DNA from: Bacillus sp. 491mf
GTDB lineage: Bacteria; Bacillota; Bacilli; Bacillales; Bacillaceae_G
Length of the DNA stretch: 47,864 bases
Assembly: GCF_900112415.1 (NCBI RefSeq)
Contig: NZ_FOLV01000029.1
Coordinates: 1 to 47,864, forward strand
Direction of reading: 5' to 3'
The notes beneath the pieces are model-generated. The model was given only the letters and a program-made list of their open reading frames with translations, was not told the DNA's origin and did no database searches. Positions within the stretch are counted from its first letter, which is position 1; each line of letters begins with the position of its first letter. A program made the translations under genes and the position numbers. Positions 1-47,864 of this stretch are shown here, one piece after another.

Positions 1-154
1 TCAGAATCGCAGGACGCCCACGCCCCTGACAGAGAGGCGCTTTTTGCCTCGTCCGAGGGGGCGAAACGGCCGGAGATTCTAGCCGCTAGAGCTGGACAAT
101 GCTTCCGCTGAATTTTGAGGTGGGAGTATTACTGCCCACGAATAGCGGGATAAA
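1..154 (+). repeat. bcr1-like mobile repeat, right part
   Basis: This is the right portion of a repeat whose left end lies outside the window. It matches 47554-47709 almost base for base, ends in the same GCGGGATAAA, and carries the same GC-rich internal section (about 20-65) that the copy at 11234-11465 lacks. The last ATAAA (150-154) is the presumed target duplication. It resembles the B. cereus-group element bcr1, known to insert at TTTAT; the name is from memory, the repeat itself is seen directly. Confidence 0.75.
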
Positions 155-786
155 AACTGTATTAGAAGTATCACCAAATGTTAACAAAATAAGATTGGGA
201 TGATAACGCTTCCATTTTCATGTTAAATAAATTTCCCTTCTGATCACACGCCTTTCTTAGAGTAATCGTATCAGTATGTCCAATTTTAGAAGTTTAGAAT
301 TTTTGCACCAGAACCAGATTTGATATTTTCTCTAGAGGTAATAGATTATCTCTCGACGCCCTCATTATAGCTTGTATATTTATGAGTTATGATATTTTTG
401 TATTTTTAGAAAGATTGAATAAACAGAATCTTGAATAGATAATAAATTACACTTGGCATGTAACAATTGTGTCCATTGTTTGAAGCTGTATTAGTTAGTA
501 GAAACGAAAAAATAATACAGAATTCCTTTGGTTAACACATTGATTATATTGGAAAATTATTATAAAGATACTTATACTTTCCTTTGTTGAAACATCTTAT
601 TTTAGATGTGAACACTGTTATAATAGATGATTCCTGTAGAAGGAAAGGACTAAATTAGGGAAATATAAAATTATTTTTGTGTATTTATTATTTATTTCGT
701 ATTTATATACATTTTTTAGAAAAAAACAAACTTTTTTTATAAATCTTGGACATACTGATATGATTACTTTACAAAAGGTATAACTG

Positions 787-849
787 AAAAATAATTGTAC
801 AAAAAGACCGTTTTAAAGATAAAATTGGTCTTTTTGTACAATTATTTTT
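787..849. terminator. Perfect long hairpin, bidirectional terminator-like
   Basis: Two perfectly complementary 23-base arms (787-809 and 827-849) flank a 17-base loop; the arms start and end in A/T runs, so either strand gives a stem followed by U residues. No intact gene lies directly on either side, so it may have served genes that have been lost. Confidence 0.65.
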
Positions 850-1010
850 GGTGTTGAAGTAAGGGGTATACCGCAACATTAGACGGTCAACTGGTGTAAT
901 TGCTAGTCCAAGTTGTGTTCCATTTTGGTATGTCTCGCTTAGGCCTACACCTGCAGAATTTCACTATCCAACCATCGCATAATAAACAGCCCAAATAATA
1001 CAGTCTTGAT
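850..1010 (-). pseudogene. Possible decayed coding remnant
   Basis: On the minus strand one frame reads as a plausible protein segment (GVGLSETYQNGTQLGLAI followed by TPVDRLMLRYTP, about 850-950). Two consecutive stops near 955-962 separate it from a further in-frame piece (IWAVYYAMVG). There is no start codon with a ribosome site. I do not recognise the family; this could also be chance. Confidence 0.22.
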
Positions 1011-1068
1011 ATAACTGACTTTATTAGAAATTTAGTTACGTTTATAATGAAACAAAGGGGTGATTTCA

Positions 1069-2181
1069 GTGACAATCGAAACGCTTTGGACAAGCCGTTT
1101 CCAGCAACATCTCAAAAAAATCACGATATACTTTGTACGTATTGCAAGTAGTCTCGTCTATGGCTTTCTTATTCTTCTTGGTGTTGGCGGCTATTATTAT
1201 GCAAAGTTTCTTCGTTCCTTTCCGTCTGAGTTTGTTGCATTAACCATTGTGACGATTTTACTTACGGTAATACTCACTCGTTCTCCTATTCGCACATTTT
1301 TACAAAAGCCAGATATGCTATATTTATTGCCGATAGAAGAAAAACTAGCCTATTACTTTAAGCGGTCTCTTTTATATAGTTATCTCATTCAACTCTTTCC
1401 ATTATTATGCGCGGTACTCATCATTACACCGCTTGCCGGGCAATCATTACATACAACACCTGCTTTTTTATGCGGTGCTTTTGTCATCCTTGCTTTTATA
1501 AAATGGTGGAACATGTACATACATTGGACATATCAAAATACAGAAATTGCTTCATACTGGTTGCTTATTCGGATATTCTGCAATGCTGCCATTACATATA
1601 CAATGTTTCAATTCACTTCGATGATAATTGTAGGAAGTATACTCCTTGTCGTAACACTCTTATTTTTATATACGATGAACAAACAAAAACGGCACATTCA
1701 CTGGGAATATTTAATAGAGCAAGAAGAAAAAATGGACATGCGCTTTTATCAATTTGTTCATTTCTTTACAGATGTACCGCAAATCAAACAGCAAGTAAAA
1801 CGAAGAAAGTGGCTCACCACTTTACTGGAACGAATACTATATAAAAAACGATCTCCTTTTTTATATTTGTATAGTTTATCGTTTGTACGTACTAACGATT
1901 ACTTCGGTATGTATATACGATTAACTTTAGTAGGAGGGTTTCTTTCTTACTATATTCCTAGCTGGATTGGAACAGGAATCACCGCGTTATGTTTCCTATA
2001 CATATCATTTGTACAACTTCGTGCTTTTTGGAATTATTGTTTGGGAAATAGTATTGTAGCATTGTATCCTGTTTCAGTTATGGAACGAAAGCAGGCTTTT
2101 ATGACGTTTGTATATATAGTGAGTTGTATACAATTTGTATTCTTTTTCTTGGTTATTTTATTAAAACTAGCAATTGTCTAA
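1069..2181 (+). CDS. EcsB-family ABC transporter permease (orphan)
   Basis: A polytopic membrane protein of about 370 residues. The N-terminus (ETLWTSRFQQHLKKI) followed by hydrophobic segments and the PxDMLYLLPIEEK motif resembles EcsB, the membrane subunit of the EcsAB exporter. In Firmicutes the EcsAB/PptAB family is linked to the M50 protease RasP/Eep and to peptide pheromone export. The chosen start is GTG 1069 behind AAAGGGGTG; the GTG at 1060 would sit inside the ribosome site. The usual partner ATPase EcsA is absent on this side, so it is either a second, orphan EcsB paralogue or it borrows an ATPase. It converges on the peptide cluster downstream. At 370 residues it is slightly shorter than the roughly 400 usual for EcsB. 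Confidence 0.75.
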   Translation: MTIETLWTSRFQQHLKKITIYFVRIASSLVYGFLILLGVGGYYYAKFLRSFPSEFVALTIVTILLTVILTRSPIRTFLQKPDMLYLLPIEEKLAYYFKRSLLYSYLIQLFPLLCAVLIITPLAGQSLHTTPAFLCGAFVILAFIKWWNMYIHWTYQNTEIASYWLLIRIFCNAAITYTMFQFTSMIIVGSILLVVTLLFLYTMNKQKRHIHWEYLIEQEEKMDMRFYQFVHFFTDVPQIKQQVKRRKWLTTLLERILYKKRSPFLYLYSLSFVRTNDYFGMYIRLTLVGGFLSYYIPSWIGTGITALCFLYISFVQLRAFWNYCLGNSIVALYPVSVMERKQAFMTFVYIVSCIQFVFFFLVILLKLAIV

Positions 2182-2261
2182 GATGATAGTGGAATTTGGC
2201 GGAAAGATCGCAGAGGAAATTATTTATTATTCCATTTTTAAAGAAGATTACTACTCTATTA

Positions 2262-2322
2262 CCTCAACTAATAATCAGTGGGAGATGAAGAACCCCCCCC
2301 ACTGATTAAAGTTTCACTTTAT
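2262..2322 (-). repeat. Truncated bcr1-like repeat fragment
   Basis: Reads as the left end of the bcr1-like element on the minus strand: ATAAAGTGAAACTTTAATCAGTGGGG, the opposing CCCACTGATTATTAGTTGA, then it stops. The rest of the element is missing. The TTTAT boundary is 2318-2322. The hairpin it retains sits just beyond the end of the bdbC-like gene and could serve as that operon's terminator. Confidence 0.75.
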
Positions 2323-2382
2323 AGATTTCTCTTTTTTATATGCAATTTATCATTTAAAAACTCCGCAAATTATCTCCTAAAG

Positions 2383-2784
2383 CTACAGAGAAAAAGAATA
2401 CTTCTTTTTTTCTATAAAGAAAGCACAAAGGAAAATAATAAGGAAAGCGAATAATGACATCATTGGTATAGTTAAGAAACCAAAATATTGTACGTCTATG
2501 TTGCTACAATTTGTTTCAATCCCACAAGCAGGATTTTTTATTTGCCAAGTTTGAAGAATAACTTGATATAAAGCAAAAGCTAATCCTATCCCCGAGAAAA
2601 CTTTTATATATATTGTAATGTCTTTATGCTTTTTCCATTTAGAAATACCAATTAATAATGGGATAGAATACATAAAAATTCTTTGATACCAACAGAGATC
2701 GCAAGGTGGAAGTTCTTTTATTTCACTAAAATACAAACTTCCAATTGTTGCTAAAGATGAAACAATAAATGCTAAGCGCAGCAT
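2383..2784 (-). CDS. DsbB/BdbC-type thiol oxidoreductase
   Basis: A 133-residue membrane protein with four hydrophobic segments. It has the two cysteine pairs of the DsbB/BdbC family: CDLC after the first segment (ELPPCDLCWYQR) and a second extracytoplasmic pair (CGIETNC). The family reoxidises a DsbA-type partner and passes electrons to quinone. The length is normal for BdbC/BdbB. AAAGGA lies nine bases before the ATG. It is the last gene of the peptide cluster, 28 bases after the DsbA-like gene. The pair parallels the dedicated BdbA/BdbB thiol enzymes encoded in the sublancin cluster of B. subtilis, which suggests this operon's peptide product carries a disulfide. Confidence 0.85.
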   Translation of the reverse strand: MLRLAFIVSSLATIGSLYFSEIKELPPCDLCWYQRIFMYSIPLLIGISKWKKHKDITIYIKVFSGIGLAFALYQVILQTWQIKNPACGIETNCSNIDVQYFGFLTIPMMSLFAFLIIFLCAFFIEKKKYSFSL

Positions 2785-2812
2785 TTATATCATTCCTTTC
2801 ACTAAACTTGAA

Positions 2813-3418
2813 TTAATTAGCTTCTGCTTTTGTTAATAACTTTTTAAATTCCTCTTTACTATAAACTCCTACAAATTTCTTCCCATTTATATAAAAGGAT
2901 GGAACTTCTTTTATTCCTCGTTCTTTCAAGTCTATGTTTATACGATTCATAGTTTCTTTTCGCTTATTTTGTGTCTCTGTATCAATATTTTCAAGACCCA
3001 AAATTTGTTTAACCTCTTCTTCGTTTTTTGCGTTACTCCATTGATCTTGTTTTTCAAAAGCGGTTTTTATCATATTAAAGTTCTCATTATTATTGGAGAA
3101 ATTTTTATAAACGTACTGATCATTTGCAAACCTTTGAACATCTACAGGTTTAAAAACATAAAAAATCTTTTTCTCATCTATATATTTTTGCAATACATCT
3201 TGAATATTTTGATGTAATTTTTTACAATCCGGACATTGGAAGCTTGAATATTCAATAAATTGCAATGGTGCAGATTTATCACCAACAGCAATTCCTTCAG
3301 ATAAATCTATTGGTTTAGAACTCGAACCACTGGTTTGTTTACAAGATGTGAAAATTAGTGGAATTATAATAAACAAAGCTACAATTAATAATTTAGAACA
3401 TATTCTCTTATAATCCAT
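2813..3418 (-). CDS. DsbA/BdbD-like thioredoxin-fold lipoprotein
   Basis: A 201-residue protein with an N-terminal hydrophobic signal ending in a lipobox (LIFTSC, Cys about 26), so probably anchored to the outer face of the membrane. The DsbA-type active site CPDC (about 63-66, in SSFQCPDCKKLH) and the cis-proline loop (EVPSFYING) are both present, with the helical insert typical of DsbA/BdbD between them. It would introduce or shuffle disulfides in exported proteins, with the adjacent BdbC-like protein as its reoxidant. It lies between the small membrane protein and bdbC-like genes on one transcript. Family assignment is secure; the dedicated substrate (the 69-residue peptide) is inference from context. 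Confidence 0.85.
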   Translation of the reverse strand: MDYKRICSKLLIVALFIIIPLIFTSCKQTSGSSSKPIDLSEGIAVGDKSAPLQFIEYSSFQCPDCKKLHQNIQDVLQKYIDEKKIFYVFKPVDVQRFANDQYVYKNFSNNNENFNMIKTAFEKQDQWSNAKNEEEVKQILGLENIDTETQNKRKETMNRINIDLKERGIKEVPSFYINGKKFVGVYSKEEFKKLLTKAEAN

Positions 3419-3435
3419 AGCTACTGTCCTATCCT

Positions 3436-3702
3436 TTACTTAGAATTTGTTATTTTTTGAACAACAAAAGTTATAATAAATGAAATTGCAAACACTATTC
3501 CCATTAAAATAAAGAAATTAGGTTTTAATGAGAAAGAAAAACCTGATTCATCCATGCTTACAGATACACTATTAAATATCAAACTACTTTTAGAAGTTCC
3601 TGAAAATATGTAATAGAAGACAATACCTATTGTTAAAAACGGAAATACAAAAAAGCTGGAAACAGAAGAGAAAATTAGTGAATTTTTAAAAGATGGAATC
3701 AT
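3436..3702 (-). CDS. Small two-TM membrane protein, possible immunity protein
   Basis: Encodes 88 residues: a hydrophobic segment at about 11-34, a polar extracytoplasmic stretch rich in Ser and Phe (about 35-60) and a second hydrophobic segment at about 62-82, ending in a short basic tail. AGGAGG lies six to seven bases before the ATG, and the gene starts only four bases after the M50 peptidase stop, so it is translated with the cluster. I recognise no family. Small membrane proteins in this position of bacteriocin operons often give self-immunity, which is a guess from context only. Confidence 0.6.
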   Translation of the reverse strand: MIPSFKNSLIFSSVSSFFVFPFLTIGIVFYYIFSGTSKSSLIFNSVSVSMDESGFSFSLKPNFFILMGIVFAISFIITFVVQKITNSK

Positions 3703-3706
3703 AAAA

Positions 3707-4576
3707 TTAACCTCCTAATTTATTAAGCATAAGTTGTTCCACAATAGATTTCCCATCTCCTACGAATGGAAGTAAGTAAAGTATGTGTAGTGCAAAGGTA
3801 ATAAAAATAATATTTAATGTGTAAGCTAATGAACCACTTACACCCAACAATTGCGTAAGTATGATCCCTAACACACCGAATATTCCAGGGATTAGTGGTC
3901 CTAATACAGTAATCCAAATCATTTTTTTTTGATAAGGCATAATCACTGGTCTTACCAATCTAAGGGACAACAAGTCACTTGCAATAAAACCTGGATATTT
4001 ACTAGTCATTTTTCTTTGCATGTAAGCATGCAAAGTTTCATGCAAAGAAAAACTTGTGATAATACCAATATATGATATTGAAAAATAATAAGCTAAAGAT
4101 AAAATAAAATCTGATTGTATAAAGCTGTATGCAACAATACATAGAATCATTACGATAGTCCAAAACAAGACAATTTTTCGAATTACAACCAACAGCATTT
4201 TTAAGAATATGGAAAAAAAATCAAAGTCCCCAATATTAAATCGTTCTTTATACCCTATTTTATACTGGGAAAAAAAATGAAGTAAGGCATCTTTGAATTT
4301 ATTTCCAGTTTCATATTTCCAGTTTAACATATAATTTTGATTTAAACTTCCAAATAAAGAAGCAACATCATGGAATAGTGTATTTTCATCTATATTAAAT
4401 TTAGTATTTAAATTATTAATAATTTTTTCCATATCCTGCTTTCCATCTATCTCTGTTAACATTACTTTAGCGGTACTATTCATAGGTAAAGATACATCAA
4501 GAGTTGCGTCATATACGCTACGATTTTTGATAGACACTCCTGAAGGAAAATAAGGTACTAGTTTCCGTTTATTCAT
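3707..4576 (-). CDS. M50 membrane metallopeptidase with N-terminal PqqD-like segment
   Basis: A 289-residue protein. Residues 1-90 look like a PqqD/RiPP-recognition type segment (LVPYFPSGVSIKNRSVYDA, then a helical half with EIDGKQDMEKIINNL), which in RiPP systems binds leader peptides. Hydrophobic segments follow, with the zinc motif HETLH at 179-183 and a late FVGDGKS (D274) that fits the third zinc ligand of site-2-protease-type M50 enzymes. The same fold accompanies ABC exporters in the B. subtilis yyd cluster (YydH). The probable role is intramembrane or leader cleavage of the 69-residue peptide. The start overlaps the permease gene by 8 bases behind GGAGG. Confidence 0.8.
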   Translation of the reverse strand: MNKRKLVPYFPSGVSIKNRSVYDATLDVSLPMNSTAKVMLTEIDGKQDMEKIINNLNTKFNIDENTLFHDVASLFGSLNQNYMLNWKYETGNKFKDALLHFFSQYKIGYKERFNIGDFDFFSIFLKMLLVVIRKIVLFWTIVMILCIVAYSFIQSDFILSLAYYFSISYIGIITSFSLHETLHAYMQRKMTSKYPGFIASDLLSLRLVRPVIMPYQKKMIWITVLGPLIPGIFGVLGIILTQLLGVSGSLAYTLNIIFITFALHILYLLPFVGDGKSIVEQLMLNKLGG

Positions 4577-6032
4577 TTTTCAACCTCCATCTATTAGTTA
4601 AAGCAATTATTATACCAAGTAATATTTCTGCTAGAATAATACTTCCAAATTTTAAAACCTCATTAGTTTGTCCTATAATTTGATTTCCAATGAATACAAT
4701 TGGAATCAGGGAACATAGGATAAAAATAAAAGCTAATATTCCTGCATAAGGGTTATTTTTATCTAAAGGTATAATAGTTCCTGCTAAATAGAAGGCTGCT
4801 ATTGAATTTATTACAATAAGAATAATTTGAAATGATTCTTTAAATGTGTCAGGAGTATATAACAATAATAAACAAAAGATGACTAATTGTATTAAAGATA
4901 AAATACATAGACCTATGAACTTTCCGGTAAGAACTTTAAGAGATGTAATGTTATATGTTTTATATGCTAAATACATTTTCTTATCATTTCCGAAAGAGTT
5001 TAAAGCAATAATCCCTGTTATTCCAGCCAAAGCAATAATAATAACTGAATTATCCTGGAAATTAAACTTAAGTTTGAATAGTATTACAAGTATTATTATT
5101 AAAATAGAGTTTAATAAGTTTTCTTCATTTCGACATTGGGACTTAACCTCTTTAACAATAAGTGCTCCTAATTTATTCCGTGGGATGGGAAGGAAACGAA
5201 ATAATTTAAGAGAACGTTTCTCAGATTTTATATTTATGAGAAACAAAGAGAAAAACGATAGTAGAATTACTCCTATATAACCAATGATGATAATTGGTAT
5301 ATTAACTTTCATATATGCAAGTTCCCCGATAACCCCAAGAAAAATAGGAGAAGCAAAATAAGTAACATTATAATCAAAAACTGTAAATGTATTAAGCATC
5401 CCTTTGATACTTAAACTTTCTAATCCGTATATTAAACAAACTAAAATTACTAATAATAATGTGAGAAGCTTACCAAAAGGTAATTTGCATATCTTTACAA
5501 GAAAAGTTGAAATGTTATAAATGAATTGCATTAAACATAATACAAAAAAGCTTTGCAACAATAAACCGAAAAGAAAGGCACAACTAAAAATGAATCCTGC
5601 CTTTTGTGTGAAGAATGCAGGTACCATAATGATACTGATCATACAAAATACTAGAGATAAAATTACACTAGAAAATGGAATGAAATATCCTAAATTCTTT
5701 TCGAATAAATTTACAGGAAACCAGCTTAACTGAATAGATAAGCGATCTTGATCAGATGCCATTGCTTTAAAAAAAATGAAAAAAACAAATGTTAAAATAG
5801 AAGCATTTAAATACATTGAAACTGTCAGTAACGTAATAGATCTTGTATCTCCATTTAGAAAACCTTGCAAACTTACACTAGTAATTTGATATCCTCCAAA
5901 GACTGCAATAGAAATTATTGATAATGTGAAAACACTAGCTATGAACACCTTCATCTTCGTATCAAGGAGTTTCCGTATTTCTTTTTTCCACATTTTTAGC
6001 ATTAAACTAGAAATTATTAATGATTTTTTCAA
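4569..6032 (-). CDS. ABC exporter permease of the peptide cluster
   Basis: About 487 residues with some twelve hydrophobic segments and no enzymatic motif; a short cytoplasmic N-terminus (KKEIRKLLDTKMKVF) precedes the first segment, as in ABC-2-type permeases. It is the membrane partner of the ATPase encoded immediately upstream, with which it overlaps by about 26 bases. I place the start at TTG 6032, seven bases after AGGAG; the GTG at 6041 would leave no room for that site. The sequence is very AT-rich. It likely exports the processed peptide or removes it from the membrane (immunity); the two cannot be told apart from sequence. Confidence 0.75.
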   Translation of the reverse strand: MKKSLIISSLMLKMWKKEIRKLLDTKMKVFIASVFTLSIISIAVFGGYQITSVSLQGFLNGDTRSITLLTVSMYLNASILTFVFFIFFKAMASDQDRLSIQLSWFPVNLFEKNLGYFIPFSSVILSLVFCMISIIMVPAFFTQKAGFIFSCAFLFGLLLQSFFVLCLMQFIYNISTFLVKICKLPFGKLLTLLLVILVCLIYGLESLSIKGMLNTFTVFDYNVTYFASPIFLGVIGELAYMKVNIPIIIIGYIGVILLSFFSLFLINIKSEKRSLKLFRFLPIPRNKLGALIVKEVKSQCRNEENLLNSILIIILVILFKLKFNFQDNSVIIIALAGITGIIALNSFGNDKKMYLAYKTYNITSLKVLTGKFIGLCILSLIQLVIFCLLLLYTPDTFKESFQIILIVINSIAAFYLAGTIIPLDKNNPYAGILAFIFILCSLIPIVFIGNQIIGQTNEVLKFGSIILAEILLGIIIALTNRWRLKNE

Positions 6033-6753
6033 AATGATCACTCCTACTACCTAGCATAGACACTTTCATAAATACTTCTTCTAAACTGCTAGAATTATGC
6101 TGGGTTTTAAGTTCTTCAACTTTGCCTTCTGCTATTTTTTCTCCTTTAGCAATGATAGCAATGCGATTACAAAGTTTTTCTGCTCCTAACAAATCATGAG
6201 TAGATAGAAGAATACTTCCCCCTTTATTTATATATCTTTCCATAAGCTTTTTAGTCATAATAATTGCTTCTACATCTAATCCACGAAAAGGTTCATCAAG
6301 TATAATAACTTTGCTTTTCAGCATAAAAGCTGCAATTAGTTGTATTTTTTTCTTCATACCATGAGAATACGTTTCTATTGGCTCATTTAAAGCTTCTTTC
6401 ATATCAAATATCTCTATTAAATCTTCTGTCTTCTCTGAATTTATTAGTTCATACATAGAGGTAACAAAATCTAGATATTCTTTTCCAGTAAGAGCTTCAG
6501 GTAGAATTAAATCATCAGGAACATAAGCAATATTTTGTTTAAATTCTTTAGATTGGCTAGAATATCCGTTTAATTCCACATTCCCTGATGTAGGAGAAAT
6601 AATACCAAGTAAACAATTAATTAAAGAAGTTTTTCCTGAACCATTGGGGCCTGCAATTCCCATAATTTCTTTATTATTAATAATCAAATTAAAATTTTGG
6701 ACACCCCATACAGAATTCTTGTATTGTTTTGATAGCTGATGAATTTTTAGCAT
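6007..6753 (-). CDS. ABC transporter ATP-binding protein of the peptide cluster
   Basis: A 248-residue ATPase of the CcmA/bacitracin-exporter type. Walker A is GPNGSGKTS (about 35-43), the Q-loop region follows, the signature is a divergent YSHGMKKK rather than LSGGQ, Walker B is VIILDEP, and the switch histidine is in STHDL. GGAGGTG precedes the ATG. It is separated from the peptide gene by about 97 bases containing a strong stem, and overlaps the permease gene downstream. The SHGMKKK signature is common in ABC-2 exporters of peptides and antibiotics. Confidence 0.88.
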   Translation of the reverse strand: MLKIHQLSKQYKNSVWGVQNFNLIINNKEIMGIAGPNGSGKTSLINCLLGIISPTSGNVELNGYSSQSKEFKQNIAYVPDDLILPEALTGKEYLDFVTSMYELINSEKTEDLIEIFDMKEALNEPIETYSHGMKKKIQLIAAFMLKSKVIILDEPFRGLDVEAIIMTKKLMERYINKGGSILLSTHDLLGAEKLCNRIAIIAKGEKIAEGKVEELKTQHNSSSLEEVFMKVSMLGSRSDHFEKIINNF

Positions 6754-6787
6754 TATTTCGCACCTCCAAAAATATATATATAAACTA

Positions 6788-6819
6788 ATTTAACCACCCT
6801 TTAAAAAGGATGGCTAAAT
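6788..6819 (-). terminator. Stem between peptide gene and exporter genes
   Basis: The two 14-base arms (ATTTAGCCATCCTT and AAGGGTGGTTAAAT in minus-strand reading) pair fully if two G-U wobbles are allowed, around a 4-base loop. There is no clean U-run after it. It lies between the peptide stop and the ATPase ribosome site, a position where partial termination or RNA processing raises precursor output over downstream enzymes. Confidence 0.55.
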
Positions 6820-6849
6820 TGTAAATGATCATTAATAAATTAAGCCTAA

Positions 6850-7059
6850 CTAACTACACTGAATTTTAACTTGAAGACCGTTAACCCACTGCACACCGCC
6901 AGTGAAAGATCCTTTGCCATTCGCCAGACACCATATAGCTGCTCCAAGAACTACCGTAGCTCCCAAAGCTAGTAATACAGCGACGAATACTAGCCACCAA
7001 GCCTGATCTTGAATAATGTTTAAAGTATTAAACTCTACTTGTGGTGCAACATATTGCAT
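6850..7059 (-). CDS. 69-residue hydrophobic two-cysteine peptide (putative bacteriocin/signal precursor)
   Basis: Short polar N-terminus (residues 1-20, MQYVAPQVEFNTLNIIQDQA) suitable as a leader, then Trp-Trp and a long Ala/Val/Leu-rich helix (about 21-46), then a Gly-rich tail (GKGSFTGGVQW) ending QCS. The only cysteines are C44 and C68, well placed for one disulfide. GGGGAGGG lies six bases before the ATG. It is the first gene before an ABC exporter, an M50 peptidase with a PqqD-like segment and a DsbA/DsbB pair, which argues it is the substrate of all of them. By eye its coding DNA is more GC-rich than the genes behind it. I do not recognise the peptide family; it recalls SDP of B. subtilis only in being hydrophobic and disulfide-capable. 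Confidence 0.75.
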   Translation of the reverse strand: MQYVAPQVEFNTLNIIQDQAWWLVFVAVLLALGATVVLGAAIWCLANGKGSFTGGVQWVNGLQVKIQCS

Positions 7060-7181
7060 TCATATCCCTCCCCTGAATATAGTTTAGAGTAGTTTTATGA
7101 ATCTATAAGACTCATAAAGCTATGAAAGAAAAGAAAGAAAAAAACAGTGTATGTAATTTCCCCTTCTTTCTTACAATTTCG

Positions 7182-7187
7182 ATTATA
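7182..7187 (-). promoter_or_regulatory. Candidate -10 of the peptide operon
   Basis: TATAAT on the minus strand, preceded 17 bases upstream by TACAAA, a poor -35 (three of six consensus bases). The predicted 5' leader is about 115 bases and purine/pyrimidine-biased. A weak -35 suggests an activator may be needed. Confidence 0.4.
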
Positions 7188-7392
7188 CATAAAGAAAAAG
7201 ATAGTTTGTATATCTTTTCCTTTTTATCAAATTTTTGTAATGGTTATAATTTACATACCCTATATAATAGTAACATTTTTTGATTATTCTGTATAATAAT
7301 TTCAGACACAGTATAATTTTGTAAAAATTACCAAAATATTTCTCAACAACTTAAAATAAATATTAAGTTAATACTGTTCTCTACAAAGAAAA

Positions 7393-7425
7393 GTTGCAAA
7401 TCTATATTGATCTGCAACCTTTTTT
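7393..7425 (+). terminator. Plus-strand terminator-like hairpin without an obvious gene
   Basis: GTTGCAAATC / GATCTGCAAC pair around a 6-base loop (one mismatch), followed by CCTTTTTT. No plus-strand gene precedes it for 5 kb, so it may end antisense transcription into the peptide operon promoter or be left over from a lost gene. Confidence 0.5.
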
Positions 7426-7447
7426 ACAAGGAGATTTTATATAATAA

Positions 7448-7648
7448 GAATGCTGTAATGACAAGCTTGTTTCAATGTTCAAGAGGTACGTTACCTACTT
7501 GCCTCCTCTAGAAAAGCAAATTAAAAGGCATTGTACAACTTACAAACTTCGAATTGGACATCGCACCGTCACGGGGTTATTACGAACAAAATTAGCAATA
7601 CACGTTAACCGAAAGACCGCACAAAGAATACTACCTGTTCCCGGTTGA
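7448..7648 (+). pseudogene. IS3-family transposase (OrfB) remnant
   Basis: An open frame ending at TGA 7646-7648 contains KLRIGHRTVTGLL and AIHVNRKTAQRIL, matching the HTH_21 segment (YGYRRITxLL, VNxKRVxRIM) at the start of IS3-family OrfB transposases. There is no start, no DDE domain and no companion orfA, so only a fragment is left. It marks past insertion next to the peptide cluster. Confidence 0.7.
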
Positions 7649-7770
7649 ATATAAGGAACAGATAGCATAGGTGTTTTATTCCTGTCTCATATCAGTGGTC
7701 CAGTTCATTTGTATATAGAGTGATTTTTATAAAGTTTTTGTGCTTTTGCAGGGTAGTTTTACTAAAATAG

Positions 7771-7802
7771 AAAGAATCCATTTTGCTCTAAATGGATTCT
7801 TT
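7771..7802. terminator. Terminator after the HAAS-type gene
   Basis: AAAGAATCCATT and AATGGATTCTTT form a perfect 12-bp stem with an 8-base loop just after the stop of the minus-strand gene ending at 7812. Confidence 0.8.
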
Positions 7803-7811
7803 GCATTAATC

Positions 7812-8582
7812 CTATTCAATAACTTGTTGATTTTTCGCTTTCTTATAGAAATAAATACCTAAACATATACCTATGATCACACTACCAATAATCGTTGCTG
7901 TAATATACCGTGGATCTTTATTTATTTCACTTGGAATAATGTGCTCTAAGGTTGGACCAATACAAATTGTAAATGCTACAAAGATCGTAAGCCACGATTT
8001 TGCATACAGTGCAAAAAGAACAAAAATCAGCATACATACGCCAGCAATTATATAATTTTGCGCCCTCGTTGCCACAAAATAATACGTATCCATTTTTCCA
8101 TCCATCCAAAAATAGAATACTAACCAGCCACCAATGGCAATACAATTAGCTAGCAACATTAGAAATAGCGACTTTTTTGTAGATGGATATACTTTAGGGA
8201 TTCCTTTCAATAGAGTAATTGCAAATACAGCAAGAGTTAAAAATAGCGGTAATGATCCAAATAACAATATATTTTGAGAAATTTTAAATTCTCCCTTAAG
8301 AGCTGGCGGGAAGGCCATATAAGCGATAATAACCAAGATTGCTGCAGGAATGAGTTTCATTAACCCTTCTTTATCTACAGGCAACTCTTTCCCGATATTC
8401 TTCATATGCTGCTTACGACTTTTCCCAATAATATGATCTACACTCTTCCCTCTTTTTTCAGCTTCTATTAAGTGAATTTCTAGCTCGTCGACAATTTCAT
8501 TGATATCTTCATCTTTCTTGCCCCGCTGCAATAAATACATTCTCAGTTCAATTAAAAATTGCTCGGACTTCGTTGATAACAT
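7812..8582 (-). CDS. HAAS/DUF1700-like multi-pass membrane protein
   Basis: The 256-residue product starts with a soluble helical segment (about 1-60: FLIELRMYLLQRGKKDEDINEIVDELEIHL) of the HAAS type that commonly pairs with PadR regulators, followed by six or so hydrophobic segments from about residue 75. The gene follows the PadR gene with one base between them, so the two are co-transcribed and probably co-regulated. In this arrangement the membrane protein is thought to sense or relay envelope stress, but no specific ligand is known to me. GGGGG lies eight bases before the ATG. Confidence 0.75.
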   Translation of the reverse strand: MLSTKSEQFLIELRMYLLQRGKKDEDINEIVDELEIHLIEAEKRGKSVDHIIGKSRKQHMKNIGKELPVDKEGLMKLIPAAILVIIAYMAFPPALKGEFKISQNILLFGSLPLFLTLAVFAITLLKGIPKVYPSTKKSLFLMLLANCIAIGGWLVFYFWMDGKMDTYYFVATRAQNYIIAGVCMLIFVLFALYAKSWLTIFVAFTICIGPTLEHIIPSEINKDPRYITATIIGSVIIGICLGIYFYKKAKNQQVIE

Positions 8583-8583
8583 G

Positions 8584-8913
8584 TTATTTTCCCCCTTTAT
8601 TTATCACGTTTTCAACAGATAGTTTTAAATCGTTCCATCGGTTTTTAAAACTATCCAATTCCTTCTCCCCTAATTCTGTCAAAAGATAGTACTTTCGTTT
8701 TGGCCCAGCAGTTGATTCCCTTAACACACTTGTCAGTAATCCTTCTTTTTGCATACGCAATAATAAAGGGTAAATGGTTCCTTCACTAAAGGAGTGAAAA
8801 CCATAACTTTGTAATTTCTCCGTTAACTCGTAGCCGTATATTTCTCCTTCTTGAATAATGGCTAGAATACAGCCTTCTAGAATGCCCTTTAGCATTTGCG
8901 TTGAATCAGCCAT
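8584..8913 (-). CDS. PadR-family transcriptional regulator
   Basis: About 109 residues of winged-helix type: GILEGCILAIIQEGEIYGYELTEKL and EGTIYPLLLRMQKEGLL are the PadR HTH and wing, with ESTAGPKRKYYLLTELGEKEL following and a short C-terminal helix for dimerisation. I start at ATG 8913 because AAGGAG stands seven to eight bases before it; the longer frame from TTG 8961 runs through the operator region. Three palindromes of the form CTTGYAATGYAAG lie directly upstream (8950-9037), so the gene very probably represses its own operon with the HAAS-type gene. Confidence 0.88.
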   Translation of the reverse strand: MADSTQMLKGILEGCILAIIQEGEIYGYELTEKLQSYGFHSFSEGTIYPLLLRMQKEGLLTSVLRESTAGPKRKYYLLTELGEKELDSFKNRWNDLKLSVENVINKGGK

Positions 8914-8949
8914 TTTCTCTCTCCTTTTTTTGTACATACTTCTTAATAT

Positions 8950-9037
8950 CTTGTAATGCAAGGTAAATAATTATACTAATAACTTGCAATGTAAGTGTTA
9001 TAACCATAAAATACCATACACTAACTTGTAATGCAAG
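8950..9037 (-). promoter_or_regulatory. Three PadR-type operators and promoter
   Basis: CTTGTAATGCAAG at 8950-8962 and 9025-9037 and CTTGCAATGTAAG at 8983-8995 are near-palindromic and nearly identical. A minus-strand promoter fits between them (TTGCAT inside the outermost site, 17 bases, TATTTT). This layout is what an autoregulating PadR repressor needs. Confidence 0.65.
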
Positions 9038-9050
9038 ATATATATATCAA

Positions 9051-9085
9051 ACCAAAAAGGAGCTGATTTTCAGCTCCTTTTTGGT
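9051..9085. terminator. Bidirectional terminator between GNAT and PadR genes
   Basis: ACCAAAAAGGAGCTGA and TCAGCTCCTTTTTGGT are perfect 16-base arms with a 3-base loop. It ends the GNAT transcript on the minus strand or plus-strand read-through. Confidence 0.75.
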
Positions 9086-9103
9086 TTGATCCGCTCCGCT
9101 TAC

Positions 9104-9216
9104 CTGTCGAACATTGCCGAAGAGTCTTTATTCCTTGTCGAATCGCTGATATATTTCAAAAATCGCCGATAAATGTCCTATTTGCGCCGATATATCGCAA
9201 AAAGCGCCGATATATT
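9104..9216 (+). repeat. GCCGATATAT-iteron repeat, copy A
   Basis: Begins GTCGAACATTGCCGAAG, then four iterons of the type CGCYGATAWAT spaced about 20 bases. The same layout recurs at 14940-15140 and 20322-20438. No protein is encoded. It lies next to a terminator hairpin, as do the other copies. Confidence 0.75.
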
Positions 9217-9285
9217 TAGTTCCGGGTGTAAGCAGTAGTTGGGAGTAAGGAATATACATTCGTATCATACGAAACAAGAGACCAT

Positions 9286-9831
9286 TTATCCATTAAACCT
9301 CCCCATCAAAACAGTATTATGGTAATTCCCATCCGATAAAACTTTGTCGTTTTTTAATATCCCCTCTACTTCAAACCCATATCTTTCATAAAGGCTTTTC
9401 GCTTTATCATTCGTCTCAAGAACATTCAAGGTGATTTTCTTAATTCCGTGCGAGTCTGCCCAATTGATGGATTCTGTTAAAAAGTTCTTTCCAATACCGT
9501 ATCCCCAATATTCTTGTAATACACACACGCCAAATTCTACTTTATGAGATGTTCTTTTCAACTTGTTCCCTTCACATCTTGAAAAACCTACAATTCTTCC
9601 ACTTACTTCTGCTACTAAAAATAGATTACTAACACTGTCTGTATCCTCTTTAATGATTCTTTTAAAACCAGCTTCATCTATGTATGCTTCGCCTTTTTCT
9701 CTATCTAAGTTTTCTGTTTCGCCATCTATTTGTAATCGTACTTCAGATAATTGTTTTGCATCTTCTTCCATTGCGGACCTAATCAAATAACGTATATTAC
9801 GACTATAAAATTCTTTTGGGCTAATTTTCAT
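9286..9831 (-). CDS. GNAT-family N-acetyltransferase
   Basis: A 181-residue acetyltransferase. Residues 16-30 (YLIRSAMEEDAKQLSEVR) open the fold; the acetyl-CoA binding motif A is QEYWGYGIGKNFL; motif B follows with ITLNVLETNDKAKSLYERYGFEVEG. The substrate cannot be read from sequence; the C-terminal LSDGNYHNTVLMG resembles RimJ/SpeG-like small-molecule or protein acetyltransferases. AGGAG precedes the ATG by nine bases. It lies downstream of the MFS transporter gene in the same direction but behind a stem (9854-9884), so linkage is partial at best. Confidence 0.85.
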   Translation of the reverse strand: MKISPKEFYSRNIRYLIRSAMEEDAKQLSEVRLQIDGETENLDREKGEAYIDEAGFKRIIKEDTDSVSNLFLVAEVSGRIVGFSRCEGNKLKRTSHKVEFGVCVLQEYWGYGIGKNFLTESINWADSHGIKKITLNVLETNDKAKSLYERYGFEVEGILKNDKVLSDGNYHNTVLMGRFNG

Positions 9832-9853
9832 TACAATTATCTCCTATCCTAAG

Positions 9854-9884
9854 AAAGCTACTTGTCTTCAAAACAAGCAGCCTT
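9854..9884 (-). terminator. Terminator after MFS gene
   Basis: Twelve-base arms (AAGGCTGCTTGT / ACAAGTAGCTTT in minus reading) pair completely with two G-U wobbles, followed by CTTAGG; it sits between the MFS stop and the GNAT start. Confidence 0.5.
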
Positions 9885-9888
9885 CTCG

Positions 9889-11148
9889 TTATCCTATTTT
9901 CTCTACTTTCTCCTTTTGAAGATGATACATATCCACCGCTTTCTTGAATAAGAGAATACTGCTTATTCCGATGATGCAGTATAAAATACTCATCCCCCAA
10001 GAAGCAATAACGGAACCGATCATAATGCCAAGCGTTCCAACCATTTTCGCGATTTGAAAGACCATGCTGGTAATAGCCATATAAGAGCTTCTCGCATCGT
10101 CTTTTGCCATATCTGCCCGAATCGATTGGCTGATTGGCACATACATCATTTCTCCAATTGTTTGGAACAAGCCTGCCAGTAATAAAATCCATAGGCTGTT
10201 ACTTGCTCCAAATATCGTAAACCCAATTGTATAGATAAATAAACCTACATACAGTACTTTCCGGTCATCAAAGTGATTCATGATTTTTACCATAAGCGCT
10301 GAAAATAACACGATTAATACGGTATTTTCAGTGGATATCCAGCTTAGCATCCGAATCCCTGTTAAATCAAAATTACTTCCGTTCCAGAATGAAAATGTTA
10401 TCGTTTCAAATTCCTTTTGCAGACGAACGCCGATGTAATTATTAATTTGAAACTCTAGTGATAATGCACATATACTTCCTAAGCACAGTATGATAAACGC
10501 CTTATCTTTCATGACAACTCGGTAATTGTTTACCATATCTGTTAATACGTTTTTCTTTTCTGCTTTCTTTTGAACGACATATACTTCTTCCATGTAAACC
10601 GTAATTAAATATAGTGTTAATAATGCAATGCTCGTCAGCAGCATAAATAATTGAAAACGGTATTTCTCAAACAGGAGTCCTCCGAAAATTGCACCGATCG
10701 CGATCGATAAATTGATTGCCCAGTAATTAATGCTGTACATCATTTTTCGATTTTCTGGTGTACTTACATCAATTAACATCGCTTCCGTTGCCGGGTTCAT
10801 CAAGCCAGAACCGATGCTATTAATCAGTAAAAATACAAATGTGAGCCAAGGTGAATCTATATACTCTGAGTTCGCAACCCCCATACATGCAATAGAGATT
10901 ACTTGAATTACCTGTCCAATAATCATAACCTTTTTCCGCCCTAATGTATCGGCAATATAGCCGCCATATAAACCGACAATGAGTGACGCAATTACATTCA
11001 ATAACAATAAAAATCCAGCTAATGCTGCTCCTAATTTTATGGAGAAGTAAATCGCCATAAATGGAAAAATCATCGTTCCTACCGTCCGCGTTAAAAAGGA
11101 TGTAATAATTCTAATTTTAATGTTGCGATGCATTGACCAAAATCCCAT
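9889..11148 (-). CDS. MFS efflux transporter
   Basis: A 419-residue protein with about twelve hydrophobic segments. The loop 2-3 motif GGYIADTLGRKK is the canonical MFS motif A, and the early SFLTRTVGTMIFPFMAIYFS resembles multidrug/sugar-efflux MFS members such as MdtH and related carriers. GGAGG precedes the ATG. The gene is divergent from an SgrR-like regulator with a 232-bp repeat in the shared upstream region. This parallels E. coli sgrR-setA, where the regulator stands beside a sugar-efflux MFS carrier, so a sugar or peptide efflux role is plausible but unproven. Confidence 0.85.
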   Translation of the reverse strand: MGFWSMHRNIKIRIITSFLTRTVGTMIFPFMAIYFSIKLGAALAGFLLLLNVIASLIVGLYGGYIADTLGRKKVMIIGQVIQVISIACMGVANSEYIDSPWLTFVFLLINSIGSGLMNPATEAMLIDVSTPENRKMMYSINYWAINLSIAIGAIFGGLLFEKYRFQLFMLLTSIALLTLYLITVYMEEVYVVQKKAEKKNVLTDMVNNYRVVMKDKAFIILCLGSICALSLEFQINNYIGVRLQKEFETITFSFWNGSNFDLTGIRMLSWISTENTVLIVLFSALMVKIMNHFDDRKVLYVGLFIYTIGFTIFGASNSLWILLLAGLFQTIGEMMYVPISQSIRADMAKDDARSSYMAITSMVFQIAKMVGTLGIMIGSVIASWGMSILYCIIGISSILLFKKAVDMYHLQKEKVEKIG

Positions 11149-11233
11149 CTGTTTCCTCCTCCTTCTGTTTCTCCATTTTACTTTGAAAAAGAGGAAGAAA
11201 AAGGTTAAAATATTCAGAAGAGTTTCCCCTTTT

Positions 11234-11465
11234 ATAAAGTGAAACTTTAATCAGTGGGGATTTTTTTCATCCCACTGATTATTAGTTGAACCAATCGGGC
11301 TTTTACTGGCAGTTTATCTCCCACCTAACTTCTTAAGAAAAGCGGAAGCGGCTCGCTCAGAATCGCAGGACGTTGGAGCACCCGGAGATTCTAGCCGCTA
11401 GAGCTGGACAATACTTTTGCTGAATTTTGAGGTGGGAGTATTACTGCCAGTTAATGCGGGAGAAA
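11234..11465 (+). repeat. bcr1-like repeat (232 bp) upstream of sgrR-like gene
   Basis: Starts ATAAAGTGAAACTTTAATC and ends GCGGGAGAAA, giving a five-base flank of ATAAA/AGAAA. It has a left hairpin (ATCAGTGGGG/CCCACTGAT), an outer pair GGCAGTTTATCTCCCACCT with AGGTGGGAGTATTACTGCC, and an inner pair AGCGGCTCGCTCAGAATC with GATTCTAGCCGCT. The GC-rich middle of the 47.4-kb copy is replaced by GTTGGAGCAC. It ends one to two bases before the AAAGGAG of the next gene. Confidence 0.78.
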
Positions 11466-11480
11466 AAGGAGATGTAAAAC

Positions 11481-13214
11481 ATGAAAATTATGGACCACTA
11501 TATTCGGCTAAGATTTGCCTTTCCAAATGAGCAGCATATGAAGCAAAGTCTCCAAGAACTAGCTACTATTTTATTTTGCAGCACAAAAAACGTGAAATTT
11601 TTACTTAAAAAAATGAGCGATGAAAAATTAATCGACTGGATTCCAGGAAGAGGCCGGGGAAATAAAACAGAAATTCGCTTTCTTCATACATTTACAGAAG
11701 CAATATTGCCGCATGTTGAAGAACTTTTAAAAAATGAGAAGTTAAAGGAAGTATTTTTATTATTAAAAGAACCGCTACCTTTCTTACTGCGTGAAAAGAT
11801 AGAAGAGCGATTAAATACTTATTTTGGATATACAACTTCAGACGATCTGTATGATGTGTTAAAAATCCCATATAACCGAAAATTACTCCCCATTGATCCG
11901 GCTTTTGCGGCTGTAACGACGGAAAGTCATCTTATTAGTCAAATCGTTGATACATTGGTGCGGTATAACGAAAAAACTGACGAAATCGAGCCGCATTTGG
12001 CACATACTTGGGAAGTAAGCGATGATCAACTTACATGGACATTCTACCTACGTAAAGGTGTTCGCTTTCATCACGGAACAACATTATCAGGAAAAGATGT
12101 AATCTTCTCCTTCGAAAGATTACAAGCTGTCCAATCTCCTTTTGATTGGTTAACAGAGGGAATTACGAAAATAGAAAACCCATCTCCTCTGCGAGTTATC
12201 TTTCATTTACGAAAACCAAATCGCTTTTTTCTACATTATGTAAGCTCTGTACAATTATCCATCTTACCGCATGATGTAATGATTCAAACTCATCAGTATA
12301 GTGGTACAGGTCCCTTTAAAATAAAAAGCTTTACCGAAGATAATTTTATTTTAGAAGCATTTCCCGATTATTTTAAAGAGCGGGCACTACTTGATCAGAT
12401 TAAATTTTGGTTTGTTCCAGAGCAGTCAAAAATACAAACAAACTACGAATTACCAAACATGGGATGTAAAGAAGAAAGGGCAGTGGAAACAGAAGAAATC
12501 GGCTGTATATACGCAGCATTTAACTTTCAAAAAGACGGCCCGCAGCATGATATCTTTTTCCGAAAAGCGTGGGCAGAAATCATGGATCCTACATCATTAA
12601 TTCACGACCTTGGTGATAATCGGACAATGCCGGCTTATAGCTTTTTTCCCGATAAAAGCAGAACCATGCATAAAGAAACATCTATATCGAAAGCGAAAGA
12701 ATATTTACAACAAAGTACGTATAATGGAGAAACGATACACATCTACTTCTTTGCGTTTAAAGGTAGCGAAAGCGATGCGATCTGGTTACAAAAACGATGT
12801 GAACCACTCGGCATACATCTGCAGCTTCATCCTTTTCTAGTCACTGATTACTTTAACGAAGAGATTGCCAAACAAGCTGATATCATTTTAACAGGAGAAG
12901 TGCTCGACGCTAATCTTGAAATGGCCTTTTTACATATCTTTAAAAATAAAAGTTGCTTCGTTCATCGCTTCAGGCATCCCCATTATCATGAGCAAATCGA
13001 GGGCATGCTTGACCGCTTTATAGCAGAGCCAAGTAAAGAAAAACGATATGACTTAATATGTAACATCGAAAGGCTTCTTAGCGACCAGTACCTTCTTGTC
13101 TTTTACTACCATGTGTTAAAAAGAAGGAGTTTCCCATCTGAACTTCAAAATGTCACGATCGATTCGTTCGGATGGACAGACTTTGCCAAACTGTGGATTC
13201 GTCCTCATGCATAA
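11481..13214 (+). CDS. SgrR-like regulator with solute-binding domain
   Basis: A 577-residue protein with an N-terminal winged-helix domain (about 1-110: LATILFCSTKNVKFLLKKM, IDWIPGRGRGNKTEI) fused to a family-5 solute-binding-protein domain (about 150-560: LAHTWEVSDDQLTWTFYLRKGV, FHHGTTLSGKDVIFSFERL). There is no signal peptide, so the binding domain is cytoplasmic, as in SgrR, which senses a small ligand and controls the adjacent transporter. AAAGGAG precedes the ATG by nine bases. It is divergent from the MFS gene, its likely target. The repeat inserted between them separates the gene from any upstream promoter, so its transcription may start in or beyond that element. Confidence 0.85.
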   Translation: MKIMDHYIRLRFAFPNEQHMKQSLQELATILFCSTKNVKFLLKKMSDEKLIDWIPGRGRGNKTEIRFLHTFTEAILPHVEELLKNEKLKEVFLLLKEPLPFLLREKIEERLNTYFGYTTSDDLYDVLKIPYNRKLLPIDPAFAAVTTESHLISQIVDTLVRYNEKTDEIEPHLAHTWEVSDDQLTWTFYLRKGVRFHHGTTLSGKDVIFSFERLQAVQSPFDWLTEGITKIENPSPLRVIFHLRKPNRFFLHYVSSVQLSILPHDVMIQTHQYSGTGPFKIKSFTEDNFILEAFPDYFKERALLDQIKFWFVPEQSKIQTNYELPNMGCKEERAVETEEIGCIYAAFNFQKDGPQHDIFFRKAWAEIMDPTSLIHDLGDNRTMPAYSFFPDKSRTMHKETSISKAKEYLQQSTYNGETIHIYFFAFKGSESDAIWLQKRCEPLGIHLQLHPFLVTDYFNEEIAKQADIILTGEVLDANLEMAFLHIFKNKSCFVHRFRHPHYHEQIEGMLDRFIAEPSKEKRYDLICNIERLLSDQYLLVFYYHVLKRRSFPSELQNVTIDSFGWTDFAKLWIRPHA

Positions 13215-13243
13215 GAAGGCGGAGCTAAACAGCTCCGCCTTCT
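13214..13243. terminator. Bidirectional terminator shared by sgrR-like and lrp-like genes
   Basis: AGAAGGCGGAGCT / AGCTCCGCCTTCT form a perfect 13-bp stem with loop AAAC. It begins at the sgrR-like stop codon and covers the last codons and stop of the converging lrp-like gene. Confidence 0.88.
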
Positions 13244-13713
13244 TCTTCTCTCCGCAAAGGCAACACAGTAGAATACTTAATCTCTCGCAGCGCTAAACTC
13301 GTTTGAATTCTCGTAATGCCGAGCATATTTAATTTGCGAATAAACCGTTCCAATTCGTTTCGATCGCGGTGCACAACTTTTAAAATATAATCATACTCAC
13401 CTGTTAAACAATGGCATTCTAATACTTCTGGCATCTCGCGCATAGCTTTCTCTAACACTTCGAGTTTCTCCGCTTGATGAATATTTGTGCTAACAAAAAT
13501 AAAGCATAATAAGTCAAATCCAAGTTTTTCTTGATTTAAAATAGCTACTTGCCGATTAATAAATCCTTCGTTTTCCAATCGTTTCACCCGCGCATGTGTA
13601 GCCGGCGGCGAAAGATTCACGCGGCGAGCAACCTCCGCATTACTCAGCTGTCCTTCTTGCTGCAGCACATCTAAAATTTGTACATCTAAATCATCTAACC
13701 CCTTCTGTTCCAT
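13225..13713 (-). CDS. Lrp/AsnC-family transcriptional regulator
   Basis: About 162 residues: an N-terminal AsnC-type HTH (LDDLDVQILDVLQQEGQLSNAEVARRVNLSPPATHARVKRLENEGFI) and a C-terminal RAM/ligand domain (VLECHCLTGEYDYILKVVHRDRNELERFI). I start at ATG 13713 behind GGGAG; the frame is open 57 bases further but without a ribosome site. Such regulators bind amino acids as effectors. The gene is divergent from an EamA-type transporter, a usual target in this arrangement (amino-acid or metabolite efflux). The final codons (EEGGAV) are encoded within the terminator stem shared with the convergent gene. Confidence 0.9.
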   Translation of the reverse strand: MEQKGLDDLDVQILDVLQQEGQLSNAEVARRVNLSPPATHARVKRLENEGFINRQVAILNQEKLGFDLLCFIFVSTNIHQAEKLEVLEKAMREMPEVLECHCLTGEYDYILKVVHRDRNELERFIRKLNMLGITRIQTSLALREIKYSTVLPLRREEEGGAV

Positions 13714-13982
13714 TTCCAGTCTCCCTTTTCCTAACGAACGATTATTCACGAAAACATATGACAACCGCACTTAAAATGAATAACATTCCGCAAAAGAACT
13801 TAATCGCTTTATATTATTTCGAATTTTATTAATTATACAAAATAACATATATGACAAACAAGAAAAATGCTACAATTTACATAGTTTAACGTATATGTAT
13901 CACACCACCGTGCACAGTGGCTTTTTTATTAAACGGGCAATGCATAGGCCCTACTTTCTTATAAAAGGAGCTAACTCGTATT

Positions 13983-14894
13983 ATGCCTTATGTTATTTTA
14001 TTACTCATCACAAGCCTATTGTGGGGCGGAAATTTTGTAGTCGGCAAATCTCTTGTTGGGCACGCTTCGCCGATGACACTTACGACTCTTCGCTGGGGCA
14101 TTGCCATCATTTGTCTTTTCCCAATTGTCTGGCTGAAAGAAAAGAAACTATTCCCGCCGAAAGAGGCCATTCTCCCTTTATTTATAATGGGGGTTACTGG
14201 CGTTGTTTTCTTTAACATTTTTCAATTTTGGGCGTTAGAACATACATCCGCAACAAATGTTGGTCTTATTTCTACATTAAATACGATTTCGATCGCTGTT
14301 TGTGCCGCTCTATTTTTAAAAGAAAAAATAAATATATGGCAAGTCACATCGATGATCATTTCCTTTTTTGGCGTTACGCTTGTTCTTTCAAAAGGAAAAA
14401 TAGATACACTGTTTTCCTTACATTTTAATATCGGTGATTTGTGGATGATGGCTGCGGTATGCGTATGGGGAATTTATTCCGTTTGCAGTAGATGGGCAAC
14501 GAAAAAAACGACACCAATGATGTCTACTTTATATTCTGGTATCTTTGGTATTATCCTATTGATTCCCTTTAATATCTCTGATTTCACAATTTCAAATGTA
14601 AACGCTTCGTTCTTAGGATCTATTCTATACACAGGTGTGATTTCAACCGTGTTATGTATGGTTTTTTGGAATATCGGTGTTCAAAAATTAGGGGCGACTA
14701 CAGCTGGTATTTTCTTGAATTTCAATCCGATTTTCACTGCTATTTTAGCGTTTCTCTTATTAGGTGAACAAATGACGTGGATTCAAATCGTCGGAAGTAT
14801 GATTGTAATCGGTGGCTGTTACTTATTTTCGCACTTTAAAAATACTACTTCAAAACAAGAATATACATCCACTAGCTTGGCAAAGACGCATTAG
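13983..14894 (+). CDS. EamA/DMT-family transporter
   Basis: A 303-residue protein with ten predicted hydrophobic segments in two homologous EamA halves (ITSLLWGGNFVVGKSLVG at the start; the second half begins at WMMAAVCVWGIYSVCSRWATK). Members export amino acids or other metabolites. The ATG is 12 bases after AAAGGAG, slightly long, but no better start is visible. The gene is divergent from the Lrp/AsnC regulator, which probably controls it from the 270-base shared region. A weak stem followed by CTTTTTTA (about 13908-13933) stands in the leader. A terminator follows immediately after the stop. Confidence 0.85.
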   Translation: MPYVILLLITSLLWGGNFVVGKSLVGHASPMTLTTLRWGIAIICLFPIVWLKEKKLFPPKEAILPLFIMGVTGVVFFNIFQFWALEHTSATNVGLISTLNTISIAVCAALFLKEKINIWQVTSMIISFFGVTLVLSKGKIDTLFSLHFNIGDLWMMAAVCVWGIYSVCSRWATKKTTPMMSTLYSGIFGIILLIPFNISDFTISNVNASFLGSILYTGVISTVLCMVFWNIGVQKLGATTAGIFLNFNPIFTAILAFLLLGEQMTWIQIVGSMIVIGGCYLFSHFKNTTSKQEYTSTSLAKTH

Positions 14895-14898
14895 AAAT

Positions 14899-14923
14899 GA
14901 AGCTGACCCGATAGGTCAGCTTC
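14899..14923 (+). terminator. Terminator after EamA gene
   Basis: GAAGCTGACC / GGTCAGCTTC form a perfect 10-bp stem followed by TTCT, five bases after the stop codon. Confidence 0.75.
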
Positions 14924-14939
14924 TTCTAGTACGTTCAGC

Positions 14940-15140
14940 GTGTCGAACATCGTCGAAGTGTCTTTATCCCGCATTAACGGGCAGTAAAAGCTGGAGAAGC
15001 GCAGGGAAGAAAACTGCCCGTAAAAGCCCGATTGGTGAGAGCTTTCCATCAGTGAGAAAGTCGTCACTGATGGAAGTTTCACTTTAAATCGTGTCGAATC
15101 GCCGATATATTCTAAAAATCGCTGATATATCACAAACAAC
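14940..15140 (+). repeat. GCCGATATAT-iteron repeat, copy B, split by a bcr1-like insertion
   Basis: GTGTCGAACATCGTCGAAGTGTCTTTAT (14940-14967) is the same start as copies A and C. A bcr1-like element intervenes, and the repeat resumes with ATCGTGTCGAATCGCCGATATATTC at 15088. Only two iterons remain before the similarity ends. Copy C (20322-20438) shows the uninterrupted arrangement. Confidence 0.78.
14963..15087 (-). repeat. bcr1-like repeat (125 bp) nested in another repeat
   Basis: In minus-strand reading it runs ATAAA-type start GTGAAACTTCCATCAGTGACGAC through GGGCTTTTACGGGCAGTTTTC to CTGCCCGTTAATGCGGGATAAA. Flanks are TTTAT (14963-14967) and TTTAA (15083-15087). It lacks the middle of the long form. 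The insertion point corresponds to the TTTAT found intact in the other GCCGATATAT repeat at 20343-20348. Confidence 0.8.
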
Positions 15141-15318
15141 AGACGATAATCGATTTACACAAAATGCATAGCGTTCACTTAATTGTGCCGTTTTATTTGT
15201 TACACTTTTTATTGACAAAATATTCTGAAATATGATAAATTCACAAGTGAAATTACAACTGCACCATTCCCCATTGTATCTATATATCATACAATCTCGA
15301 CTCTCTATTTTATTCTTT

Positions 15319-15400
15319 CAGGTGCTACGAAGCCTCGCAGTTGTATCGATCCCGTTTGAGCGGGAGTAAGACCACCATTTTACAGAGAGGAGATTTGAAT
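15319..15400 (+). promoter_or_regulatory. Possible structured leader of the APC permease gene
   Basis: The leader holds CCCG/CGGG and GGTG/CACC pairings (15320-15376) and a small palindrome CGAAGCCTCG, suggesting a compact folded RNA before the ribosome site AGAGAGGAG. It matches no riboswitch class that I can name. Confidence 0.3.
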
Positions 15401-16804
15401 TTGAAAACACTTTTACGAAAGAAACCCCTTACGACCGAATCACCACGTCAGCTCAACCGAACATTAAGCGCCCTTGATTTAACCTTTTTAGGCATTGGAG
15501 CTGTAATAGGGACAGGCATTTTCGTTTTAACCGGTATTGTTGCTGCAAAACACGCTGGTCCTGCCATTATTCTATCATTTCTCATTGCCGCCTTTACTTG
15601 TGCATGCGTTGCGTTTTGCTATGCTGAGTTTTCCTCTTCTATTCCGATTTCGGGAAGCGTTTATACATATGCTTATATGACAGTTGGAGAAATTGTCGCC
15701 TTTATCGTCGGCTGGTGTTTAATGCTTGAATATTTACTCGCGGTTGCTGCCGTTGCCGCTGGTTGGTCTGGTTATTTACAATCACTACTGCTTGGATTTG
15801 GAATTAAACTTCCGGCCATCATCGCCTCTGCCCCTGGTATCGGAAAAGGAGGTCTCGTTGATTTACCAGCTGTCATTATTATTCTTTTTATTGCACTACT
15901 CTTAAGTAGAGGGATTCGCGAAAGCGCCCGTATAAATAATATTATGGTATTAATTAAACTAGCTGTCATTATTGCCTTCATCGCCGCTGGCACTAAATAT
16001 GTAAAACCAGAAAACTGGACACCGTTTCTACCATTTGGTTACGACGGCATTATTGCTGGAGCCGCAACTGTATTTTTTGCCTTTTTAGGCTTTGATGCGA
16101 TTGCAACTGCTGCTGAAGAAACAAAGAAACCGCAGCGCGACCTGCCAATTGGAATTATCGGTTCTCTTCTTATTTGTACCGTATTGTACATAGCTGTTTC
16201 TTTCGTATTAACAGGGATGGTTCCTTTCACAAAGCTAGACGTATCAGATCCAGTTGCTTATGCATTACGGTTTGTTGGTGAAGATACAATCGCTAGCTTA
16301 CTAGCTGTAGGAGCAATGGCAGGGATGACAACTGTTATTCTTGTCGTTATGTATGGACAAGTACGCGTCTCCTATGCAATGAGTCGCGATGGATTACTGC
16401 CAAAAGCGTTATCTCGCGTCAATCAAAAATCCAAAGTGCCTTTAGTAAACACATGGATCATGGGGATTGGCGCTACAGCACTTGCTGGTTTATTAGATTT
16501 ACACATACTTGCAAACCTTGTAAGTATCGGTACATTAACAGCATTCACATTCGTTTGCTTTGCGGTATTAATTCTACGAAAAACACACCCAGACTTACCG
16601 CGAGCATTCCGCGTTCCATTTGTCCCTATTTTACCAATCATTGCAATTTGCTGTTGTCTATACTTAATGTTCAACCTTTCAAAAGAAACATGGATTGGCT
16701 TTGGAATATGGCTAACAATCGGTTTATGTGTCTACTTTTTCTACTCAAAGCGAAACAGTCATTTACTCCTTTCCAAAACGAACGATGAGAAAAAAGAAGC
16801 TTAA
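15401..16804 (+). CDS. APC-family amino-acid permease (YfnA/CAT-like)
   Basis: About 467 residues with twelve hydrophobic segments. The first carries LTFLGIGAVIGTGIFVLTG, the glycine-rich substrate-binding motif of APC carriers; FFAFLGFDAIATAAEETKKPQRDLPIGI is the typical segment 6-7 loop of cationic amino-acid transporters (YfnA/CAT group). The start is TTG 15401, eight bases after GAGAGGAG; the frame continues upstream to 15341 but through the structured leader and without a ribosome site. It probably imports a neutral or cationic amino acid by proton symport. A strong terminator follows the stop. Confidence 0.88.
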   Translation: MKTLLRKKPLTTESPRQLNRTLSALDLTFLGIGAVIGTGIFVLTGIVAAKHAGPAIILSFLIAAFTCACVAFCYAEFSSSIPISGSVYTYAYMTVGEIVAFIVGWCLMLEYLLAVAAVAAGWSGYLQSLLLGFGIKLPAIIASAPGIGKGGLVDLPAVIIILFIALLLSRGIRESARINNIMVLIKLAVIIAFIAAGTKYVKPENWTPFLPFGYDGIIAGAATVFFAFLGFDAIATAAEETKKPQRDLPIGIIGSLLICTVLYIAVSFVLTGMVPFTKLDVSDPVAYALRFVGEDTIASLLAVGAMAGMTTVILVVMYGQVRVSYAMSRDGLLPKALSRVNQKSKVPLVNTWIMGIGATALAGLLDLHILANLVSIGTLTAFTFVCFAVLILRKTHPDLPRAFRVPFVPILPIIAICCCLYLMFNLSKETWIGFGIWLTIGLCVYFFYSKRNSHLLLSKTNDEKKEA

Positions 16805-16843
16805 AAAAGCAAGCTCGCTAAAAACAGCGGGCTTGCTTTTTTT
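16803..16843. terminator. Terminator between APC permease and small membrane protein genes
   Basis: AGCAAGCTCGCT / AGCGGGCTTGCT (one G-U) with A-runs and T-runs at either end; serves converging transcripts. Confidence 0.85.
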
Positions 16844-16844
16844 A

Positions 16845-17045
16845 TCATTTCTGTTCTTTCTTCTTTTTCCAAGATTCCATACTATCAAAGAAAAAGTTAA
16901 TAAATAATGCTCCTAGTCCCCCTAATACAAAGGTTATTAAAAAAAGCATCCATAGGCTTTTATCTCCTAAAAATTTATATCCGACTAGGAGCACGATACC
17001 AACCCATACATACTCAAGAATTTGTTTTATCTTTCGATTCGACAC
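16845..17045 (-). CDS. Small two-TM membrane protein of unknown function
   Basis: Encodes 66 residues with hydrophobic segments at about 11-25 and 29-52 and a lysine-rich tail (SWKKKKEQK). The start is GTG 17045 behind AAGGAG with eight bases between. I recognise no family. It sits alone between a terminator and the metallophosphatase gene terminator, so it is transcribed separately. Confidence 0.6.
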   Translation of the reverse strand: MSNRKIKQILEYVWVGIVLLVGYKFLGDKSLWMLFLITFVLGGLGALFINFFFDSMESWKKKKEQK

Positions 17046-17127
17046 ATCATCCGCTCCTTCTAAACAATCTCTATTCTATTTTAACATATATTCTACTTCC
17101 TCAAGTCCCGAATGATCCTCACGCAAA

Positions 17128-17152
17128 AGAGACTTGTCCATGACAAGTCTCT
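17128..17152. terminator. Terminator after metallophosphatase gene
   Basis: AGAGACTTGTC / GACAAGTCTCT form a perfect 11-bp stem with a 3-base loop, ten bases beyond the stop codon. Confidence 0.8.
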
Positions 17153-17160
17153 TCCCCGCC

Positions 17161-19635
17161 CTATTTGTTTATACTACTCTCAACAAGAAAAGTAGCATCC
17201 TTTAATGTACGCTCTATACTATCTGCACGTTGATCCGTCATATTTTGATCACGTACAACTGCTTCGGCTACTTGTATTTTTTGCTCTAACGCTTTTACTG
17301 GTTCATGCTTGTATTGACCTACCTCTGTTCCTACTTGTATCTTCGTTAAGAAATCTTTTGCTCCATTAATCGTTACTTGGAGTTTTTCTTTCGCCGTTTG
17401 TGGCTTTTCTTCTGCCACTTTAGAATGTAAAAAGGTTTGATGGGTCGTTTGTAACGATTGATACATTGTAACGGTTTCTTCTTTTGTTACCATCATTCTT
17501 TCCAACGTTTCTTTTGCACCGTTATACGCTTTTTGTAATGCAACAAATGCTTTTTGTGAATATTGACCGGGTTTCTCTCCAAATTCATAAGTACCTGCCA
17601 ATGTTTCTTTTACCTTATTCATTTCTTCATATAAGTTATGGATCTCTTCTATTTTTATCCGATTATGAAACTCATTATAAGCCGCTTTCACTTCAGAAGG
17701 CGTTAGTGCCTTACTATATAGTCTTGCAAGTGCAACTGTTCCATTTAATGGAACATTACCATTACCATTACTTGTTGGATCTGCTCCAATCGCAAATGGT
17801 ACATTCGGATGATACACTTTCCCCGTTACTCGCTGACTATTTACTTTTTTTCCATCTACATATACTGCAAGTTCACTTCCATTATATGTTCCTGTTAGAT
17901 GGTATGTTTTATTAGCTTCTAGCTGTACACCAATATGTTTATAACTGCCACCAATATGTGCCCATAATTCTACATAACCAGAACCTGTTGATTCAAATCC
18001 AATTCCACCGCTTTCGGTATTTTCCATAATTGCTTGATTGCGAATTTGATTCATAGAAAACGCTGCTTCTAGTGTAAAGGAATCCTTTACCTTTTCTTTT
18101 TGCTCATTTGAAAATGGAATATATCCATATGTATTATTCTGTCCACTTAATTTCATTACGTGTTTCTTTAAAGGTTGCTCATACTCAATTGCTACATTTC
18201 CTTTTACACTTCCATTTGCACCAAACGATGAATAATCTTTAAAAGTACCATCTAAAAAGTTTACATCGAATACATCTGCTTTCGGTACTTTCGCATTCGG
18301 ATCAATTACTTCTGTATTCGTTTCAAATTCTTCGCGTAAAGGAGCACCACTTTCATTTCCAAATGAATCTAATGCTGTTACTTCTATGTTATATTCCGTA
18401 TTAATATCTAGTCCACCTAATGTAAATGTCAGCTCTTTAGGCACCGGATCCCGGTAGAACTCGGAGAAGGCTAAAAGCTGGTTTTTCACCTTTCCTGTTG
18501 CTTTCTCTTTTGCTTGCAAACGGTATGAGTGAACGAGTAAATTATCTACAGCTTGCGGAAATGTCGCTGTCACAGATGTCTCTGTTATATTCGAAAGTTT
18601 CAGCTTTGCATCTTGTGAAAATGCCGGCTTTTCCTTATCACGATCTTCTGTATACTTGAAAGATTCTTTCTTTGCTGGAAGATCAACTACCCACGGATCA
18701 CCTGCCCAAGAGTTATTATGAAAATCACGGCGATGAATCGTCACTTTTTGATCGTCTACTTCTACCAATAGGCCTTGGCTTAATGTTTCACCTCCCGGCG
18801 GCTTACTTCCTTGTACTTTTCCTTTTTCCACTTCCATATAACTAACTGATGATGTACCAACAGACGTAAAGTCTTTTTGATGAATTGACCTTGGATCATC
18901 AAGTGGATAATGAGAATGACCAGAAAACGTTACAGCTTGTGGATACTCTTTTAAGACTTCATTAATTTTGGCACTATCATTTGTCCCCCATTCATGACTC
19001 CCGTACACTGTTCCTTTAATTTGCTGATGTAAAAAGACAAAGATTGGCTTATTTGGATCCGCTTGCTTCGCTTTTACTAACTCCTGTTTCAACCAATTAA
19101 TTTGTGTATCTGAATAATATCCATGTGTCACTCCATTTTCCGGGCTCATCACAAGAAAATGATAGTCTTTTACCACTTTGTGATAATAGATAGATTCCAT
19201 TCCTGTTTTCTTAAGAAAACGTTTCTGTGCATCTTGTGCGATTAATCCGTTCCAATAATCATGGTTACCTAGAGCATACATAGCAGTTGCATTTTGGTTT
19301 CCATATTGCTTATAAGTTTGAAAGAAACGATCATACTGCTGCGTTGAACCACTGTCTGTAAAATCACCAACAACTACAAAGGCATCTTGTCTTGGAGCTA
19401 CTGCGTTCAATTGCTGCAGCGCTCTTTGAAAACGAAACGTATCATCCGTTCCACTATTTTTAATGTGCACATCACTTAACACCGGAAAAACAAGCTTCTT
19501 CTCTGACGATTCTTTCTCTGTTTTTTCTTCTTTTGTTTCCGCGAAGCTAGTCCAAGAGAAAGATGTAAATACTAAAAAGAGAACTGCTAAAAAACCAATA
19601 AGACCCTTCACTTTACACAACATCCTTTTAATCAC
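17161..19635 (-). CDS. Secreted calcineurin-like metallophosphatase with Fn3-, LamG- and FIVAR-like domains
   Basis: About 824 residues. The start is GTG 19635, six bases after AGGAGG. A signal peptide ends near SFA (about 32). The phosphatase domain (about 48-340) shows every metal motif: DVH (55-57), GDFTDSGS, GNHDYW, HQQIKG and SGHSHY. A fibronectin-like segment (ITETSVTATF...NTEYNIEVTALDSFGN), a LamG/concanavalin-like domain (LEAAFSMNQ, YELWAHIGGSYKHIG-like region, YHLTGTYNGSELAVYVDGKKV) and two C-terminal helical repeats with G-x-x-x-GQY (FIVAR-like) follow. There is no LPXTG or SLH anchor. It would hydrolyse a phosphate ester outside the cell while binding glycans or another surface through its C-terminal half; the substrate is unknown. 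Confidence 0.85.
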   Translation of the reverse strand: MIKRMLCKVKGLIGFLAVLFLVFTSFSWTSFAETKEEKTEKESSEKKLVFPVLSDVHIKNSGTDDTFRFQRALQQLNAVAPRQDAFVVVGDFTDSGSTQQYDRFFQTYKQYGNQNATAMYALGNHDYWNGLIAQDAQKRFLKKTGMESIYYHKVVKDYHFLVMSPENGVTHGYYSDTQINWLKQELVKAKQADPNKPIFVFLHQQIKGTVYGSHEWGTNDSAKINEVLKEYPQAVTFSGHSHYPLDDPRSIHQKDFTSVGTSSVSYMEVEKGKVQGSKPPGGETLSQGLLVEVDDQKVTIHRRDFHNNSWAGDPWVVDLPAKKESFKYTEDRDKEKPAFSQDAKLKLSNITETSVTATFPQAVDNLLVHSYRLQAKEKATGKVKNQLLAFSEFYRDPVPKELTFTLGGLDINTEYNIEVTALDSFGNESGAPLREEFETNTEVIDPNAKVPKADVFDVNFLDGTFKDYSSFGANGSVKGNVAIEYEQPLKKHVMKLSGQNNTYGYIPFSNEQKEKVKDSFTLEAAFSMNQIRNQAIMENTESGGIGFESTGSGYVELWAHIGGSYKHIGVQLEANKTYHLTGTYNGSELAVYVDGKKVNSQRVTGKVYHPNVPFAIGADPTSNGNGNVPLNGTVALARLYSKALTPSEVKAAYNEFHNRIKIEEIHNLYEEMNKVKETLAGTYEFGEKPGQYSQKAFVALQKAYNGAKETLERMMVTKEETVTMYQSLQTTHQTFLHSKVAEEKPQTAKEKLQVTINGAKDFLTKIQVGTEVGQYKHEPVKALEQKIQVAEAVVRDQNMTDQRADSIERTLKDATFLVESSINK

Positions 19636-20089
19636 AAAAATCCTCCTCGCATATATTGTAAAATACAAGAATATTTTAGCGAAACGTTATTAAACTAGTA
19701 TAAAGTAAAGGTAAAAAATGTTAAAAAATTGTAAAACATAGGATTTTTTTTGAAAATGAATCATTTTAATACACGGAACAGCGAGGAAAGTGAGCCCCCG
19801 CTCTCTCCCATAGAAAGCTTTCACTCGGAGTGGAGTGTACATCTATCTCTTTTGGTGAACCAAAACAAAGTAACAACCGCTAAAATAAGAAAATCAACTT
19901 CAGCGGCCTTCTTAGTTATCTCAATGTTTACTTGCCGATTTCAATCTACAATAGTTAAGTACTTATAATGATATACAACATGCCATCTCAAAAAACAAAA
20001 TTACTAAGAGTCGTTTAAAAACCGGCCTAATTTTTCATAAACAAGGAAATAATAAGAACGAATAACTGCAAATACAGGAGGCCTTATTG
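19636..20089. other. Intergenic region without a supported gene
   Basis: Contains the metallophosphatase promoter region on the minus strand and the ribosome site of the next plus-strand gene. A minus-strand stretch (about 19830-19940) can be read as a short hydrophobic peptide (DFLILAVVTLFWFTKRDR) but has no start codon; it may be a decayed membrane-protein piece. Confidence 0.4.
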
Positions 20090-20299
20090 ATGAAACCTGA
20101 TTTTTTACAATCCATACAAAAAGCCGTTGGGAATATTGAACATATCCATATTGAAGAAAGTGGATCAGACAGTTTACTCATTCATCACGATGATATACAA
20201 AAATTAGAACAAGTTGCTGAGACGTTAGAAAATCAGAAATTCCATTCTACAATTAGGAACAATGGGAATACATCTTTTATTGAGGTTATAAACAGATGA
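20090..20299 (+). CDS. Small acidic protein of unknown function
   Basis: Encodes 69 residues (MKPDFLQSIQKAVGNIEHIHIEESGSDSLLIHHDDI...), mixed helix/strand in character with no membrane segment or cysteine. AGGAGG ends eight bases before ATG 20090; the TTG three bases upstream is less likely. The pattern of alternating hydrophobic residues and the closing STIRNNGNTSFIEVI suggest a small alpha/beta fold, but I recognise no family. The gene stands alone, followed directly by a GCCGATATAT repeat. Confidence 0.6.
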   Translation: MKPDFLQSIQKAVGNIEHIHIEESGSDSLLIHHDDIQKLEQVAETLENQKFHSTIRNNGNTSFIEVINR

Positions 20300-20515
20300 A
20301 AAGAAGGAGCTGACTACTCGCATGTCGAATATAGTCGACGTGTCTTTATATCGTGTCGAAGCGCCGATATATTGTAAAAGTCGCCGATAAATGATGCATT
20401 TGCGCCGATATATCGTGAAAAGCGCCGATATATTGCAAAGAATGCTCGCTAACGGAAAAGAAGCTGACAATGTTAACAATGCTACAATCGTTAGTAGATT
20501 TAATAATCTTTTCAT
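20225..20515 (-). CDS. Short secreted-peptide ORF running into a repeat
   Basis: ATG 20515 has GGGGG six to seven bases before it. The product starts with a clear signal peptide (MKRLLNLLTIVALLTLSA, then SFPLAS), but from about residue 26 the frame is supplied by the GCCGATATAT repeat (20322-20438) and then by antisense to the preceding gene. Most likely a small exported-peptide gene lost its 3' end when the repeat arrived. The signal part is plausible; the rest is probably not meaningful. Confidence 0.35.
   Translation of the reverse strand: MKRLLNLLTIVALLTLSASFPLASILCNISALFTIYRRKCIIYRRLLQYIGASTRYKDTSTIFDMRVVSSFFSSVYNLNKRCIPIVPNCRMEFLIF
20322..20438 (+). repeat. GCCGATATAT-iteron repeat, copy C (uninterrupted)
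   Basis: GTCGAATATAGTCGACGTGTCTTTATATCGTGTCGAA followed by four iterons (GCCGATATAT, GCCGATAAAT, GCCGATATAT, GCCGATATAT). It starts 23 bases after the stop of the plus-strand gene and provides the empty-site counterpart for the insertion in copy B. Confidence 0.78.
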
Positions 20516-20600
20516 GCCATTCCCCCTTCCGTATTCATTATACATACAAAAATTAACAAAATGAACACCTACAATTACTCTAATATTTGCGATGTAGCAT

Positions 20601-20634
20601 AAAAAAGAACTTGGTGTATTCCAAGTTCTTTTTT
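20601..20634. terminator. Terminator between short ORF and mazG-like gene
   Basis: AAAAAAGAACTTGG / CCAAGTTCTTTTTT perfect arms around TGTATT. Confidence 0.85.
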
Positions 20635-20689
20635 CTTTAAACTTCTCTATTCTCTCCTATTAGTCACATACCAACCACACCATATAACC

Positions 20690-20968
20690 TTACCACTCTC
20701 TACCTCGATTGATTTCCATTTTTTCCCGAAACGCTTCCTCTAAATTGATTCCTAATTTATTTGCTAGGTCACATACATTCCAAATTACATCAAACATTTC
20801 TAACCCTATTTCTCTTTTTACATTATCATCATTTCGCTTTAATATCGCCTCTGTTAGTTCTCCTAGTTCGGCCATTAAATACATGGTACGCTTCTCAATC
20901 GTTGTATCAGCAAATCCTTTTTCTTTACTGAAATTTGATACATACTGCTGAAATTCAGAAAGCTTCAC
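20690..20968 (-). CDS. MazG-like nucleotide pyrophosphohydrolase
   Basis: A 92-residue all-helical protein with the MazG metal-binding pattern: AELGELTEAIL (ExxE) and, about 20 residues later, EMFDVIWNVCDLANKL (ExxD), closing with EEAFREKMEINRGREW as in many Bacillus MazG-like small proteins. It hydrolyses nucleoside triphosphates to monophosphate and pyrophosphate, likely a house-cleaning role. The start is GTG 20968 with GGGG seven bases before it. Isolated between terminators. Confidence 0.85.
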   Translation of the reverse strand: MKLSEFQQYVSNFSKEKGFADTTIEKRTMYLMAELGELTEAILKRNDDNVKREIGLEMFDVIWNVCDLANKLGINLEEAFREKMEINRGREW

Positions 20969-21110
20969 TTATATTCCCCTTCTCTTTTTATAGATTTATT
21001 TTATCTTCTTTATATTCGCAACGACTCTTTTCAAACCATTTATTATGCAAAGAAGAAAGATATTATATCGAGTATTACAGTCATAAACGCATTAAGATAA
21101 GACGAATAAG

Positions 21111-21155
21111 GAATAAGGACTGAATCCTGTAGATTACAGAGTTCAATCCTTATTC
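21111..21155 (-). terminator. Terminator after beta-galactosidase gene
   Basis: GAATAAGGATTGAAC...GTCCTTATTC: 17-base arms with a few mismatches around the centre, 25 bases past the lacZ-type stop. Confidence 0.65.
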
Positions 21156-21179
21156 GTTGCTAAATACTATTTATCTTTT

Positions 21180-24449
<3,270 letters not shown>

Positions 24450-25304
24450 ATGTTCGGATCAATTGGAACATTTCAAACAGATAAAGCACCAAGTAACGAA
24501 CTATATATATATGAATGCGGCTATGAAGATGTCATCCCTAGGGAACCTTACCAATATGAGCAAATTGACTACTATCTTATGCATTACATCGTTTCAGGAG
24601 AAGGTTTATTTTTTATCAACGGAGACGTGCACCACTTAAAAGCCGGCGAAGGTTTTGTCATTCCACCATATACAGATAATAACTATTATCCACTAGCAGG
24701 TAATCCATGGAGTTATCGTTGGATAGGCTTCAGAGGAAGTAAATCGGAAGAACTATTAAATAAATGTGGCTTTCTAAATGATAACTATATTTTTCACTAT
24801 GAAAATATGAAAGAAATGGATCAATTATTTTCCGATGTGTTTAATCATTGCCATGCTAATCATCTTTATGCTGCAATCGGAGATTTATATCATATTTTGA
24901 GTACATTAATCGTACAAAACGAAGAAAATAATCGATATAAAACAAATGAAAAAGAAAAACTCGTTTCACTTGCACTTGATATCATTCACAATCAATATAA
25001 TAAAAACACGTTAACGGTTAGTACGATTGCAGAAACGATTAAAATTGAACGTACATACTTATTTAAATTATTTAAAGAATTTGTTACGATGAGTCCTCAG
25101 CAATATTTAATTCACTATCGATTAAACAAAGCAACTGAACTACTGAGAAAAACGAGCTATTCAATTGAAGATATTGCTTTCTTAGTAGGATTCAATAGCC
25201 TATCTCACTTTTCAAAATCATTTTCCAAATACAAAAAAATGTCCCCAAATAAATTTAGATTACAATTTCAAAAAAATAGGAAACAAAGTATATATGAAAA
25301 ATAG
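24450..25304 (+). CDS. AraC-family regulator, divergent to lacZ
   Basis: About 284 residues: an N-terminal cupin-type ligand domain (HYIVSGEGLFFINGDVHHLKAGEGFVIPPYTDNNYYPL) and a C-terminal double HTH (LTVSTIAETIKIERTYLFKLFKEF; then YSIEDIAFLVGFNSLSHFSKSFSKYKKMSPNKFR). The start is ATG 24450, seven bases after TGGAGG; an upstream ATG in frame lacks a ribosome site. The protein resembles MsmR/RafR-type sugar regulators. It very likely activates the divergent lacZ in response to a galactoside. A terminator follows closely. Confidence 0.9.
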   Translation: MFGSIGTFQTDKAPSNELYIYECGYEDVIPREPYQYEQIDYYLMHYIVSGEGLFFINGDVHHLKAGEGFVIPPYTDNNYYPLAGNPWSYRWIGFRGSKSEELLNKCGFLNDNYIFHYENMKEMDQLFSDVFNHCHANHLYAAIGDLYHILSTLIVQNEENNRYKTNEKEKLVSLALDIIHNQYNKNTLTVSTIAETIKIERTYLFKLFKEFVTMSPQQYLIHYRLNKATELLRKTSYSIEDIAFLVGFNSLSHFSKSFSKYKKMSPNKFRLQFQKNRKQSIYEK

Positions 25305-25313
25305 GTTAGAGAG

Positions 25314-25354
25314 AAAAAGAATCAGTACTCTACTATAAATAGCTGATTCTTTTT
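25314..25354. terminator. Terminator after araC-type gene
   Basis: AAAAAGAATCAG / CTGATTCTTTTT perfect 12-base arms with a 17-base loop; converging with dedA. Confidence 0.8.
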
Positions 25355-25395
25355 CCTTATTTAGTTACTTACTCCAAGCAAACACTTTTTATATG

Positions 25396-26016
25396 TTAAA
25401 GGCAATTTTCCTTTCGGCACTCTCTTCGACTTTTCTTCTTAATCAGCTTGTACAAAACGACCCCAATTAAGAAAACAGCGATAACACCTAACATTGGCAG
25501 CATATACTGCTCCACCATCGCACCAGCCTTGTGCCAATGCGGACCAAGTTTCATTCCCACATAAACATAAAGCGCTGTTAAAGGAAACATCGCAACAAAT
25601 GTATAGGTGATAAACTGCCAAATATTCATTTTTGCCATGCCGCATGGAATCGAAATAAGTGTACGTACACCTGGAACAAAGCGCCCTGTAAATGCCACCA
25701 CCGGTCCATATTTCGCAAAGAAATGATCTGCTTTTTGAATTTGTTCTTCTTTAATAAAGAAATACTTTCCATATTTCATTAATAGCGGGCGGCCTCCGTA
25801 ATATCCTAGGGCATATAATGTTAACGGTCCTGTCGTTCCTCCAATTGTTCCCGCTAAAACCGCAATCCAAAAATTCATATCACCTTCATATACCCAATAG
25901 CCAACGAGCGGCAATACAACTTCGGCTGGGACAAATTCAAACGTTAAAGCTAACACAACACCAAAATAAGAAAACTGTTTTAAGTAATGAATAAAATCTA
26001 AAATCAGTTGTTCCAT
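25396..26016 (-). CDS. DedA-family membrane protein
   Basis: A 206-residue protein with the DedA (SNARE-associated) signature: an N-terminal segment with FEFVPAEVVLPLVGY, GGTTGPLTLYALGYYGGRPLL, and the conserved FTGRFVPGVRTLISIPCGMAKM amphipathic loop, closing with two TM segments and a basic tail (KKKSRRECRKE). DedA proteins act as lipid (undecaprenyl-phosphate, phosphatidylethanolamine) scramblases/flippases. GGAG lies eight bases before the ATG. It is co-transcribed with ykvA, 11 bases downstream, under a Mn2+-type riboswitch, which ties its expression to metal homeostasis. Confidence 0.9.
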   Translation of the reverse strand: MEQLILDFIHYLKQFSYFGVVLALTFEFVPAEVVLPLVGYWVYEGDMNFWIAVLAGTIGGTTGPLTLYALGYYGGRPLLMKYGKYFFIKEEQIQKADHFFAKYGPVVAFTGRFVPGVRTLISIPCGMAKMNIWQFITYTFVAMFPLTALYVYVGMKLGPHWHKAGAMVEQYMLPMLGVIAVFLIGVVLYKLIKKKSRRECRKENCL

Positions 26017-26027
26017 CTATCTTTCTC

Positions 26028-26306
26028 CTATTCTATTAATCCGTATTTATCCTGTAAATGAACAGGCGCCATCTTCACAATGCGCTGCAAAATAAATAGA
26101 ATTACCGCCACATCATCTAGCACACCAAAAAACAATAAAAAGTCTGGAATGATGTCAAACGGAAACAAAACATATCCACATAAAAATAAGATAGAAAGCA
26201 CTTTTTTCTTCAATTCAACATCCTTCGATAGAAAGAATTCACCTAAAAACGGAATGAATTTACGTACTTGAAAGATTAGACGTACTCTTTTCCACAACTT
26301 TCTCAT
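26028..26306 (-). CDS. YkvA-like DUF1232 membrane protein
   Basis: About 92 residues from ATG 26306 behind GAGGAG; the frame extends upstream through the riboswitch terminator and should not be used. The DUF1232 core is KKVLSILFLCGYVLFPFDIIPDFLLFFGVLDDVAVILFIL, a pair of hydrophobic segments around the conserved PFDIIPDF...G..DD motif. The biochemical role of the family is unknown. It leads the two-gene operon with dedA. Confidence 0.85.
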   Translation of the reverse strand: MRKLWKRVRLIFQVRKFIPFLGEFFLSKDVELKKKVLSILFLCGYVLFPFDIIPDFLLFFGVLDDVAVILFILQRIVKMAPVHLQDKYGLIE

Positions 26307-26336
26307 AGTCCTTCTCCTCTCTCGTTCTCCGCATAC

Positions 26337-26369
26337 AAAAAGGACCTTTACCGAAATGGTAAAGGTCCT
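26337..26369 (-). terminator. Riboswitch-linked terminator
   Basis: AGGACCTTTACC / GGTAAAGGTCCT perfect 12-bp stem with loop ATTTC, then a U-run on the minus strand. It shares the sequence ACCTTTACC with the 3' side of the aptamer, so the aptamer can compete with it. Confidence 0.85.
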
Positions 26370-26382
26370 AAAAAGACAATAA

Positions 26383-26522
26383 GGGGCCCTTACCATGATT
26401 GGTAAAGGTCTCACTAACAACAAGATTGTTGCCAACAAAGCCGAGGGTTTCTCCCTGTAATGACGACTTTGCTGCTAGAGCTACTCCCCTTTATATACAT
26501 GTTTTATACCGCTATGGTAAAA
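26383..26522 (-). ncRNA. yybP-ykoY (Mn2+) riboswitch aptamer
   Basis: In minus-strand reading: TTACCAT (5' P1), AAAGGGGAGTAGC, GTCGTCATTACAGGG-AAACCCT, CGGCTTTGTTGGCAAC and TGAGACCTTTACC with ATGGTAA closing P1. GGGGAGTAGC and the ACAGGG/CCCT-CGGC element are the hallmarks of the yybP-ykoY class, which binds Mn2+ and turns on export genes. A terminator (26337-26369) stands between it and ykvA. Metal excess should allow read-through into ykvA-dedA. Confidence 0.9.
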
Positions 26523-26592
26523 GATTTCATCCAAAAAGTCAACGTTTTATGCATTAGCTAATAGTCCTGACAACTCATGACAATAAGTCTCT

Positions 26593-26622
26593 GTATAGAA
26601 ATCCCTCATTGCTAGCATACTA
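26593..26622 (+). promoter_or_regulatory. Sigma-G-type promoter of ku
   Basis: GTATA (26593-26597), exactly 18 bases, then CATACTA (26616-26622), a full match to the forespore sigma-G pattern gHATR-N18-cATWMTA. It lies about 50 bases before the ku start. B. subtilis ku (ykoV) is likewise expressed in the forespore. Confidence 0.75.
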
Positions 26623-26672
26623 AACATATTCATGTTCTTTATCAGTGATCTTGTGTAAAGGAGGATGTTCTT

Positions 26673-27482
26673 ATGTATACAATTTGGAAAGGTTCTCTCT
26701 CATTTGGATTACTCAAAATTGGGATTAAATTGTACAGTGCAGTAGAAGAAAAAGATATTAAGTTATTACATCTTCATAAAGATTGTCTTACTCCTATTAA
26801 ATATAAAAAAGTCGCTCCCAATTGTTTAGATGAAGAAGTAGAGGAAACTGATATTGTGAAAGCTTACGAATACGAACCTCATAAATACATTATTTTAGAT
26901 GAGAAAGAATTAGAGAACTTAAAACGAACCCATGCATTGCGAGCAATACACTTTCTTTCCTTTATTCAAAGTGACGAAATAGATCCTATTTTTTTCGATC
27001 GTTCCTACTTTGTTGGTCCTACTTCTGGGTCAGAAAAAGCATATTTATTATTAAAAGAGGCCCTTGAACGAACGAATAAGTTAGGTCTTGTACATATTTC
27101 TCTTCGTAAAAAGCAGCATTTAGCAATTGTCCGCAATTTTGGTCAAGGTCTACTGTTACAAACCATCTACTATTCGGATGAAATCCGCGAAGTTGAAAAC
27201 ATTCCAAATCTACCGAAGTACGAAGAAATCCCCATCCAAAAACAAGAACTTGTTGCAGCAATGAACCTGATTCATCATCTTACCACTCCGTTTACACCCA
27301 AAGAATATACAGACGAATATCGAGAAGCTCTTCTTGATCTCATTGAAGAAAAAATAGAACATGATGAAAAAACAGAAACAATTTTCCCTTCCAAAAACAT
27401 TGTAGACATTATGGAAACACTAAACGCCAGTATTGAACAAATAAAACAAAAAACAAAACCACAAAAACGAAAGGCCAAATAA
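26673..27482 (+). CDS. ku: Non-homologous end-joining protein Ku
   Basis: A 269-residue bacterial Ku with the core Ku beta-barrel: MYTIWKGSLSFGLLKIGIKLYSAVEEKDIKLLHLHKDC at the start, GYEYEP-like KAYEYEPHKYIILDEKEL and VRNFGQGLLLQTIYYSDEIRE. The C-terminal tail is basic (KPQKRKAK). The homodimer encircles DNA ends and recruits LigD. AAAGGAGG precedes the ATG. No ligD gene is next to it here, unlike the ykoU-ykoV pair of B. subtilis, so the ligase must be elsewhere. A sigma-G-type promoter indicates forespore expression for repair of spore DNA breaks. Confidence 0.95.
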   Translation: MYTIWKGSLSFGLLKIGIKLYSAVEEKDIKLLHLHKDCLTPIKYKKVAPNCLDEEVEETDIVKAYEYEPHKYIILDEKELENLKRTHALRAIHFLSFIQSDEIDPIFFDRSYFVGPTSGSEKAYLLLKEALERTNKLGLVHISLRKKQHLAIVRNFGQGLLLQTIYYSDEIREVENIPNLPKYEEIPIQKQELVAAMNLIHHLTTPFTPKEYTDEYREALLDLIEEKIEHDEKTETIFPSKNIVDIMETLNASIEQIKQKTKPQKRKAK

Positions 27483-27492
27483 ATCGGCCTTT
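27470..27492 (+). terminator. Terminator at the end of ku
   Basis: AAAGGCC / GGCCTTT with a 9-base loop containing the stop codon; followed by CATTT. Confidence 0.6.
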
Positions 27493-27499
27493 CATTTCC

Positions 27500-28282
27500 C
27501 TAAAAAGGTTTACAATTTGGAATCTCTATCCCCGAAGACTGCGCCAGTTTTAATAGATAATAGCACTCTTCCCTTGCCATATGATCTGGCATTCTCCCCG
27601 AAAGCGTGCTTAGCATTTGTCCCGATAACTCTAACTCTTCTAGTTCCTGAAGAAAACGCGAAAATAAAGTAATTTCCAGCGAAACATCTTTTGTGAACTT
27701 CTTTAAAGCAGAGAAAGATACTAATTCTGTCCGTAAATAACCAGCCATTTCAACAGCTTTTAAATAAAGTTGTTCAAAATGCTTTTCATATTCTTCACTT
27801 TTTTCTTTTAAACGTTTTTCGACAGAATCTAATCCGGTAGACATGGCTTCTGCATGACCGGCTGCATCTATTAACCAAAGAAGATGATGGTGTAATTCGT
27901 GAAAAAGAGGAGGTACTTTCCCTTCCATTAAATATTTCAGTATCGTTATGTATTCTTCGACTTCATTAACCATGTGATTAAAAAATGTCGGTGTTAAATG
28001 AACAGAAATTTTCCCTTCTAATTGTTTATGTAGAATATGCAATTTAAACTTTCTTATTTCATTTGCCGCTTCATTTGCCTCTTTTGCAAGTGCAATTAAG
28101 TCAGTAGTTCCAATTTTCTTTTTCAATTCATCAAACTTTTGTATAAAATACATCGCTCGCTCGATTTCTTCTTTTTCTTTAGGAGGTAAAGCATCCGTTA
28201 TAAAATGAGCATGATCTTCCAAAATCCTTAACCAAAACCGATGCTCGAATAATGCATTTTCTTCATAAGCTCGATCCATCAT
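27500..28282 (-). CDS. DUF2935-type helical protein
   Basis: A 260-residue all-helical protein, beginning with ALFEHRFWLRILEDHAHFI and repeating the pattern in the middle (MEGKVPPLFHELHHHLLWLIDAAGHAEAM), i.e. two related four-helix units with histidine and glutamate residues placed as in DUF2935, a Bacillus/Clostridium family of ferritin-like shape with possible metal binding. Its function is unknown. GGAGGA precedes two adjacent ATG codons; either start is possible. Confidence 0.75.
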   Translation of the reverse strand: MMDRAYEENALFEHRFWLRILEDHAHFITDALPPKEKEEIERAMYFIQKFDELKKKIGTTDLIALAKEANEAANEIRKFKLHILHKQLEGKISVHLTPTFFNHMVNEVEEYITILKYLMEGKVPPLFHELHHHLLWLIDAAGHAEAMSTGLDSVEKRLKEKSEEYEKHFEQLYLKAVEMAGYLRTELVSFSALKKFTKDVSLEITLFSRFLQELEELELSGQMLSTLSGRMPDHMAREECYYLLKLAQSSGIEIPNCKPF

Positions 28283-28312
28283 ATTCTCCTCCTCGCAATA
28301 ATTAGCTTATTT

Positions 28313-28711
28313 TCACATACCTTTTGCGTATGATATTGACTCTTCACTCTCATATTGTGATTGCAATTGAATCATATACCCGTCAGGATCATATACAGAT
28401 ATCACTTTTTTCTTCTCTATATAATCTTCTAGTTCTGTATACATGACTTGATAGTAATCTAACTTTTTCAGTAAATTCCCTACTTCATGCGACTGTATAT
28501 TTATTTCGATTTTCGGAAGAAATTGTTCACACTGAGCAGCTTCTTTGTCCCTATTCAGAACACAACAAATCCGCATTTCCCCTGCATCATACCAAACTCC
28601 AGGTACATCTAATTGCGGCCTTTCTATACTTGGCCGAAAACCTAATATACCTTCATAAAAATATAATGTTTTCTTTAAATCTTTCACCTCTAACACAACA
28701 GAATGTGTCAT
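28313..28711 (-). CDS. VOC/glyoxalase-family protein
   Basis: About 132 residues of vicinal-oxygen-chelate fold: HSVVLEVKDLKKTLYFYEGILGF opens the first beta-alpha-beta-beta-beta unit and VISVYDPDGYMIQLQSQ closes the second, as in glyoxalase I/fosfomycin-bleomycin resistance proteins. The substrate is unknown. The start is ATG 28711 behind AAGGAGG. It neighbours the DUF2935 gene on the same strand with 30 bases between, so the two may be co-transcribed. Confidence 0.85.
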   Translation of the reverse strand: MTHSVVLEVKDLKKTLYFYEGILGFRPSIERPQLDVPGVWYDAGEMRICCVLNRDKEAAQCEQFLPKIEINIQSHEVGNLLKKLDYYQVMYTELEDYIEKKKVISVYDPDGYMIQLQSQYESEESISYAKGM

Positions 28712-28755
28712 CGTATCCTCCTTCCCCTTTCTCATCTATTAGTTCTGTATATGAG

Positions 28756-28785
28756 TCATAAATGATAATTATGTTTGAATACAAT
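28756..28785 (+). promoter_or_regulatory. Candidate sigma-E promoter of the cotJ operon
   Basis: TCATAAA (28756-28762), 15 bases, AATACAAT (28778-28785) approximates the mother-cell sigma-E pattern (kmATATT, 14-15, cATACAmT) with a few mismatches. cotJ of B. subtilis is sigma-E dependent, which supports the reading. Confidence 0.5.
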
Positions 28786-28821
28786 ACATAATAGCGATGT
28801 TTTCTAAAGGAGGTGTATCGG

Positions 28822-29037
28822 TTGGATAAATCAGTGAGGTCATACACACCGTTTCACAGTCCACAAGACCCATGTCCACCAATCGGAAAGAAATACTACT
28901 TTACTCCCCCTCATTTATTTATGGGATTTCAGCCAGTAAACTTACCACAATTTTCTCCGAGTGAAGCATTAAGAAAAGGGACATTGTGGCCTGCTTTATA
29001 TGATTATTATGAAAATCCTTATAAAAAAGGACGGTGA
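28822..29037 (+). CDS. cotJA: Spore coat-associated protein CotJA
   Basis: About 71 residues, Pro- and aromatic-rich (PHLFMGFQPVNLPQFSPSEALRKGTLWPALYDYY), the standard CotJA sequence. The start is TTG 28822, seven bases after AAAGGAGGTG; the GTG at 28813 overlaps that ribosome site. It is the first gene of cotJABC, made in the mother cell and incorporated in the inner spore coat. It overlaps or abuts cotJB. Confidence 0.92.
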   Translation: MDKSVRSYTPFHSPQDPCPPIGKKYYFTPPHLFMGFQPVNLPQFSPSEALRKGTLWPALYDYYENPYKKGR

Positions 29038-29044
29038 AACCATC

Positions 29045-29308
29045 GTGGTGCAAACACTTCCCGATGAATTTTATAAATGGATGGAAGAACTGCAAGAACT
29101 CGATTTTGTACTAGTTGAACTGACTCTATATTTAGATACCCATCCTGATGATGTTACATCCATTAAGCAATTTAACGATTTTTCCTATAAACGGAGACTA
29201 ATGAAACAACAAATTGAAGAAAAATACGGACCTCTTCAACAGTTCGGTAATAGTTATTCAAATGCCCCTTGGGAATGGAGTAAAGGACCTTGGCCATGGC
29301 AAATATAA
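29045..29308 (+). CDS. cotJB: Spore coat protein CotJB
   Basis: About 87 residues with the conserved core LDFVLVELTLYLDTHPDD and closing PWEWSKGPWPWQI. I start at GTG 29045 because the family begins a few residues before LPDEFY and a GGTG element precedes; GTG 29048 is equally possible, and an upstream ATG (29009) would overlap cotJA. The stop TAA lies inside the ATAAA boundary of the repeat inserted between cotJB and cotJC. The protein acts with CotJC in coat assembly. Confidence 0.88.
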   Translation: MVQTLPDEFYKWMEELQELDFVLVELTLYLDTHPDDVTSIKQFNDFSYKRRLMKQQIEEKYGPLQQFGNSYSNAPWEWSKGPWPWQI

Positions 29309-29413
29309 AGTGAAACTTCCATCAGTGGGGGGATTCTTCATCCCCCACTGATGGTTAGTTGAACCAATGGGGCTTTTACGGGCAGTCTTACTGCCCACAA
29401 ATAGCAGGATAAA
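29305..29413 (+). repeat. bcr1-like repeat (109 bp) between cotJB and cotJC
   Basis: ATAAA (29305-29309) and ATAAA (29409-29413) are exact flanking repeats. Between them: GTGAAACTTCCATCAGTGGGG, its complement, GGGCTTTTACGGGCAG, TACTGCCC and GCAGG. It is the compact form lacking the long middle. Removing the element and one ATAAA restores a cotJB stop TAA followed by GGTGGGG and the cotJC ATG. Confidence 0.85.
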
Positions 29414-29425
29414 GGTGGGGAAAAT

Positions 29426-29995
29426 ATGTGGATTTATGAAAAAAAATTACAATATCCTGTAAAGGTCAGTACTTGTAATCCAAAACTTGCAAAATATTTA
29501 ATTGAACAATACGGCGGTGCCGATGGCGAATTAGCTGCTGCTCTGCGTTACTTAAATCAGCGCTACACCATCCCTGACAAAGTAATTGGGTTATTAACAG
29601 ACATCGGAACGGAAGAGTTTGCTCATCTTGAGATGATTGCGACAATGGTATATAAATTAACAAAGGACGCCAAACCTGATCAAATGATAGCTGCCGGCCT
29701 TGATGCTCACTACGCTGATCACGATAGCGCCATTTTCTATCACAATGCTGCAGGCGCTCCATTTACAGCAACCTACATACAAGCAAAAGGAGATCCAATT
29801 GCAGACTTATATGAAGACATCGCCGCAGAAGAAAAAGCGAGAGCAACATACCAATGGCTCATCAATATGTCCGACGATCCTGATATAAACGATGGACTAC
29901 GCTTTCTACGAGAACGTGAAATTGTTCACTCCCAACGTTTTCGAGAAGCGGTCGAAATATTAAAAGAAGAACGAGACAGGCAAATTTATTTTTAA
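29426..29995 (+). CDS. cotJC: CotJC, manganese-catalase-like spore coat protein
   Basis: A 189-residue ferritin-like protein of the Mn-catalase family, begun by MWIYEKKLQYPVKV. The metal ligands are visible in GADGELAAALRYLNQRY, TEEFAHLEMIATMV and DIAAEEKARATYQWL, followed by LREREIVHSQRF. It is the third cotJ gene, in the inner coat. AGGTGGGG seven to eight bases before the ATG starts right at the end of the inserted repeat, so translation signals are intact while transcription must cross the repeat. Confidence 0.93.
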   Translation: MWIYEKKLQYPVKVSTCNPKLAKYLIEQYGGADGELAAALRYLNQRYTIPDKVIGLLTDIGTEEFAHLEMIATMVYKLTKDAKPDQMIAAGLDAHYADHDSAIFYHNAAGAPFTATYIQAKGDPIADLYEDIAAEEKARATYQWLINMSDDPDINDGLRFLREREIVHSQRFREAVEILKEERDRQIYF

Positions 29996-30038
29996 AATGT
30001 AATGCACATACTGTAATCGGTATGTGCATTACATTTTT
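29994..30038 (+). terminator. Terminator of the cotJ operon
   Basis: AAAATGTAATGCACATAC / GTATGTGCATTACATTTT perfect 18-base arms overlapping the cotJC stop codon, followed by T residues. Confidence 0.88.
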
Positions 30039-30161
30039 CTATTCGCATGAAATAGATTTCCGTCTTTAATTCACCACCGCATGGGAAAGAAAAAAATACA
30101 ATGTTGGCTTCAAATAAAGTTTGATTAAAAGCACCTTGTAACCTCAAAAATTTTTATGAAT

Positions 30162-30407
30162 TTATTTTTTTCCTGCAAAACTCTTTTTTAAAATCACTAA
30201 AATAAAGATAGAACTAACCACTGCAACAATTAAACTAACTTTATCTATGCTATTAAAATCAATTAATAATGCCTGTACTGCTTTTATACCTGGTAAAAAA
30301 AACATTATAAAAAAAGTAATCGATACTATTACAAATAAAGATATCATTCTAATTCCTCTTGGTATCGCTATCCATTTTTCAAAAAGTTTTTTCTCTAACC
30401 ATTTCAT
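30162..30407 (-). CDS. Small membrane protein of unknown function
   Basis: Encodes 81 residues: an amphipathic basic N-terminus (MKWLEKKLFEKWIAIPRGIR), two hydrophobic segments (about 21-40 and 56-74) and a basic tail (KKSFAGKK). GGGGGAG lies ten bases before the ATG. No family recognised. Alone between the cotJ terminator and divergent brnQ. Confidence 0.55.
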   Translation of the reverse strand: MKWLEKKLFEKWIAIPRGIRMISLFVIVSITFFIMFFLPGIKAVQALLIDFNSIDKVSLIVAVVSSIFILVILKKSFAGKK

Positions 30408-30646
30408 TCATAATCTTCTCCCCCCTTATTTTCTCCCTTTGTCCCCCTAAAAAGAAAAAGGTTTTATATCACTTTTTCTATAGTTATCCTTCCTTCCTCA
30501 AAATAAGTATTCAACTTAGTAAATCAATTAATAATTTTTTAAAAATTAAATGTTGCTTTCTAGTCATCACACCTTTAAAATAAAAACATCAATTCGACAA
30601 ATTATTTGAATTTTCGACAAAAACCATCTAGGAGGATTTTTATAGA

Positions 30647-31966
30647 ATGCGTACAACTTTAAAACCATCCCAAATTCTCTCGATTAGCTTATTGCTATTT
30701 GCGATTTTCTTTGGTGCTGGTAATATGATTTTCCCGCCGCTACTCGGCCTTTCATCTGGAGGGAATATGTGGGTGTCTATCGCAGGATTTGTAATTACAG
30801 ATGTCGGTTTATCACTATTAGCAATTGTTGCAGTTGCATTAGCAGGAGGCAGCTTCAAAACACTTGCGAGCCGTGTTCATCCAAAATTCGCAGCAGTTTT
30901 AGCCATCATTATTTACCTTTCTATTGGACCGCTTTTCGTTATCCCGCGCACAGGATCTGTTTCATATGAAATCGGAATTGCACCGCTTTTCCAAAATCAC
31001 TGGTATTCGATGTTGCTCTTTACAGGAATTTTCTTTACGATTGTCTACTTCCTATCGTTAAACCCTTCCAAATTAGTAGATCACATCGGAAAAATTTTAA
31101 CACCTATCTTACTCGTTATTATTGCGGTAATGGCAACAAAAGCGATTCTTTCACCAACAAGCTCGTTCGCTACTCCTATTGGTGACTACAAAGACATCCC
31201 CTTTTTCAAAGGGTTTTTAGAAGGCTTTTTAACATTAGATGCAATTGGAGCACTTGTATTATCTAGCATTGTTGTGAATGCGATTCGTCAAAATGGCGTA
31301 CATGATAAAAAAGCGATTACGAAATATACAATTTTATGCGGAAGTATTGCAGCGTTCTTTTTAACAGTCATTTATTTCGCATTAGGTTATATCGGTGCAT
31401 CAAACGGTCACCTTGGACAATTTGAAAACGGTGGTCAGCTATTAGCAACGATTATGTACAATTTATTTGGGACAAGCGGTAACATATTACTAAGCCTAGC
31501 CATTATTTTCGCTTGTTTAACAACAGCAATTGGCGTTGTCAGTGCATTTGCAAACTACTTTTCAAACGTATTAACAAACGTATCATACAAAAAACTTGTA
31601 CTATGGGTTTGTATATTTAGCTTTGTTGTTTCTAACTTAGGATTAAGCTTATTAATTAAACTGACACTACCAGTATTAATTATCCTTTATCCAATTACAA
31701 TCATCCTAATTTTCGTATCGTTTATTGATAAATACACAAAAAGAAAACCAAGTGTATATGTCGGCGCCATGATTGCAGCCTTTATTATAAGCTGCATCCA
31801 TGCCCTTGATAACATCGGCATGATGCCATCTGCCATATCATCTCTTGCAAGTGCAATTCCATTTTACAAACTAGGAATTGGCTGGATCGTCCCAGCAATT
31901 ATTGGTGGTATTGTCGGTTACTTTATTCCGCAAACACAAACTGAAGGTGAAGTTTCTACAAAATGA
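30647..31966 (+). CDS. brnQ: Branched-chain amino-acid transporter BrnQ
   Basis: A 439-residue LIVCS-family carrier with twelve hydrophobic segments. The family hallmark FAIFFGAGNMIFPPLLG stands at the first segment, and IGPLFVIPRTGSVSYEIG and FLTLDAIGALVLSSIVV follow. It imports Ile, Leu and Val by cation symport. AGGAGG precedes the ATG. The 240-base upstream region shows no T-box. A terminator stands 25-60 bases past the stop. Confidence 0.95.
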   Translation: MRTTLKPSQILSISLLLFAIFFGAGNMIFPPLLGLSSGGNMWVSIAGFVITDVGLSLLAIVAVALAGGSFKTLASRVHPKFAAVLAIIIYLSIGPLFVIPRTGSVSYEIGIAPLFQNHWYSMLLFTGIFFTIVYFLSLNPSKLVDHIGKILTPILLVIIAVMATKAILSPTSSFATPIGDYKDIPFFKGFLEGFLTLDAIGALVLSSIVVNAIRQNGVHDKKAITKYTILCGSIAAFFLTVIYFALGYIGASNGHLGQFENGGQLLATIMYNLFGTSGNILLSLAIIFACLTTAIGVVSAFANYFSNVLTNVSYKKLVLWVCIFSFVVSNLGLSLLIKLTLPVLIILYPITIILIFVSFIDKYTKRKPSVYVGAMIAAFIISCIHALDNIGMMPSAISSLASAIPFYKLGIGWIVPAIIGGIVGYFIPQTQTEGEVSTK

Positions 31967-31993
31967 AAAGACTAGGAATCCATAGCTGTTAAA

Positions 31994-32024
31994 AAAAGGG
32001 GACGCGCTTTGCGCTCCCCCTTTT
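31994..32024 (+). terminator. Terminator of brnQ
   Basis: AAAAGGGGACGCGC / GCGCTCCCCCTTTT with a small internal mismatch, followed by T-rich DNA. Confidence 0.8.
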
Positions 32025-32154
32025 CTCTGTTTTTATATCTTTATTTATCTATTCACGGCCTCTAGGAGAGAGCGTGAACCATATAATTAACTCTACAAAT
32101 AAAAGTTGTTTTTTAGTGAGCGCTTTTATTTTTTGAATTCATAAAGTTTTCATT

Positions 32155-32196
32155 CAAAGTGTAATATATTTTACTAAAAAAATATATTACACTTTG
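32155..32196. terminator. Perfect hairpin overlapping the 3' end of the zinc-ribbon gene
   Basis: Perfect 18-base arms CAAAGTGTAATATATTTT / AAAATATATTACACTTTG with a 6-base loop. It covers the last codons and stop of the minus-strand gene. Confidence 0.65.
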
Positions 32197-32353
32197 AACA
32201 ATATGGCGCTGAGTTTCCCCTTCTAATTCTCTTATTACATTTTGAACAAAAAACATATAATTCTTCTTCTGCTTGGCGTTCTATCATGCTTAAAGCATAC
32301 ACTCTTAAACTAACCATAACACCTATTAAAATTGCACTCAAGAATACTAACAT
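32174..32353 (-). CDS. Small membrane protein with C-terminal zinc ribbon
   Basis: About 59 residues: one N-terminal hydrophobic segment (VFLSAILIGVMVSLRVYAL) and a C-terminal rubredoxin/zinc-ribbon-like motif with two CxxC pairs (FCSKCNKRI...PYCSKCNIFF). I take ATG 32353 behind GGGGAT; ATG 32368 lacks a ribosome site. Function unknown. The last codons lie within a perfect hairpin. Confidence 0.5.
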   Translation of the reverse strand: MLVFLSAILIGVMVSLRVYALSMIERQAEEELYVFCSKCNKRIRRGNSAPYCSKCNIFF

Positions 32354-32368
32354 CTTATCCCCAATCAT

Positions 32369-32715
32369 TCTAAAAAATGAAATTTATGGTAATTCATTCA
32401 CTTTTTAATATTAACCGAAGATACGATTGAATTCAAATCCAAGAAAACCTTCTAATATATTCCTTCACCTCTCTATTACCATGTTATTAGAATATAAGTA
32501 ATGTGTATTCTTCTATATGTAAATGTTATTAAAAAAGCACTTATTAAGGGATGTTGACAAAAAGAGGGGGCCCTTTGAACCGCTATGCAAAACAAGCCAT
32601 GCTCTCCGTTCCCTACCTCTGTTTTAAAACCTCGCACGGGACAAAAGTAATCCCTGACCGCTCCTACACACGGCCAGTCCCTCTCGCCAACCTAAAAAAG
32701 AGGGTTTTAAAGCCC
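32369..32715. other. Intergenic region before the duplicated permease genes
   Basis: AT-rich, no gene seen up to 32580; then the first boundary repeat (32581-32713) downstream of the minus-strand permease gene. Confidence 0.5.
32581..32713. repeat. Boundary repeat R, copy 1
   Basis: Shares CCCTACCTCTGTTTTAAAAC, GCTCCTACACACGG, CAGTCCCTCTCGCC and AAAAAAGAGGGTTTT with 34886-35033 and, more loosely, 37077-37212. The end (CCCTCT...AGAGGGTTTT) is terminator-like on the plus strand. It stands just after the stop of the minus-strand permease gene. Confidence 0.7.
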
Positions 32716-33714
32716 TTACATCGTATGCTTAAATACAAATAACTCTTCCTTCGTTTGTGATATAGGTTGCGTCATTTCTCCCTCTTCCTGCTCTGTTCTC
32801 TCTCCTAGTCTTGCTTTCTCTACCGCATCCTGGATACATTTTACAATCATATTCCCTGAAAAAATGGTTAATCCAAAACAGGTAATCGGTACAAGAGGAA
32901 TCCATGGATGCACTGCCAAAGAACGAAAGTATACCCCAATTAGGCCTGACCATTCATGAGTAACAGAGTCGGTCTCTCCTCCATAAAACTTTATCGTTCC
33001 CCCAAAGAATAAATCCAATAAACCGAGATGCAATAAAATAATAAGCGTCTGTACAAACTGCTGCATAAATACAATGATGAAGGTTGAGTACAAATGCGGA
33101 AACACGTGTTTTATAAGAAGATGCCGTTTACTTCCTCCTAAAATTTTAGCAGCATCAATAAATTCTTCTGTTAATACCTTACGAATTTCATTTGCAATGT
33201 ATAAAGAAAGGGTAGGAACTGCGAGCGCCGTTAATAAAATAATTTCAAATGAAGCCCGTTCAAAAAAAGTTGACATTTCTTCGCCGTTATCAAATTGAAT
33301 CGCATGTCGTAATAAAAAGGCTGCAATCATAATCATCGGAATAATTGTAAAACTATCAAAAAAAGCTTCTAATTTTGTAAATCCTCTCTTGACGTACATA
33401 CCGAGAAAAGCACCGAAACAAATACCAAATACAATACGTAACAATGCAATGAGTATGGAAATTCCAATTGTCCACTTTGCTCCTTCAATTACTAAATTTA
33501 ACAAATCAAATCCTTTTTGATCTGTTCCAAGCAAAAACTGAAACGAAGGTGGAAAGGGAGGTACTTCTGGTGTTCCATCTTCATTATACTGAATGGACAC
33601 CCTTCGAATATTTCCATCGTTAAAAATTGTATTTCCAATACTTAATAAAATGAATATGATAATAAATGTACAACTAACCCAAAAGCGCCTATCACGTTTC
33701 AAATGTTGCCACAT
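32716..33714 (-). CDS. OppC/DppC-like ABC permease, unit 1
   Basis: A 332-residue membrane protein with an N-terminal segment, a loop containing PPSFQFLLGTDQKGFDLLN (the OppC-type LGTD..G.D motif) and the ATPase-coupling EAA loop EEFIDAAKILGGSKRHLLIKHVFPHL. It is the second gene of a two-gene permease operon, starting just after the first gene's stop behind AGAGAGG. No solute-binding or ATPase gene accompanies it. It is close to 90% identical by eye to the copy at 35039-36037, so this operon has been tandemly duplicated. Peptide or nickel uptake families share this fold; the substrate is unknown. Confidence 0.85.
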   Translation of the reverse strand: MWQHLKRDRRFWVSCTFIIIFILLSIGNTIFNDGNIRRVSIQYNEDGTPEVPPFPPSFQFLLGTDQKGFDLLNLVIEGAKWTIGISILIALLRIVFGICFGAFLGMYVKRGFTKLEAFFDSFTIIPMIMIAAFLLRHAIQFDNGEEMSTFFERASFEIILLTALAVPTLSLYIANEIRKVLTEEFIDAAKILGGSKRHLLIKHVFPHLYSTFIIVFMQQFVQTLIILLHLGLLDLFFGGTIKFYGGETDSVTHEWSGLIGVYFRSLAVHPWIPLVPITCFGLTIFSGNMIVKCIQDAVEKARLGERTEQEEGEMTQPISQTKEELFVFKHTM

Positions 33715-33715
33715 C

Positions 33716-34618
33716 TTATAACCTCTCTTTCATTGCATTTGGTACAAGATAATGAAACAGCTTAAAAATAATAAAAATAGGTATATAAAGCAGCAGCAAA
33801 CTCACCGTAAAAAGAGGAATACCTGTTGCAAAATGCTCCTCAGCAGCTACTCTTACAAATACAAACATTCCATATGTATTAAACATCCATTCAATAATGT
33901 ACAAATTAGATAACATAAACCAAATGTTCGTTTTTGTAAAAAAAAGCGTACTTAATAACACATTACGTAAAACATGATGATTTAAAATATAAAGCTTATC
34001 TAGTCCTTTTGCCTTTGCAAATAGAACATAATCTTTTTCAAGTTCTGTTTCAAAACGCAATAATACTAGTTTCACAAACATAATCGTTGTCGGTACACTT
34101 AAACAAATAATTGGTAATCCTCGAACGGATTGCTCCCCTACCCCTGAAATACTTACAGCTAAAATACCTGTTTGTTTAAAAATCCAAATGACGAAAAGCT
34201 GCGAGCCAATAATAAGAAGAATATCTGGAATAGATTCAAGAAAGAGTAAAAATGATTTAATTTTCTTCTGAACTCTAGCATTACTTCGTAAAACGATATA
34301 GACAATTAAAAAGGCAATCAAAAGTGAAATAAAAAAAGCTGCTAAAAAAATAATCATCGTTTCTTTATAGTGGATAAATAGTTGTGGAAATAGTGGTTTT
34401 GGTGTTGGTCTTGTACTATTACTAACTGGCATATACGTCATCGATGATAGATGCAGTAGACTATTGCATACCATCTTAATCGTTTCTATATATTTATGAA
34501 AATCTACTTTTAGGCCTTGAAACAAACCAGGTAACGCTCCTATACAAATAATTCCGACAATCGATAAGAAAAGTTTCACAACGATTTCCGAACTATGTAT
34601 AAATACCCTCTTTGCCAT
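33716..34618 (-). CDS. OppB/DppB-like ABC permease, unit 1
   Basis: About 300 residues from ATG 34618 (behind GGGGG), matching the start and length of its duplicate; the frame upstream to 34669 runs through the conserved inverted repeat and is not needed. Six hydrophobic segments; the coupling loop is EKDYVLFAKAKGLDKLYILNHHVLRNVL, as in OppB-type permeases. The N-terminal half carries a long extracytoplasmic loop. It forms the heteromeric channel with the OppC-like partner. ATPases and binding protein must come from elsewhere. Confidence 0.85.
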   Translation of the reverse strand: MAKRVFIHSSEIVVKLFLSIVGIICIGALPGLFQGLKVDFHKYIETIKMVCNSLLHLSSMTYMPVSNSTRPTPKPLFPQLFIHYKETMIIFLAAFFISLLIAFLIVYIVLRSNARVQKKIKSFLLFLESIPDILLIIGSQLFVIWIFKQTGILAVSISGVGEQSVRGLPIICLSVPTTIMFVKLVLLRFETELEKDYVLFAKAKGLDKLYILNHHVLRNVLLSTLFFTKTNIWFMLSNLYIIEWMFNTYGMFVFVRVAAEEHFATGIPLFTVSLLLLYIPIFIIFKLFHYLVPNAMKERL

Positions 34619-34651
34619 ATTCGCCTGCCCCCAATCCTTTTTATCCCATTT

Positions 34652-34676
34652 TATACAATATTTTTTCAATTGTATA
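34652..34676 (-). promoter_or_regulatory. Conserved inverted repeat upstream of unit 1
   Basis: TATACAAT, nine bases, ATTGTATA. The same arms and spacer length occur at 36975-36999 before unit 2 although the spacer sequence differs, which points to a protein-binding site. Confidence 0.55.
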
Positions 34677-34752
34677 TATTTTCTGTTAATTAACCCTATT
34701 GCATTTCTATATGTGGAACCTCTATTACACTTTCATTTTTCAACATATACGT

Positions 34753-34857
34753 CACTGCTACGAAAAGACAACACAATCCGCTTGAAAAAAAGAGGAACTG
34801 ACTGCTTCTACGCACATCCAGTTCCTCTCTCCCATCCCATAGTAAAAAAGAGTTTTT
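34753..34857. repeat. Boundary repeat R, degenerate copy
   Basis: Shares CACTGCTACRMAAA, the CTCCTAC-like middle (CTTCTACGCACA), CCAGTTCCTC and ATAGTAAAAAAGAGTTTTT with the copy at 37077-37212; the central part is replaced. It forms its own stem GAGGAACTG/CAGTTCCTC (34792-34827). Confidence 0.6.
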
Positions 34858-34885
34858 AATTGTTATTTGCAACTTACATATAAAT

Positions 34886-35033
34886 CACTGCTAGGCAAAA
34901 CAAAACATGCCCAGCTCCCCGTTTCCCTACCTCTGTTTTAAAACCTCGCATGTGGCAGAAATAAGCCCTGACCGCTCCTACACACGGGCAGTCCCTCTCG
35001 CCCACTCTAAAAAAGAGGGTTTTAAGGGGCTTA
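34886..35033. repeat. Boundary repeat R, copy 2
   Basis: Closely matches copy 1 over about 130 bases, including the GTTTTAAAACCTCGCA core and the plus-strand terminator-like end. Positioned just after the stop of the unit 2 permease gene, as copy 1 is for unit 1. Confidence 0.72.
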
Positions 35034-35038
35034 AGTCC

Positions 35039-36037
35039 TTACATCGTATGCTTAAATACAAATAATTCTTCCTTCGCTTGTGTTATAGATTGTGTCATTT
35101 CTCCCTCTTCCTGCCCCGATCTCTCCCCTAATCTTGCTCTCGCCACCGCATCTTGAATACATTTCACAATCATATTCCCTGAATAGATGGTTAATCCAAA
35201 ACAAGTAATTGGTACAAGTGGAATCCATGGATGCACTGATAAAGAACGGAAGTATACCCCAATTAATCCTGACCATTCATGAGTAAAAGAATCGGTCTCT
35301 CCTCCATAAAAACTTACCGTTCCCCCAAAAAATAAATCTAATAAACCGAGGTGCAATAAAACGATAAGTGTCTGAACAAACTGCTGCATAAGTACAATGA
35401 CGAAAGTTGGGTACAAATGCGGAAACACGTGTTTTATAAGAAGATGTCGTTTACTTCCTCCTAAAATTTTAGCAGCATCAATAAATTCTTCTGTTAATAC
35501 TTTACGAATTTCGTTGGCAATGTATAAAGACAGAGTCGGTATTGCAAGCGCTGTTAATAAAATAATTTCAAACGAAGCTCGTTCAAAAAAAGTTGACGTC
35601 GCTTCGCCGCTCCCAAATTTAATTGCATGTTGTAATAAAAAAGCTGCAATCATAACCATCGGAATAATTGTAAAACTATCAAAAAAAGCTTCTAACTTTG
35701 TAAACCCTCTCTTTACGTACATACCGAGTAAAACACCGAAGCAAACTCCAAATACAATTCGTAACAATGCGATGAGTATGGAAATTCCAATTGTCCATTT
35801 TGCTCCTTCAATTACTAAGTTTAATAAATCAAATCCCTTTCTATCTGTTCCAAGTAAGAACTGAAATGAAGGTGAAAATGGAGGTACTTCTGGTATTCCC
35901 TCTTTATTAAACTGAATGGATACCTTCCGAATATGTCCATCATTAAAAATGGTATTTCCAACACTTAATAAAAGAAATATAATAATGAATCCACTACTAA
36001 TCCAAAAGCGCTTATCACGTTTCAAATGTTGCCACAT
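35039..36037 (-). CDS. OppC/DppC-like ABC permease, unit 2
   Basis: A 332-residue duplicate of the protein at 32716-33714, same motifs (LGTDRKGFDLLN; EEFIDAAKILGGSKRHLLIK). Differences are scattered and mostly conservative (e.g. FILL/FLLL, RHAIQFDNGEE/QHAIKFGSGEA), and the ORF is intact, so both copies appear to be under selection. It follows the OppB-like partner after one base. Confidence 0.85.
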   Translation of the reverse strand: MWQHLKRDKRFWISSGFIIIFLLLSVGNTIFNDGHIRKVSIQFNKEGIPEVPPFSPSFQFLLGTDRKGFDLLNLVIEGAKWTIGISILIALLRIVFGVCFGVLLGMYVKRGFTKLEAFFDSFTIIPMVMIAAFLLQHAIKFGSGEATSTFFERASFEIILLTALAIPTLSLYIANEIRKVLTEEFIDAAKILGGSKRHLLIKHVFPHLYPTFVIVLMQQFVQTLIVLLHLGLLDLFFGGTVSFYGGETDSFTHEWSGLIGVYFRSLSVHPWIPLVPITCFGLTIYSGNMIVKCIQDAVARARLGERSGQEEGEMTQSITQAKEELFVFKHTM

Positions 36038-36038
36038 C

Positions 36039-36941
36039 TTAAACCCTCTCTTTCATTGCATTTGGCACGAAATAATGAAACAGCTTAAAAATAATAAAAA
36101 CAGGTACATAAAGCAGCAGCAAACTAACTGTAAACAGAGGAATACCTGTCACAAAATCCCTCTCGGCTGCTACTCTTACAAATACAAACATGCCGTATGT
36201 ATTAAACATCCATTCAATAATGTACAAATTGGATAACATAAACCAAATATTTGTTTTCGCAAAAAAGAGCGTACTTAATAGCACATTACGTAATACGTGA
36301 TGATTTAAAATATAAAGCTTGTCCAGCCCTTTTGCCCTTGCGAATAGGACATAATCTTTTTCAAGCTCGGTTTCAAAACGCAGTAATACTAGTTTTATAA
36401 ACATAATCGTTGTCGGTGCACTTAAACAAATAATAGGTAATCCTCGAACGGATTCCTCTCCCACCCCGGCAATACTTACAGTTAAAATACCTGTTTGTTT
36501 AAAAATCCAAACGACGAAAAGCTGCGAACCAATAATAAGAAGAATATCAGGAATAGATTCGAGAAAAAGTAAAAATGATTTAATTTTCTTTTGAACATTA
36601 GCATTACTCCGTAAAACGATATAAACAATGAAAAAAGAAATCAAAAGTGAAAGAAAAAAGGCTGCTAAAAAAATAATCATCGTCTCTTTATAGTGGATAA
36701 GTAGTTGTGGAAATAGCGGCCTGGGAATTGGACGTGCGCTATTGCTAAATGGTATATACGTCATCGATGATAGATGCACCAAATTGTTACATACCATCTT
36801 AATTGTTTCTACATATTTATGAAAATCTACTTTTAAACCTTGGAACAAACCAGGTAACGCCCCTACACAAATAATTCCGACAATCGATAAAAAAAGTTGC
36901 ACAACGACTTCCGAACTATGTATAAATACCCTCTTTGCCAT
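36039..36941 (-). CDS. OppB/DppB-like ABC permease, unit 2
   Basis: A 300-residue duplicate of the protein at 33716-34618. The coupling loop is EKDYVLFARAKGLDKLYILNHHVLRNVL; the N-terminus MAKRVFIHSSEVVVQLFLS is nearly identical in both. The most divergent stretches are in extracytoplasmic loops (FVRVAAERDFVTG versus FVRVAAEEHFATG), where substrate or binding-protein contacts would lie. GGGTCAGG precedes the ATG; a conserved inverted repeat stands about 35-60 bases upstream. Confidence 0.85.
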   Translation of the reverse strand: MAKRVFIHSSEVVVQLFLSIVGIICVGALPGLFQGLKVDFHKYVETIKMVCNNLVHLSSMTYIPFSNSARPIPRPLFPQLLIHYKETMIIFLAAFFLSLLISFFIVYIVLRSNANVQKKIKSFLLFLESIPDILLIIGSQLFVVWIFKQTGILTVSIAGVGEESVRGLPIICLSAPTTIMFIKLVLLRFETELEKDYVLFARAKGLDKLYILNHHVLRNVLLSTLFFAKTNIWFMLSNLYIIEWMFNTYGMFVFVRVAAERDFVTGIPLFTVSLLLLYVPVFIIFKLFHYFVPNAMKERV

Positions 36942-36974
36942 ATTCGCCTGACCCCAATCCTTTTTCTCCCATTT

Positions 36975-36999
36975 TATACAATATTTTTGTAATTGTATA
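36975..36999 (-). promoter_or_regulatory. Conserved inverted repeat upstream of unit 2
   Basis: TATACAAT, nine bases, ATTGTATA, identical arms to those at 34652-34676. Confidence 0.55.
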
Positions 37000-37076
37000 T
37001 ATTTTCTGTTAATTCACCCTATTGCATTTCTCTATATGGATCTCTCTATTACAATTTCATTTTTCAACATATCAAT

Positions 37077-37212
37077 CACCGCTACACAAAACAGGCCACG
37101 TTCTCGTTCCCTACCTCTGTTTTAAAACTTCGCATGTGGCAAAAATAGGCCCTAATCGCTCCAATACACGGCCAGTTCCTCCTGCCAACTCTATAGTAAA
37201 AAAGAGTTTTTT
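37077..37212. repeat. Boundary repeat R, copy 3
   Basis: Contains GTTCCCTACCTCTGTTTTAAAAC, TCGCATGTGGCAAAAATAG and ATAGTAAAAAAGAGTTTTT. It lies upstream of unit 2, in the position the degenerate copy has for unit 1. Confidence 0.7.
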
Positions 37213-37350
37213 TATACTTTCTATATATATTTCATTCCTAACCTTACAAAATTGTAATATTATTGTAAGATAAAACGATTTGCCGAATGTAATATCTACC
37301 TTACACTGGAAGTTACAGAGACAAAAATGACACGAAAAGGTGAAAATAGA

Positions 37351-38451
37351 ATGAAAAAGAAAACGAAATTAGTAATCATCGGTTTAGCGACAATCGGAAT
37401 TGGTGCTGGTTCTTACTTTGCACTGGCTGGCGGATCTACACCAGCTATGGCATACAGCGGTTATAAAGTAACAGAAAAGAAAATTGAAAATGCGCAAAAA
37501 TTTAGCGGAGAAGTCATTCCAAACGGCATCGAAACAATTTCATTTGATCCAACAAAAGGTAACTATGAGCTTGCCGTTAAAAAAGGCGATCAAGTAAAAA
37601 AAGGACAGTTGCTTTTTAAATATAACAATTCATCTATTAAACTAGAAAAAAATGAAGCAGAAATGCAAAAGAAATTAGCTGAGAAAGAAGTTACACTCAT
37701 TCAAAAGCAATTGGACTCAGCAAAACAAAAGCTACAAACAGCAAAACAAGCTGGTGCTGCGGGTGAAATGCTAAAGGCTGCTGAACAAGAAGTGCAAGCA
37801 CATGAAACGCAGCTTGAAACGAAAAAGTTCGAAGTCGAAAAAGCGAAGCAAATGATCCAAAATACTCAAGAAAAAGAAGATACACTATCAGTAACAAGCC
37901 CTGTAGATGGCACAATCGAAGACATTAACAAAGGTACAGAAGAAAAAGCAGCTATAAGCGGTATTACTATTCGCAATGCTGGGGCATTAAAAGTAAAAGG
38001 TCAGCTATCTGAATATGAACTTTCTCAAATGAAAATTGGTCAAGAGATTTCTGTTACATCCAAAACAGTACCTGGAAAAACATGGACAGGAAAAGTAACA
38101 GAAATTGGAACAACGCCAGTAAAGAATATGGATGAAAACAAAACAGTTTCTAACTATCCTTTCGTTATTACATTAGATAATAATGATGACCTACAACCAG
38201 GCTTCCATGTTTATGTAACGGCAAAATCTGGTGAAGCAAACGGTACCGTTGTTCCGAAAAGCAGTATCGTGAAAAAGGGTGATAAAAACGTCGTATTCGT
38301 TGTAAAAGATGGAAAGGCAAAAGAACAAGCCATTACCATTGAATTTGAAACAGATAGCGAAGCAAAAATTGCCGGATTAAAAACAGGTGAGCAAGTGATC
38401 TCAAAACCAGAAAAAGATTTACAAGATGGTATGGAGGTTAACATTAAATGA
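37351..38451 (+). CDS. HlyD/MacA-type membrane-fusion protein (YknX-like)
   Basis: About 366 residues from ATG 37351 (AAGGTG eight bases before). One N-terminal TM (LVIIGLATIGIGAGSYFALAG), a biotinyl-lipoyl half-domain, a long coiled-coil hairpin (about 95-175, rich in Lys/Gln/Glu), the second lipoyl half (TSPVDGTIEDINKGTEEKA) and beta-barrel domains (GKTWTGKVTEIG; LQPGFHVYVTAK). It links the MacB-like permease to the outside. It overlaps the ATPase gene by four bases. YknWXYZ of B. subtilis protects against the SDP toxin; whether this paralogue does something similar is unknown. Confidence 0.88.
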   Translation: MKKKTKLVIIGLATIGIGAGSYFALAGGSTPAMAYSGYKVTEKKIENAQKFSGEVIPNGIETISFDPTKGNYELAVKKGDQVKKGQLLFKYNNSSIKLEKNEAEMQKKLAEKEVTLIQKQLDSAKQKLQTAKQAGAAGEMLKAAEQEVQAHETQLETKKFEVEKAKQMIQNTQEKEDTLSVTSPVDGTIEDINKGTEEKAAISGITIRNAGALKVKGQLSEYELSQMKIGQEISVTSKTVPGKTWTGKVTEIGTTPVKNMDENKTVSNYPFVITLDNNDDLQPGFHVYVTAKSGEANGTVVPKSSIVKKGDKNVVFVVKDGKAKEQAITIEFETDSEAKIAGLKTGEQVISKPEKDLQDGMEVNIK

Positions 38452-39122
38452 TTGAACTAAAAGGCATCACGAAGTCTTTTCAAAACGGAGAAGAAGTTGT
38501 TCAAGTACTACATGGTATTAATGTAACACTAAATCAAGGTGAATTTACTTCTATTATGGGACCATCTGGTTCCGGGAAATCAACATTAATGAATATCATC
38601 GGTTGCTTAGACAGACCGACAGCGGGCACATATACATTAGCTGGGCAAAATATTTCAAACATGTCTGAAACAGAACTGGCGCACATTCGCAATAAGGAAA
38701 TTGGATTTGTATTCCAAAACTTCATGTTGCTCCCTCGCCTCAATGCGATGCAAAATGTCGAACTACCGCTCATCTATGCTGGCGTAGATAAAAAAGAGCG
38801 ACGCGAGCTTGCGTTAGCTGCATTAGCAAAAGTAGGGCTTGCGGACCGAGCAACTCACTTACCGAATGAATTATCAGGTGGACAAAAACAACGTGTCGCT
38901 GTCGCCCGTGCGATTGTGAATAACCCAAAATTCATTTTAGCCGATGAACCGACTGGTGCCCTTGATACGAAAACAAGTACACAAATTATGGATCTCTTTT
39001 ACGAATTAAATAAACAAGGCTCTACCATTATTATAATCACCCATGACCGAGAAATTGGGGAAGCGGCAGCGCGCCAAATTGTAATTCGTGACGGAAAGAT
39101 CGTCCAAGATTGGAGAGGTTGA
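38448..39122 (+). CDS. MacB-type ABC ATPase (YknY/LolD-like)
   Basis: A 224-residue ATPase: Walker [10 protein letters not shown] (about 38-46), Q-loop [12 protein letters not shown], signature [14 protein letters not shown], Walker [14 protein letters not shown]-loop ITHD. It starts with ATGA overlap to the adaptor gene and overlaps the permease gene ribosome site. The three genes form one operon. Confidence 0.93.
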
Positions 39123-39124
39123 GT

Positions 39125-40306
39125 TTGAACTTAAATGAAAATATACGTATGGCCCTTTCCTCCATCTTCGCTCATAAAATGCGTTCGATTTTAACAATGC
39201 TTGGAATTATTATTGGGGTTAGTGCGATTATTACCATTATCTCTATTGGTGATGGAACCAATGCGAAATTCCGTGAACAAATCGGGAAAGAAAAGAAAGA
39301 TCAGTTTCAAGTAAACTATAAAACAGAAGAAGTTGCAGATATGGACGGTAAAGTGTCTGCAAGCATGTATGACAATGTCTTAAAAATTCCTGGTGTTCAA
39401 GATGTTTATCCTGATGTTAGAAGCAACGCGAAAATATATGCAGGAAAAAAAGAATTAGATATCGATGTAATTGGTGCTAAAGGAGATTACTTTGATGATA
39501 CCTCTAAATTCCAACTGGAACATGGCCGCTTTTTAACAGCTGCCAATTTGGATAAACCAGAACATACAATTGTATTAAATAAAGATGCATTCAATAAATT
39601 GTTCTCGTCATGGGAGCCAAACTTATATGTAGATGTGAAAGGTACACCTTATAAAGTAGTAGGTGTATATTCCATCAAATCAATGATAGGTGGTGCGGAA
39701 TTTAAAGAAGGAATCATCTCCGCAGAAAACTGGCCTGTTTTATTTGGCAAAAACAACTATGATGGTATCACAGTAAAAATTGCTCCTAATCAAGATAAGC
39801 AAACTGTACAAGATGCAGTTGTAAAATCATTAAATAATGCAAAAAAACAAGGAACTACTGGAAAATTCGAAGTACCAGATCCACGAGAAGTACTAAAAGA
39901 AATTGATAAATTCACAGGTATTTTAAAAAGTGTATTCGGTGGTATTGCAGCTATTTCACTATTAGTTGGTGGTATCGGCGTTATGAATATCATGCTTGTA
40001 TCCGTTACAGAGCGTACACGTGAAATCGGCGTCCGTAAGGCACTTGGTGCAACGCGTGGGAAAGTATTAACACAATTTCTTATTGAATCTTGTATTTTAA
40101 CAGCACTAGGTGGCTTGATCGGATTTGTACTCGGTATCTTCTTTGCCTGGATCGTATCAATATTTGCAGCATGGCCACTCGTTGTCTCAATAAAATTAGG
40201 ATTAATTTCAGTTGGACTGTCCATGTTAATCGGTATTGCATTCGGTTTACTTCCTGCAAACAAAGCAGCGAAACTAGACCCAATTGAGTGCTTGCGATAT
40301 GAATAG
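39125..40306 (+). CDS. MacB/YknZ-like ABC permease
   Basis: About 393 residues: the first TM (SILTMLGIIIGVSAIITIISIGDG), a large extracytoplasmic MacB-type domain (about 50-270) and three C-terminal TMs with the FtsX motif (VTERTREIGVRKALGATRGKVLTQFLIES; PANKAAKLDPIECLRYE at the end). The start is TTG 39125, six bases after GGAGAGG, in preference to TTG 39110. This architecture is typical of mechanotransmitting exporters of peptides and toxins. A terminator follows the stop directly. Confidence 0.9.
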   Translation: MNLNENIRMALSSIFAHKMRSILTMLGIIIGVSAIITIISIGDGTNAKFREQIGKEKKDQFQVNYKTEEVADMDGKVSASMYDNVLKIPGVQDVYPDVRSNAKIYAGKKELDIDVIGAKGDYFDDTSKFQLEHGRFLTAANLDKPEHTIVLNKDAFNKLFSSWEPNLYVDVKGTPYKVVGVYSIKSMIGGAEFKEGIISAENWPVLFGKNNYDGITVKIAPNQDKQTVQDAVVKSLNNAKKQGTTGKFEVPDPREVLKEIDKFTGILKSVFGGIAAISLLVGGIGVMNIMLVSVTERTREIGVRKALGATRGKVLTQFLIESCILTALGGLIGFVLGIFFAWIVSIFAAWPLVVSIKLGLISVGLSMLIGIAFGLLPANKAAKLDPIECLRYE

Positions 40307-40307
40307 T

Positions 40308-40339
40308 AAAAAGGTTGCTAGATATGGCAACCTTTTTTT
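40308..40339 (+). terminator. Terminator of the yknXYZ-like operon
   Basis: AAAAAGGTTGC / GCAACCTTTTT perfect stem followed by TTTC, two bases after the stop codon. Confidence 0.88.
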
Positions 40340-40497
40340 CTACAGAATATGAAAGAAGGAAACTAACTTACCGCTAGAAAAGAAAGAAAATTTTAAAAAT
40401 GTAAATAACTTGTAATATTCTTTTTTACAACAAAGAATTATAATTAATTGATGCAGGGAGTGGATGCGCTCTCATTATTGATGAAGGAGCATAGAAA

Positions 40498-41670
40498 ATG
40501 GATCAAAAAACGGATTTACGTGAAAATAAGCATAAAAAAAGTTATAAAAAGCTAAAAATTACAATGTTCATTATTGTCTTGTTTTTAATTTGCGGTGGAG
40601 GTTACACTTGGTTTTTAGTAAATAAGGCCTCTTCCGCTGTTCAAAATGCCTCTCAAAATTTAGAACGTGGTGAAAAGTCTGAATTACGCGAACAAGCGGT
40701 TAAACCCGTTTCCAATAATGTATCTGTGTTAATTATGGGAATTGATGAAAATCAAGGGCGTGAAAAGGAGTATTCTGGTGCATTTCATCCAGACGCACTG
40801 TTACTTGCAACGTTTAATAAAGATAATAAAACAGTAAAACTAGTAAGTATTCCGCGTGATACATACACATACATTCCAGTAGAGAAGAAAAAAGATAAAA
40901 TTACAAACTCATATTCACTCGGGGTTGCAAAAAACGGAAAAGACAGTGGGCCTCAATCTACTATTGACGCAGTAGAAAAACTCTTCAACGTTCCAGTCGA
41001 TTATTTTGTGCGGTTTAATTTTAAATCTTTCATAAAAATTGTCGACGATTTAGGAGGAATTGACTTAGATGTACCTGTTACATTTACAGAACAAGATAGT
41101 AACGATACAGCTGGTGCAATTCATCTTGAAAAAGGGTTTCAACATCTAAACGGAGAACAATCTCTTGCACTAGCAAGAACGCGTAAAATTGATAGCGATG
41201 CAATGCGCGGTCAACGTCAACAAATTGTTATTGAAGCGATCGTTAAAAAACTAGCAAGTGCTGGATCCATCACAAAAGTAGGAAAAATTATTGATGATAT
41301 TAATGGAGAATTTAAAACAAACTTCTCATTTGACGATATGTTATCATTCTACAAATATGGTATAGATTCTTCAATTGGAAAACTCCAACTAGCTGGAGAA
41401 GACTGCTATATGTCGGCGGAAGATAAAATTTGTAAACCCAACCCTGCTCCAAAACATACGTATTACTACATGCCTGATCAAAAAAATATAGCTGACATAA
41501 CAAAACAACTCCGTGAACATCTTGGGCTTCCTGCTGATGCAAATTCTGTTTCACAAGATAAAGATATGAATACGGATAAAACTAAAGATCCAGATAAAAA
41601 ACAAAATCAAGAAGATAAACAACAACCCGCACAAAAGAATACAGCAACTAGTGAAACAAGTGAAAATTAA
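40498..41670 (+). CDS. LytR-CpsA-Psr (LCP) family cell-wall glycopolymer ligase
   Basis: A 390-residue protein with an N-terminal TM anchor (ITMFIIVLFLICGGGYTWFLV), then the LCP domain: NVSVLIMGID, FHPDALLLATFNKDNKTVKLVSIPRDTYTYIP, KITNSYSLG, VDDLGGIDLDVPVTF, LNGEQSLALARTRK and DAMRGQRQQ with the conserved arginines. The C-terminus (about 345-390) is a Lys/Asp/Gln-rich low-complexity tail. It transfers glycopolymers from undecaprenyl carriers to peptidoglycan. A ribosome site GAAGGAG lies nine bases before the ATG. Monocistronic, with a terminator just behind. Confidence 0.93.
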   Translation: MDQKTDLRENKHKKSYKKLKITMFIIVLFLICGGGYTWFLVNKASSAVQNASQNLERGEKSELREQAVKPVSNNVSVLIMGIDENQGREKEYSGAFHPDALLLATFNKDNKTVKLVSIPRDTYTYIPVEKKKDKITNSYSLGVAKNGKDSGPQSTIDAVEKLFNVPVDYFVRFNFKSFIKIVDDLGGIDLDVPVTFTEQDSNDTAGAIHLEKGFQHLNGEQSLALARTRKIDSDAMRGQRQQIVIEAIVKKLASAGSITKVGKIIDDINGEFKTNFSFDDMLSFYKYGIDSSIGKLQLAGEDCYMSAEDKICKPNPAPKHTYYYMPDQKNIADITKQLREHLGLPADANSVSQDKDMNTDKTKDPDKKQNQEDKQQPAQKNTATSETSEN

Positions 41671-41677
41671 TGTAAAG

Positions 41678-41710
41678 GATAAGTCCTATGAAAATAGGGC
41701 TTATTTTTTA
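41678..41710 (+). terminator. Terminator of the LCP gene
   Basis: GATAAGTCCTAT / ATAGGGCTTATT (one G-U) followed by TTTTTA. Confidence 0.82.
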
Positions 41711-41777
41711 TAATCACATAAAATGTCGCTATTTTATACATCCTTCCGGTGCCTCTAGTCAAGCATTTAATCGTTTA

Positions 41778-41827
41778 AAAATACGCAGAGACTATCTCAG
41801 CTTTCAAGATAGTCTCTGCGTATTTTA
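41778..41827. terminator. Bidirectional terminator after ugpB-like gene
   Basis: AAAATACGCAGAGACTATCT / AGATAGTCTCTGCGTATTTT, an essentially perfect 20-base stem converging with the LCP gene. Confidence 0.88.
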
Positions 41828-41852
41828 TAAATTTCCCCCGTTACGATATGTG

Positions 41853-43238
41853 TTATTTTTTACCGTTTGTTCTGTTTGCAATTTCAATAGCACGATCTGT
41901 TGCTTTCGCTGCATCATCTAACGCCTGTTTACCGTCTGCCCCGCCATACATTGCTTCTAGTGATTTTACAACCGCATCACGTGATTCAGGAAACACACTG
42001 ATTAATGCTCCTTGTGTCGCTGGTGATGCTTTTGTAGACTGAAGTTGATTAACTGTTATTTTCAACTGTGGATATTTCTCATATTGTTCTTTTACTAATG
42101 GTTCATTATACGCCGATGGTGTAATAGCGAAATATCCTGTTTGTGTATGCCATTTCGCTTGCACATCTGGCTTAGTTAAGTACTTCATGAAATCCCATGC
42201 GCCTTGTTGTGTCTCCTTTCCAACCATATTTGTCATCCATAATGATGCCCCGCCAATTACAACACCTTTTGAATCTACGCCATCTGGATGAGGAATATAT
42301 GCAACACCTACATCAAATTTAGATGTATCAATAATATTACGAACACCAGCAGAAGAGTCTAAATACATTGCTACTTGTCCAGATTGAAATGCTGCACGCA
42401 TACCATCCCAATCGTTACCGTATTTTCCAAGTTCCCCATTTTTATTTAAGTTATTAAGCATTGTGAAAACTTTTTGTCCTTCTTTACTATTAAATACTGC
42501 TTTTTTAACAGAACCTTTACGGCCATTCTCATTATCTACATACAAGCCGCCTTGCGTTGCCAATAATTCTTCAAAGAACCAGCCATAGTTTAACATAGAG
42601 AAACCGTATTGCTTCGTTGTATTCCCCTCTTTTATCGTCAATTTCTTGGCATCTTCCTCTAGTTCCGAATACGTGCTAGGTGCTTTTTCAGGATCTAAAC
42701 CTGCTTTCTTAAACGCATCCTTATTATAGATTAATACAGGTGTAGATGAGTTAAATGGCATGGAATACATTTTACCATTTACTGAATAGTAGTTTGTAAT
42801 GGCTTTTTCTAATTTCGATGTATCATACTTATCTTTGTCTATCCACTCGTGTACAGGCGTAATTTTTTTACTATCAATCATATATTTCGTTGTAATTTCA
42901 CTGGATTGTACTACTGCTGGTACGTCCTTAGATGTAGCCGTACTACGAAACTTTGTTAATAACTCCTCGTATGTGCCTTCAAATTCAGGTTTAATTTCAT
43001 ACTTATCTTGAGATTGATTATATTCTGCTGCGAGTGCATCTAATTTCTTTTGCAAATCTCCGCTCATTGCATGCCAAAAACGTACAACAACTTTATTCCC
43101 ATTTTTTTCAACAGGTGCTGTTTCAGCTTTTGCTTGTGAAGAATCCTTAACTGAAGTTTGCGAACTTGAACATGCTGCTACTGACATTGCCATTGCCACT
43201 GCTGTAAGTAATAAAGAACCTTTTTTTACTAACTTCAT
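41853..43238 (-). CDS. ugpB: UgpB-type extracellular solute-binding lipoprotein
   Basis: About 461 residues from ATG 43238, eight bases after AAAGGTGG. Lipoprotein signal with SVAACSSS lipobox, then a family-1 solute-binding fold: VVRFWHAMSGDLQKKLDALAAEYNQ at the start, MPFNSSTPVLIYNKDAFKKAGLDPEKAPSTYSELEEDA and WTN.VGKETQQGAWDFMKYLT. The tryptophan and serine residues match UgpB-like glycerol-3-phosphate/sn-glycerophosphodiester or sugar binders; the exact ligand is not certain. Last gene of the importer operon; a short bcr1-like element separates it from the permease gene ugpE. Confidence 0.85.
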   Translation of the reverse strand: MKLVKKGSLLLTAVAMAMSVAACSSSQTSVKDSSQAKAETAPVEKNGNKVVVRFWHAMSGDLQKKLDALAAEYNQSQDKYEIKPEFEGTYEELLTKFRSTATSKDVPAVVQSSEITTKYMIDSKKITPVHEWIDKDKYDTSKLEKAITNYYSVNGKMYSMPFNSSTPVLIYNKDAFKKAGLDPEKAPSTYSELEEDAKKLTIKEGNTTKQYGFSMLNYGWFFEELLATQGGLYVDNENGRKGSVKKAVFNSKEGQKVFTMLNNLNKNGELGKYGNDWDGMRAAFQSGQVAMYLDSSAGVRNIIDTSKFDVGVAYIPHPDGVDSKGVVIGGASLWMTNMVGKETQQGAWDFMKYLTKPDVQAKWHTQTGYFAITPSAYNEPLVKEQYEKYPQLKITVNQLQSTKASPATQGALISVFPESRDAVVKSLEAMYGGADGKQALDDAAKATDRAIEIANRTNGKK

Positions 43239-43262
43239 GTTTTTATCCACCTTTTCTCATTT

Positions 43263-43316
43263 TTTATCCCGCTTTAACGGGCAGTAAGACCCCCACTGAT
43301 TCAAGTTTCACTTTAT
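43263..43316 (-). repeat. Minimal bcr1-like repeat (54 bp) between ugpE- and ugpB-like genes
   Basis: Flanked by TTTAT (43263-43267) and TTTAT (43312-43316). In minus reading: ATAAAGTGAAACTTGAATCAGTGGGGG, then CTTACTGCCCGTTAAAGCGGGATAAA. The whole centre is missing, leaving only the two ends. It lies seven bases upstream of the ugpB ribosome site region. Confidence 0.82.
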
Positions 43317-43329
43317 TAGTAATGACACC

Positions 43330-44148
43330 TTATTTAATCGCACCTTTTGTCAATCCTTGTTGTAATTGTTTTTGACCTAAAAATAACAATATCAATGTTG
43401 GAAGAATCACAATTGTAATGCCAGCCATAACACCTCCCCAATCATTTGCTACTTCTTGTGTTTGCAATTGTTTAATCCCAATTTGTACTGTCCGAGATGT
43501 TGCATCATTCGTTACGAGAAGTGGCCACAAATACATATTCCAAGTTGTTAAAAATCCGTATACCCCTAACGTAATAAAGCTCGTTTTACAATACGGAACT
43601 ACTACTTTAAAAAGGAATCCAAAATGACCAATACCTTCAATTAATGAAGCTTCTCGAAGTTCATGCGGAATTGTGAGGAAATGTTGTCTTAACAAGAAAA
43701 TCCCAAAAGCCATTGCAAAAAATGGTACTGTTAATCCCATCAAAGTATTTGTCCATCCAAATTGCTGAACCAATAAGAAATTCGGAATCATTGTTGCTTC
43801 CCATGGAATAAGCATCGTTGAGATGAATAAGAAAAAGATTGCATTTCTTCCTTTAAATCGTAAAAACACAAACGCATATGCTGCTAAACTAGATACAATA
43901 AGTTGTCCAATCATAACAGTTGTTGAAATGATAAAACTATTTCTCAAATATAAAAGCAATGGTACTTTATCGAAAATATGAACAAAATTATTAAAAGTGA
44001 AATTCGTCGGAAAAAGATGACGCATTTGGATATCATCAGGTGTCATAAATCCGATTGAAGCTGCATATAACACCGGAAAGAATACAAGTATTGCACTAAG
44101 TAAAAGTAATATGTATAACAATACTTTCCGTCTCCATGTATAACTCAT
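43330..44148 (-). CDS. ugpE: UgpE/MalG-type sugar ABC permease
   Basis: A 272-residue permease with six hydrophobic segments and the MalG-type coupling motif HELREASLIEGIGHFGFLFKVVVPYCK (EAA...G). N-terminus YTWRRKVLLYILLLLSAILVFFPVLY. It overlaps ugpA by four bases (ATGA-type). Partner of the UgpA-like protein. Confidence 0.88.
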   Translation of the reverse strand: MSYTWRRKVLLYILLLLSAILVFFPVLYAASIGFMTPDDIQMRHLFPTNFTFNNFVHIFDKVPLLLYLRNSFIISTTVMIGQLIVSSLAAYAFVFLRFKGRNAIFFLFISTMLIPWEATMIPNFLLVQQFGWTNTLMGLTVPFFAMAFGIFLLRQHFLTIPHELREASLIEGIGHFGFLFKVVVPYCKTSFITLGVYGFLTTWNMYLWPLLVTNDATSRTVQIGIKQLQTQEVANDWGGVMAGITIVILPTLILLFLGQKQLQQGLTKGAIK

Positions 44149-45077
44149 TGATAATGCACCTTTCTTTCCGCAAATTTAAACTGAAGTATTGTTGCAATAA
44201 AGATAAAAATAAACAACACGATAGCTTGAGCGCTTGCTGTACCAAACTGGTAATTCACAAAGGCTTCCTTATAAATTGAATAAACAATTAAATTCGTTGC
44301 ATTGTTTGGGCCACCCTTTGTTAAAATATCGATTTGCCCAAAGCTTTGAACTGCATTGATTAGCGTAACAGTTGCTATAAAAAATAAAGTTGGCGATAAC
44401 ATCGGCAATGTCACTTTACGAAGTCTATAAAAATAAGATGCACCGTCAATTGATGCACTTTCATAAAGTGTCGTATCAATATTTTGCAAGCCTCCTAGAA
44501 TTACTAAAAATGAAAAACCAATATTCATCCAAATCGTTGGAATAGATACCGAGATTAATGCCCACTTTTGACTGGTTAGCCATTCAATTGTAGGTAGATG
44601 AAGAATGCCTAGTATATTATTAAACACACCAACACTTGGATGAAATAAAAACAACCAAATCACCGCACTCGCAGCCACGGAAATTCCCATTGTGGAAGAA
44701 AAAAGCACACGAAAAATCCCAATCCCTCGTAACTTTTCATTCGCTAGCAATGCTAGAAATAAAGAAATACATATGCTAGCAGGAACAGTATATAAAGTAA
44801 ATAAACACGTCGATTTTATACTTTGATAAAAAGAAGGATCTGTTAATAAATATTGATAGTTTTCTAGACCTACAAAGACACTTGCTTCACCTTGGGCGTT
44901 CGTTAAATGAAAGCTATAAAATAACGTTTTAATCAACGGATAAAACAAAAATACCGAAAATAAAATAAGTGATGGAGCCAAAAATATACAAGCTATACGT
45001 AAATCCGATGCCCGGTTCCATACATTCCGTTTTCTTACACTTTGCTGCTTTGTTAAAGGTTTCGGCACATCGATCAT
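44145..45077 (-). CDS. ugpA: UgpA/MalF-type sugar ABC permease
   Basis: A 310-residue permease: IACIFLAPSLILFSVFLFYPLIKTLFYSFH opening, GLENYQYLLTDPSFYQSI (the MalF-type P2 loop) and the coupling motif DTTLYESASIDGASYFYRLRKVTLPMLSPTLFF. Overlaps the ATPase gene upstream by four bases and ugpE downstream. Part of the importer operon ugpC-A-E-B. Confidence 0.9.
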   Translation of the reverse strand: MIDVPKPLTKQQSVRKRNVWNRASDLRIACIFLAPSLILFSVFLFYPLIKTLFYSFHLTNAQGEASVFVGLENYQYLLTDPSFYQSIKSTCLFTLYTVPASICISLFLALLANEKLRGIGIFRVLFSSTMGISVAASAVIWLFLFHPSVGVFNNILGILHLPTIEWLTSQKWALISVSIPTIWMNIGFSFLVILGGLQNIDTTLYESASIDGASYFYRLRKVTLPMLSPTLFFIATVTLINAVQSFGQIDILTKGGPNNATNLIVYSIYKEAFVNYQFGTASAQAIVLFIFIFIATILQFKFAERKVHYQ

Positions 45078-46165
45078 GTTATAGCCACCCCTTGCTCACT
45101 ATGTAATAATAAGAATTCTAATGTAGATTGTTCAAAGAAGTGTAGCTTATCTACTTGAAACTGTACATGTACAATTTCATCTCGTTTACACTTCAATTGT
45201 CCAGTCACCTTAGCACTCCACATGTTATTGTCTACTAGAAAATTAACAATTGATTCATTACCTAATACTTCAACAGATTGTACAATAACAGGCTGTCCCT
45301 GCTCGCCAATACGAATATATTCTGGCCTTATACCGATACGTACATCTGTATGTTGCAATTGACTAACTAACGAATCTGTAAGCGGAATACGTAAAGATCC
45401 TACATGAGCAGAATTTTGCGTCGTATCAATTTGACAATTAGCAACATTCATAGACGGAGAACCAATAAAAGTAGCAACAAATTCATTTTCTGGCTTGTTA
45501 TATATATCAAGCGGTGTCCCTACTTGTTGGATTTCTCCCTTATCTAATACCATCATACGATCTCCCATTGTCATCGCTTCAATTTGATCATGTGTTACAT
45601 AAATCATTGTAATGCCAAGACGCTGTTGAATATCTCGAATTTCCATGCGCATTTGCGCCCTCAGTTTTGCGTCAAGGTTAGATAACGGTTCATCCATAAG
45701 ACAGATCGGTGCTTGACTGACAATTGCCCGTGCAAGTGCTACACGCTGACGCTGTCCTCCTGAAAGTTCTCTCGGCTTCGCCTTTATATATGGAGTTAAT
45801 CCAACTAATTCAGTAGCCTCCATTAAACGTTTTTTCTGTTCCATTTTCTCTATTTTTCGTACCTTTAAGCCAAATAAAATATTTTCTTCTACCGTAAGAT
45901 GCGGATATAACGCATAGTTTTGAAATACCATTGATAAGTGACGATCTTTCGGTTGCAAGTCATTTGAAACAACTTCATCAATTAAAAGATGGCCTGATGA
46001 AATCGTTTCTAACCCAGCGATCATTCGAAGTAATGTACTTTTCCCACACCCTGAAGGTCCTACTAAAACGAAAAACTCCCCTTTTTGAATCTGAACAGAA
46101 ACATCTTGTACTGCTTTTTGAGTTGAGTTTTCATATGTTTTACATACGTTTCGCAAAGTAATCAT
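45074..46165 (-). CDS. ugpC: UgpC/MsmX-type sugar ABC ATPase
   Basis: About 363 residues from ATG 46165 (AGAGGGG eight bases before); an upstream ATG lacks a ribosome site. Walker A GPSGCGKST, Q-loop MVFQNYALYPHLTVEENI, signature LSGGQRQRVALARA, Walker B ICLMDEPLSNLDA, H-loop VTHDQIEAMTMGDR and a C-terminal OB/TOBE regulatory domain (VRIGIRPEYIRI). CUT1-family ATPases of this kind often serve several sugar importers. It opens the operon; a long imperfect palindrome precedes it. Confidence 0.92.
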   Translation of the reverse strand: MITLRNVCKTYENSTQKAVQDVSVQIQKGEFFVLVGPSGCGKSTLLRMIAGLETISSGHLLIDEVVSNDLQPKDRHLSMVFQNYALYPHLTVEENILFGLKVRKIEKMEQKKRLMEATELVGLTPYIKAKPRELSGGQRQRVALARAIVSQAPICLMDEPLSNLDAKLRAQMRMEIRDIQQRLGITMIYVTHDQIEAMTMGDRMMVLDKGEIQQVGTPLDIYNKPENEFVATFIGSPSMNVANCQIDTTQNSAHVGSLRIPLTDSLVSQLQHTDVRIGIRPEYIRIGEQGQPVIVQSVEVLGNESIVNFLVDNNMWSAKVTGQLKCKRDEIVHVQFQVDKLHFFEQSTLEFLLLHSEQGVAIT

Positions 46166-46233
46166 GATATAATCCCCTCTTATTTCCAAATATAAAAGAA
46201 TGAAAAAATCAGTCTATTTTTACAAAAACAAAT

Positions 46234-46337
46234 AACACCTACTTGCATATATAGACTGTCATTCACACACAATACATAGACAACTTTTATGATCTCTTAT
46301 TGATTGTGAATGGCACTATTCTATGCAAGCAGGTGTT
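46234..46337. repeat. Long imperfect inverted repeat upstream of ugp operon
   Basis: The left arm AACACCTACTTGCATA...GTCATTCAC pairs with GTGAATGGC...TATGCAAGCAGGTGTT; arms are about 40 bases with scattered mismatches around a 25-base centre. There is no strong U-run, so it is not a plain terminator. It could be a small RNA, a decayed insertion element or a regulatory fold in the ugpC leader. Confidence 0.6.
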
Positions 46338-46521
46338 CGTAAATTATCTCTATCCATACATTCTCACAAATATTATTTTTTAGTCGAAGTTTGTTTCCTT
46401 TTTATATTTTTACTATAACCTTTAATTATTAAGGGATTTTTAACCATGTGTGAAATTAAAGTAAATATTTTACTATTCAAGAGCAATCTGTAATTATTGA
46501 AATTTCCTCTTCACAAAAAAG

Positions 46522-46567
46522 GCTTTTGGAGAAGAAATTCCGCAAACGAAAATTCTTCTCCAAAAGC
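46522..46567 (-). terminator. Terminator after TauE/SafE gene
   Basis: GCTTTTGGAGAAGAA / TTCTTCTCCAAAAGC near-perfect 15-base arms, just past the stop of the minus-strand gene. Confidence 0.82.
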
Positions 46568-46579
46568 AAAATGGGTATA

Positions 46580-47359
46580 TTACAACAACATATCCATCCA
46601 AATCTTAACCGATGTTGCGACAATTAATATCGCTAATATCCACTGTAATATTTTTTGGTTCATTTTCTTACCGATACTTGCTCCGATAGGTGATGCAAGT
46701 AAACTTGCAACAGCAATGATTATAGACGGAAATACAACCACTTGTCCTGTAGAAATTTTTCCAACCATAATACCTATAGACGAAATAAAAGTAATCGCTA
46801 ATGAAGTCGCGATTGTCATACGTGTAGGCAATTTGAGAATAACAAGCATAATAGGCACTAACAAAAAAGCTCCTCCTGCTCCAACAATGCCTGAAGCAGA
46901 TCCTACAATAAAAGCGAAAACACTAGCCAACCATTTATTATACGTTAGTTCCTCTAACGGGAGATCATCACGATTCTTTTTCGGTACAAACATCATAATA
47001 GCTGCAATTGTAGCTAAAATTGCATACACAACATTTACTTGATTCTCATCTAGTACTTTGGAACCAAGACTCCCTGCAAAACTTCCTATTAAAATACTCG
47101 TTCCCATATATAGCACTAATGTTTTATTTATATAACCACTTTTATGATACGCCCATACACCTGCAAAAGTTGCAAAAAACACTTGTACAGCTGTAATCCC
47201 ACTTACTTCATGCGCTGTATACCCAGTAAACCCTAATAGCACTGGAATATACAAAATCATGGGATAGTTAATAATGGCACCACCAATGCCGACCATTCCC
47301 GAAATAAATGAGCCAATAAAACCGATGATAAAGAGCACAGCGATAAAGCCAAGGCTCAT
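46580..47359 (-). CDS. TauE/SafE-family sulfite/organosulfur exporter
   Basis: A 259-residue protein with eight hydrophobic segments in two repeats. Both repeats open with the family glycine motif: [23 protein letters not shown] and [23 protein letters not shown]. These transporters export sulfite, sulfoacetate or related anions. A DsrE-like protein is encoded next in the same direction beyond the repeat, consistent with a sulfur-metabolism cluster (as with rhodanese/TusA genes in Bacillus) that is cut by the window end. GGGGG precedes the ATG. Confidence 0.88.
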
Positions 47360-47429
47360 CTTTATTCTTCCCCCTTTTGTAAAGAAGGTATGCTATTCAA
47401 AGAATACCCTAATCCATTTCTTTATTTCG

Positions 47430-47709
47430 ATAAAGTGAAACTTTAATCAGTGGGGGTTTTCTTCATCCCCCACTGATTATCAGCCCTCACCAATCGGGCG
47501 CATGCCAGCAGTTTATCTCCCTCCTAACTTCTTAAGAAAAGCGGAAGCGGCTCGCTCAGAATCGCAGGGCGCCCACGCCCCTGACAAAGAGGCGCTTTTT
47601 GCCTCGTCCGAGGGGGCGAAACGACCGGAGATTCTAGCCGCTGGAGCTGGACAATGCTTTCGCCGAATTTTGAGGTGGGAGTATTACTGCCCACGAATAG
47701 CGGGATAAG
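47430..47709 (+). repeat. Full-length bcr1-like repeat (280 bp)
   Basis: ATAAA (47430-47434) and ATAAG (47705-47709) flank an element that contains all parts: left hairpin, GGGCG...GCCAGCAGTTTATCTCCCTCCT, the AGCGGCTCGCTCAGAATC inner arm, a GC-rich central hairpin (GAGGCGCTTTTTGCCTC) and the complementary right halves ending GCGGGATAAG. The longest form in the window, and nearly identical to the partial copy at 1-154. It separates the TauE/SafE gene from the DsrE-like gene. Confidence 0.82.
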
Positions 47710-47734
47710 TGCAACTACCCATTAGAGATTGAAT

Positions 47735-47864
47735 TTAAATAAACAAGTTCACATTTCCTTCAGATGCATCCGCTAAATACGCTGCAACTCCGGCAAATTC
47801 AACATCTTCCATAATTTCTTCTTCTTTTAGTCCTAATAAATCCACTGTCATTTGACAAGCGACT
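47735..47864 (-). CDS. DsrE/DsrF-like protein, C-terminal part
   Basis: The window ends inside this gene; 43 codons remain, to a TAA at 47735-47737. The translation ends VACQMTVDLLGLKEEEIM...EFAGVAAYLADASEGNVNLFI, the characteristic C-terminus of DsrE/DsrF/DrsH-like sulfur-relay proteins, with the cysteine in ACQM(T/S). It lies downstream-to-upstream of the TauE/SafE exporter on the same strand, the repeat having been inserted between them. Likely role: persulfide transfer. The family is inferred from a short segment only. Confidence 0.7.
   Translation of the reverse strand, partial: VACQMTVDLLGLKEEEIMEDVEFAGVAAYLADASEGNVNLFI

What the first reader, a model, noticed from the sequence alone, without database searches (positions are those of the whole stretch)
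2383..7059. Compact cluster for a disulfide-bonded, M50-processed membrane peptide
Seven co-directional genes: a 69-residue hydrophobic peptide with two cysteines, ABC ATPase and permease, M50 metallopeptidase with a PqqD-like N-terminus, a small two-TM protein, a DsbA-like lipoprotein and a DsbB/BdbC-like protein. Each enzyme family is identifiable from motifs; the combination is not one I know. It has no LanM/LanB, no radical SAM, no peptidase-containing exporter and no glycosyltransferase, so it is neither lanthipeptide, epipeptide (yyd), sublancin nor SDP. I infer leader recognition by the PqqD-like part, cleavage in or at the membrane by M50, one disulfide made by the dedicated Dsb pair, and export by the ABC pair, giving a toxin or signal.
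Basis: partly seen in the sequence, partly recalled or inferred. Interest (0 to 1): 0.88.

Follow-up and report, generated by a model that had tools for sequence, protein, structure and literature searches.

The report
TMcin-type pore-forming bacteriocin gene cluster
This seven-gene cluster most likely makes a TMcin, a recently described small protein that bacteria secrete to punch holes in rival bacteria, in a variant whose cutting enzyme carries an extra part for grabbing the precursor.

Summary
The seven genes are real and co-directional at the stated coordinates. The combination is not unknown: it is a TMcin cluster (Dickey et al. 2025; Nur et al. 2026 preprint), a class of transmembrane-helix bacteriocins that form pores. 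Precursor, protease and two-TM protein match staphylococcal-type TMcin clusters by profile. The discovery paper cites a B. licheniformis DSM 13 chromosome; licheniformis-group relatives carry this gene order with 67-70% identical precursors. Roles by analogy: tmcA precursor, tmcBC exporter, tmcP leader protease, tmcE escort, DsbA/DsbB disulfide. Predicted mature peptide: A20-S69, disulfide C44-C68.

Apparently unreported: TmcP here is a PqqD-like RRE fused to a site-2 protease. Of 35 loci examined, 28 of 28 with the RRE part have a Yx[AS]P leader motif, 0 of 6 without it (one undetermined). The lineages are few, so this is association, not proof. DsbA follows tmcE in 8 of 28, although the preprint says tmcD is missing outside staphylococci. 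The precursor is 70% identical between Bacillus and Paraclostridium, while ATPase, permease, protease and DsbA are 24-47%. No experiment was done. New variant of a known kind.

The parts
6850..7059 (-). tmcA-like precursor, 69 aa: leader M1-Q19 with Y3-V-A-P6 motif, predicted mature peptide A20-S69 (transmembrane helix, then beta hairpin closed by C44-C68)
7003..7059 (-). predicted leader (residues 1-19), with the RRE-type motif YVAP
   Evidence: boundary inferred from TMcin spacing (C25 of the mature peptide) and from the profile alignment starting just before DQAW; not measured
6853..7002 (-). predicted mature TMcin (residues 20-69, 50 aa)
   Evidence: not measured
6787..6820 (-). terminator-like hairpin between tmcA and tmcB, perhaps an attenuator that raises the precursor:enzyme ratio (inference)
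   Evidence: 3 terminator-like sites in the region against 1.6 +/- 1.5 in shuffles; z -3.0; strong hairpins in the same gap of 4 of 6 other loci folded, z -2.0 to -5.2, none in 2
6007..6753 (-). tmcB-like ABC ATPase
4569..6041 (-). tmcC-like ABC permease, 13 hydrophobic segments by simple hydropathy
3707..4576 (-). tmcP-like leader peptidase: N-terminal PqqD-like RRE fused to a site-2 (M50/DUF3267-like) protease
4307..4564 (-). PqqD-like RRE part of tmcP (about residues 5-90)
4028..4042 (-). HETLH zinc motif (residues 179-183); distal Asp is D274 in LLPFVGDGK
3436..3702 (-). tmcE-like two-TM escort protein
2813..3418 (-). tmcD-like DsbA-family lipoprotein, active site CPDC (C62-C65)
2383..2784 (-). 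DsbB/BdbC-like quinone-linked re-oxidase, CDLC (C28-C31)

Best explanation
A TMcin biosynthetic gene cluster of the Bacillus gene order (tmcA-B-C-P-E) with an added disulfide pair. The precursor inserts in the producer's membrane through one helix. The PqqD-like RRE of TmcP holds the Yx[AS]P leader on the cytoplasmic side, and its site-2 protease part, helped by the two-TM escort TmcE, cuts near Q19/A20. The DsbA-like lipoprotein, re-oxidised by the DsbB-like protein, joins C44 and C68. The TmcBC transporter pulls the peptide out of the membrane, and it then oligomerises in membranes of other Gram-positive bacteria as a beta-barrel pore ringed by helices. Shown here: gene content, homology to TMcin clusters, RRE-protease architecture, leader-motif association. 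Shown by others only for TMcin-G1905: cleavage by TmcP, disulfide by TmcD, export by TmcBC, TmcE requirement, pores. Inferred: that these hold for this cluster, the cut site, and the RRE-leader contact.
For: Precursor: profile-profile match of window-type precursors to classical ones, E 5e-17, over the mature region only; 65.7 bits to the 98-aa S. epidermidis pHOB2 precursor; W21, W43 and both Cys kept in all 7 rows. A 25-residue spacing from the A/G before the first W to Cys1 in 34 of 34 precursors, Cys2 at 49-50, against the published C25/C50. TmcP: profile match E 1.6e-12 over the protease core; a classical relative has H68 and D157, the preprint's TmcP H68 and D158. TmcE: E 1.6e-4, probability 50%, 21.2 bits to pHOB2. 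Neighbourhood, 35 loci: permease in 34, protease in 33, TmcE in 33; exceptions below. RRE: PDB profile hits to PqqD 5sxy (1e-8), site-2 protease 3b4r (8e-4), lasso RREs 6jx3 and 5v1u (2e-3, 4e-3); Foldseek ranks lasso RREs and 3b4r first, weakly. The discovery paper names NC_006270.3, i.e. B. licheniformis DSM 13. AlphaFold2 gives helix 12-46 and strands 52-58, 62-68 for the peptide.
Against: No product or activity was measured for this cluster. The window-type permease profile does not match the pHOB2 permease; the classical permease profile matches the window's at 1e-6. The TmcE match is weak. The peptide model is of low confidence (pLDDT 66, pTM 0.38). Foldseek E-values are 0.04-0.05, none under 0.001. 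The window's own PqqD match is just below Pfam's cut-off. The HTH plus membrane-protein pair beside several TMcin clusters is not seen beside the window's operon. Exceptions to the neighbourhood: L018 ends at a contig end; L054 (Roseburia plasmid) has no permease match in the 12.2 kb seen; L055 (Peribacillus plasmid) keeps only the PqqD part of TmcP and no TmcE match. The leader association rests on few independent lineages.
Confidence: 0.9

Rival explanations
1. Same cluster, but the product is a membrane-derived signal or cannibalism-type factor for the producer's own population rather than a weapon.
For: The precursor is very strongly conserved, unlike many fast-diversifying bacteriocins; no clear immunity gene is visible in the operon. 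A LytTR regulator lies about 3.5 kb beyond the cluster on two Paraclostridium plasmids, with a histidine kinase next to it on one, and a response-regulator-like ORF (judged by eye) about 3 kb from tmcA in L040.
Against: The homologue TMcin-G1905 kills Gram-positive bacteria and forms large pores. No regulator or kinase is seen at a constant place in the neighbourhoods printed (6 loci, 5). Conservation of a pore-forming part is an equally good reason for low divergence.
Confidence: 0.06
2. The PqqD-like domain is a scaffold or membrane-orientation module and does not bind the leader; the Yx[AS]P motif is kept for another reason.
For: The PqqD-type proteases form one side of a branch (97/93 support; 12 of the 27 intact fusions and 5 others in the tree, long branches flagged), so the association with Yx[AS]P could be shared ancestry; TMcin-G1905 manages without an RRE as far as the papers say.
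Against: YxxP-type leaders are bound by PqqD-like RREs of lasso peptides (recalled; ranks those RREs with bound leaders first, weakly); the motif sits 17-18 residues before the core in every PqqD locus measured; it is also present in L055, whose core is nearer the classical type; daptides have an RRE fused to a site-2 protease and a conserved precursor motif.
Confidence: 0.2
3. A wholly new RiPP class.
For: The peptide has no NCBIfam or Pfam family above cut-off and no PHROGs family at 0.01.
Against: Homology of precursor, protease and escort to TMcin clusters, and the B. licheniformis genome cited in print.
Confidence: 0.03

Closest known systems
TMcin clusters of Staphylococcus (TMcin-G1905 on pCT545, from the papers; pHOB2 of S. 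epidermidis, examined here)
   Same: Precursor with one TM helix and a C-terminal two-Cys loop, ABC ATPase and permease, site-2 type protease, two-TM escort, DsbA-like protein (on pHOB2 seen only as a CPDC motif in an open frame)
   Different: pHOB2 order B-C-E-P-A against A-B-C-P-E here; pHOB2 TmcP has no PqqD part (172 aa); leader 45 residues in G1905 against a predicted 19 here; DsbA is a separate transcription unit in staphylococci; no DsbB annotated on the 8,955 bases of pHOB2 seen
TMcin clusters of the Bacillus licheniformis and B. pumilus groups
   Same: Gene order, PqqD-protease fusion, Yx[AS]P leader, 67-74% identical precursor
   Different: No DsbA or DsbB match in the 14 stretches L004-L017; the 4 named licheniformis-group loci have an HTH gene upstream, 3 of them with the small membrane-protein motif beside it, not seen in the window
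Daptides (DapP)
   Same: RRE fused N-terminally to an intramembrane site-2 protease, aliphatic precursor with a conserved N-terminal motif (passages)
   Different: Daptides carry enzymes that form a C-terminal Dmp; none here
Epipeptide EpeX/EpeP
   Same: M50 intramembrane protease processes an antimicrobial peptide (passage of a review, PMC10885120)
   Different: Epipeptides need a radical SAM epimerase (recalled); none here
Sublancin/glycocin operons
   Same: Dedicated thiol-disulfide oxidoreductases beside a bacteriocin gene (recalled)
   Different: No glycosyltransferase or peptidase-containing exporter among the seven genes; precursor similarity to sublancin not tested

Membership tests
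TMcin | Precursor homologous to TmcA, with TM helix in the mature part | tested here: met
   hydrophobic segment; helix in a low-confidence model
TMcin | Two conserved Cys closing a C-terminal loop at mature positions about 25 and 50 | tested here: met
   C25 and C49 if the core starts at A20; the start is set by alignment and the disulfide is not measured
TMcin | Two conserved Trp flanking the helix | tested here: met
   W21 and W43, invariant
TMcin | ABC transporter genes tmcB and tmcC | tested here: met
   homology to the pHOB2 permease not detected
TMcin | Site-2/DUF3267-type protease tmcP | tested here: met
   profile match to non-PqqD TmcP E 1.6e-12; Pfam DUF3267 does not hit the window copy and hits one PqqD-type homologue below cut-off
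TMcin | Two-TM escort tmcE | tested here: met
   weak match over 76 columns, E 1.6e-4, probability 50%; 21.2 bits to pHOB2
TMcin | Secreted, disulfide-bonded, pore-forming product | not testable with these tools
   shown in print for TMcin-G1905 only
Daptide | Oxidative decarboxylase, aminotransferase and methyltransferase genes | tested here: not met
   none among the seven genes
Lanthipeptide / sactipeptide / epipeptide / glycocin | Class-defining modification enzyme (dehydratase, radical SAM, glycosyltransferase) | tested here: not met
   no such family in any of the seven proteins

The most novel reading that the evidence does not exclude
The TMcin family is built from exchangeable halves: one pore-forming peptide module served by two leader-recognition systems. 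In one, a bare site-2 protease reads a long leader; in the other, probably acquired once, an RRE-fused protease (as in daptides) reads a short Yx[AS]P leader. Two loci look like crosses: Actinoplanes L025 has a core near the Bacillus type but no RRE and no motif; Peribacillus L055 has a core nearer the classical type (72.6 against 53.6 bits) with a window-type permease, an RRE part and a YSSP leader. Lineages whose housekeeping enzymes cannot form the disulfide, perhaps including the anaerobic Peptostreptococcaceae, carry their own DsbA.
Probability: 0.5. Interest if true: 0.62.

Novelty: new variant of a known kind. Interest (0 to 1): 0.48.

Why it matters
TMcins are among the few small antibacterial peptides reported to form large stable pores, and in the parts I read the two papers do not say how the membrane-embedded precursor is recognised for cutting beyond the escort protein. 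A branch in which the protease carries its own leader-binding domain makes that question testable with a soluble domain and a short peptide. It also gives a genome-mining handle (RRE-site-2-protease beside a Yx[AS]P two-Cys helix peptide) and shows dedicated DsbA genes outside staphylococci, against the preprint's statement.

Tried and rejected
New RiPP class: rejected on finding the TMcin papers and testing homology.

Phage or plasmid cargo: no relative of the precursor in viral contigs or phages; among plasmids the window precursor finds only 3 Paraclostridium records. No DNA match of window 1-25000 among plasmids. Window 25001-47864 was not searched.

First genome scan with the protease as a single sequence found no relative; the precursor alignment then gave 22 loci.

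PadR plus membrane-protein pair at 7812-8961 as the cluster's regulators: a PadR pair also lies downstream in L022, but the partner proteins are not similar; left open.

Hits in G731, G924 and G944 (E 1e-4 to 7e-4) match 23-45 positions, two of them in frames of 419 and 707 codons; dropped as probable chance, leaving 1 clear of 391.

Promoter-like sites over the operon are no more than in shuffles (28 against 32.8). Rfam and tRNA scans of the window: nothing.

It added one locus with a PqqD part (L055), two without (L053, L054) and two exceptions to the neighbourhood (L054, L055). It led me to move the novel case from 0.45 to 0.5, because L055 is a second cross between core type and leader system.
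Full report
OBSERVATION. The window holds seven co-directional ORFs on the minus strand between 7059 and 2383, as described. In order of transcription: a 69-aa peptide, an ABC ATPase, a polytopic permease, a PqqD-M50 protein, an 88-aa two-TM protein, a DsbA-like lipoprotein with CPDC, and a DsbB-like protein with CDLC. Pfam gives ABC_tran, PqqD (just below its cut-off), Thioredoxin_4 and DsbB; the peptide, the permease and the two-TM protein match no curated family above cut-off. A terminator-like hairpin lies between the peptide gene and the ATPase gene.

RELATIVES. tblastn of plasmids with the peptide gave 3 records, all Paraclostridium bifermentans, 68-70% identical over the full length. 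Their gene order is the same up to the DsbA-like gene, followed by a DUF3267 gene in place of DsbB. A scan of genome contigs with the precursor alignment gave 22 loci, in the B. pumilus and B. licheniformis groups, Marininema, Metabacillus, Romboutsia, Paraclostridium, one Peptostreptococcaceae MAG and Actinoplanes. Between the window and Paraclostridium L002 the precursor is 70% identical, the ATPase 47%, DsbA 33%, the protease 26% and the permease 24%; the two-TM protein is not found by that blastp and is 28-30% identical in an alignment. The peptide is much better kept than its machinery.

WHAT IT IS. A literature search led to Nur et al. 2026 (PMC13252029, preprint; read: parts 1-4 of 5 and the figure section) and Dickey et al. 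2025 (PMC12328743; read: parts 1-4 of 10, covering abstract to the start of the methods, plus term searches). TMcins are bacteriocins whose mature peptide keeps a transmembrane helix and forms large beta-barrel pores. Their core operon encodes tmcA (precursor), tmcB and tmcC (ABC exporter), tmcP (DUF3267 site-2 protease) and tmcE (two-TM escort); staphylococci add tmcD (DsbA). Mutagenesis in the preprint assigned each role for TMcin-G1905. The discovery paper states that homologues occur in Bacillota and Actinomycetota in three gene arrangements, and names NC_006270.3, which is B. licheniformis DSM 13 according to PMC5516005 (one passage). Whether its figure shows this exact arrangement I could not see, since figures are not held.

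MEMBERSHIP TESTS. The pHOB2 precursor gene is 297 bp, the length given for tmcA of G1905. Window-type precursors match the classical ones at E 5e-17, aligned only from just before the helix onward, so the cores are homologous and the leaders are not alignable. Window-type TmcP matches non-PqqD TmcP at E 1.6e-12 over the protease core. TmcE matches at E 1.6e-4 with probability 50%. Against pHOB2 the window-type profiles score 65.7 bits (A), 43.7 (P) and 21.2 (E), with no match to the permease. Counting from the A or G before the first Trp, Cys1 is at 25 in 34 of 34 precursors and Cys2 at 49 or 50. I chose that start; the point is that the published C25 puts the cut there. Membership is well supported; the weak spots are permease and TmcE.

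NEIGHBOURHOOD COUNT. I examined 35 loci (window, L001-L025, L039-L044; L053-L055). A tmcC-like permease is found in 34 (not in the 12.2 kb of the Roseburia plasmid L054), a tmcP-like protease in 33 and tmcE in 33 (both missing in L018, which ends at a contig end, and in L055, a Peribacillus plasmid where only the PqqD part of tmcP remains).

THE VARIANT. A PqqD-like part is present in 28 of the 35 (27 intact fusions and the cut-short L055), absent in 6 (L025, L039-L041, L053, L054), undetermined in L018. Pfam scores PqqD above cut-off in 4 of 5 homologues scanned, and just below in the window. A profile of 11 such proteins hits PqqD (5sxy, 1e-8), site-2 protease 3b4r (8e-4) and lasso-peptide RREs 6jx3 and 5v1u (2e-3, 4e-3). 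The AlphaFold2 model (pLDDT 80.5) has a mixed alpha/beta N-terminal part, then four long helices; simple hydropathy marks four segments at partly other places. Foldseek ranks leader-bound lasso RREs and 3b4r on top, at weak E-values of 0.04-0.05. All 28 loci have Yx[AS]P in the leader, and 0 of the 6 do; L018 has it too. On the protease core the PqqD type is one side of a branch with 97/93 support, in a tree of 12 PqqD-type and 5 other rows with long branches flagged, so the 28 are few independent events. An RRE fused to a site-2 protease is already known from daptides (PMC10036551, passages). The term PqqD occurs in neither TMcin paper's main text, nor do RRE or recognition element; supplements were not available.

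CROSSES BETWEEN TYPES. L055 was in none of the profiles: its precursor scores 72.6 bits with the classical profile and 53.6 with the window-type one, its permease 279.7 bits with the window type and 9.9 with the classical, and its leader has YSSP. Actinoplanes L025 is 52% identical to the window precursor but has order A-B-C-E-P, no PqqD part and no motif; the classical profiles for C, E and P include L025 itself, so its scores there are circular, and its place in the tree is unsure.

DISULFIDE GENES. DsbA directly follows tmcE in 8 of the 28: the window, three P. bifermentans plasmids, P. ghonii, two Romboutsia and the MAG. DsbB joins only in the window. L042 has a DsbA-DsbB pair about 1.6 kb upstream of tmcA on the other strand, possibly a housekeeping pair. 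The Roseburia L054 cluster has a protein with two CxxC stretches after tmcP (by eye). The preprint says tmcD is missing outside staphylococci; these loci are exceptions. All seven Peptostreptococcaceae loci with flanks also carry a DUF3267-like HExxH gene after DsbA (Pfam run on one), role unknown.

MECHANISM AND LIMITS. By analogy with TMcin-G1905: membrane insertion, disulfide by the Dsb pair, RRE-guided leader removal by TmcP with TmcE, extraction by TmcBC, pore formation in target membranes. Purifying selection on tmcA is clear within species groups (dN/dS 0.17 and 0.06). The peptide model (helix 12-46, strands 52-58 and 62-68; pLDDT 65.7, pTM 0.38) agrees with the published fold at low confidence. 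Immunity is unknown; the preprint presumes that TmcE prevents self-harm during synthesis. No experiment exists here for this cluster.

VERDICT. Real, well conserved and most likely a TMcin cluster: a new variant of a known kind, of interest for its RRE-fused protease and dedicated Dsb pair rather than as a new class.

Noticed in passing
window 7475-7648 (+): Short ORF with an HTH_21 match just under Pfam's cut-off, perhaps a remnant of an IS3-type transposase, between the operon and the PadR genes.
   Followed up: partly
window 7812-8961 (-): PadR regulator and a membrane protein with weak HAAS/DUF1129 matches upstream of the operon; a PadR pair also lies downstream of the Romboutsia lituseburensis cluster (L022:15588-16819), but the partners are not similar.
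   Followed up: partly
L004:8805-9526, L014:8790-9514, L016:8790-9514, L017:9248-9514, L040:5616-6348, L041:9281-9963, L043:10763-11221: HTH regulator and/or a small membrane protein beside TMcin clusters of both types; the L004 and L041 membrane proteins are 27% identical. A candidate regulatory or immunity pair, not seen beside the window's operon.
   Followed up: partly
L023:9638-10216 and L040:6405-7042: Metabacillus kandeliae and genome G091 each have two tandem, near-identical TMcin precursors.
   Followed up: no
L022:6762-7467: A stand-alone PqqD protein and a transglutaminase-like protein (lasso peptide B1/B2-like) about 2.5 kb upstream of the TMcin precursor in Romboutsia lituseburensis.
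   Followed up: partly
L001, L002, L003, L020, L021, L022, L024, after the DsbA gene (e.g. L002:13337-13969): A second HExxH, DUF3267-type membrane protein at the end of each of the seven Peptostreptococcaceae clusters with flanks; possibly immunity or a second protease.
   Followed up: partly
L042:1217-1513: A second, isolated tmcE-like gene several kb from the TMcin operon in genome G199; a stand-alone escort could be an immunity gene.
   Followed up: no
L054:5977-8648: Roseburia plasmid with the order A-E-P, then a 510-aa protein with two CxxC stretches, and no permease match nearby: another TMcin arrangement.
   Followed up: partly
L055:6001-8714: Peribacillus plasmid cluster whose tmcP is cut short after the PqqD part: a decaying TMcin cluster.
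   Followed up: partly
window 32716-34669 and 35039-36941: Two tandem, closely similar pairs of ABC permease genes (a duplication, by eye).
   Followed up: no
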